DNA of 41,989 bases from Chloroflexota bacterium. Its GTDB lineage: Bacteria; Chloroflexota; Anaerolineae; VGOG01. Where the stretch lies: NCBI GenBank assembly GCA_016875995.1, contig VGOG01000009.1, positions 1-41,989 of the forward strand, in the 5' to 3' direction. Position numbers and translations under genes: made by a program. The notes under the pieces are model-generated. The model saw only the letters and a program-made list of their open reading frames with translations, was not told the origin of the DNA and did not search any database. Each line of letters opens with the position of its first letter. Positions within the stretch are counted from its first letter, which is position 1. Below, piece after piece: positions 1-41,989 of the stretch.

Positions 1-999
1 CAGATTTACCAGCAGAAAGGCCAGGGCCACATATAGCAAGCGTCGGGTAGGCTCCGGACTGGTTGTGCGTGCTCGCACCTGGTTCATCAAACGATAGGAG
101 GTCTCTACACCGAATCTTCGTCGGTAGCCATCACGCACTTGCGTCGGCTGCCAAGGCAAGTCGCCGATAACGACATAACCCAGACGCTCGATGCCGTGCT
201 TACCTCGTCGCCCCTTCAGGTAGCGGCACACTACCCAGACGGTGAAGGTCACTTCACCGTGTTCCTGACTACACATCGTGTACGTCGTCCTGTAGCTCTT
301 GTTCACCCTCAGCAACGCTTTCATGCGCTCGCCTCGGCACACTACAGGCATGATCGAGATAAAGGGCAACGTTTGGAGGAAGCGGATGATCGGCACGCAA
401 TAGAACTGGCGGTCCAGGTAGAGCCGAGAACAGCGCAGCCCTATCTCGCTCAGACGAGTCAGTAGGCGTTTGAGTACAGTGAGCGCGTCAGCATCGGCGC
501 GCACTACGGTCAAAGCCACGGTGACACGCTTGTTTTTGTAGATGATGTAGGCTGTAGCGTAGCAGTGAAAGCGAGTCGTCCCATCCCTGGCTCGGCCACG
601 GCGGATTTCCTCCGCTTCTCGGGCTGGCTCCCCGTGATAGGGGATGAGCACCAAATCTATAGCCGTCTGGCGAGGGCGGTAGTCGAGTCGTGGAGGCAGT
701 CGGGCTATCAGGGCCTCATTTGCTCTGGCCTCCAGGTCGCGCAAGGGCTGCGACTCGATGGGCTTCAGCCAGTAGAAGACCGTATTGGCGTCTGGGCCAT
801 TTTCCATCTGTTCACAGGTGTGCTCAACGGTGCTGGCTTCTGCCGACGCTTTGATCAAGACACGGTAGATGTCCTCATCTACCCATTTGCGCCCTGGGGT
901 CTCTAGCGGAAGGTGCTCTTTCAGAATGGCAACGATCTCACGCAGAGCATCACCTGCTGTGAGCTCGGACGGAACTATGGTATCATCGGGACGGGACAC
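1..999 (-). mobile_element. ISH3/IS4-like DDE transposase, C-terminus cut by window edge
   Basis: The minus strand is open without a stop from GTG at 999 to base 1 (333 codons). An AGGAGG Shine-Dalgarno tract lies 5-6 bases upstream of the GTG (about 1003-1011), which fixes this start. The translated protein has the look of an ISH3-type transposase: a first catalytic Asp in DLVLIPYHG (about residue 115), a second in YLDRQFY (about residue 200), and a glutamate in FGVETSYRLMNQ near the end, followed by the conserved VRARTTS and an LLYVALAFLLVNL helix. This is the usual order of the DDE triad. The frame is intact as far as it can be seen. Terminal inverted repeats of the element could not be identified between 1000 and 1092. 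The plus-strand open frames here are shadows. Confidence 0.85.
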
Positions 1000-1092
1000 A
1001 GTACTCCTCCTGAAGTCTTGATGGATTCTTCATGGAGTGAGTTTATGTCCTTTCCCGAAAATTGCCCAGTCGCTTAACCGCTTTACTTGCCC

Positions 1093-2121
1093 TTATTGGG
1101 ATCTACTGAATTTGTCGTAAAGCCAGTATAGTGATGGTGAATAAACGTAGTCATAAGCACCCAGGTAATGCACCACCTGCCCCCCGAAGCCTCGTTTGAA
1201 GCGATAGACCCCCCACAGACCATCGTTCCGCTTCAGGAACTCTCTTTCCAGCACCTCCTCTTCTTCGTCAGGGATGCCCCACAGGTCGTAGATCAGGCAG
1301 CCGCGCTCTTTGGCCCATTTGATGGCCTCCCACTGCAGGAGGTAATTGGGCATGAGATTGCGGTGTTCGTCGGACGAGGCCCCGTACATGTACCAGGCCC
1401 TTCGGCCCATGGCAAAGACCATTATCCCGGCCAGAACCTTGTCTTCGTAGATAGCCAGGAAGAGCTTAGCCAGGCCCTGGGGTACGAAAAGCTGGTGGGC
1501 AGCCTGGTAATACGGTTCGCTGTGAATTCCGAAACGATCGCGCCGGCCCGTAAGCTGCATCAAACGGTAGAAGCCGGGCAGGTCCTTGGCCGTACCTTGA
1601 CGCACGGTCACCCCTTTGCGCGCCGCCAGTCGAATGTTGTAGCGGGTCTTGGATTTCATGCTGTCCAGGATAGCCTCATGGTCCGGGGTCAGATCCAACA
1701 GGGTGGTGCGTCGAGGTTGGATGGTCTGCGGGCTGGGGCGAAAACCTAGTTCCGTGAGTTTTTGGACCGGGGCGGGGTCTTCAGCCAGGTCGGGCTCGAT
1801 CTTGAGGAAGATGGCACGGCGCTGGCGGCAAAGAAGGTGCAAAGCTTCCAGCAGAGTTGGTGTTACCTCTTCATCGGCCAGGTCGGTGATGGGCCCCTTG
1901 GGTACATAGGCAAGGGTGTGTAGGCCCAGAGGGCGGAAGAGAACCTGGGCCCCGGCCAGCCATTGGCCTTGATCCTCAATGACTACACGAGCGGCCCGCC
2001 AGCCGAACTTCCCCTTCAGGTGGCCCCACTGGCTCGATTGCAGGATGTGGCCCCCCGGGGATGCGGCCACGAAGGAGTTCCAATCACCTTCGTTTATCTC
2101 GCTGGTTGAGCGCACGCGCAA
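1093..2121 (-). CDS. FemAB/FemX-family aminoacyltransferase (peptidoglycan or GNAT-fold)
   Basis: A 342-residue protein resembling the FemA/FemB/FemX family, which transfers amino acids from aminoacyl-tRNA to peptidoglycan precursors, or more distant GNAT-fold relatives. It shows the family's features: an N-terminal HILQSSQWGHLKGKFGW stretch, a first acetyltransferase-like half with YVPKGPI, and a second half with MKSKTRYNIRLAARKGV, YMYGASS and LYDLWGIP, the last motif being very typical. Start: TTG at 2121 is supported by an AAGGGGG tract 5 bases upstream; GTG at 2115 is possible. A sigma70-like promoter lies just upstream. It is a single gene, divergent from the pyrophosphatase. The exact donor or acceptor cannot be read from the sequence. 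Confidence 0.85.
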   Translation of the reverse strand: MRVRSTSEINEGDWNSFVAASPGGHILQSSQWGHLKGKFGWRAARVVIEDQGQWLAGAQVLFRPLGLHTLAYVPKGPITDLADEEVTPTLLEALHLLCRQRRAIFLKIEPDLAEDPAPVQKLTELGFRPSPQTIQPRRTTLLDLTPDHEAILDSMKSKTRYNIRLAARKGVTVRQGTAKDLPGFYRLMQLTGRRDRFGIHSEPYYQAAHQLFVPQGLAKLFLAIYEDKVLAGIMVFAMGRRAWYMYGASSDEHRNLMPNYLLQWEAIKWAKERGCLIYDLWGIPDEEEEVLEREFLKRNDGLWGVYRFKRGFGGQVVHYLGAYDYVYSPSLYWLYDKFSRSQ

Positions 2122-2150
2122 AGTGGCCCCCTTTCCTCGCTGATGACTTT

Positions 2151-2178
2151 ATTATACCATATCTTGCGCCAGAAGTCA
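2151..2178 (-). promoter_or_regulatory. Putative sigma70 promoter of the FemAB-family gene
   Basis: On the minus strand a perfect -10 TATAAT (plus 2151-2156) is preceded by TGACTT (plus 2173-2178) with a 16-base spacer. The predicted transcript start is about 25 bases upstream of the TTG at 2121. The -35 is weak, so the call rests mostly on the -10. Confidence 0.5.
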
Positions 2179-2233
2179 CTTTTGGGTGCGTTTCATCATC
2201 GGTTGTAGGGGCACTCCTTGCGGGTGCTGAAGT

Positions 2234-2262
2234 TTGCCTTTTTGCGTGAAATATGTTATGAT
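2234..2262 (+). promoter_or_regulatory. Putative sigma70 promoter of the hppA-atp operon
   Basis: TTGCCT (2234-2239), a 17-base spacer and TATGAT (2257-2262) form a good promoter. It predicts transcription from about 2269. This lies downstream of the two upstream in-frame start codons (TTG 2234, ATG 2258), and so argues that translation begins later, at 2303. Confidence 0.6.
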
Positions 2263-2302
2263 AATATCCACCTGTGACCATATCAACGAGGAGTTTGGGC
2301 TT

Positions 2303-5769
<3,467 letters not shown>

Positions 5770-5774
5770 ACAAG

Positions 5775-6086
5775 ATGGTGGAGACACTGTGGTTGAGGGT
5801 GATCACCCCTGAGGGGGTGCACCTGCGAGCAGAAGGGGTGCAGATCGTAGAAGCCTGGCTGACCGACGGGGCTATCGGCATCCTGCCCCGCCACGCGCCG
5901 CTGGTGGCGGCCCTGGCGCCGGGCGAACTGGTCTACGAGGACGAAGGTGGCCGCCATACTCTGACGCTGGCGGCAGGCATCCTGCGGGTGGCAGAAGGCG
6001 GGATCACGGTGCTGACCACAAAGGTCACACCCGCCCCCCTGACCCCCCAAAGTTGGGGGGAGCGGGGGGAGGGGAGAGATCCGTGA
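5775..6086 (+). CDS. atpC: N-type ATPase epsilon subunit with repeat-derived tail
   Basis: A 103-residue epsilon subunit: LRVITPEGVHL at the N-terminus, then GAIGILPRHAPLVAAL, typical of the beta-sandwich domain that contacts the rotor. The start ATG is 5 bases after the atpD stop. The last ~18 residues (APLTPQSWGERGEGRDP) are coded by a C/G palindrome and replace the usual C-terminal helices, so the regulatory helical hairpin seems to be absent. The stop TGA overlaps the GTG of the next gene. Loss of the C-terminal domain could reduce epsilon inhibition; that is inference. Confidence 0.88.
   Translation: MVETLWLRVITPEGVHLRAEGVQIVEAWLTDGAIGILPRHAPLVAALAPGELVYEDEGGRHTLTLAAGILRVAEGGITVLTTKVTPAPLTPQSWGERGEGRDP
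6034..6069 (+). repeat. C/G palindromic repeat, copy 3 (3' end of atpC)
   Basis: C6-TGA-C6-AAAGTT-G6-AGC-G6, nearly identical to the copies at 4863 and 12325. It codes for the end of atpC, and the following G-rich bases (to about 6076) supply the Shine-Dalgarno-like tract for atpR. Confidence 0.88.
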
Positions 6087-6352
6087 GATTTCTGCTATGC
6101 CTTCTCCTGGCCACGATAGCCGCGCTGGCCTATTTCTTTCTGCTCTACCGGACGGTTCAGTGGATCCTGCGACGGAACTTGCCTGCTGCCGGTAACCTGA
6201 TGGTCGCCGGATTTTTGCTTCGATACGTACTGTGGGGTCTGGTCGTGCTGGCCCTGCTGAAGCTGGAGCCGCTCGGGGGGGCCGTGGCGGCTATCGTGGG
6301 CTTCACCATCGGCAGGGTGGTGGTGATCAGGAAAGCACTTGGCGAGGAGTGA
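6083..6352 (+). CDS. atpR: N-ATPase subunit AtpR, small membrane protein
   Basis: An 89-residue protein with three hydrophobic segments (about 3-22, 40-58, 62-82). It has the size and position of AtpR, the N-ATPase-specific small membrane subunit between epsilon/AtpQ and a. Arginines flank the helices (YRTVQWILRR, FLLRYVLW, IGRVVVIRK), as in the family. GTG at 6083 overlaps the atpC stop (GTGA), and GGGGAGAG lies 5-10 bases upstream. AtpQ, normally just before AtpR in N-ATPase operons, has no counterpart here: epsilon runs straight into this gene. Confidence 0.72.
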   Translation: MRFLLCLLLATIAALAYFFLLYRTVQWILRRNLPAAGNLMVAGFLLRYVLWGLVVLALLKLEPLGGAVAAIVGFTIGRVVVIRKALGEE

Positions 6353-6355
6353 AGA

Positions 6356-7024
6356 GTGAAACAGACATTTCCTTACGTTGTCTTCACTATATTTGGCATC
6401 CCGGTCAGGCGCACAGTAATAGTTACCTGGATGATGATGGCTGTCTTGACTATCCTCGCCTATCTGACCTCAAGGAGGATGAGCCTCAAGCCCAAGGGAT
6501 GGCAACGCCTGGTAGAGCTAGGGATCGAGGCCCTTGAGGGCCTGATATCGAGGACCATAGGGCGGCCTGGCGAAGAGTTCCTGCCCCTGGTCGGCACTTT
6601 GATCCTGTTCATCGCTACCGCCAACCTGTCGGGGCTTGTGCCTGGCTTATCTTCCCCCACCAGTGACATCAATACCCCCTTTGCGTTGGCGCTGGTAGTC
6701 TTCTTTGCCGTTCACTACTATGGCATCCGACAACAAGGCCTGGCAGGGTACATCAAACTCCTTGCTGGACCGGTCTTCGTGAGCCTGCCTTTGGAGCTTA
6801 TGGGACACGTAAGCAGGGTGATATCCCTTTCCTTGCGTCTCTTTGGCAACATGGTAGCGGGGACGGTGATCGTGGCCGTTCTATACGGGCTCATCCCGCT
6901 CATTATCCCGATACCGTTGCTTTTGTTCAATCTTCTCATCGGCGTTTTGCAAGCTTTCGTCTTCACTCTCCTCAGCATCGTCTACATCGGCCAGGCCGTA
7001 AAGCCGCTGGCTGAGGAGCGATAG
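6356..7024 (+). CDS. atpB: N-type ATPase Fo subunit a
   Basis: A 222-residue polytopic subunit a, which forms the ion half-channels against the c-ring. SLRLFGNMVAGTVIV carries the essential arginine, and the last helix has LQAFVFTLLSIVYIGQA. GTG at 6356 follows GAGGAG (6344-6349) at the end of atpR. Base composition is a little more AT-rich than in the neighbouring F1 genes. A 265-base gap with dispersed repeats separates it from atpE. Confidence 0.93.
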   Translation: MKQTFPYVVFTIFGIPVRRTVIVTWMMMAVLTILAYLTSRRMSLKPKGWQRLVELGIEALEGLISRTIGRPGEEFLPLVGTLILFIATANLSGLVPGLSSPTSDINTPFALALVVFFAVHYYGIRQQGLAGYIKLLAGPVFVSLPLELMGHVSRVISLSLRLFGNMVAGTVIVAVLYGLIPLIIPIPLLLFNLLIGVLQAFVFTLLSIVYIGQAVKPLAEER

Positions 7025-7040
7025 CCTGGACTCGCAACAG

Positions 7041-7154
7041 CTTCTGATTTACCCAATCTCGTAGATCACAATTGATGGCGAGGAGTTGCACTCCGAGCCC
7101 CTGTTCGGCAGTACAACTGCCTCACATCGGTGGGCTTCTGATCTACCCAATCTA
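7041..7154 (+). repeat. Direct repeat pair between atpB and atpE
   Basis: CTTCTGATTTACCCAATCT at 7041-7059 recurs as CTTCTGATCTACCCAATCT at 7135-7153, with one mismatch in 19 and similar flanks. The pair frames the dispersed element at 7074-7128, consistent with a composite non-coding insertion within the ATPase operon. No gene is seen between 7025 and 7289. Confidence 0.65.
7074..7128 (+). repeat. Dispersed 55-bp hairpin element, copy A
   Basis: This 55-base stretch matches, as the reverse complement, the stretch at 11121-11176: shared blocks include GAGTTG, TCCGAGCCC, GTTCGG and CTCACATC, with roughly four of five bases identical. The middle can fold (CTCCGA against TCGG-AG, flanked by TTG and CAA). 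One copy lies inside the ATPase operon and the other just after the downstream c-di-AMP receptor-like gene. Confidence 0.65.
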
Positions 7155-7289
7155 CCAGTTTACCAGTCTCAGTAATGGAAATTTGATCCCAAGCCAGCTA
7201 CCAGAGCCTCAGGTGGGGAGGTTCGAGGAGCTTTCTGCTACCAGTTACCAATTCCAACCAAAGCGATCCAAAGAGAAAGGAGCCTCATC

Positions 7290-7553
7290 ATGGAAACAGT
7301 TACCATTGTAGTACTGGTGACTACGATCGTTTGCGGAATCACTATCGTCTTGGGGACGATGGTCCCCTCCCTTGCGGAAGGCAAGGCCGTGGTGTCTGCC
7401 CTGGAAGCCATGGCCCGACAACCTGGTATGGCGGGCCAGATCAGTACCACTCTCTTCGTGGCCCTGGCTATGCTGGAGTCCTGTGCCATCTACGTGCTGC
7501 TGATTTGCCTGATCCTGCTCTTTGCCAACCCCCTCCTGGCTCTTATACAGTGA
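7290..7553 (+). CDS. atpE: N-type ATPase rotor ring subunit c
   Basis: An 87-residue hairpin of two helices joined by ARQP. The ion-binding carboxylate is Glu63 in LESCAIY; Ser64 and Tyr68 match the Na+-type ES..Y signature, but the usual Thr is Cys65. Helix 1 has PSLAEGK, so a second carboxylate, Glu30, occupies the position of Gln in classic Na+ rings. Such double-carboxylate rings are known for N-ATPases, and at least one was reported to carry H+. Ion choice is therefore open. ATG 7290 follows AAAGGAG with good spacing. Confidence 0.93.
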   Translation: METVTIVVLVTTIVCGITIVLGTMVPSLAEGKAVVSALEAMARQPGMAGQISTTLFVALAMLESCAIYVLLICLILLFANPLLALIQ

Positions 7554-7566
7554 AGGAGAGTGAGCG

Positions 7567-8330
7567 ATGCTCGAACTCGACCTGCCCACCCTGGTCTTTC
7601 AAATCGTCAACTTCTTGCTCCTGGCGGTCGTCCTGGGTAAGTTCCTTTTTAAGCCCGTGCAACGTGTGGCGCGCCAGCGGGAAGCGGAAGTGAAGACTAT
7701 GCTGGACCAGGCTGCCCAGGACATGAACGAGGCCGAATCGCTGCGCGAACGCCTGGCAGCGCGTATGGGAAGGGCGGAAGAAGAAGCTGAAAACATCGTT
7801 CGGCAGGCCAGGGAGGAGGCACAGCAACAGGCCTGGGACATCCTGCGCCAGGCCGAGGCCGAGGCCGAAGTGCTGCGGGCGGAGATGTGGGCCGAGGTTG
7901 CACAGGAGCGGGCACAAGCCGTTGCTGAGAACTACGATAAAATGCTGGACTCCATCATCGAATTGGCTGCCCTGGGCTTACAGGGCGTCGTCACCCAGGC
8001 CATGCACGATGACCTGGTCGCTGATATGGTAGCTCACATCTGGGAGTTGGGCCAGACCGACCGCCCGCGAGTGGAAGCCTACCGCCGCATGATGGCCGGG
8101 CGGCAGCCGGTGGCTCGGGTCTACACTCCTCTGCCCCTCAGCGAGGAACAGCAACGCACCCTGACCGACACCCTGTCGGCCCTGGTCAATCGCCCCCTCA
8201 CCCTGAACATAGAGACCGACCCGGCCCTCATCGTTGGCCTCAAGGTGCGTCTGGGCGACACCGTCATTGACCACAGCCTGCAGCGGCGACTGTTGGACAT
8301 GCGCGATGAAGTGGACAGTGAATTGGAACG

Positions 8331-8346
<16 letters not shown>
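7567..8346 (+). CDS. atpF: N-type ATPase subunit b fused to a delta-like domain
   Basis: A 259-residue stator subunit. One N-terminal membrane helix (about 8-28) is followed by a long charged coiled coil (about 30-130), then a C-terminal segment resembling the end of delta/OSCP, with TDPALIVGLKVRLGDTVID and LLDMRDEV. N-ATPase operons lack a separate atpH, and this extended AtpF is thought to cover that role. The ATG at 7567 has GGAGAGTGAG upstream. Its 3' end overlaps atpA. Confidence 0.9.
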
Positions 8347-9866
<1,520 letters not shown>

Positions 9867-9878
9867 TAGCAACGACTT

Positions 9879-10769
9879 ATGGAAGACATCGAACGCATCC
9901 AGCAGCGGCTGGAAAACATCAAGGGCATCGAGCCCATCCTCACGGCCTTGCGCACCATTGCCGTCGCGACCTGGCGCGTTGCCCTGCGGCGACTGGAGGC
10001 AGCACGGGAGTACACGCGCCAACTGGAGGAAGTGCTGGCCATCGTCGTCCCCCACCTGCCGCCTTCCGACTCTCGCCAGGGCAAACCGGCCGCGGGCGAG
10101 GCCCTGCTGGTCATCGCCGCTGAGCGGGGGTTGTGCGGCGGCTTCAATCGCGCGGTGCTGGAGGCCGCCGAGGGCTTCATCGCCGAGCAGCGGGCCCAGG
10201 GGCAGATCCTGCACCTGTTGACCCTGGGCGAGCGCGCCCGGCGTCACTTTCAGCGCCTGGGAGAGCCGATCCTGCGTGCCGAGCGACTGCCGACCACCGC
10301 GCTGTGGCCCTTTGCCCAGGCTCAGGCCCTGGCCGAATGGGCCATGGACGCTCACGGGGCGAGGCAGATTGATGGCCTGCAGGTGTTGTACAACCGCTAC
10401 CTTTCGGCGGTGGCCTACGAACCGGTGACCCGCCGCTTGATTCCACCGCCTATGGCCGTGGGCACGTCCGGCCAGGAAGCCTGGCTGCCAACCATCGTGG
10501 AGACCGATGCGGCGCAGCTCCACGCCCTGGTCATGACCCAGCTCGTCATCGTGGGGCTGTACCTGACGGTGATCGAGTCGGCAGCCAGCGAACAGGCGGC
10601 CCGTTTTCGGGTCATGGACGGAGCCAGCCAGAACAGCCAGCGGCTGATCGAGGAGTTGACCCTGGAGTACCACCAGGCCCGCCAGCAGGCCATCACCAGG
10701 GAGATGTTGGACCTGACTGCCGGAGCCGGACTGCTGCCTGGCATCCGGGAGGAGGACACCGATAGATGA
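9879..10769 (+). CDS. atpG: N-type ATPase gamma subunit
   Basis: A 296-residue central-stalk subunit. It shows the N-terminal IQQRLENIKGIEPILTAL helix, the conserved ERGLCGGFN, and a C-terminal helix with MDGASQNSQRLIEELTLEY. It is the last gene of the ATPase set. The ribosome-binding site is weak; the ATG lies 13 bases after the atpA stop. Confidence 0.92.
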   Translation: MEDIERIQQRLENIKGIEPILTALRTIAVATWRVALRRLEAAREYTRQLEEVLAIVVPHLPPSDSRQGKPAAGEALLVIAAERGLCGGFNRAVLEAAEGFIAEQRAQGQILHLLTLGERARRHFQRLGEPILRAERLPTTALWPFAQAQALAEWAMDAHGARQIDGLQVLYNRYLSAVAYEPVTRRLIPPPMAVGTSGQEAWLPTIVETDAAQLHALVMTQLVIVGLYLTVIESAASEQAARFRVMDGASQNSQRLIEELTLEYHQARQQAITREMLDLTAGAGLLPGIREEDTDR

Positions 10770-10797
10770 ACACCCTACCAGGTTGGAGGCGCGAACC

Positions 10798-11085
10798 ATG
10801 AAACTGCTGCTGGCTATCGTCCCGGCCGGCGATGCCGACGAGCTTATTGACACTCTGTTAAGAAACGACTTCGGGGTTACTCGCATTGACAGCAGCGGCG
10901 GATTTTTGCGGCAGAGCAACGTCACGCTGCTCATCGGGGTGGAAGCCACCCAGGTGGATAGAGCGCTGCAGCTCATTACGGCCACTTGTCATCCCCACGT
11001 CGAACTGGAGCCGAACAAGGCGAAGTTGACCACGCGCTGCGCCCTGGTCTTCATCCTGAGCGTGGAATCGTGCGTCGGTGTATGA
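10798..11085 (+). CDS. Cyclic-di-AMP receptor-like (PII-like, PstA/DarA family) protein
   Basis: A 95-residue protein beginning MKLLLAIVPAGDADELID with FGVTRIDSSGGFLRQSN and TLLIGVE, the hallmarks of the small PII-like c-di-AMP receptors (DUF970/PF06153). The GGFLR block corresponds to the ligand-binding loop. ATG 10798 is preceded by GGAGG (10785-10789); the TTG 15 bases earlier would lie on that ribosome-binding site. It closes the ATPase gene run 28 bases after atpG. A link between c-di-AMP (K+/osmotic signalling) and ion pumping is only suggested by position. Confidence 0.85.
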   Translation: MKLLLAIVPAGDADELIDTLLRNDFGVTRIDSSGGFLRQSNVTLLIGVEATQVDRALQLITATCHPHVELEPNKAKLTTRCALVFILSVESCVGV

Positions 11086-11106
11086 GCGAGTCAGCGAGTC
11101 TCAGTA
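11086..11106 (+). repeat. Heptamer-like repeat GCGAGTCA
   Basis: GCGAGTCAGCGAGTCTCAG just after the c-di-AMP receptor-like stop. The same GCGAGTCAGCGAGTCAG appears at 18377-18393 after the hydrogenase small subunit gene. Confidence 0.6.
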
Positions 11107-11120
11107 CACCGCAACAGCGT

Positions 11121-11176
11121 GATGTGAGGGAGTGGAACTCCCGAACGGAGGGCTCGGACTACAACTCCTGGCCATC
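11121..11176 (-). repeat. Dispersed hairpin element, copy B (inverted)
   Basis: Reverse complement of the 7074-7128 element, 56 bases, with one extra base. It occupies much of the 136-base space between the c-di-AMP receptor-like gene and the hydrogenase operon. Confidence 0.65.
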
Positions 11177-11179
11177 GAA

Positions 11180-11208
11180 TTGCGGTCTACTGAGTCTACT
11201 GATACTAT
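11180..11208 (+). promoter_or_regulatory. Putative promoter of the hydrogenase operon
   Basis: TTGCGG (11180-11185), 17 bases and TACTAT (11203-11208). It is a moderate match, correctly placed just upstream of the first membrane-subunit gene. The spacer is itself a short repeat (CTACTGAGTCTACTGA). Confidence 0.4.
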
Positions 11209-11221
11209 AAGAGGAACCAAA

Positions 11222-11479
11222 ATGATGACTTTGGCATACGTCGCGTTAGCGGCGGTCGTCCTTGTCAGCGCCATTACCGCGGTGCTGTCCAGGAACCTGC
11301 TGTGGGCAGCCGTCGCGCTGGGAGTGGGCAGCGCGGCCCTGGCAGCTCTGTTTTTGATGCTCAACGCCCCCTACGCGGGCGGCTTTGAGTTAAGCGTGGG
11401 GGCCGGGTTGGTCAGCGTGCTCTTCATCGTCGCCATCAGCCTGACCGAGTCAATGCGGGGGCAAAGCCGTGAACCGTGA
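11222..11479 (+). CDS. NuoJ/MbhD-like membrane subunit of group 4 hydrogenase
   Basis: An 85-residue protein with three hydrophobic helices. APYAGGFELSVGAGLVSVLFIVAISL resembles the NuoJ/MnhB-related (DUF4040, MbhD) small subunits that sit next to the antiporter-like units. The ATG at 11222 follows AAGAGGAACC. It overlaps the next gene by 11 bases. The family is small and hydrophobic, so the exact name is less certain than the class. Confidence 0.7.
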   Translation: MMTLAYVALAAVVLVSAITAVLSRNLLWAAVALGVGSAALAALFLMLNAPYAGGFELSVGAGLVSVLFIVAISLTESMRGQSREP

Positions 11480-11846
11480 ATACGTCGCCTGGACCGGCGT
11501 TGTGGTTGCACTGCTGATTGCCGGCCTGTTGATCGGCCGGCAATTATTGGTACTACCCGACGACGCCCACGTAGCACGGCGTCCTGAGCTCGTCGAAGGG
11601 CAGCGTCCCGAGCCTGTCGAAGAGTCGTTCCGGCAGTGGTTCTGGGAGAGCCGCGGCCTCGACCTGGCAGCCCAGGTGGCGTTGATCTTCGTCGGCGCGC
11701 TGGGCATCGCCGCGCTGTTGCCCAGCGACAAAGAGGAGACAGAAATGACCAATGGCCAATGCTCCCCCTCTTTCCCCCCCAGTAGGGGGGATGAAAGGAG
11801 GGGACCCCCAAAGTTGGGGGGAACGGGGGAAGGGGACGACGAATGA
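11469..11846 (+). CDS. MbhE/MnhB-like membrane subunit carrying repeat insertions
   Basis: 125 residues. An N-terminal helix (about 7-27) and a second at LDLAAQVALIFVGALGIAALLP resemble MbhE or the NuoJ C-terminal half. The region between the helices holds RPELVEGQRPEPVEE, coded by a dispersed element (11580-11624), and the last ~30 residues are coded by two C/G palindromes (11763-11835). Thus about a third of the protein is repeat-derived. GTG 11469 overlaps the previous gene, and the stop overlaps the next start (ATGA). It is probably a real subunit because both helices and the couplings are kept. Confidence 0.6.
   Translation: MNREYVAWTGVVVALLIAGLLIGRQLLVLPDDAHVARRPELVEGQRPEPVEESFRQWFWESRGLDLAAQVALIFVGALGIAALLPSDKEETEMTNGQCSPSFPPSRGDERRGPPKLGGTGEGDDE
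11580..11624 (+). repeat. PELVEG-type dispersed repeat (two half units)
   Basis: CGTCCTGAGCTCGTCGAAGG (11580-11599) and CGTCCCGAGCCTGTCGAAGA (11604-11623) are two copies of a short motif known from many GC-rich genomes, often read as PELVEG. Here it is in frame inside a membrane-subunit gene. Confidence 0.75.
11763..11835 (+). repeat. C/G palindromic repeats, copy 4 (two units in tandem)
   Basis: One unit spans 11763-11803 (C-tract, TCTTT, C7, AGTA, G6, ATGAAAGGA, G4) and a second 11804-11835 (AC5, AAAGTT, G6, AAC, G5). Both are in frame at the 3' end of the MbhE-like gene. The final AAGGGG lies 7 bases upstream of the next ATG. Confidence 0.85.
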
Positions 11847-12166
11847 ATGTGGGGACGATGGACTGGCTGAACCTACTCAATACATCACTGAGCGTGTTGT
11901 TGTTCCTGATTGGGCTGTTCTGCCTGTTCTCACGACGCAACGTCATCAAGCAGGTGATGGGGCTCAAGATCATGCTCCAGGGGGCCACGCTGGGCCTCAT
12001 CCACGCGGGTCACCTGCGTGGGGACTTGCACCTTGCCGAGACGATGGTTGTCTCGGCGCTGGTCGTCGAGGCGGTCGTGATCGCCATCGCGCTGGCGCTG
12101 ATCGTGAACGTCTTCCGCCACTATCCCTCAGGAGACGTTGATCACCTGGACAGATTGCGGGGTTAG
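11843..12166 (+). CDS. NuoK/MnhC-like membrane subunit
   Basis: A 107-residue, three-helix subunit of the NuoK/MrpC/MbhG type. RRNVIKQVMGLKIMLQGATLGLI and ETMVVSALVVEAVVIAIALALIV carry the family pattern, including buried glutamates of the ion path. The ATG at 11843 forms ATGA with the preceding stop; ATG 11858 is an alternative start. It lies immediately upstream of the large NuoL-like gene. Confidence 0.8.
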   Translation: MNVGTMDWLNLLNTSLSVLLFLIGLFCLFSRRNVIKQVMGLKIMLQGATLGLIHAGHLRGDLHLAETMVVSALVVEAVVIAIALALIVNVFRHYPSGDVDHLDRLRG

Positions 12167-12170
12167 CGTG

Positions 12171-14171
12171 ATGGGCACATTGATCGTGGGGTTGGTGACG
12201 CTGCCGCTGCTGGGGAGCGCGTTGGTAGCTGTGATGTCGTGGCGCGGGTGGCGCTCCACGGCGCACTACGTGGCGCTGACGGCGACCGCTGTGACGGCGC
12301 TGTGTGCCCTGGCTTTGTTGCCCTCCCCCCTGACCCCCCAAAGTTGGGGGGAACGAGGGGACGGCCCGACTATCGCCGTCGAATGGCTGCCTGGTGCCGG
12401 CCCTATGGAGCTGGGCCTTGGCACCACGGGGCTCTATGCGGTGCTGGTCACTACGTGGGGGGCCTTTCTCGTCCTGCTCGGCGCTTCCCCCTTCATCCCC
12501 CCCACTGGGAGGGAAAGAGGGGGGGGCGGCGAGGAATATCCGCCCTGGTCCGGAACGGTGATGCTGCTGGCGCTGGCTGCGGCTAACGTCGCTTTCCTGG
12601 CCGAGCATTTCCTGGCTCGCTACGTGGCGCTGGAGATCGTGGCCCTGTGCATTGCCCTGGCGCTGGTGGTCGAATTGCGAAACACGATGGGCATCCGTTT
12701 GGCCTGGAGCAGCTATCTGCTCCTGCGCCTGGGCGACGCGGGCCTGCTCACCGCCATCCTGATCCTGATGGACGCCAGCGGGACGTTGCGCATCGGCCCG
12801 GCGCTGGAGTTTGCCCTCAGTGCCATCGAAAGGGCGGGCGGCGCACTGGAGGCCGGACGCCTGGCCTGGGTCGTGGCTGGCTTGGTGCTGGCGGTGTGGG
12901 TCAAGCTGGGCGGCTGGCCCTTTCACCTCTGGAGCCAATCCGGGCGACGGCTGGCGTTGGCCTCGCAGGCCTGGCTTTATGCCACCGTCATGCCCAACCT
13001 GGGCATGTACCTGCTCTATCGCGTCACGCCGCTGTTGGCCCTGGCCGGCTCGCTGCAGACGGCGGCGCTCTGGCTGGGGGCTGGCGGCGCGGCGCTGGCC
13101 ATGCTCATCGGGCTGACCCGGGCGGACCCGCGCAGTGCACTGGTCTACGTCGGGGCCGCGCACGGTGGGCTGACGCTCTTCGTCGCCGCCAGCGGGGTCG
13201 AAGCGGCCGTCTGGTTAGGCTTGCTGGCGCTGACACCGCTGCGCCTGTTGCTCTTCCTGGCAGCCGAGGCAGCCCAGGGCTCTGATTCACCCGCCCAGCG
13301 CAGGGTCGCCGCCGGTTCCTTTGCCCTGGGTGGGTTGGCGCTGACAGCCTTCGGCCTGCTGACCACCTGGTGGGCGCGACGGGCGGGAGTTCCGCTGGAC
13401 GCGCTGTTCGTCGCCGAGGTCGCCGTGGCCTTGAGCGGCATCTGGGCGGTGCACGTAACGGGGCGGCTTCTGTCAATCGGCGTCAGAGACGCCTCCTACG
13501 AGGGTTTACCTGAACCTGTAGGGGCTTCCCCCATTCCCCCTCCCCCCGTTCCCCCCAACTTTGGGGGTCCCCCCCCTTCATCCCCCCCACTGGGGGGGAA
13601 AGAGGGGGGGCAATGGACGCGGTGGATGGCCATCGGAACGTTGAACGGCGGAGTGCTGGCCGGTGGGCTGGGCTTTAGGCCGCTGGCCCGTCACCTGGTT
13701 GCCGCGGCGGGCATGGCGTGGCAGGAAATCCCCACCCTGCCTGCCCTGTTGCGCTACGCGGTCACTACCCCTGCGGTGCTGGTGGTGATGGTTTTGGTGC
13801 TGGCAGGGTGGCAACTCCAGCGGCGCTTAAGAGCAGGTCCTCTCGTTGCAGCGGTGCCAGAGGAGGAAGCGTACGACCTGGAAGAAGGGTTGGCCCGGGC
13901 GGCCCAGGCGTTGCACGCCGTGGTCGAGGTGGGTATCCTGGAACAGATCGTTGCCCTGGTCGTGCGGGTGGTGGTGGATGGGGCACGCCTCACCTACCGC
14001 GTCGTGGAGCAGGAGGGCCTGGAGGGACTCCTGCGCCGTTCCGTGCGAGCTGTTCTGAGGCTGAGCCGGGGGTTGCAGCGTTGGCACACGGGGCGGCTGC
14101 GGTATAACCTGTTGTGGGTGGTGGTCAGCCTGGCGCTGGCAGTGCTGGCCTTGGTGCTGTATGGTGGGTAG
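12171..14171 (+). CDS. NuoL-like antiporter subunit with three repeat insertions
   Basis: 666 residues. Many helices, the conserved Glu in ALEIVALCIAL, Lys in VWVKLGGWPFHLW, and a C-terminal part like the NuoL lateral helix (LQRWHTGRLRYNLLW) make it a divergent NuoL/MrpA-type ion-pumping subunit. C/G palindromes are read through at about residues 52-63, 106-119 and 453-480, all in frame. I chose ATG 12171, 4 bases after the preceding stop; TTG 12138 lies inside the previous gene. Intact Glu/Lys residues suggest it still pumps. Confidence 0.82.
   Translation: MGTLIVGLVTLPLLGSALVAVMSWRGWRSTAHYVALTATAVTALCALALLPSPLTPQSWGERGDGPTIAVEWLPGAGPMELGLGTTGLYAVLVTTWGAFLVLLGASPFIPPTGRERGGGGEEYPPWSGTVMLLALAAANVAFLAEHFLARYVALEIVALCIALALVVELRNTMGIRLAWSSYLLLRLGDAGLLTAILILMDASGTLRIGPALEFALSAIERAGGALEAGRLAWVVAGLVLAVWVKLGGWPFHLWSQSGRRLALASQAWLYATVMPNLGMYLLYRVTPLLALAGSLQTAALWLGAGGAALAMLIGLTRADPRSALVYVGAAHGGLTLFVAASGVEAAVWLGLLALTPLRLLLFLAAEAAQGSDSPAQRRVAAGSFALGGLALTAFGLLTTWWARRAGVPLDALFVAEVAVALSGIWAVHVTGRLLSIGVRDASYEGLPEPVGASPIPPPPVPPNFGGPPPSSPPLGGKEGGQWTRWMAIGTLNGGVLAGGLGFRPLARHLVAAAGMAWQEIPTLPALLRYAVTTPAVLVVMVLVLAGWQLQRRLRAGPLVAAVPEEEAYDLEEGLARAAQALHAVVEVGILEQIVALVVRVVVDGARLTYRVVEQEGLEGLLRRSVRAVLRLSRGLQRWHTGRLRYNLLWVVVSLALAVLALVLYGG
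12325..12360 (+). repeat. C/G palindromic repeat, copy 5 (in NuoL-like gene)
   Basis: C6-TGA-C6-AAAGTT-G6-AACGA-G4, closely matching copies 2 and 3. In frame, it codes for PLTPQSWGERGDG after the second helix. Confidence 0.88.
12487..12526 (+). repeat. C/G palindromic repeat, copy 6 (in NuoL-like gene)
   Basis: Second subtype: C6-TTCAT-C7-ACT-GGGA-GGG-AAAGA-G8. In frame, it codes for PFIPPTGRERGGGG in a loop between helices. Confidence 0.8.
13528..13610 (+). repeat. C/G palindromic repeats, copy 7 (two units, one inverted)
   Basis: The first unit (13528-13568) is the reverse complement of the C6-TGA type (CGTT-C6-AACTTT-G5). The second (13569-13610) is the TTCAT type (C7-TTCAT-C8-ACT-G7-AAAGA-G7). 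Together they add a Pro-rich then Gly-rich stretch of about 28 residues in frame. Confidence 0.85.
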
Positions 14172-14183
14172 GAGAGGTGAGGC

Positions 14184-15653
14184 ATGGACATAGAAACAAT
14201 GTGGCTAGTGACTATCCTGGGCGCACCGTTGGCGGCGGCGCTGTTGCTCTCCCTGCTGGGTGGCCGCGGCGCGCGTATGGCGGGCTGGATGGCCGGCCTG
14301 GCGGCGGCGCTCTCCCTGGCCGGGACCTTTGCCCTCCTGCCGGCGCTCCAGCGTGGCGAAGACCCCACGCTAGGCTTTAGATGGATCCCGGCCGCAGGCA
14401 TCCGGTTGACGCTGCACATAGACTGGCTGACCTTCCCCTTCCTGATCACCGAGGCAGCGGTGACGCTGCTGGCCGTCGTTTATACCTGGGGCTACCACCG
14501 TACGGATGAGAGGACATCGTTCTTCTACGCCCTGTTGCTGCTCTTCGCCGTGGGCATGTCCGGCACCACCCTGGCCGACGACATGTTCCTGTTCTATATT
14601 TTCTGGGAATTGATGCTGGTAGCCTCCTGCGCGCTGATCGCCGTGTGGGGCGAGGGCGAGCAGCGGGGCGCGGTAGCTCTCAAGTACTTCATCTTCACCC
14701 ACCTGGGATCGCTGATGGTGTTGGTGGGGTTGATCGTGCTCTACGACGCTACAGGGAGTGACAGCTTCTCCGCCCTGCGGGCAGGTGTGACCTTAGCCCC
14801 CGGCCTGGTGATGACCGTGACCACGCTTTTCATCGTCGGCTTTTGCGTCAAGATGGCCATCTTCCCGCTGCACCTCTGGCTGCCCGACGCCCACACCGTG
14901 GCCCCCATGCCGGTCACCATCATGCTGGCGGCGGCGATGCTCAGCATGGGCACTTACGGCGTCCTTCGCTTCCCCCTGAGCATCTTCTCGCCGGCTCAGA
15001 TGACCTCCTTTGCCGTGCCGATGATGGTGGCAGGCATCGTCTCTGAGATATACGGCGCGCTGATGGCCCTGGCCGAGCAGGACATCAAGCGCATTATCGC
15101 CTACTCCAGCGTCAGCCAGATGGGGTACATTTTATTCGGGCTGGGCACGCTGACCTTCGACGGGATTGCCGGGGCGACGTTGCACGTCATCTATCACGCC
15201 ATCGTCAAGGCGTTGCTCTTCATGTGCGTGGGGCTGGTGGTGCGCGCTACGGGTCGGCGGCGCATCACGGAGCTGGGCGGCCTGGGAAGCGCGATGCCGG
15301 TAGTGGCTCTTTGCACCGCTGCGGGCGCGCTGGCCATCGCCGGGTCACCGCCCTTCTGCATCTTCGACAGCGAGTGGATGATCTTCGCTGGTGGTTTTCA
15401 CACCGCCCACATCGGGCTCTCGATCCTGACGCTGTTCGGATCGCTGCTGACCGTGGCCTACGCCCTCTGGTTCGTGGGGCGCATCTTCTTCGGCGCTCGC
15501 CCGCAGGGGCTGACCGTAGGCCGCCTGCCCTGGGCGATGGTGGTGCCGACGATCTTGCTGGCTGCGTTGGCCCTCATCGAAGGGCTCTTTCCGGCGCCGG
15601 TCTTCGACTGGGTGGCCCACGAGTTGACCTTGATCCTGGGAGGCGTCTGGTGA
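14184..15653 (+). CDS. NuoM/MrpD-like antiporter subunit
   Basis: A 489-residue polytopic subunit of the proton-translocating NADH dehydrogenase/antiporter family. Glu in FYIFWELMLVASCALI and Lys in CVKMAIFPLHLWLPDAHT are the channel residues, and IKRIIAYSSVSQMGYILFG is the classic signature. The ATG follows GGAGAGGTGAGGC. It contains no repeats, unlike its upstream neighbour. The stop overlaps the GTG of the next gene. Confidence 0.9.
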   Translation: MDIETMWLVTILGAPLAAALLLSLLGGRGARMAGWMAGLAAALSLAGTFALLPALQRGEDPTLGFRWIPAAGIRLTLHIDWLTFPFLITEAAVTLLAVVYTWGYHRTDERTSFFYALLLLFAVGMSGTTLADDMFLFYIFWELMLVASCALIAVWGEGEQRGAVALKYFIFTHLGSLMVLVGLIVLYDATGSDSFSALRAGVTLAPGLVMTVTTLFIVGFCVKMAIFPLHLWLPDAHTVAPMPVTIMLAAAMLSMGTYGVLRFPLSIFSPAQMTSFAVPMMVAGIVSEIYGALMALAEQDIKRIIAYSSVSQMGYILFGLGTLTFDGIAGATLHVIYHAIVKALLFMCVGLVVRATGRRRITELGGLGSAMPVVALCTAAGALAIAGSPPFCIFDSEWMIFAGGFHTAHIGLSILTLFGSLLTVAYALWFVGRIFFGARPQGLTVGRLPWAMVVPTILLAALALIEGLFPAPVFDWVAHELTLILGGVW

Positions 15654-17134
15654 CGGGCAGCGTGTGGGTGGTGTTACCGCTGGCCTGTCTGACTGGCGGC
15701 GCGCTCGCCGTCTACCTGGTGGCGCGCCTGTGGACATCTCGCAACGACCGGTTGGCGCTGTTCACGGCGTTGGTCCTGGTGGCCGCGCTGGGGATGCTGG
15801 CCCCGCTCTTCGGGCTCACGCAAGCCCCCCTGAGCGCTGCCGAAGGGCTGCCGACGTGGGGATACTTTGGCCCCGGCGGGGCTTTCCTGCGCGCCGACGC
15901 GGGTGCGCTGGTGGTGGCCTGTGTGGCGCTGGGACTGGGGACGCTGGTGACGATATATTCAGGCCGTTACCTGGCGCTCGACCGCCGCCAGGAGAACTAT
16001 TATCCGCTGTTGCTGTTGCTGGTGACCGGCCTGGTGGGCATGGTGATGGCCACCGACCTCTTTAACCTCTACCTGTTCTGCGAGTTGATGAGTGTCGCCG
16101 CCTACGTGCTGGTCGCCTTCCGCCGCCACCTCGACACGGCCATCGAGGCCGGTCTCAAGTATCTGGTGATGGGCAGCGTGGGCACGGTTACCATCCTGAT
16201 GGGCCTCTCCTTCGTCTATCGCGAGACGGGAACGCTGGTGCTGCCGCTGATGATGGGCGCGCCAGGGCCGTGGACGCGCGCCGGGACGGCCTGCTTCCTG
16301 GTGGGCTTCGGCATCAAGAGCGCGGTCGTGCCCCTGCACACCTGGCTGCCCGATGCCCACGGGCGAGCGCCCAGCAGCATCAGCACCATGCTTTCCGGCA
16401 TTGTCGTCCAGAGCGTCCTCTACGCGCTGCTCAAGGTCTGCCTGGGGCTGGGCTTTCCGGCGCGCGACCTGGGAACGCTGTTGATGGTGCTCTCGCTGTT
16501 CAATATGACCTTGGGCAATGCCCTGGCGTTGGTGCAGACCTACACCAAGCGACTGCTGGCCTATTCGACGATCGCTCAACTGGGCTACATCATGTTTAGC
16601 CTGGGCATTGGGCTGCGCTATGCCCTGCCGATAGCCATCCAGGCTGGCTTCTTTCTTCTGATAGCCCACGCGGCGATGAAGGGGCTGGCCTTCCTGTGCA
16701 AGGGGGTCTGTCACTTCTACTACGCCGCTACCCAGATCGCCGATCTGCGGGGGACGGCGGCGCGTATGCCGCTGGTGGCCATGGCCTTCAGCGTGTCGCT
16801 GGCCGGGCTGGCCGGCGTGCCACCGCTGGCCGGTTTCGCCGGCAAGTGGTTCGCGCTGAGCGGTGGTCTGCAGGCCAGCGGTGTGCTCGTCTACCTGGGA
16901 TTAGTCATCTTCTTGCTCAACAGCCTGTTGGCGTTGGGTTATTATCTGCCGCTCATCGGCACGCTGTTCACTTCACAGACTTCGGAAGTCTCATCTCAGA
17001 TCCGAATCTCGCCCTGGATGGCGCTGCCTCTGGTGATCCTGGGGACGTTGATTCTGGCCATCGGCTTCTACCCGGGGCCCTGGCTGGACTGGACGGCGGG
17101 GGCGAGTGCCTACTTGCTGGCGCTGGGGAGGTGA
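15650..17134 (+). CDS. NuoN/HyfB-like antiporter subunit
   Basis: 494 residues when started at GTG 15650, which overlaps the previous stop (GTGA) and follows GGGAGG by a few bases. Longer starts would run through the NuoM-like gene. Glu in LYLFCELMSVAAYVLV, Lys in GIKSAVVPLHTWLPDAHG, and KRLLAYSTIAQLGYIMF define a third antiporter-like unit. A possible short insertion (TSQTSEVSSQIR) precedes the last helix. Confidence 0.9.
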   Translation: MTGSVWVVLPLACLTGGALAVYLVARLWTSRNDRLALFTALVLVAALGMLAPLFGLTQAPLSAAEGLPTWGYFGPGGAFLRADAGALVVACVALGLGTLVTIYSGRYLALDRRQENYYPLLLLLVTGLVGMVMATDLFNLYLFCELMSVAAYVLVAFRRHLDTAIEAGLKYLVMGSVGTVTILMGLSFVYRETGTLVLPLMMGAPGPWTRAGTACFLVGFGIKSAVVPLHTWLPDAHGRAPSSISTMLSGIVVQSVLYALLKVCLGLGFPARDLGTLLMVLSLFNMTLGNALALVQTYTKRLLAYSTIAQLGYIMFSLGIGLRYALPIAIQAGFFLLIAHAAMKGLAFLCKGVCHFYYAATQIADLRGTAARMPLVAMAFSVSLAGLAGVPPLAGFAGKWFALSGGLQASGVLVYLGLVIFLLNSLLALGYYLPLIGTLFTSQTSEVSSQIRISPWMALPLVILGTLILAIGFYPGPWLDWTAGASAYLLALGR

Positions 17135-17137
17135 GGA

Positions 17138-17473
17138 ATGATTGGAGACATACTGTTGAGCCCGCCGGTGGCCCTCTGTGTCTTTCTGGCGCTGGCCTAT
17201 GGCCTTTACCGGCTGGGCGGGGCGCTGGCCGCACCGGGCGAGGAGCACCCCGGCAAGCATCAGCCCTACGCCTGCGGTGAGGATCTGTTGCCTCCGGAGG
17301 CGCAACTGGCCTACCACGCCTTCTTTCGCCTGGCGCTGCTTTTCTCCGTGTTGCATCTGGCGACGCTGGTGGTTTCGACGCTGCCGCCAGGGGGGGCGTC
17401 GCACCGCCTGGCGATAGCTTACCTGGTGGGTATTGGTATCAGCGTGTTCGTGCTAACCAAGGGAGAGGGGTAA
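17138..17473 (+). CDS. NuoA-like subunit
   Basis: A 111-residue protein with three helices. The loop GKHQPYACGEDLLP matches the conserved NuoA loop with its Cys-Gly-Glu, which lies near the coupling site in complex I. The ATG follows GGTGAGG 3 bases after the preceding stop. Having a NuoA homologue makes this hydrogenase more complex-I-like than the minimal Ech type. Confidence 0.85.
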   Translation: MIGDILLSPPVALCVFLALAYGLYRLGGALAAPGEEHPGKHQPYACGEDLLPPEAQLAYHAFFRLALLFSVLHLATLVVSTLPPGGASHRLAIAYLVGIGISVFVLTKGEG

Positions 17474-17560
17474 AGGAACCAACCGGGGGGGAGGTGAATT
17501 CCTTCATCGAGAAGTTCCGGGTCAAGGATCTCGTAGAGGCTGAGGTTGATGCATCCATCG

Positions 17561-17806
17561 CTAGCATTGGTAGACACGGACACCTCGCTCAATGAAGAGG
17601 TGTGGAAACTCCAGACGGTCTGTAAGGGCCTTCGCCTCATCGAGTACCTGTCTCAGGTTTCTCCCTGCAGAAACGACCCTCTGGTCAATAATAGCCACCC
17701 ATTGATTGGGATACTGGCGTGTCAACTCGGCGTAATGCTCCTCGGCCCATTTGACATCATCCCAGTATTCCTTTGGAGGGGGCTTGGGAAGCGCGTTATC
17801 ACACAT
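17561..17806 (-). CDS. DUF5678-like small protein, antisense within hydrogenase operon
   Basis: An 81-residue soluble protein: HYAELTRQYPNQWVAIIDQRVVSAGRNLRQVLDEAKAL then FPHLFIERGVRVYQ. The pattern WVAI-D-VV-AG-L-VL-EA is that of DUF5678, a small domain of unknown function often found near short mobile or toxin-like genes. It has its own good promoter and is oriented against the hydrogenase genes, splitting NuoA from the small subunit. I see no partner gene in 17474-17560. Confidence 0.65.
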   Translation of the reverse strand: MCDNALPKPPPKEYWDDVKWAEEHYAELTRQYPNQWVAIIDQRVVSAGRNLRQVLDEAKALTDRLEFPHLFIERGVRVYQC

Positions 17807-17877
17807 TTTCTCATCTCCGAATCAGGCCATTTTGATTCAAGTCAGTAGTTACGCACGCCTTCACTTTTTATTGTGAA

Positions 17878-17906
17878 ATTATACCATACATAGTAAGGAA
17901 TGACAA
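17878..17906 (-). promoter_or_regulatory. Promoter of the antisense DUF5678 gene
   Basis: On the minus strand TTGTCA (plus 17901-17906), 17 bases and a perfect TATAAT (plus 17878-17883). It ends immediately before the ATG at 17907 of the hydrogenase small subunit gene on the other strand, so the two starts may interfere. Confidence 0.6.
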
Positions 17907-18377
17907 ATGTCTGGGACTCCATGTCTCACGGCTACCCTATGGGATCGCTTGGAGAGAGATATGCTGGATCTAGTGCGCTGGGCGCGACGCAAGTCGCCCT
18001 GGGTGCTGCATTTCAACAGCGGCGGCTGCAACGGCTGCGACATTGAGATTCTGGACCTGCTCACACCGCGTTACGACGTGGAACGGCTGGGCATCCTGAA
18101 AGAAGCCTCGCCACGCCATGCCGACATCTTGCTCTGCACCGGCCCGGTGACGCGCCAGTCGCGAGATAGATTGCGCCGCATCTACGAGCAGATGCCGGCC
18201 CCCAAATGGGTAGTGGCGGTGGGCAGTTGCAGTTGTTCCGGCGGCGTGTTCCGCGATGGCTACAACGTGCTGGGCGGTATAGACCAGGTCTTGCCCGTGG
18301 ATATTTATATACCGGGTTGTCCCAGCCGTCCAGAGGCGATGATTGACGGGCTGGTGCGGTTGCTGGAGATGATTTAG
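17907..18377 (+). CDS. Group 4 [NiFe]-hydrogenase small subunit (NuoB/EchC-like)
   Basis: 156 residues. It carries the Fe-S ligands CNGCD, VGSCSCSGGVF and PGCPSRP for the cluster nearest the active site. CNGC, rather than the NuoB tandem CC, is the hydrogenase-type spacing, so this is a group 4 small subunit. Start options are ATG 17907 (AAGGA 9 bases before) and ATG 17961 (GGAGAGAG close upstream), which would begin with MLDLVRWARRKSPW, as in homologues. It is separated from the membrane genes by the DUF5678 gene. Confidence 0.9.
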   Translation: MSGTPCLTATLWDRLERDMLDLVRWARRKSPWVLHFNSGGCNGCDIEILDLLTPRYDVERLGILKEASPRHADILLCTGPVTRQSRDRLRRIYEQMPAPKWVVAVGSCSCSGGVFRDGYNVLGGIDQVLPVDIYIPGCPSRPEAMIDGLVRLLEMI

Positions 18378-18403
18378 CGAGTCAGCGAGTCAGTTTTTGG
18401 CTC

Positions 18404-18459
18404 GTAGTAATGACTTCAGTCGTTGGTGGCGGGGCAAAAGCCACTGAAGTGGCAACTAC
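18404..18459 (+). repeat. REP-like imperfect inverted repeat between small subunit and NuoC genes
   Basis: The arms 18404-18424 (GTAGTAATGACTTCAGTCGTT) and 18439-18459 (AGCCACTGAAGTGGCAACTAC) pair at about 15 of 21 positions, and each arm has its own small dyad around ACTTCAGT or ACTGAAGT. It fills most of the 113-base gap, after a GCGAGTCA repeat at 18377. Confidence 0.65.
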
Positions 18460-18490
18460 TGCCATCTCATTAAGCTAGAGAGGACAAACC

Positions 18491-18985
18491 GTGCATTTGG
18501 AAGCGATTTTGCAAACATTGCGGGAGACTTTTCCCGCCGAGACCATTGAGGCGCAGGCGCTGCCCATAGACGAAACCTTTATCGCCCTGCCGCCAGACTG
18601 CGTTCACCTGGCCGTGCAGGTGCTCATCGAGCGCAACGATCTGGGCCACCTTTCGACCATCACCGGACAGGATACCGGCAGCGAGATAGAGTTGCTGTAT
18701 CACTTCTGGGATGGGCGAGGCCTGACGCTGAAAACGTCGTTGCCGCGGGAAGGGGTGCACATCACCACGATAACCGACCTGATCTCCGGCGCTTCTTACT
18801 ACGAGCGGGAGGTCAGCGAGATGCTAGGCGTCACCTTCGATGGCCACCCCGACCCGCGTCCACTGCTACTGCCGGACGACTGGGACGGCGAGGCCCCGCT
18901 GCGTCACCAGCCTCTCCCACCTTCCCCCCCAGAGTTGGGGGGGACCGAGGGGGGGCGGAGAGGGGCCGGGGGTGAGGGCAGATGA
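18491..18985 (+). CDS. NuoC-like hydrogenase subunit with repeat-derived tail
   Basis: 164 residues. The NuoC/MbhK-type core includes GSEIELLYHFWD, HITTITDLISGASYYEREVSEMLGV and PDPRPLLLPDDWDGEAPLR, where such subunits normally end. The last ~26 residues (PPSPPELGGTEGG and following) come from a C/G palindrome. GTG 18491 follows AGAGAGGAC. The stop overlaps the large-subunit ATG (ATGA), so the repeat sits exactly at a translation-coupling junction. Confidence 0.88.
   Translation: MHLEAILQTLRETFPAETIEAQALPIDETFIALPPDCVHLAVQVLIERNDLGHLSTITGQDTGSEIELLYHFWDGRGLTLKTSLPREGVHITTITDLISGASYYEREVSEMLGVTFDGHPDPRPLLLPDDWDGEAPLRHQPLPPSPPELGGTEGGRRGAGGEGR
18912..18955 (+). repeat. C/G palindromic repeat, copy 8 (3' end of NuoC-like gene)
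   Basis: CTCTCCCACCTT-C7-AGAGTT-G7-ACCGA-G7. It codes for the tail of the NuoC-like subunit and gives a G-rich lead into the next gene's start. Confidence 0.85.
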
Positions 18986-20064
18986 CCCGCATAACCATTC
19001 CCATCGGTCCGCAGCATCCCGCCCTTAAGGAGCCGCTCTCGTTCTTGTTGACCGCCGAAGGAGAGCGAATCGTAGACAGCGTCCTGCGCCTCGGCTACGT
19101 CCACCGCGGCCTGGAGCGCATCTGCCAGCAGCGTAGCTACGTGCAGAATGTCCACGTGGTGGAGCGCGTCTGCGGCATCTGCTCCCACGTCCACACGACC
19201 GTCTATTGCCAGGGGGTCGAGGCCCTGTTGGGGCTACAAGTGCCGCCGCGAGCGCTATACCTGCGTACGCTAATGTGCGAACTGGAGCGCATTCACAGCC
19301 ACCTGCTCTGGTTGGGCGTGCTGGCTGAACACATTGGCTTTACCACCATCTTTATGTACGCCTGGCGCGACCGCGAGATCGCTTTAGACATCATGGAGGA
19401 GCTCTCCGGCGGGCGAGTGGCCCACGCTGCCAACGTCATCGGCGGCGTGCGCATTGACGTGGACGAGGCGCAAATGGACTCGATCCTGGTGCGGCTCGAT
19501 GATCTGGAGCGACAGATCGAGACTTTTCTGGGTGTGATCCAGCACGAGCGCTCTTTCCAGGCGCGCACACGCGGCGTGGGCCATCTGTCCGCGGACCAGG
19601 TGCGCCGTTACTGTGTAGTAGGACCGGTCGCGCGTGCTTCGGGTGTGGACGTAGACCTGCGGCGCGACGCGCCCTACGCCGCCTACGACCGCGTCAATTT
19701 CCGGGTCATCACCGCCCAGGCAGGGGACGTGTGGGCCTGCACCGTGGTGCGGACTCTGGAGATCGTCGAAAGCCTGCACATCTGCCGTCAACTGCTGGCC
19801 GAACTGCCAGCAGGACCGCTGACGGTGCGCGCCCCACGACGCGTACCACCCGGCGAGGTGGTCAGCCGGGGCGAGGCCCCGCGTGGAGAGTTGATCTACT
19901 ACATACGTAGCGATGGCAGCGACCGCCCGGCGCGGGTTAAGATACGCACACCTACATTAACGACGCTGCTCATCCTGCCCGACCAACTGCGGGGCGTCCA
20001 CACCGCCGACATGCCCGCTGTGCTGGCCGGAGTGGACCTGTGCATTGCTTGCGCCGACCGTTAG
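18982..20064 (+). CDS. Group 4 [NiFe]-hydrogenase catalytic large subunit (NuoD-like)
   Basis: 360 residues. Both nickel-binding cysteine pairs are present: ERVCGICSHVH (about 60-70) and LCIACADR at the very end. True NuoD has lost these, so the complex should be an H2-producing or H2-oxidising hydrogenase. The protein stops three residues after the last Cys pair, so there is no C-terminal peptide for an endopeptidase to remove, as in CooH-like enzymes. The usual DPC is DLC here. The ATG overlaps the NuoC-like stop. No hyp maturation genes lie in the window. Confidence 0.92.
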   Translation: MTRITIPIGPQHPALKEPLSFLLTAEGERIVDSVLRLGYVHRGLERICQQRSYVQNVHVVERVCGICSHVHTTVYCQGVEALLGLQVPPRALYLRTLMCELERIHSHLLWLGVLAEHIGFTTIFMYAWRDREIALDIMEELSGGRVAHAANVIGGVRIDVDEAQMDSILVRLDDLERQIETFLGVIQHERSFQARTRGVGHLSADQVRRYCVVGPVARASGVDVDLRRDAPYAAYDRVNFRVITAQAGDVWACTVVRTLEIVESLHICRQLLAELPAGPLTVRAPRRVPPGEVVSRGEAPRGELIYYIRSDGSDRPARVKIRTPTLTTLLILPDQLRGVHTADMPAVLAGVDLCIACADR

Positions 20065-20128
20065 TTGGATGTTGGAAGCCCGACCTATAACCTCTAACCT
20101 CCAACCTCCAACCTCTAACCTCTAATTC
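20065..20128 (+). repeat. Heptamer-like repeat array (CTAACCTCCAAC)
   Basis: Repeated AACCTCTAACCTCC and CCAACCTCCAACCT units, with TTGGATGTTGGAAG at the left end that could pair with them. It lies between the hydrogenase large subunit gene and the flippase-like gene. Confidence 0.75.
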
Positions 20129-20142
20129 AGGAGGCAATTCCA

Positions 20143-21153
20143 GTGACTACTACCCCCGAGAATGAAGAACTAACCGAGGTCTCTCTCAGTCGGAGATTCT
20201 TTCGTCCTCAGACTCTCATTTCCTTCGCTGTCGCCTTTGTCATCCTTTACTTCCTCCTCACCAGGGTGAAAATAGATGTGGAGGAGATGCAGAGGATCTT
20301 AGGAGACACGGATCTATTTCTCTTTTCCCTCTCCCTTCTCTTCTATTACCTGACCTTTCCCCTGCGCGGCTGGCGCTGGCAGGTACTACTCCGCAACGCG
20401 GGATTCGACAATCCTCCGTCGCTCAGAGACCTGACGGAGATCACCTTTCTTTCCTATTTCGTAAACAACATCATTCCGGCCAAGCTAGGGGATGTTTATC
20501 GTGGCTATCTCCTGAAAAGGAGCGCTGGCCTCTCTTTCTCCAGGAGCATGGGCACCATCGTCAGCGAGCGGATCATCGCGCTGCTCGTCCTCTTCGTCAT
20601 GGTGGGAATAGCCAGTCTGATCGGCTTTCGCGGGCATCTCCCTGAAGCCATCCTTCAGACTCTGGGCATAGCCCTCGCCCTGGTACTGGTGGCCGCAGTG
20701 GGCCTCCTGGCGATGAAAGGGGGAAGGAAATTTATCCTCAACATTCTTCCTGCGCGATTGAGACCACTCTACGCCCATTTCGAGGAAGGGTTGTTTCTGT
20801 CCTTCCGGCGCTTCCCCCTCCTCTTGCTGCTCACCATCCTCATCTGGGGGATGGAGGGAGGGCGGTTCTTCTTTGCCGCTGGCGCCCTGAACCTCGCCAT
20901 TGATCCCATGACCTCCCTCTTCATCGCACTCGGCAGCGCCCTGCTTACTACCTTGCCTTTCACGCCGTCGGGGTTGGGCATCGTGGAATCGGCCATCGTC
21001 GTCGTGCTACTTCTGGCCAGCAGGCTGGGCCTCGTGCAGGAGATGAGCCAGAGTCAGGCTCTGTCCGTTGCTCTCCTCGATCGGTTGGTCTGTTACTGGG
21101 GGCTGATTTTCCTCGGCCTGGTGGTCTACATCTTTAGCAGAAAGACGAAGTGA
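20143..21153 (+). CDS. Flippase-like / lysylphosphatidylglycerol synthase TM-domain protein
   Basis: 336 residues with about eight membrane helices. FPLRGWRWQVLLRNAGF, YFVNNIIPAKLGDVYRGYLLK and LPFTPSGLGIVESAIV are the signatures of the UPF0104/LPG_synthase_TM family (flippase-like). GTG 20143 follows CAGGAGG. It is not a hydrogenase subunit, yet it lies between the large subunit and NuoH-like genes and ends 1 base before the NuoH-like start. Its codon use looks less GC-rich than its neighbours', consistent with insertion. Role in the complex: none known. Confidence 0.85.
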   Translation: MTTTPENEELTEVSLSRRFFRPQTLISFAVAFVILYFLLTRVKIDVEEMQRILGDTDLFLFSLSLLFYYLTFPLRGWRWQVLLRNAGFDNPPSLRDLTEITFLSYFVNNIIPAKLGDVYRGYLLKRSAGLSFSRSMGTIVSERIIALLVLFVMVGIASLIGFRGHLPEAILQTLGIALALVLVAAVGLLAMKGGRKFILNILPARLRPLYAHFEEGLFLSFRRFPLLLLLTILIWGMEGGRFFFAAGALNLAIDPMTSLFIALGSALLTTLPFTPSGLGIVESAIVVVLLLASRLGLVQEMSQSQALSVALLDRLVCYWGLIFLGLVVYIFSRKTK

Positions 21154-21154
21154 G

Positions 21155-22117
21155 ATGAGTCAACTGGCAAGTATCTTGATCTTTCCCGGCTTTCTCTTTC
21201 TCTTCGTCTGCGCGCTGGCCTTCCAGTGGATTGACCGCCGGGTGGCAGCCCGCTTGCAGGGGCGCATTGGGCCGCCCTGGTTCCAGCCGCTGGCCGATTT
21301 CATCAAATTGATGGCCAAGGAAGACCTTCTGCCCACTGGTGCCCACGAGTGGGCCTGCGCGGCGCTGCCAACGGTGTCGCTGGCCGCAGTGCTGACCGCC
21401 GCGCTCTACATCCCCGTCAGCGGACGGGCGGCCAGCGCCTTCGAGGGCGATTTGATTGCCGTGCTCTTCTTGCTTAGCATTCCGGCGCTGGCCTACTTCC
21501 TGGCCGGCTGGCTCTCTGTCAGCGTCTTCAGTGTCGTCGGCGGCAACCGCTCGTTGCTGCAATACTTCTCCTACGAGGTGCCCTTCCTGATGGCGCTCAG
21601 CGGCCCGGCCATCCTCAGTGGCTCCTGGTCAGTCACGCGCATCGCCGCCTACCAGTCGCAGACGACCTGGGTGGTGCTCGTGCAACCGGTGGGCTTCCTG
21701 CTGGCGCTCGTCGGGCTGATCGGTAAGCTGAAGCGGGTGCCGTTTGACATTCCCAAGGCCAAGTCGGAGATCGGCGCCGGGCCGCTGACTGAGTTCAGCG
21801 GGCGCAAGTTAGCGTTGTGGCACCTCACGCTGCATACGAAGACTGTGGTCGGCATCTTTCTGCTGGTCAATGCCTTCCTGGGCGGCGGTAGTATTTCAGC
21901 TTCCAGTTTCCAGCTTCCAGTTTCCAGCTTCCAGTGTTCAGTTCTCAGTGCGCTGGTCTTTAGCATCAAGGCGTTGCTCATCCTGCTAGCGCTCTCAGTG
22001 GCAAGCGTGCTCTACGCTCGGCTGCGCATTGACCAACTGGCGAGCCTCGGCTGGCGGGTGCTGGCGCCGCTGGCGCTGCTGCAAATGTTGGCTACAATCT
22101 GGATCGGAGCGGGATAA
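21155..22117 (+). CDS. NuoH/HycD-like membrane subunit
   Basis: 320 residues. RLQGRIGPPWFQPLADFIKLMAKED (N-terminal) and PFDIPKAKSEIG with LTEFSG identify the subunit that anchors the hydrogenase to the membrane arm. Two of the acidic positions in the PFD loop are Lys (PKAKSE where PEAETE is common), which may alter the proton path. A repeat array (21897-21945) inserts SASSFQLPVSSFQCSVLS in frame between helices. The ATG is 1 base after the flippase stop. Confidence 0.9.
   Translation: MSQLASILIFPGFLFLFVCALAFQWIDRRVAARLQGRIGPPWFQPLADFIKLMAKEDLLPTGAHEWACAALPTVSLAAVLTAALYIPVSGRAASAFEGDLIAVLFLLSIPALAYFLAGWLSVSVFSVVGGNRSLLQYFSYEVPFLMALSGPAILSGSWSVTRIAAYQSQTTWVVLVQPVGFLLALVGLIGKLKRVPFDIPKAKSEIGAGPLTEFSGRKLALWHLTLHTKTVVGIFLLVNAFLGGGSISASSFQLPVSSFQCSVLSALVFSIKALLILLALSVASVLYARLRIDQLASLGWRVLAPLALLQMLATIWIGAG
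21897..21945 (+). repeat. Repeat array (CTTCCAGTTTCCAG) inside NuoH-like gene
   Basis: Tandem CAGCTTCCAGTTTCCAG units, in frame, coding for a Ser/Phe/Gln-rich segment of about 16 residues between two helices of the NuoH-like subunit. Confidence 0.8.
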
Positions 22118-22119
22118 AG

Positions 22120-22578
22120 ATGTCTCGTCTTCATTCGCTGGTCTACCTGTTGCCGCAGTTGTGGCGCACACTGTTCACCCGGCCGATCACGGTGCGCTAC
22201 CCCTTCGCGCCGCCGGAGGTGCCCCCCTACTCCAGGGGCCGCGTCGTGATCAATATGGACCTCTGCCGGGGGTGTGGGTTGTGCGTGCGCGATTGCCCTG
22301 CCTTTGCCCTGGAGCTGGAGCGCGAGGACGATAGCCCGAATTCATCGAAGGGCCGCGACAAGTTCCGGCTGATCCACTACCCAGACCGCTGTGCCTATTG
22401 CGGGCAGTGTCAGGATGTCTGCCGCTACGAGGCCATCTGGCTGACGAGCGAGTACGTGCCCGCTGCCGCTGACCGCGACGTGCTGCGCGAGGTGCATTAT
22501 AAAAGTGACAAGGGACAAGGGACAGGTGACAAGGGACAAGGGGCAAGGGACAAGGGGCAAGGGACGAGGGACAAGTGA
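22120..22578 (+). CDS. NuoI-like ferredoxin subunit with repeat-derived tail
   Basis: 152 residues. Two [4Fe-4S] motifs, CRGCGLCVRDCP and CAYCGQCQDVCR, carry electrons between the small subunit and an external ferredoxin. The last ~25 residues (DKGQGTGDKGQG and so on) are coded by a GACAAGGG repeat array. It is the last hydrogenase gene; no NuoE, F or G homologues follow, so ferredoxin rather than NADH is the likely electron carrier. Confidence 0.9.
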   Translation: MSRLHSLVYLLPQLWRTLFTRPITVRYPFAPPEVPPYSRGRVVINMDLCRGCGLCVRDCPAFALELEREDDSPNSSKGRDKFRLIHYPDRCAYCGQCQDVCRYEAIWLTSEYVPAAADRDVLREVHYKSDKGQGTGDKGQGARDKGQGTRDK

Positions 22579-22590
22579 CAAGGGACGAGG
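22505..22590 (+). repeat. Repeat array (GTGACAAGGGACAAG) at 3' end of NuoI-like gene
   Basis: Many GACAAGG(G) units with small variations, in frame, supplying the C-terminal tail and stop of the NuoI-like gene. Confidence 0.8.
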
Positions 22591-22597
22591 AAAAGGT

Positions 22598-22628
22598 GAG
22601 GCCGGGTTTCTGGGAGAAACCCGGCCTC
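22598..22628. terminator. Bidirectional hairpin between converging operons
   Basis: GAGGCCGGGTTTC (22598-22610), loop TGGGA, GAAACCCGGCCTC (22616-22628): a perfect 13-bp stem. It stands between the end of the hydrogenase operon (22578) and the end of the Hdr operon (22641), the expected place for a terminator for both. A clear U-tract is lacking, though TCTGTCTTT follows on the plus strand. Confidence 0.7.
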
Positions 22629-22640
22629 TGTCTTTGGCCT

Positions 22641-23498
22641 TCAAACCCGCGCCAGCACTCTGGCCGGGGAGACGATCAACTGTCCCAGTCCTAACTGCCT
22701 CTCGTCAATCCCCAGAGCCAGGCCCATCAACTGGGTGAAGTACAGGACTGGCAAGTCCAACCGCTCCCCCAGTCGCCGCTCAATCTGGGACTGATAGGCA
22801 TCGAGGACCATCTGGCACATGGGACAGGCCACCGCCAGGCACTGCGCCCCGGCATCCTTGGCTTGCTTGAGGAGCTTGCCCGTCAGGTCAAGGGCCACGT
22901 CTGTGTGGGACACCAGCACTGCCCCACCGCAACACTTGGTCTTGGCCGGGTAGGGGACGACTTCAGCTCCCAGCGTTTGCAGCAAACGATCCAGTCCCTG
23001 GGGATCCTCCGCGTCGTCAACCGGATGAAGAGCAGCGGGGCGGGTGAGCACGCAGCCGTAATAGGGGGCCACCTTGAGCCCGTGGAGTGGCCTGGGGACG
23101 TCCGCCAGGGCGTCCAGGCCGATGTCCTGCAGGATGATGTACAGGGGGTGCCTGACCACGGTGCTTCCTTTGAACTGGCGAGGCAGGCTGGCGTTGACCT
23201 TCGCCCTCAGCTCGGCGTTTCCCTTGAGCGCTTCGTCGGTGGTCCTCAGGTTCTTGTAGCAGCCGCTACATGGAGCGGCTATCTCCAGGCCCGCCGCCTC
23301 GGCGATGGCCAGGTTTCGCGCCGCCAATGCCAGGGCCAGCAAACGGTCAACGCTGGTGGCGTGGACCGTCCCGCAGCAGCTCCAGTCCTCCATCTCGGCT
23401 AGCTCGATGCCCAATCGCTCGCAGACGGCCCGCCAGGAGATGTCGTACTCCCTGGCGCTGGCGTGCAGGCTGCAACCCGGATAGTAGGCGTACTTCAA
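22641..23498 (-). CDS. hdrB: HdrB-like subunit, two CCG domains
   Basis: 285 residues with two cysteine-rich CCG domains that bind noncubane [4Fe-4S] clusters in heterodisulfide reductases. First: YYPGCS, SCCGT, CSGC. Second: YYGCVLTRP, TKCCGG, CPMC. All ligands are present. The start overlaps the hdrC stop (ATGA). It is the last gene of the long minus-strand cluster. The substrate disulfide is unknown in bacteria with such clusters. Confidence 0.92.
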   Translation of the reverse strand: MKYAYYPGCSLHASAREYDISWRAVCERLGIELAEMEDWSCCGTVHATSVDRLLALALAARNLAIAEAAGLEIAAPCSGCYKNLRTTDEALKGNAELRAKVNASLPRQFKGSTVVRHPLYIILQDIGLDALADVPRPLHGLKVAPYYGCVLTRPAALHPVDDAEDPQGLDRLLQTLGAEVVPYPAKTKCCGGAVLVSHTDVALDLTGKLLKQAKDAGAQCLAVACPMCQMVLDAYQSQIERRLGERLDLPVLYFTQLMGLALGIDERQLGLGQLIVSPARVLARV

Positions 23499-24103
23499 CG
23501 TTCCTCCCGGACGATAGGCTCAGGACGAGGCCCTCCACTGATCTGCACGGAGATCTCCCCCAGTTCGCCAGTGTTCTCGATGCGTTCCGGCCGCAGGGCG
23601 ATCTTGCCCTTCCTGAGCATCTTCAGCCCCAGCCCGGCCTGTTTGATAAGGCCAGTCAGGCCGGCTTCCGCCGTGTAGTAGCGCAACAGCAACTCTGGCT
23701 CGTACATGCGCCCGTATCGCTCCAAAACCTCCACGAAGACCCGGCTGAAGGTGGCTTCCCTGTCCTTAGCCAGCCCCTTCGCGATGGCCAGGCTGCGCAG
23801 AGAGGCCATCACGTCGGCGATCTCGATGCCCTGCGGGCAGCGCGCGGTGCAGGAGTAGCACGACACGCAGAACCAGATGTCGTGGCTGCGCAGCACCTCG
23901 TCGGCCATGCCCAGGCGGACCATGTGCATGATCCGCCGCGGGCCGTACTCCATCCAGGCCACGGTCGGGCAGGAGCCGGAACACACGCCGCACTGGAAGC
24001 AGTGGGTGAGGTCCAGCCCGCCGATCAGGGCCGCGATCTCACTCTTGAACTGTGGATCAAGCTCGCTGTATTCTAAATTCGTTGCAGTGTCTTTGGCTGC
24101 CAT
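23495..24103 (-). CDS. hdrC: HdrC-like iron-sulfur subunit
   Basis: 202 residues with two [4Fe-4S] motifs, CFQCGVCSGSCP and CVSCYSCTARCPQG, which bring electrons from HdrA to HdrB. The start ATG lies 31 bases inside the 3' end of the preceding HdrC-HdrB gene, so the two are tightly coupled. A possible C-terminal extension of ~30 residues is polar and of unknown role. Confidence 0.92.
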   Translation of the reverse strand: MAAKDTATNLEYSELDPQFKSEIAALIGGLDLTHCFQCGVCSGSCPTVAWMEYGPRRIMHMVRLGMADEVLRSHDIWFCVSCYSCTARCPQGIEIADVMASLRSLAIAKGLAKDREATFSRVFVEVLERYGRMYEPELLLRYYTAEAGLTGLIKQAGLGLKMLRKGKIALRPERIENTGELGEISVQISGGPRPEPIVREER

Positions 24104-25539
24104 TGGCTCATTTGCTCATTTGCCCATTCGCCCAGAAGGGGCTCGGCGCTGACGAAGTGTTTTTCCAGCCCCAGGGCAGATGGCTCCAGGCCGAAGGCCA
24201 ACCCCATCAACTGGGTAAAGTACAGGATGGGCAGGTCGTAGTCCTGGCCGTACTGCTCGCCTATTTGCCGCTGACGCATGTCCAGGTTGGCCTGACACAG
24301 CGGGCAGGCCACCACGATGGCTTGCGCTCCCACTTTCCTGGCATTGTCCAGTATCTTGTGACTCATGTCCATGACGATGGGCAACTGGGTGAAGACCAGC
24401 GACACTCCGCAACACTCGGTCTTGTACGACCAGTCCAGGCTGTCGGCCCCCAGGGCCTGCACCAAACGATCCATGTTCATGGGATATTCGTACTCCGCCG
24501 CACCGGTAAGTTCGGGCGGGCGGGTGATGACACAGCCGTAGTAGCACACCACCTTCAGCCCCTCCAGCGGACGGGTGACGGCGGCGGCCACCTTCTCGAT
24601 CCCCACCCGCTCAGTGATGGTGGTCAGCAGGTGGTCCACGGTCAGCTCGGGCGAGGGGGTGTACTTTGTCTGGGCGGCCACCTGCTCCCTCAGCTCAGGA
24701 TCGGCGGCGACGTCGCGCATGGCGGTGCGAAACCGAATAAAGCAGGAGGGGCAGGGCACGGTCACGTACGACTGTCCACTCTGCTCGATGAGGGCCAGGC
24801 TCTTCAGGGGCAAGACCGTGGAGAGGAGGTGATCGGTGGAGTGGGTGGGGGTGGTGCCGCAGCACACCCAGCCGTTGGGTTCAACCAGCTCCAGGCCGAT
24901 CTTGTCGGCGATGGCCCTGGTGGACATATCGTATTCGATGGCCGTGCCGTGCAGGCTGCAACCTGGATAGTAGGCCACCCGCTGCCCGCCGGGGGCCGGA
25001 GTCGGCCTGTGTTTCGCGCGACGGCTCAGCGGCGGCAGGGGTTTGAGCTTGCCCATCCTGAGCATCCTGAGAGCCAGCGGCACGTCCCTGTTGAGAAGCT
25101 GCTCGCGGTCCAGGTCGCCCGACAGGGCCATGCGCAGGTAAAGCTCGCCCATCAGCCCGGCCTCATACATGCGCCCGAAGAGCTTGATGCCCCGCAGGGC
25201 GGCGGCGTAGAAGGCGGGCACAGGCCGCACGGCTGGCTCAACGCCCTCGCGCGTGGCCATGATCTTTAGAGCATCCATGATGCGCGGCAGGTCCACCCCC
25301 TGCGGGCAGCGGGTGGAGCAGGCCTCGCAGGCCGCGCACAGCCAGATGGTCCTGGAGCGCAGGACTGTCTCCTTCTGGCCGAACTGCACGGCTCGCAGCA
25401 GGTGGTGGGGCGTCAGGTCAAAATAATCGGCCACCGGGCAGCCGGCGGTGCACTTTTTGCACTGATAGCACAGATAGACGTTCTCGCCGCACGCCTCGTG
25501 AACCTGGTGGGCCAGTTCACCCCGATACGTTATCGCCAT
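24073..25539 (-). CDS. HdrC-HdrB fusion protein
   Basis: 488 residues. The N-terminal ~190 residues are HdrC-like (CYQCKKCTAGCP, CAACEACSTRCPQG). The rest is HdrB-like with two complete CCG domains (YYPGCS, VCCGT, CPSC; YYGCVITRP, ECCGV, CPLC). It is therefore a second, fused HdrBC unit beside the separate hdrC and hdrB. The final residues (EWANEQMSQWQPK) come from a TTTGCTCATT-type repeat at 24100-24133. Confidence 0.92.
   Translation of the reverse strand: MAITYRGELAHQVHEACGENVYLCYQCKKCTAGCPVADYFDLTPHHLLRAVQFGQKETVLRSRTIWLCAACEACSTRCPQGVDLPRIMDALKIMATREGVEPAVRPVPAFYAAALRGIKLFGRMYEAGLMGELYLRMALSGDLDREQLLNRDVPLALRMLRMGKLKPLPPLSRRAKHRPTPAPGGQRVAYYPGCSLHGTAIEYDMSTRAIADKIGLELVEPNGWVCCGTTPTHSTDHLLSTVLPLKSLALIEQSGQSYVTVPCPSCFIRFRTAMRDVAADPELREQVAAQTKYTPSPELTVDHLLTTITERVGIEKVAAAVTRPLEGLKVVCYYGCVITRPPELTGAAEYEYPMNMDRLVQALGADSLDWSYKTECCGVSLVFTQLPIVMDMSHKILDNARKVGAQAIVVACPLCQANLDMRQRQIGEQYGQDYDLPILYFTQLMGLAFGLEPSALGLEKHFVSAEPLLGEWANEQMSQWQPKTLQRI
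24100..24133 (+). repeat. Repeat array (GCTCATTTGCTCATTTGCCC)
   Basis: Heptamer-like units at the junction of the HdrC-HdrB fusion 3' end and the hdrC start. It codes for part of the fusion's C-terminus. Confidence 0.65.
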
Positions 25540-25550
25540 CGTCCCTCCAT

Positions 25551-25588
25551 TTGGAATTGGATGTTGGCCTCCAATCTCTAACCTCTAG
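25551..25588 (+). repeat. Repeat (TTGGAATTGGATGTTGG / CCAATCTCTAACCTC)
   Basis: A short array, partly self-complementary (TTGGA..TTGG against CCAA), in the 45-base gap between the FAD protein and HdrC-HdrB genes. Related units occur at 20065 and 34499. Confidence 0.65.
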
Positions 25589-26451
25589 TATTCCCCGGGC
25601 ATGTTCTGCAGTTCCTCGAGGGTGAACACTGGCCCGTCCTTGCATACGTACTTGTCCCCGATGTTGCAGCGCCCGCATTTGCCGATCCCGCACTTCATGC
25701 GCATCTCCAGTGAGTTGATGATCCGGCCCGGTGGGAAGCCTAGCTCATTGAGAACGGGGATGGAGAACTTGATCATGATGGGCGGGCCACAGACCGCAGC
25801 CACGGCGTTGTTTGAACTGGGGGCCACCTCTTTGAGGATGGTGGGCACGTACCCGACCAATCCAGTCCAGCCCTCGTCCCCCGCGTCCACCGTCACGTGG
25901 AGCTGGAGGTCATCTCGTCCGGCCCAGTCCTGGAGATCGTATTTGTAGATCAGCTCTCCTGGGCTGCGGGCGCCGTAGATGACCGTGATCTCGCCAAAAC
26001 GATCACGATTGTCAGGATGAAGGATATAGTTGGTCAATGAGCGCAGGGTGGTGAAGGCGAATCCGCCGGCGACGATGACTACGTTGCTCCCCTCCAGCAT
26101 GTCCATCGGGAAGCCGTTGCCGTAAGGGCCCCTTATCCCGATAATCGTCCCCTCCTCGCAGTTGTGCAGGGCGCCGGTCACTACTCCCGTCCGCTTAACG
26201 GTAAATTGGAGATACCCCTGCTCCATCGGCGAGGAGGCGATGCCGATGGGACACTCTCCGGCACCCAGCACCGACAGCTCGGCAAACTGGCCACATCGAA
26301 AGGTGAAGCTATCCCTGTCCGCGTCGCGGAAAACGAGCTCGAAGGTCTTGATGTCTCGAGCCTCGTTCTCGTCAATGATTTTTCGGATGACCACCGGGTA
26401 GGGCAGATATGGATTGCGTATTGCGTATTGCGTATTGCGTATTTCGTCCAT
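25585..26451 (-). CDS. FAD/NAD(P)-binding oxidoreductase with Fe-S C-terminus (FlxA/sulfhydrogenase-gamma-like)
   Basis: 288 residues. It has a ferredoxin-reductase-like FAD domain (about 20-120, FRCGQFAELSV), an NAD(P)-binding domain (NVVIVAGGFAFTTLRSL, VCGPPIMIKFS), and a C-terminal CGIGKCGRCNIGDKYVC cluster motif as in PyrK. It resembles the flavin subunit of sulfhydrogenase, AsrB, or FlxA of the Flx-Hdr complexes, and probably admits NAD(P)H electrons. Its first ~13 residues (MDEIRNTQYAIRN) are coded by a GCGTATT repeat. Confidence 0.85.
   Translation of the reverse strand: MDEIRNTQYAIRNPYLPYPVVIRKIIDENEARDIKTFELVFRDADRDSFTFRCGQFAELSVLGAGECPIGIASSPMEQGYLQFTVKRTGVVTGALHNCEEGTIIGIRGPYGNGFPMDMLEGSNVVIVAGGFAFTTLRSLTNYILHPDNRDRFGEITVIYGARSPGELIYKYDLQDWAGRDDLQLHVTVDAGDEGWTGLVGYVPTILKEVAPSSNNAVAAVCGPPIMIKFSIPVLNELGFPPGRIINSLEMRMKCGIGKCGRCNIGDKYVCKDGPVFTLEELQNMPGEY
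26411..26446 (+). repeat. Repeat array (ATTGCGT x4) at 5' end of the FAD gene
   Basis: ATTGCGT repeated four times or more, a true heptamer array. It codes on the minus strand for EIRNTQYAIRN at the N-terminus of the FAD/NAD protein. Confidence 0.8.
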
Positions 26452-26476
26452 TTTGGCTTGATTCCGCCTCTTGCAA

Positions 26477-27514
26477 TCAGCTTTTCCGCGATCGGATGGC
26501 GTTGAGCACTTCCCGAAGGTCCATGTTTACCGGGCACTCGCGCACACAGCGGCCGCAGCCCACGCAGGCCACCTCCCCGAAGTTCTCGACGAAGTACCTG
26601 AACTTGTGCATCACCCGCTGCCGCATCCGCTCCTTGCCTGACGGGCGGGGGTTGTGGCCCGAGGCGTGGAGGGTGAACAGGGGGAACTGGCAGGAATCCC
26701 AGTTGCGCACCCGCTGCCCCTGGGCGTTCACCGCCTCGTCCACGATGTCGAAGCAGTGGCAGGTGGGACACAAATAGGTGCACACCGCGCACCCCAGGCA
26801 CTTCTCGTGCAGCTCGTCCCAGAAGGGGTCGTCGTACATCGTGTCCAACTGTTCTTTGACCCCTTCCACGCTTGGCCCCGAAACCGCCTGCTCGGCGCGG
26901 GCGGCGATCTCGGCTTTCAGGCTCACGTCCGCCGGAGCCGCCTCACGGAAGTAGGGGCTGTCGGCCACCAGTGCCTCCCCTCGCTCGGTGATAGCTTCCA
27001 CCAGGTAACGGTCGCCCAGGTTGGTGAACAGTAGGTCCAGGCCATCCACAGCGAAAGGTCCTCCGCCCACGGCGGTGCAGAAGCAGGTGCTCAGGGGGTG
27101 GTTGCAGCCCAGGCCGATGAGTACGGTGTTCTTCCGCCGGCCCACGTAGTAGGGGTCCTGGTAATCGGGCGCGTCGAACACCTTGTCCAGCAGGATCAGG
27201 CTTCTGGCGTCGCAGGGGCGCACGCCGAAAACCACCCTCCGCTCGTCCGGCAGGGGCACGACGGTGATCTCACCTTCCTCGTAGGCGAACAGCGTCTCCG
27301 AGCGAGGGAAGAACATCTCCTTGGGCGCCCGCCTGGAGTTGGGGGATTCGTCGAGGAGAGCCTCGTCTCCCTCGCTGATGGGCTCGAAGCTGATCAGGCC
27401 GTCCCGCTTGACGGGAGCGAACACGCGGTGCGTCTTGAGCAGGTCATCGAGGAACGCGGCTATCTTGGGGCTTGCGATCTGCCATTTTTTATTTGCCATT
27501 TGCCGATTTGTCAA
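26477..27514 (-). CDS. AsrA/HydB-like iron-sulfur protein (FlxB-like)
   Basis: 345 residues. The N-terminal region shows VVFGVRPCDARSL and GLGCNHPLSTCFCTAVGGGPF, and the C-terminal region has two [4Fe-4S] sets, CLGCAVCTYLCPTCHC and CVGCGRCVRECP. This is the pattern of anaerobic sulfite reductase A and sulfhydrogenase beta subunits. In Flx-Hdr clusters, relatives pass electrons between the flavin subunit and Hdr. The N-terminus (MTNRQMANKKWQIA) comes from a TTTGCCA repeat. Confidence 0.85.
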   Translation of the reverse strand: MTNRQMANKKWQIASPKIAAFLDDLLKTHRVFAPVKRDGLISFEPISEGDEALLDESPNSRRAPKEMFFPRSETLFAYEEGEITVVPLPDERRVVFGVRPCDARSLILLDKVFDAPDYQDPYYVGRRKNTVLIGLGCNHPLSTCFCTAVGGGPFAVDGLDLLFTNLGDRYLVEAITERGEALVADSPYFREAAPADVSLKAEIAARAEQAVSGPSVEGVKEQLDTMYDDPFWDELHEKCLGCAVCTYLCPTCHCFDIVDEAVNAQGQRVRNWDSCQFPLFTLHASGHNPRPSGKERMRQRVMHKFRYFVENFGEVACVGCGRCVRECPVNMDLREVLNAIRSRKS

Positions 27515-27520
27515 TTTGCT
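27483..27520 (+). repeat. Repeat array (ATTTGCCATTTGCCGATTTG)
   Basis: Heptamer-like TTTGCCA units at the start of the AsrA/HydB-like gene, coding for its first residues. Confidence 0.7.
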
Positions 27521-28471
27521 CTACTTGATAAATTCCTGTGGGTCATCCAGCCGGAACGTGGCCAGGGGAGGCACGCTCTCTAGATCCAGGCCCGCCTCGT
27601 AACCGTACAGCTCGCGCACGTCCTTTTCCAGCTTCTTCACCAGCACCCGCAGGTCAATGTGCATCGGGCAGGCGCGGGCGCACGCTCCGCAATCCAGACA
27701 TCGCCCGGCGACGTGATAGGCGCGCACGATGTGAAAGGCCATCACGTCTGAGAGATCGTCGCCCTTGCCGAACCAGCAGGGCTGAGCCTGATCCACGAAA
27801 CACTCCGCGCAGTAGCAGCACGGGCAGGCCTCTCGGCAGGCGTAGCAGCGGATGCAGCGACTGAACTCGTTGGCGAAGTAGGCCCATCGCTCGTCGCTCG
27901 TCTGGTCCTCCAGCGCGCGCACCGCCGCGTATTCGTCGGCGTCTTCCACCTCTGGCACCGGCTCACCGATGAGGACGTCGTACAGGGGGGGATTTCGATG
28001 GTGGCACGTGGCGCAGCCATCGCACAGTACCTCGGCCAGGTCCAGCGTCTCCTCGAAACCCTCACCGCGCAGGGTGATCAGCCCTTCGCTGACATCCGCC
28101 TCCAGCACCTCGCGCCCGTCCAGCCGCGCCTCGATCTTGGTGCGATCTATCACCCCCTGGCAGGGCACGCCGATGATGACCACGTCCTCCCTGGCGATCT
28201 GCCGCTCCACGATCTCGGCGACGATGGAGCGCGCATCGCACCCTTTGGCCACGATCCCCACTTTGCCCGTCGCGCGGTGAAGGTACGTGGCCAGGTTGTT
28301 CTCGCAGCAGGGATTCCAAACCAACCTCTCCGCTTCATCAGGGTTCCTGATGAAGCAGGGACTGGTACGAAGGGGTAAGGATCCTTGTTCGTACCCGATT
28401 ATCAGGTCAACTTTTTCATCGCGGAGAAGTGATCTCGCCACTTCTCTTATCTGTGGAGAAAGGTCTCCCAT
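27521..28471 (-). CDS. FrhB/FdhB-like iron-sulfur protein
   Basis: 316 residues. The N-terminal part (VGIVAKGCDARSI, VIIGVPCQGVID, CDGCATCHHRNPPLYDVLIGE) resembles FrhB-type flavin-binding subunits. The C-terminal part has a dense cysteine cluster, CIRCYACREACPCCYCAEC, and CLDCGACARACP. It probably accepts or donates electrons to a soluble carrier; F420 use cannot be inferred. It is followed by the AsrA/HydB-like gene 6 bases on. Confidence 0.82.
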   Translation of the reverse strand: MGDLSPQIREVARSLLRDEKVDLIIGYEQGSLPLRTSPCFIRNPDEAERLVWNPCCENNLATYLHRATGKVGIVAKGCDARSIVAEIVERQIAREDVVIIGVPCQGVIDRTKIEARLDGREVLEADVSEGLITLRGEGFEETLDLAEVLCDGCATCHHRNPPLYDVLIGEPVPEVEDADEYAAVRALEDQTSDERWAYFANEFSRCIRCYACREACPCCYCAECFVDQAQPCWFGKGDDLSDVMAFHIVRAYHVAGRCLDCGACARACPMHIDLRVLVKKLEKDVRELYGYEAGLDLESVPPLATFRLDDPQEFIK

Positions 28472-28508
28472 ACCTCACCGTTCCGAATTGCAAAACCATC
28501 ACTAGAAG

Positions 28509-28955
28509 TCAGAGCGAACTCGCCATTTCCTTCGCCAGGAACTCCTCCGGCGTCAGGATGGCGAGCTCATCCTTCACCGCTCGAAAATGCCTGACGTTCC
28601 TGGTTATGATGGTATCAATGTTGTTCAACTTGGCCGTGTGGAACTGGATAGCATCCTCGAAACCCGAAAAGCGCTGGTCGGCAAGGGCCGAATCTATGAT
28701 ATCAGCATTGAAGGGCAAAACCTCAAGGCCCCCATCCTGGATCAGAGTCTTGGTCTTCTGCCGGGCCTCGTGGTCGCTGGCCCCGGCGCGACGGCGAAAG
28801 TAGTAGACCACAGCTACAGTCCAGGCCGAAACACCGCCATCTACATCGCCAGCCTCTACCGCTCCCAACAGAACGCTGCTGCCCTTCCATCCCTTTCGAT
28901 GTCTAGCCACATCTTCGAGGACATTGATGTCAATCAGTATCACTGCTCCCTCCAC
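28509..28955 (-). CDS. PIN-domain ribonuclease toxin (VapC-like)
   Basis: 148 residues. ILIDINVLEDV gives the first metal-binding Asp; GFEDAIQFHTAKL and IITRNVRHF provide the further acidic and Asn/Arg positions of PIN domains. It overlaps the upstream small gene by 16 bases, as in toxin-antitoxin pairs. It lies in the middle of the Hdr cluster, same strand, between the FrhB-like and MvhD genes. Confidence 0.85.
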   Translation of the reverse strand: MEGAVILIDINVLEDVARHRKGWKGSSVLLGAVEAGDVDGGVSAWTVAVVYYFRRRAGASDHEARQKTKTLIQDGGLEVLPFNADIIDSALADQRFSGFEDAIQFHTAKLNNIDTIITRNVRHFRAVKDELAILTPEEFLAKEMASSL

Positions 28956-29227
28956 GTCACAGCTTCGATGATCGCTTGTTGTTCCTCCTCGAGGGGCAAT
29001 TCGGGTTCCGTTCCGATAAGGGAGAGCAACCGACGGCTGAGTTTCGCATTGGGATAGTCGGCCTTGATCTCCGCCTCAAGTGCTAACGCTCTCAGCTCCT
29101 CGACCTCCCTCTTGGCCCTCCCCAGTCTAGCCTGATCAACTTGTTGAGGGGCCCTCTCTAAGAACTTGAGAAAGGCCAGTACACCTCTATCGAACTCCTG
29201 GATCGTGATTGTCGCCGTTGTCTCCAT
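28940..29227 (-). CDS. Putative antitoxin of the PIN toxin
   Basis: A 95-residue, highly charged, mostly helical protein. I do not recognise a DNA-binding family with certainty. An N-terminal TATITIQEF beta strand followed by helices, and the overlap with the PIN gene, suggest the antitoxin. Confidence 0.6.
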   Translation of the reverse strand: METTATITIQEFDRGVLAFLKFLERAPQQVDQARLGRAKREVEELRALALEAEIKADYPNAKLSRRLLSLIGTEPELPLEEEQQAIIEAVTWREQ

Positions 29228-29242
29228 TTCTCTCCTCCCAGC

Positions 29243-29689
29243 TTATCGTTCCTTGCCCTTCACCAATCTCTCCGCCGGGCCGAGGGCCTTCACCGTCTCG
29301 ACCACATCCTTCACCACCTGCGAGAACTTCTCCCCCTCGGCGGCCGACACCCACGAGAAGCTCACCCGGCCGGGCTCGACCCCTACGAACTCGAGCAGGC
29401 TCTTCAGGATGGCAAACCGCCGGCGGGCGTAGTAGTTCCCGCTGATGTAATGGCAATCGCCGGGATGACAGCCTGAGATCAGCACCCCGTCGGCGCCGTG
29501 CTGCAGGCTCTTGATGATGTACAGCGGGTTGACCCGGCCCGAGCAGGGGACGCGCACGATACGGACGTTGGGCGGGTACTGGATGCGGCTGATGCCGGCC
29601 AGGTCGGCCCCGGCGTAACTGCACCAGTTGCACAGAAAGGCGATGATCTTGGGTTCCCAATCGGCCTGGGGCTCAACCTCGGCGGACAT
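29243..29689 (-). CDS. mvhD: MvhD-like electron-transfer subunit
   Basis: 148 residues. The MvhD/FlpD signature is complete: FLCNWCSYAGADLAG, VRVPCSGRV, GVLISGCHPGDCHY and NYYARRR, giving the cysteines of its [2Fe-2S] cluster. It joins HdrA to other electron donors. It stands between the double-HdrA gene and the toxin-antitoxin pair. Confidence 0.92.
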   Translation of the reverse strand: MSAEVEPQADWEPKIIAFLCNWCSYAGADLAGISRIQYPPNVRIVRVPCSGRVNPLYIIKSLQHGADGVLISGCHPGDCHYISGNYYARRRFAILKSLLEFVGVEPGRVSFSWVSAAEGEKFSQVVKDVVETVKALGPAERLVKGKER

Positions 29690-29705
29690 GCTTTCTCCTC
29701 AGTTA

Positions 29706-29802
29706 AGGTGCGACGCACTTGCGCTGCTCCCTTGAACACCCCGTTACAGCGGTTCCATGCCCATTTCTGGCACTTGCATGGTCTAAAAAGTGCGTCGCAC
29801 CT
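29706..29802. repeat. MITE-like element with 15-bp perfect inverted ends
   Basis: AGGTGCGACGCACTT (29706-29720) and AAGTGCGTCGCACCT (29788-29802) are exact reverse complements around a 67-base centre. Each arm contains its own near-palindrome (GTGCG-A-CGCAC). It occupies nearly the whole 124-base gap between the mvhD start and the double-HdrA stop. I see no transposase and no obvious target duplication. Confidence 0.8.
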
Positions 29803-29813
29803 GGTTGTTGCTG

Positions 29814-32800
29814 CTAAAGCGCGTTGATGGCGGCCACGATCTGGGCGTCGGTGAAGCCTTGCAGGTCAATGGCCCCACTGCGGCAGCCGGCCGCACAGGC
29901 CCCACAGCCCTTGCACAAAGCCTCGTTGACCCGCGCGGCCATAATGCCGAGTCGCTCATCCACCACCCTTACCTCCACTGCTTTGTAGGCGCACAACAAC
30001 TCGCACAAGCCGCAGGCGCTACAGTGGGCGATGTTGACCCTGGGGATGACCCCCTCGGCTTCGATCTTCTCCTTGGTCAGCACGGTGCAGGCTCGCGAGG
30101 CGGCGGCGTTGGCCTGGGCGATGGTCTCGTCCATAAACTTGGGGGCGTGGGCCAGCCCGCAGACGAACACGCCCTCGGTGGCGAAGTCCACCGGCCGCAG
30201 CTTGACGTGCGCCTCCAGGAAGAAGCCGTCATCGTTCAGCGGTATCTTGAGCATCTGGGCCAGAGCCCTGTTTCCTGGCGACGGCACGATGGCCACGCTC
30301 AGGGCCAGGAGGTCGGTGTCAATAACCAGCTCCTCGCCCGTCACCGAGTCCCAAACCCTGACCTTTAGAACTTCCTGGCCGTCAACGTTTTCCCTGGCAA
30401 CTTCGGGCTCCCTGTCCTCGTCGAAGGGGACGAAGATCACCCCCCGCTCCCTGGCCTGGCGATAGAAGTCCTCTTTGAAGCCATAGGTCCTGACGTCGCG
30501 GTACAGCACGAACACGTCCGTGCCGGGGCTGACTTCTTTGATCTTCATGGCGTTCTTGACGGCTTCGCCACAGCAGGTGCGACTGCAATAGGGGTGCTCT
30601 CCGTTGCGGGAGCCCACGCACTGGATCATAACCACCGATTGCGGATTACGAAACTCGAGATTCGAGATTCGAGATTCCAGCTCGCTCTGGGTGACCACCC
30701 GTGGGTCCTCTCCGTACAGATACTCCGTCGGCCTGTACTCCTGTCCGCCGCTGGCCACGATGACCGTCCCGTGCTCCAGCACCACCGGCTCGGTGCGGCC
30801 GTTCCCGGAGGCCAGGGTGGTACGGAAGTTGCCCACGTAACCGGCGATGTCCTCAATGCGGGCCTCGGTGAACACGCCGATCAAGGGGTGGGCCTGCACC
30901 CTGTCCACCAATTCCCTCAGATAAGCCTGTATCCCGTCTTTCTCCAGCGTGTAGTAGATGTGGCGCAATATCCCACCCAGCTCCCTGTCTTTCTCCACCA
31001 GATAGGTTTCGAAACCGGCGTCGGCCAGGGCCAGGGCGGCCGTCATTCCGGCCAAACCCCCGCCGATGACCAGGCCACGCGGGATGACGTCCAGCGGGTA
31101 TCTGGGCAAGGGAGCGAGGCCCCGCGTTTTGGCCACCGCCATGCGCACCAGGTCCTTGGCTTTCTCCGTGGCCGCCTGCGGCCGGTGCATGTGCACCCAC
31201 GAGCACTGGTCGCGGATGTTGGCCATCTCGAACAGGTAGCGGTTCAGCCCTGCCTCGCGGATGGTCTCCTGGAACAGGGGCTCGTGGGTACGGGGCGAGC
31301 AGGAGGCGACGATCACCCGATTCAGGCCGTGCGTCTCGATTTTCTCCTTGATTCCCTCCTGGGTGTCCTGCGAGCAGGTGTAGAGGTTGCTCTCCACGTA
31401 CACCACGTTGGGCAACGTCCTGGCGTAGTCCACCACCTCCGCCACGTTCACCACCCCGCCAATGTTGATCCCGCAGAAGCAGATGAACACCCCGATGCGC
31501 GGTGGCTCGCCGCGGATGTCGCGCTCCGGCGGATACTCCTTCTTCTTCACCAGGGTGCCCCTGGCCGAGGCCAGCACCCCGCCGGCCGCCGCCGCCGCGC
31601 CGCTGGCCTGCATCACTGTCTCCGGGATGTCCTTGGGTCCGGAGAATGTCCCGCAGACGAAGATGCCCGGCCGCGAGGTGGATAGCGGGGACAGGGGGTC
31701 TGTCTTGCAGAAGCCGTAGCCGTTCAACTCGATCCCCAGCCGATCGGCCAGGTCCCTCACGCCAGGCGAGGGCTCAAACCCCACCGACAGCACGACCAGG
31801 TCGAATTCCTCCTCGACCATCCCGCCGTTCTCAGCCTCGTATCTGACCAGCAGATTGTTGGTGTGCGGGTCTTCCCGGATCAGAGAGACCATGTGCCGCA
31901 CGTAGCGGACGCCGTGCTCCTCCCTGGCTCGCTCCACGTACTTATCGAAGTCCTTGCCGTAGGCCCGCATATCCATGTAGAAGATGGTCGGCTCGACGTG
32001 GGCCATGTGCTCCCTGGCGATGACCGCCTCCTTGGTGGCGTACATGCAGCACACCGAGGAGCAGTATCCCCGCCCACTGGCCGTATCCCGCGAGCCCACA
32101 CACTGGATGAAGGCGATGCGGGTGGGGACGTCGCCATCCGAAGGGCGCTGCACCCGTCCCTTGAACGGGCCAGAGGCGGACAGAATGCGCTCGAACTCGA
32201 TGCTGGTCACTACGTTGGGGTACCGCCCGTAGCCGTACTCACCCTGCAATCGGGCATCGAACTCCTCGAAGCCCGGGGCCAGGATGATGGCTCCCACATC
32301 GAGCTCCTTCGTCTGCTGCTGGTCGTCGTAGCGGACGGCATCGGCCAGGCACAGGTTCTCGCACAGCCCGCAGCCAATGCATTTTTCCCGGTCGATGGCG
32401 AAGGCCAGCGGCACGGCCTGGGGGTATTGGATATACACTGCTGCGCGTTGGCTCAGTCCCTCGTTGAAGGCGTCCACCGCGCTCACCGGGCAGGAGCGGG
32501 CGCACACCCCGCAGCCGGTGCACCGCTCCAGGTCAATGTACCTCGGCCGCTGCTCGACCCGCACGGTGAAGTTCCCCACCTGGCCGGAGACTCCGGCCAC
32601 CTGGGCGCAGGTCATGACCTCGATGTTCAGGTGCCGCCCGCACTCCACCAGCTTGGGGGACAGGATGCACATCGAGCAGTCGTTGGTGGGGAAGGTCTTG
32701 TCCAGTTGGGACATCGCCCCGCCGATGGTGGGCGACGACTCCACCAGGTAGACCTTGAAGCCGGATTCGGCCAGGTCGAGCGAGGCCTGGATGCCGCCGA

Positions 32801-32891
32801 TCCCCCCGCCGACGACCATCACCGATCCATTGCGTATGGCGTGCTGCGTATTGCGTATTTCTGCCATCTGTTTCCTGCTATCACGCATCAT
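29814..32891 (-). CDS. hdrA: Double HdrA-like flavoprotein (two HdrA modules fused)
   Basis: 1025 residues. Module 1 (about 22-440) has VGGGIGG FAD binding, KTFPTNDCSMCILSPK, and ferredoxin motifs CTGCGVCARSCP and CIGCGLCENLC. Module 2 begins with the HdrA N-terminal GVFICFCGINIGG (about 455), then IGGGLAGMTAA (second FAD), FIQCVG/MIQCVG blocks, and CSACGLCELLC with CKGCGACAAGC near the end. Each module can hold FAD, so two flavins per chain are likely. Two repeat arrays are read in frame: at the N-terminus (32828-32868) and just before VVMIQCVG (30637-30680). The start overlaps the preceding gene's stop (ATGA). Confidence 0.9.
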   Translation of the reverse strand: MMRDSRKQMAEIRNTQHAIRNGSVMVVGGGIGGIQASLDLAESGFKVYLVESSPTIGGAMSQLDKTFPTNDCSMCILSPKLVECGRHLNIEVMTCAQVAGVSGQVGNFTVRVEQRPRYIDLERCTGCGVCARSCPVSAVDAFNEGLSQRAAVYIQYPQAVPLAFAIDREKCIGCGLCENLCLADAVRYDDQQQTKELDVGAIILAPGFEEFDARLQGEYGYGRYPNVVTSIEFERILSASGPFKGRVQRPSDGDVPTRIAFIQCVGSRDTASGRGYCSSVCCMYATKEAVIAREHMAHVEPTIFYMDMRAYGKDFDKYVERAREEHGVRYVRHMVSLIREDPHTNNLLVRYEAENGGMVEEEFDLVVLSVGFEPSPGVRDLADRLGIELNGYGFCKTDPLSPLSTSRPGIFVCGTFSGPKDIPETVMQASGAAAAAGGVLASARGTLVKKKEYPPERDIRGEPPRIGVFICFCGINIGGVVNVAEVVDYARTLPNVVYVESNLYTCSQDTQEGIKEKIETHGLNRVIVASCSPRTHEPLFQETIREAGLNRYLFEMANIRDQCSWVHMHRPQAATEKAKDLVRMAVAKTRGLAPLPRYPLDVIPRGLVIGGGLAGMTAALALADAGFETYLVEKDRELGGILRHIYYTLEKDGIQAYLRELVDRVQAHPLIGVFTEARIEDIAGYVGNFRTTLASGNGRTEPVVLEHGTVIVASGGQEYRPTEYLYGEDPRVVTQSELESRISNLEFRNPQSVVMIQCVGSRNGEHPYCSRTCCGEAVKNAMKIKEVSPGTDVFVLYRDVRTYGFKEDFYRQARERGVIFVPFDEDREPEVARENVDGQEVLKVRVWDSVTGEELVIDTDLLALSVAIVPSPGNRALAQMLKIPLNDDGFFLEAHVKLRPVDFATEGVFVCGLAHAPKFMDETIAQANAAASRACTVLTKEKIEAEGVIPRVNIAHCSACGLCELLCAYKAVEVRVVDERLGIMAARVNEALCKGCGACAAGCRSGAIDLQGFTDAQIVAAINAL
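30637..30680 (+). repeat. Repeat array (GAGATTC x3-4) inside double HdrA gene
   Basis: CGAGATTCGAGATTCGAGATTC units. In frame on the minus strand they code for LESRISNLEFRNP, immediately before the conserved VVMIQCVG. Confidence 0.75.
32828..32868 (+). repeat. Repeat array (GCGTATTGCGTATT) at 5' end of double HdrA gene
   Basis: Same GCGTATT unit as at 26411. It codes for AEIRNTQHAIRNG at the N-terminus of double HdrA, so two different cluster genes carry the same repeat-derived N-terminal peptide. Confidence 0.75.
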
Positions 32892-33655
32892 GACCGATAT
32901 TTAGGCGAGTTGCCTTCGATGCCTACCATGGCTATCAATCCGGCCTGCTCCAGAGCGACGACGTGGGGCAGCACCAGCCGGGGAGCCATCCCCACCTCGC
33001 TGGCCATCTCCCTCACCGACAGCGGCCGCCCGGCGGTCAGGAGCAACAGCCTGCTTCTCAGATACTCGGCCACGACGCTGGATTCCAGCAGAGCATCGAA
33101 CGTCTCCTGGCTGACCGCCTGGCCGTAGACGTCTCCCCCTTCAATCATCTCCCGTTCCCGGCCTACCAGCCACCTGATCTGCTCGCTCTCCACGACGCGC
33201 CGGGCCGCCGCCAGCCGCTCCTGCAACTCTTCCCTGTCTTGAGCCAGGCCGAAGGGTCCCAGGGCCTTGATGCGCTCCGTAAAATCGTGTACCAGGGTGG
33301 CGAACCGTTTCCCCTCCCCGGCCGATACCCAATCCAGAACCAGGCGATCCGGGTTCACTCCGGCCAACTCCAACAGTCGCTTGAGTACCTTCACCCGGTT
33401 GCGGGCGTAGTAGTTGCCGGTGGCGTAGTGGCAGTCTCCTGGATGGCAACCCAAAATCATCACCCCATCTATCCCACGCGAAAAAGCCCTCAACACGAAG
33501 GCTGGATCAACCCGGCCAGAGCACATCACCCGGATGACCCGCAGGGTGGGCGGGTACTGGAAGCGGGACACCCCGGCCAGGTCGGCCCCGGCGTACGAAC
33601 ACCAGTTGCACAGGAAGCCCAGGATCCTCGGCTCAAACTCGACCGTCTCTGTCAT
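32888..33655 (-). CDS. MvhD-like subunit fused to a winged-helix-like C-terminus
   Basis: 255 residues, about 100 longer than plain MvhD. Residues ~8-140 have the full signature (FLCNWCSYAGADLAG, VMCSGRV, GCHPGDCHY, NYYAR). The linker contains GLAQDREE, coded by a CTTGAGCC-type dispersed repeat (33234-33256). Residues ~200-255 (PLSVREMASEVGMAP, LPHVVALEQAGLIAM, YR) look like a winged helix-turn-helix. A fused DNA-binding-like domain on an electron-transfer subunit is unusual. Both ends overlap neighbouring genes (ATGA). Confidence 0.85.
   Translation of the reverse strand: MTETVEFEPRILGFLCNWCSYAGADLAGVSRFQYPPTLRVIRVMCSGRVDPAFVLRAFSRGIDGVMILGCHPGDCHYATGNYYARNRVKVLKRLLELAGVNPDRLVLDWVSAGEGKRFATLVHDFTERIKALGPFGLAQDREELQERLAAARRVVESEQIRWLVGREREMIEGGDVYGQAVSQETFDALLESSVVAEYLRSRLLLLTAGRPLSVREMASEVGMAPRLVLPHVVALEQAGLIAMVGIEGNSPKYRS
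33234..33256 (+). repeat. Short dispersed repeat in MvhD-wHTH linker
   Basis: CTGTCTTGAGCCAGGCCGAAGG resembles the PELVEG/FDKLRTG class of dispersed motifs. It is in frame in the linker between the MvhD domain and the winged helix. Confidence 0.45.
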
Positions 33656-35457
33656 GCCATTATCTCCACTGCCAGGGCGTCAATCTGGGCGAAGAGCTGC
33701 TGGTCGGTGAAATGCTGCATGGAGATGGCCATCTCCGGGCAGCCTGCGCCGCACACTCCGCAGCCCTTGCACGAAGCGGCGATGGTCTGTGCCTTGCGGC
33801 CTGCCCCCCCTTCATCCCCCCCAACTTGGGGGGGGAAAGAGGGGGAGCGCAGCACGATGGCCTTGTAGGGACACACGGTCTCACACAGCCCACAGCCGAT
33901 GCACTTCTCCTCGTCCACCACCGAGATGATGGGCTCGACCTGCACCGCCCCTTTGCCCAGCAGGATCGAGGCCCGCGCGGCCGCACCGTAGGCCTGGGCC
34001 ACGCTCTCCCCTACGTCGGCCGGCCAGTGGGCACAGCCGCACAGGAATATGCCGTCGGTGGCGAAGTCCAATGGCCGGAGCTTGACGTGGGCTTCCAGGA
34101 AGAAGCCGTGCTCGTCCACCGGCACCTTGAGCATCTGCGCCAGGTTTGCGGCGTCGGCCTGGCTGACCAGCGGGGTGGACAGGACGACCAGGTCGCAGGG
34201 AATACCCAGCGTCTGGCCCAGCAGCTCGTCGTACACCATCACCTTTCCATCTTGGACAGTTGGCGGCGATTGTGGGCGGTACTGGATGAAGTTCACCCCC
34301 CGGCCCCTGGCTTCGCGGTACAGGCCCTCGTATTCGGCTCCCAGAGTCAGCATATCCCGATAGAGCACGTACACCTGTGCCTCTGGATCGGCTTCCTTGA
34401 TCAACAGCGCGTTCTTGACGGCCGTCATACAGCAGATGCGGGAGCAATAGGGCCGCGCCTCGTCCCGCGCGCCCACGCATTGAATCATCACCACCGTTTG
34501 GAAATTGGATGTTGGAAGTTGGATGTTGGAAGTTGGATGTTGGAAGTTGGATGTTGGACGTTGGCCTCCAATCTCTAGCCTCCAATCTCTAACCTCCAAC
34601 CTCCAATCCCTTTCCAGCATGGCTTCTAACTCACTCTGGGCCACCACCAACGGGTTGACACCGTAGCTATACATCCCCACCGGCTTGAGCTCCTTCGCGC
34701 CGGTGGCGACGATGATGGCCCCCACGCTGAAGCCGAATTCTCTCTCCCCTTGCCCCACCACCACCTCGTAGTTGCCCACGAAGCCCCTGACGTCGCGCAC
34801 TTCGGCCCCGGTGAAAACCTCGATGTTCGGGTGGCCCTTGGCCGCCTCCACCCTTGCTTCGATGAAGGCCCGCGCGTCGTCCCCGGTCGGATACAGACGG
34901 TGCACGCCTCTCAGCAGGCCGCCCATCTCTGGCTCCCGCTCCACCAGCTTGACCTCGAAGCCCCGCTTGGCCAGGTTGAGGGCGGCGCTCAGGCCGGCCA
35001 CGCCTGCCCCGATCACCAGCGCCGCAGGGACGACTTCCACTTCGATGCTCTCCTTGGGCTCCAGGAGCACGGCTCTGGCCACCCCCATGCGCAGCAGGTC
35101 CTTCGCCTTTGCGGTGGCCCGCTCCCGCTCCTGCATGTGCACCCACGAGCACTGGTCCCGAATATTGACGAACTCGAATAAGTAAGGATTGAGCCCTGCC
35201 TGCTGGCAGGTGGAACGGAAGAGGGGCTCGTGGGTGCGGGGGGTACACGAGGCCACCACCACGCGGTTCAAATCGTGCTCGGTGATGCCCTTCACGATCT
35301 GCGCCCGCCCGGCGTCGGCACAGGTGTACATGTTGTCCTGAGCGAAGACGACGTGGGGCAAGGTCTGGGCGTAATCTATCAGCGCCGGCACATCCAGGAA
35401 GCCGGCGATGTTGCTCCCACAGTGGCAAATAAAGACGCCTACCCTGGCCTCGTCCAC
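33652..35457 (-). CDS. hdrA: HdrA-like flavoprotein with two kinds of in-frame repeats
   Basis: 601 residues: GVFICHCGSNIAGF N-terminal Fe-S domain, IGAGVAGLSAA FAD site (about 148), MIQCVGARDEARPYCSRICC, and two C-terminal ferredoxin motifs CIGCGLCETVCP and CKGCGVCGAGCP. A long TTGGATGTTGGAAG array (34499-34612) codes for about 38 residues (282-319) just before VVMIQCVG. A C/G palindrome (33804-33846) codes for PSFPPQVGGDEGG between the two ferredoxin motifs. The GTG start lies 3 bases after the previous stop. Confidence 0.92.
   Translation of the reverse strand: MDEARVGVFICHCGSNIAGFLDVPALIDYAQTLPHVVFAQDNMYTCADAGRAQIVKGITEHDLNRVVVASCTPRTHEPLFRSTCQQAGLNPYLFEFVNIRDQCSWVHMQERERATAKAKDLLRMGVARAVLLEPKESIEVEVVPAALVIGAGVAGLSAALNLAKRGFEVKLVEREPEMGGLLRGVHRLYPTGDDARAFIEARVEAAKGHPNIEVFTGAEVRDVRGFVGNYEVVVGQGEREFGFSVGAIIVATGAKELKPVGMYSYGVNPLVVAQSELEAMLERDWRLEVRDWRLEIGGQRPTSNFQHPTSNIQLPTSNFQTVVMIQCVGARDEARPYCSRICCMTAVKNALLIKEADPEAQVYVLYRDMLTLGAEYEGLYREARGRGVNFIQYRPQSPPTVQDGKVMVYDELLGQTLGIPCDLVVLSTPLVSQADAANLAQMLKVPVDEHGFFLEAHVKLRPLDFATDGIFLCGCAHWPADVGESVAQAYGAAARASILLGKGAVQVEPIISVVDEEKCIGCGLCETVCPYKAIVLRSPSFPPQVGGDEGGAGRKAQTIAASCKGCGVCGAGCPEMAISMQHFTDQQLFAQIDALAVEIMA
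33804..33846 (-). repeat. C/G palindromic repeat, copy 9 (in HdrA)
   Basis: C7-TTCAT-C7-AACTT-G8-AAAGA-G5, the TTCAT subtype. It is in frame between the two [4Fe-4S] motifs of HdrA. It is the only copy of the family in the minus-strand cluster. Confidence 0.85.
34499..34612 (+). repeat. Long repeat array (TTGGATGTTGGAAG x4) in HdrA
   Basis: Four GTTGGAAGTTGGAT-type units, followed by the complementary class CCTCCAATCTCTAACCTCCAAC. In frame, it codes on the minus strand for ERDWRLEVRDWRLEIG and TSNFQHPTSNIQLPTSNFQ. Confidence 0.85.
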
Positions 35458-35460
35458 AGC

Positions 35461-38256
35461 CTAACCCCCCATCACGATCTCTGCCGCCCGCGCCGCCGCC
35501 CCGCTGGCCTGGGCCACCGACTCGGGGATGTCGGCCGGGCCCCGGCAGTATCCGCAGGCGAATACCCCCGGCCGGGTGGTGTCCGTCAGCGAGAAGGGAT
35601 CGGTCTTGATGAAATTGTACTCGTCCAGCTCGACCCCCAGCAGGGCGGCCAGGTCCTTCGCGCCGCGTCGTGGCATCAGGCTGATGGCCAGCACTGCCAG
35701 GTCCACCGTCTCGCTCCCCGCCTGGCCTGACGAGATGTCCTCGTACCAGATGATCGGGCTCTCGTTCTCGTCCTGAGTGATCTCCGCCACCCGGCTCCTG
35801 ACATAAGTCACGTTGTACTCGCGTTGGGCTCTGGCCACGTACTCCTGGAAGCCCTTGCCCGCTGCCCGCAAATCGGTGTAGAAAATCGTCGAACGCGCCT
35901 CCCGGTCGTGCTCGTTGGCCAGGATGGCCTCCTTGGTGGCGTGCATGCAACACACCGAGGAGCAGAAGTGGTTATGCTTCATATCCCTGGACCCCACACA
36001 CTGGATGAACCCCAGCCGCTTGGCCGGTTTCTTATCCGACAGCCGCCGCAGATGGCCGCCGGTGGGCCCTGAGGCGCTGATCATCCTCTCGTACTCCAGG
36101 GAGGTAATGACGTTCCTGTACTTCCCGTAACCGTACTGCCTAACCACAGAGGGGTCGAAGGGGTCGAAGCCGGTGGCCACGACGATGGCTCCCACCTGCA
36201 GACTGAGGGTCTGCTCGGCCATCTGGTGGTCAATGCACTTCGGGCCGCAGACCTCCATGCAGCGCCAGCACTCGGAGCAGATGCCGCAGCGCAGACAGCG
36301 TAGCGCCTCGGCGTGGGCTTGCTCCTCTGTTAGACCCAGTTCCACCTCGCGGAAGTCGCGGATACGTTCCTGGACGGGCGCGGTGGGCATCATCTCCCTG
36401 GGCCTCATGTTCACCTCGCCGGACTTGATTAGCTCCGCGATTTCCCTGTCCGTGGGATGAGCCACGGGCAGGGGTTGGAGCTCACGGGGGGTGAGGAGGG
36501 GTTCGCCACGCAAATAGCGGTCCATGGACAGCGCCGCTCGTCGCCCATCGGCGATGGCCTGGATGAGCGCATCCGGCCCGCGGGCCGCGTCCCCACCCGC
36601 GAATATACCCGGTCTGTTCGTCTCCAGCGTCTGCGGGTTGACCACGAAAGTGCCCCGTGGGGTGATTCCCAAGCCGTGATCCGCTTTCAGAAACGAAATC
36701 TCTGGAACCTGGGCCACGGCCGCGATCAGTGCGTCGGCCTCGATGTCGAACTCGGAGCCCTCGATGGGGATGGGACGACGGCGACCGCTCTCATCGGGCT
36801 CGCCCAGGCGCATGCGAATGCAGCGCACACTGCTGATATGGCCATTCTCGGAAATCACTTCAATCGGCTGAGTCAGCAGTTCTAATCTGACGCCCTCGCG
36901 CTCGGCGTCCTCGATCTCCCAGGCGTTCGCTGGCATCTCGGCCCGCGAGCGACGGTAAGCGATGATCACCTCCTCTGCCCCCAGGCGCAGGGCTGAGCGG
37001 GCGGCGTCAATAGCTGTGTTACCGCCACCGACGACAACCACCTTCTTGCCTAGCCTGATCTCCCCACCCAAGTTCACCGTCCTGAGGAAGGGGACGCCCT
37101 GGTACACACCCTCTGCATCCTCACCTGGGATATCGAGGTGCTGCGGCTCGTGCGCGCCGATGGCCAGGAAGATCGCTTCGTAGCCCTGGCCGAACAGGTT
37201 GTTGATGTCGTTGATGGGGGTACAGAGCTTCAACTCCACGCCGAGATCGAGGATGCTGTCAATCTCCCGCTGCAGCACGTGGCGGGGCAGGCGATAGGAG
37301 GGGATGCCCACCCGCATCATCCCGCCGGGCACGGGCAAGGCCTCAAAGATGGTCACCCGGTAGCCCATCCGCGCCAGGAAATGGGCGGCGCTCAGACCTG
37401 CCGGGCCGGCGCCGACGATGGCTACTCGCCTGGCATCCTGTGACGTAACGGTAGGCGGCAGGGCATCAGTGGGCTCGTCGCCTATCGCTGATCGCCTGTC
37501 GCTTTCAGCATACACCCAGTCTGCCACAAACCGCTTCAAAGAGCAAATAGCCACCGCCTCATCCAGCTCACCCCGGTTGCACTCTCCCTCACATGGATGG
37601 TTGCACACCCGCCCCACTGTAGCCGGAAAGGGGTTGTGCTGCTTGACCACCTCCAGTGCCTCCTCGTACCGTCCCTGGGCGATGAGAGCGATGTATCCCT
37701 GGGCGCTGGTCTCCGCCGGACAAGCGGCCTTACAGGGGGAAGTTCCCCGTTTGCTCACCAGATAAGCATTGGGGATCGCCTGCGCATAGGGGCGATAGAT
37801 CGCCCTCCACTCCGACAACCCCATGTTGAACTCGTCCGACAGTGTGATGGGACATACCTCCACGCAGTCGCCGCAAGCGGTGCATTTCTCTTCGTCCACG
37901 AACCTGGCGTGCTTGAGCACCTGCACCTTGAAATCGCCCACGGACCCTGTTATCTCTTTTATCTGGCTGTAGGTGTGGAGAGTGATATTGGGGTGCCGCG
38001 AGCACTCGGCCATCTTGGGAGCCAGGATGCATATGGAGCAGTCATTGGTGGGGAAGGTCTTGTCCAGTTGGGCCATCCGCCCGCCGATGCTGGGCGTCTT
38101 CTCCACGAGATGCACCTGGATCCCCATGTCGGCCAAATCCAGGGCGACCTGGATGCCGGCCACCCCTCCACCGATGACCAGCACGTCCCTACTCACTACC
38201 GACACCTCCCTCCCCCGAGTTCCCTCACCGAAGGTCTTTATCTCTTCCTCACTCAT
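35461..38256 (-). CDS. HdrA-like flavoprotein with an inserted GltD/NfnB-like module
   Basis: 931 residues. The ends are HdrA-like: FAD site IGGGVAGIQ, KTFPTNDCSICILAPKM and CTACGDCVEVCP (to ~135); and from ~675 FIQCVGSRDMKHNHFCSSVCC. Between them (about 165-660) is a glutamate synthase small-subunit-like module: CKAACPAETSAQGYIALI, VGRVCNHPCEGECNR, VAIVGAGPAGLSAAHFL (second FAD), VVVGGGNTAIDAARSAL (NAD(P)H) and CLRCGICSECWRCMEVC. This gives an NAD(P)H entry site within HdrA. It is the first gene of the cluster, about 35 bases after a good promoter. Confidence 0.92.
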   Translation of the reverse strand: MSEEEIKTFGEGTRGREVSVVSRDVLVIGGGVAGIQVALDLADMGIQVHLVEKTPSIGGRMAQLDKTFPTNDCSICILAPKMAECSRHPNITLHTYSQIKEITGSVGDFKVQVLKHARFVDEEKCTACGDCVEVCPITLSDEFNMGLSEWRAIYRPYAQAIPNAYLVSKRGTSPCKAACPAETSAQGYIALIAQGRYEEALEVVKQHNPFPATVGRVCNHPCEGECNRGELDEAVAICSLKRFVADWVYAESDRRSAIGDEPTDALPPTVTSQDARRVAIVGAGPAGLSAAHFLARMGYRVTIFEALPVPGGMMRVGIPSYRLPRHVLQREIDSILDLGVELKLCTPINDINNLFGQGYEAIFLAIGAHEPQHLDIPGEDAEGVYQGVPFLRTVNLGGEIRLGKKVVVVGGGNTAIDAARSALRLGAEEVIIAYRRSRAEMPANAWEIEDAEREGVRLELLTQPIEVISENGHISSVRCIRMRLGEPDESGRRRPIPIEGSEFDIEADALIAAVAQVPEISFLKADHGLGITPRGTFVVNPQTLETNRPGIFAGGDAARGPDALIQAIADGRRAALSMDRYLRGEPLLTPRELQPLPVAHPTDREIAELIKSGEVNMRPREMMPTAPVQERIRDFREVELGLTEEQAHAEALRCLRCGICSECWRCMEVCGPKCIDHQMAEQTLSLQVGAIVVATGFDPFDPSVVRQYGYGKYRNVITSLEYERMISASGPTGGHLRRLSDKKPAKRLGFIQCVGSRDMKHNHFCSSVCCMHATKEAILANEHDREARSTIFYTDLRAAGKGFQEYVARAQREYNVTYVRSRVAEITQDENESPIIWYEDISSGQAGSETVDLAVLAISLMPRRGAKDLAALLGVELDEYNFIKTDPFSLTDTTRPGVFACGYCRGPADIPESVAQASGAAARAAEIVMGG

Positions 38257-38297
38257 ACCGGTTTTCTTCTAGCAGGACGCTGACAAATCAACGTAGG

Positions 38298-38326
38298 ATA
38301 ATAGCATACTTGATTGATTTTGTCAA
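38298..38326 (-). promoter_or_regulatory. Sigma70 promoter of the Hdr cluster
   Basis: On the minus strand TTGACA (plus 38321-38326), a 17-base spacer and TATTAT (plus 38298-38303). It predicts a transcript starting about 35 bases before the ATG at 38256. Confidence 0.75.
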
Positions 38327-38377
38327 ACGCGACATTCGTTCGTGTAAAATGTGACCGACGTGGTATAGCTCACTCAA

Positions 38378-38535
38378 ATCATAGTATACTTGACCGATTG
38401 TAACTACTCAGGCTGTCATTGCGAGGAGGCGGTTTTTGCCGACGAAGCAATCTCCAATTCGCAAGTTGGGGATTGCTTCGCAAAAAACGCTCGCAATGAC
38501 AACAGAGGCTGAGTAGTTACGACCGATTTTGTTAA
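38378..38535 (-). promoter_or_regulatory. Second Hdr-type promoter, split by a MITE
   Basis: The minus-strand -10 TATGAT (plus 38378-38383) and -35 TTAACA (plus 38530-38535) would be 17 bases apart if the 121-bp element and one copy of its 8-bp target duplication were removed. The rebuilt site matches the intact promoter at 38298-38326 at about 24 of 30 positions, suggesting an old promoter duplication. Confidence 0.65.
38400..38520. mobile_element. 121-bp MITE with 8-bp target duplication
   Basis: Ends GTAACTACTCAG (38400-38411) and CTGAGTAGTTAC (38509-38520) are perfect inverted repeats. The inner arms GTCATTGCGAG and CTCGCAATGAC also pair, so the whole element folds. GACCGATT is present exactly at both outer edges (38392-38399, 38521-38528), a clear target-site duplication. 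TCATTGCGAG elements are a widespread class of non-autonomous repeats. Confidence 0.9.
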
Positions 38536-38568
38536 AGCGCTGTCCGCCAGCGTGAAATTAGAACCGAT

Positions 38569-39648
<1,080 letters not shown>

Positions 39649-39667
39649 CGGGGGCAAGAGACAGGAA

Positions 39668-40305
39668 ATGCCCCAGACCGACACCCCCTTCAAGCTGCTG
39701 GTGAGCGAGTTTGCCCTGGACTTTGCCACCTGGCTGTTGGACGTGGACGAGGCCGATGTGCACCACGTCCAACCCTTAAGCGTCGAGTTGCCCGCCGGGG
39801 CACTGCGGATAGATACGGTCTTCCGCGTCACGCTGGCCGATGGACGGGTCACTTTGCTGCATAGCAAACGCTCGATGAGGAAGAGCGTATCCGTTTGTTC
39901 GCGGCTCTGACGAGCCTGATGCGAGACGAGGAGGTATTGAGAATGGCCGAGAGACTGATGGAAGCAATAGACCGAGATCTGATGCTGGATACCCCTTTCC
40001 TGCGCCGCATCCGTGAAGAGGCGCGTGCCGAGGGACGGATGGCAGGACGGGCCGAGGGACACGTTGAAGGGTTAGAGGAAGGGCTGACCACCCTGCGCCA
40101 GAGCATTCTGGATGTCCTGGCGGCGCGTTTCGACCCATCTGTGACCTACTACCGGCGCATCGAAGCCCAACTGGAGACTATCGCCGATCCGAAGCAACTA
40201 CGGTCCGTTTTGCAAGCGGCCATCCGGGCCACCGACGTCGCCGACTTTGAGCAAACGTTGGGGACGTTAGCAGTTAGCAGTCAGCCGGTGGCGGTCAGCA
40301 GTTAG
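39668..40305 (+). pseudogene. Rpn-family (recombination-promoting nuclease-like) gene, internally deleted
   Basis: The first part (39668 to ~39862) codes for TPFKLLVSEFALDFATWLL and GALRIDTVFRVTLADGRVTLLH, the start of an Rpn/DUF4351-type PD-(D/E)XK protein. A different frame, open from about 39865 (LDEEERIRLFAALTSLM) to 40305, codes for the C-terminal part with its EEARAEGRMAGRAEGHVEG helix. The nuclease core between LLH and the LDEEER block is missing and the frame changes at the join, so it is probably inactive. The last residues (AVSSQPVAVSS) come from a GCAGTTAGCAGT repeat. Confidence 0.7.
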
Positions 40306-40307
40306 CA
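40266..40307 (+). repeat. Repeat (GCAGTTAGCAGTCAG)
   Basis: AGCAGTTAGCAGTCAG and GGTCAGCAGTTAGC units at the 3' end of the Rpn-family remnant. Confidence 0.6.
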
Positions 40308-40344
40308 AATAAGGCACAGGGGGCCAGGGAGCAGGAGGCAAGAG

Positions 40345-40629
40345 GTGCGTGTTCAAGTGGAACTTCTGGGGCTTTCCAGGGTCGCAGCAGGGGTAAAAGA
40401 AATTGGGTTAGATTTGGAGGAGGGCACGACGTTTCGAGACATTGTGCGTATGCTGGCCACCAGGTACCCGGCCATGATCGGCAATGTGATCCAGCCCGAT
40501 GGCGAGACGTTGCAATCCCCCAACATCTTTAATCTTAATGCCAGGCGAATGATCCAGGCGACTCAAATGGATGACAGCCCCAGCGATGGTGATCGGATCA
40601 TATTGATGTCTATATCAGCAGGAGGTTAA
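40345..40629 (+). CDS. MoaD/ThiS-family sulfur-carrier-like protein
   Basis: A 94-residue ubiquitin-fold protein ending in SISAGG. The terminal Gly-Gly is the site for adenylation and thiocarboxylation in MoaD and ThiS. GTG 40345 follows AGGAGG. The stop lies 3 bases before the aldehyde oxidoreductase gene, and the GGAGG in the last codons serves as its ribosome-binding site. It probably supplies sulfur for the pterin cofactor of that enzyme; this is inferred from adjacency. Confidence 0.85.
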   Translation: MRVQVELLGLSRVAAGVKEIGLDLEEGTTFRDIVRMLATRYPAMIGNVIQPDGETLQSPNIFNLNARRMIQATQMDDSPSDGDRIILMSISAGG

Positions 40630-40632
40630 ACT

Positions 40633-41989
40633 ATGTATGGTTACAGTGGTAAAATTCTTCACATTGATCTGACCACCCGCAAGACTTGGACAGAGTCCAA
40701 GCCGGAGGAGTGGTACAAGATCTACATCGGCGGTGTGTCCATGGCCAGCCGGCTGTGCTGGGAGAACATCGAGGTGGGATGTGACCCGCTTTCGCCGGGT
40801 AACCCGATCTGCATCGCCAACGGTCTCTTTGCCGGGACGCCGGTGCCGGTGGGAGGGAAGTACGGCATAGCGTCCAAGTCACCCTTGACCGGGTTCATCG
40901 GCGACAGCATGTCAACAGGCTGGTTCGCGATTGCCCTCAAGCGGGCCAGGTGGGATGGCATCGTCGTCCACGGGGCCAGTGAGGATTGGGTCTACGTCTT
41001 TATTGACGACGACCGGGTCGAGTTTCGCGACGCATCCCATCTGCTGGGCCTGGGGACCTACGAGACTGAGGAGGCCATCCGCGAGGAATTGAAAGATGAC
41101 CAGGTGCGCTCTGCCACCATCGGCCAGGCTGGCGAGAAGCTGGTGCGCTTTGCCAACGTGACCAACGATGGTCGCCAGGCCGGCCGCACCGGGCACGGCG
41201 CGGTGTGGGGCTCCAAGAAGCTCAAGGCCCTCTCCGTGCGCGGCACGAATGGCGTTACCGTGGCCGATCCGGATGCGCTGCTGAAGCTGTCCTACGACAT
41301 CGTCCAGCAGGCGCAGGGACCGTACACCCAAAAGTATCGCATCCTGGGCACGGCCCAAAACGTGCTCAACCTGAACCGTCTGGGGCTGCTCCCCACGCGC
41401 AACTACCAGCAGGGCGTGTTCGAGTACGCCGAACTGGTGAGCGGCGAGTACTTGCACGAGCACTACAAGGTCAAGACCATCGCCTGCGCCCAGTGCCCCA
41501 TCGCCTGCGAGCAGATGTCCCGCGCCAAAGATGGGCCGTATGCCGGGGCAATGACCGGCATTGACTACGAATGTTTGTACGCCAACGGCCCCAACCTCGG
41601 CTTGAAAGACCTGCAGACGGTGATCAAGCTCATAGACATCTGCGACCGGGGTGGCATGGACGCCATGAGCGCCGGCGTGACCATGTCCTGGGCCATGGAG
41701 ACCTTCGAGCGGGGTATCTTCACCAAGGAAGACTTCAAGTGTGCCAAATACCCGCAGGGGTTCGAGCCCAATTTCGGCCACGACGAGGCGGCGGTGACGC
41801 TGGCGGAGATGATCCGCGATCGCGAGGGGATCGGCGATCTGTTGGCCGAGGGCGCCAGGAGAGCCAGCGCTCGGGTTGACGAAGAGCGTGGCACAGAGAC
41901 CTACCAGTGGGCCATGCACATCAAGGGCCTGGAGTGCCCAGGGTATGACGCGCGCGGACTCAAAACCTTTGCCCTGGGGCTGGCGGTGG
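40633..41989 (+). CDS. Aldehyde:ferredoxin oxidoreductase (AOR family), 3' end beyond window
   Basis: Open for 452 codons to the window edge. MYGYSGKILHIDLTTRK is the usual AOR start; GGKYGIASKSPLTGFIGDS and GQAGEKLVRFANV with RTGHGAVWGSKKLKAL are pterin-binding regions; CAQCPIACEQ supplies three Fe-S cysteines and LECPGYDARG the fourth. The tungsten (or Mo) bis-pterin enzyme oxidises aldehydes and reduces ferredoxin in the cytoplasm. The substrate is not determinable. The rest of the protein (about a quarter) is missing only because the window ends. Confidence 0.93.
   Translation, partial: MYGYSGKILHIDLTTRKTWTESKPEEWYKIYIGGVSMASRLCWENIEVGCDPLSPGNPICIANGLFAGTPVPVGGKYGIASKSPLTGFIGDSMSTGWFAIALKRARWDGIVVHGASEDWVYVFIDDDRVEFRDASHLLGLGTYETEEAIREELKDDQVRSATIGQAGEKLVRFANVTNDGRQAGRTGHGAVWGSKKLKALSVRGTNGVTVADPDALLKLSYDIVQQAQGPYTQKYRILGTAQNVLNLNRLGLLPTRNYQQGVFEYAELVSGEYLHEHYKVKTIACAQCPIACEQMSRAKDGPYAGAMTGIDYECLYANGPNLGLKDLQTVIKLIDICDRGGMDAMSAGVTMSWAMETFERGIFTKEDFKCAKYPQGFEPNFGHDEAAVTLAEMIRDREGIGDLLAEGARRASARVDEERGTETYQWAMHIKGLECPGYDARGLKTFALGLAV

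What the first reader, a model, noticed from the sequence alone, without database searches (positions are those of the whole stretch)
38378..38535. MITE insertion that split a duplicated Hdr promoter
The 121-bp element is flanked by an exact GACCGATT duplication. Removing it and one duplicate rebuilds TTAACA-17-TATGAT, a second copy of the intact promoter TTGACA-17-TATTAT 80 bases closer to the gene. The insertion would have removed one of two tandem promoters and lowered, or re-timed, expression of the whole Hdr cluster.
Basis: partly seen in the sequence, partly recalled or inferred. Interest (0 to 1): 0.72.

Follow-up and report, generated by a model that had tools for sequence, protein, structure and literature searches.

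The report
Mobile mini-element split a spare promoter
A 121-base non-coding mobile element, one of about 20 near-identical copies in this Chloroflexota genome, landed inside the farther of two look-alike promoter sequences in front of an electron-transfer gene cluster; the nearer, better promoter was left untouched, so this is a clean but fairly ordinary insertion whose effect on expression is unknown.

Summary
The element is 38400-38520 (121 bp), flanked by exact 8-bp duplications GACCGATT (38392-38399, 38521-38528). It has ~19 full-length near-identical copies in the same genome; all 24 distinct sites with both ends found (all sizes) carry an 8-bp target duplication (21 exact, 3 with one mismatch). 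Its ends (GTAACTACTCAG) and 8-bp duplication identify it as a MITE of the IS66 family, ISBst12 group: ISDge4 has nearly the same ends, and a complete IS66 element with matching ends exists in another genome of the class. Joining the flanks gives TTAACA-17-TATGAT on the minus strand, 80 bp upstream of TTGACA-17-TATTAT; the two 30-mers share 25/30 bases (0 of 2000 shuffles reach this) and the motif occurs nowhere else in the genome. So a duplicated promoter-like box really was split. The functional half is unproven: no genome examined keeps this hdr/gap junction, so no natural empty site was available, and no expression data exist. The intact box is the better promoter (11/12 plus TG) and keeps 65 bp of upstream DNA, so the likeliest effect is small. 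Only 1 of 24 family insertions breaks a promoter-like box: chance suffices. New member of a known kind.

The parts
38400..38520 (.). 121-bp MITE, IS66/ISBst12 type, ends GTAACTACTCAG
   Evidence: ~19 near-identical full-length copies in the genome; ends match ISDge4 and a complete IS66 element in L212
38392..38399 (.). target-site duplication GACCGATT, left
38521..38528 (.). target-site duplication GACCGATT, right
38530..38535 (-). orphaned -35 (TTAACA) of the split distal promoter-like box P2
38378..38383 (-). orphaned -10 (TATGAT) of P2
38298..38326 (-). intact proximal promoter-like box P1, TTGACA-17-TATTAT with TG before the -10
35461..38256 (-). first gene of the Hdr cluster, 931-aa HdrA-like/NAD(P)-binding flavoprotein
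38569..38597 (+). promoter-like box of the divergent gap gene, TTGCTC-17-TATAAT; the same box architecture and start region are seen in two other genera
38641..39648 (+). gap, type I glyceraldehyde-3-phosphate dehydrogenase

Best explanation
A non-autonomous IS66-family (ISBst12 group) mini-element transposed, recently on the evidence of copy identity, into the hdr/gap intergenic region and duplicated 8 bp of target. The target lay in the spacer of the distal of two near-identical sigma-70-type boxes, so its -35 and -10 are now 129 bp farther apart and that box can no longer work as one promoter. The proximal box is intact and presumably drives the Hdr genes; the loss of the distal box probably has a small or conditional effect. 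Shown: the element, its family resemblance, the duplication, the rebuilt box, its likeness to P1. Inferred: that both boxes were active promoters, the transposase that moved it, and the size of the effect.
For: 24 distinct sites, all with 8-bp duplications; 12 or more copies 100% identical over 121 bp. Ends match ISDge4, an experimentally mobile ISBst12-group element with an 8-bp direct repeat (PMC12898284); a 1560-bp IS66 element in genome G040 has ends GTAACTGCTCAGGC; the window's own genome has a single-ORF IS66 element with an 8-bp duplication (7/8) and related ends GTAAGCGTTCAGG/GTAACCGTTCAGG. P1/P2 likeness 25/30, 0 of 2000 shuffles, unique in the genome. After insertion no good partner hexamer is supplied: best is GTTACA (4/6) at 15 bp from the orphan -10.
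Against: No natural empty site was found; the hdr/gap neighbourhood is not kept in the relatives examined. No autonomous element with exactly these ends was found in the draft genome. The rebuilt box lacks TG and is 10/12, so it may have been weak. No transcription data.
Confidence: 0.8

Rival explanations
1. The two 30-bp repeats are paired operator sites (direct repeats of a regulator-binding site that overlap the promoter spacer) rather than two promoters; the insertion destroyed the distal operator, or moved half of it, and changed regulation of P1.
For: Likeness covers the spacer too (including AAAATC..TCAAGTAT) and stops at the box edges; neighbours are at background identity.
Against: Spacing and hexamers fit a sigma-70 promoter; the motif occurs nowhere else within 3 mismatches, so no regulon is visible. 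A plain local duplication explains the spacer as well.
Confidence: 0.15
2. The split distal box was never active; the insertion is neutral and the likeness to P1 is an old duplication without function.
For: 10/12 match without TG; P1 alone suffices as a promoter; 1 of 24 insertions hitting a box of at least 10/12 is close to chance (0.9% of random positions).
Against: The box is kept at 25/30 while its flanks are at background, which suggests past constraint, or a duplication of exactly this segment.
Confidence: 0.3
3. The element's main effect is on the gap side: placed about 40 bp upstream of the gap promoter it separates or insulates two divergent promoters.
For: Geometry: right duplication ends at 38528, gap -35 starts at 38569.
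Against: The gap box keeps its hexamers, and in G002 and G055 the DNA upstream of the gap box is unrelated, so no conserved upstream site appears to be lost.
Confidence: 0.1

Closest known systems
ISDge4, IS66 family, ISBst12 group (Deinococcus geothermalis; PMC12898284)
   Same: Ends GTGACTACTCAGCA / GTAACTGCTCAGCA against GTAACTACTCAGGC / GTAACTACTCAGCC here; 8-bp direct repeat
   Different: ISDge4 encodes a 449-aa transposase; the element here is 121 bp and encodes nothing
Correia elements (CREE) of Neisseria
   Same: Short palindromic non-autonomous elements with target duplication that land in regulatory regions, e.g. upstream of mtrCDE (PMC2649163, PMC10969869)
   Different: Different ends; CREE can carry promoters and IHF sites, whereas no sigma-70-like promoter reaching 9 of 12 lies inside this element and no strict IHF consensus was found in it
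Chunjie MITE of Geobacter uraniireducens (PMC10969869)
   Same: Multi-copy MITE, mostly intergenic, one copy disrupting an operon
   Different: Size 178-235 bp; relation by sequence not tested

Membership tests
MITE (miniature inverted-repeat transposable element) | short, non-coding, terminal inverted repeats | tested here: met
   121 bp, terminal inverted repeats GTAACTACTCAG, near-perfect hairpin
MITE (miniature inverted-repeat transposable element) | multiple copies with target-site duplications | tested here: met
   24 of 24 sites at 7/8 or better
IS66 family / ISBst12 group (as a derivative) | terminal repeats of the GTAAC..CTCAG type | tested here: met
   match to ISDge4 and to the complete IS66 element in L212
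IS66 family / ISBst12 group (as a derivative) | 8-bp target duplication | tested here: met
   same length for IS66 elements
IS66 family / ISBst12 group (as a derivative) | mobilised by an IS66 transposase | not testable with these tools
   an IS66 element with related ends is present in the genome, but cross-mobilisation needs an experiment
sigma-70-type tandem promoter | two hexamers with 16-18 bp spacing, in tandem, pointing to the same gene | tested here: met
   11/12 and 10/12, both 17 bp, same strand, in the joined-flank sequence
sigma-70-type tandem promoter | transcription start at each box | not testable with these tools
   no transcription data

The most novel reading that the evidence does not exclude
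IS66/ISBst12-type ends act as a general cap in this class of Chloroflexota: the same GTAACTRCTCAG ends enclose unrelated palindromic cores in different genomes (CATTGCGAG type here, CATGCTGAGCGAAGC type in G040), so MITEs of one transposase family arise repeatedly by taking over abundant small palindromes, and now and then remodel promoters as here.
Probability: 0.35. Interest if true: 0.45.

Novelty: new member of a known kind. Interest (0 to 1): 0.3.

Why it matters
It is a clean molecular record of a recent MITE insertion splitting one of two duplicated promoter-like boxes in an uncultured lineage, and it assigns an abundant 121-bp repeat to the poorly studied ISBst12 group of IS66. It does not by itself show a regulatory change.

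Tried and rejected
Empty site in relatives: the two other genomes of the family belong to other genera; in G002 and in G055 (another family of the class) gap follows ATP-synthase genes and a PII-like gene, not hdr. Hdr orthologues (at most 64% identity) have no matching tandem box upstream. Paralogous empty site for another copy (C56, in a repeat-like flank): no second copy of that flank. RNA family: only a chance-level match, far below its threshold. Element-borne promoter or terminator: none found inside the element. IHF site in the element: no strict consensus match. Full autonomous element with the exact ends in the own genome: not found; the single end hits that I checked were at contig ends or belonged to longer or diverged copies.

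Full report
Observation. The sequence between the HdrA-like gene (35461-38256, minus) and gap (38641-39648, plus) contains a 121-bp palindromic element at 38400-38520 flanked by GACCGATT on both sides. It folds into an almost complete hairpin (-63 kcal/mol, z -10.5).

Identity of the element. The window is one whole contig of a 4.29-Mb draft genome; GAPDH relatives and their record titles place it near Anaerolineae/Chloroflexota. The element has about 19 near-identical full-length copies there, plus shorter (112 bp) and longer (268-277 bp, with a second palindromic repeat inside) versions. Of 24 distinct sites with both ends, 21 have an exact 8-bp duplication and 3 have 7/8; there is no strong target consensus. 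Ends GTAACTACTCAG with an 8-bp duplication point to IS66, ISBst12 group: ISDge4 of that group has ends GTGACTACTCAGCA and GTAACTGCTCAGCA and an 8-bp direct repeat (PMC12898284). A complete single-ORF IS66 element with ends GTAACTGCTCAGGC is present in G040 of the same class (its flanks match at only 5/8). The own genome carries a 1597-bp IS66 element with related ends and a 7/8 duplication. Which transposase moved the element is inferred.

The split box. With the flanks joined and one duplicate kept, the minus strand reads TTAACA-17-TATGAT exactly 80 bp upstream of TTGACA-17-TATTAT. The 30-bp boxes share 25 positions, with neighbours at background; no dinucleotide shuffle out of 2000 comes near (best 14 against 20). 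The shared pattern occurs nowhere else in the genome within 3 mismatches, so this is best read as a local duplication and not a common promoter type. After insertion the orphan -35 has no -10 at 15-19 bp (at most 2/6) and the orphan -10 has only GTTACA (4/6) at 15 bp.

Is it more than an accident? Across the 24 sites of the family only this one breaks a box scoring 10/12 or more; random positions do so in about 0.9% of cases (27 of 3000). One in 24 is compatible with chance. The element itself carries no sigma-70-like promoter by the scan.

Function. P1 (38326-38298) is the better box (11/12, TG before the -10), lies about 40 bp from the start codon and keeps 65 bp of upstream DNA. I therefore expect a small or condition-dependent effect on the Hdr genes; this is inference. 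The gap box at 38569-38597 is also intact; the corresponding box in G002 is TTGCCT-17-TATAAT. In G002 and G055 gap has another upstream neighbour, so the hdr/gap pairing is not shared with these genomes and no natural empty site could be read.

Known context. MITEs in promoter regions are well documented, notably Correia elements near mtrCDE in Neisseria (PMC2649163, PMC10969869). This case is a new member of that kind, of IS66 type. The MITE review held here does not mention IS66; whether IS66-type MITEs have been described elsewhere was not settled.

Noticed in passing
L178 (G000:C161:7326-7602), L179 (C40:19634-19910), L175 (C258:646-913): Composite 268-277-bp versions of the MITE carry a second palindromic repeat (ACCCAGAAACTTCCACCTGTCATTGCGAG...) inside, still with 8-bp target duplications (two exact, one 7/8).
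   Followed up: partly
G000:C40, around 19634 (L179): A composite copy sits just downstream of TTGACA-17-TATATT and upstream of a likely gene start, so it may be transcribed as a 5' leader hairpin.
   Followed up: no
G040, about 22 sites; G049, 14 sites; G058, 5 sites: Other genomes of the class have their own repeats with GTAACTRCTCAG ends and different internal sequences.
   Followed up: partly
many genomes of the class: The CATTGCGAG...GAAGCAATC palindromic core is widespread in the class, often without the MITE ends.
   Followed up: no
G000:C26:22883-24479 (L176:884-2480): Single-ORF IS66 element inserted in a sensor-like gene, 7/8-bp target duplication, with another transposase-like ORF nearby.
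   Followed up: partly
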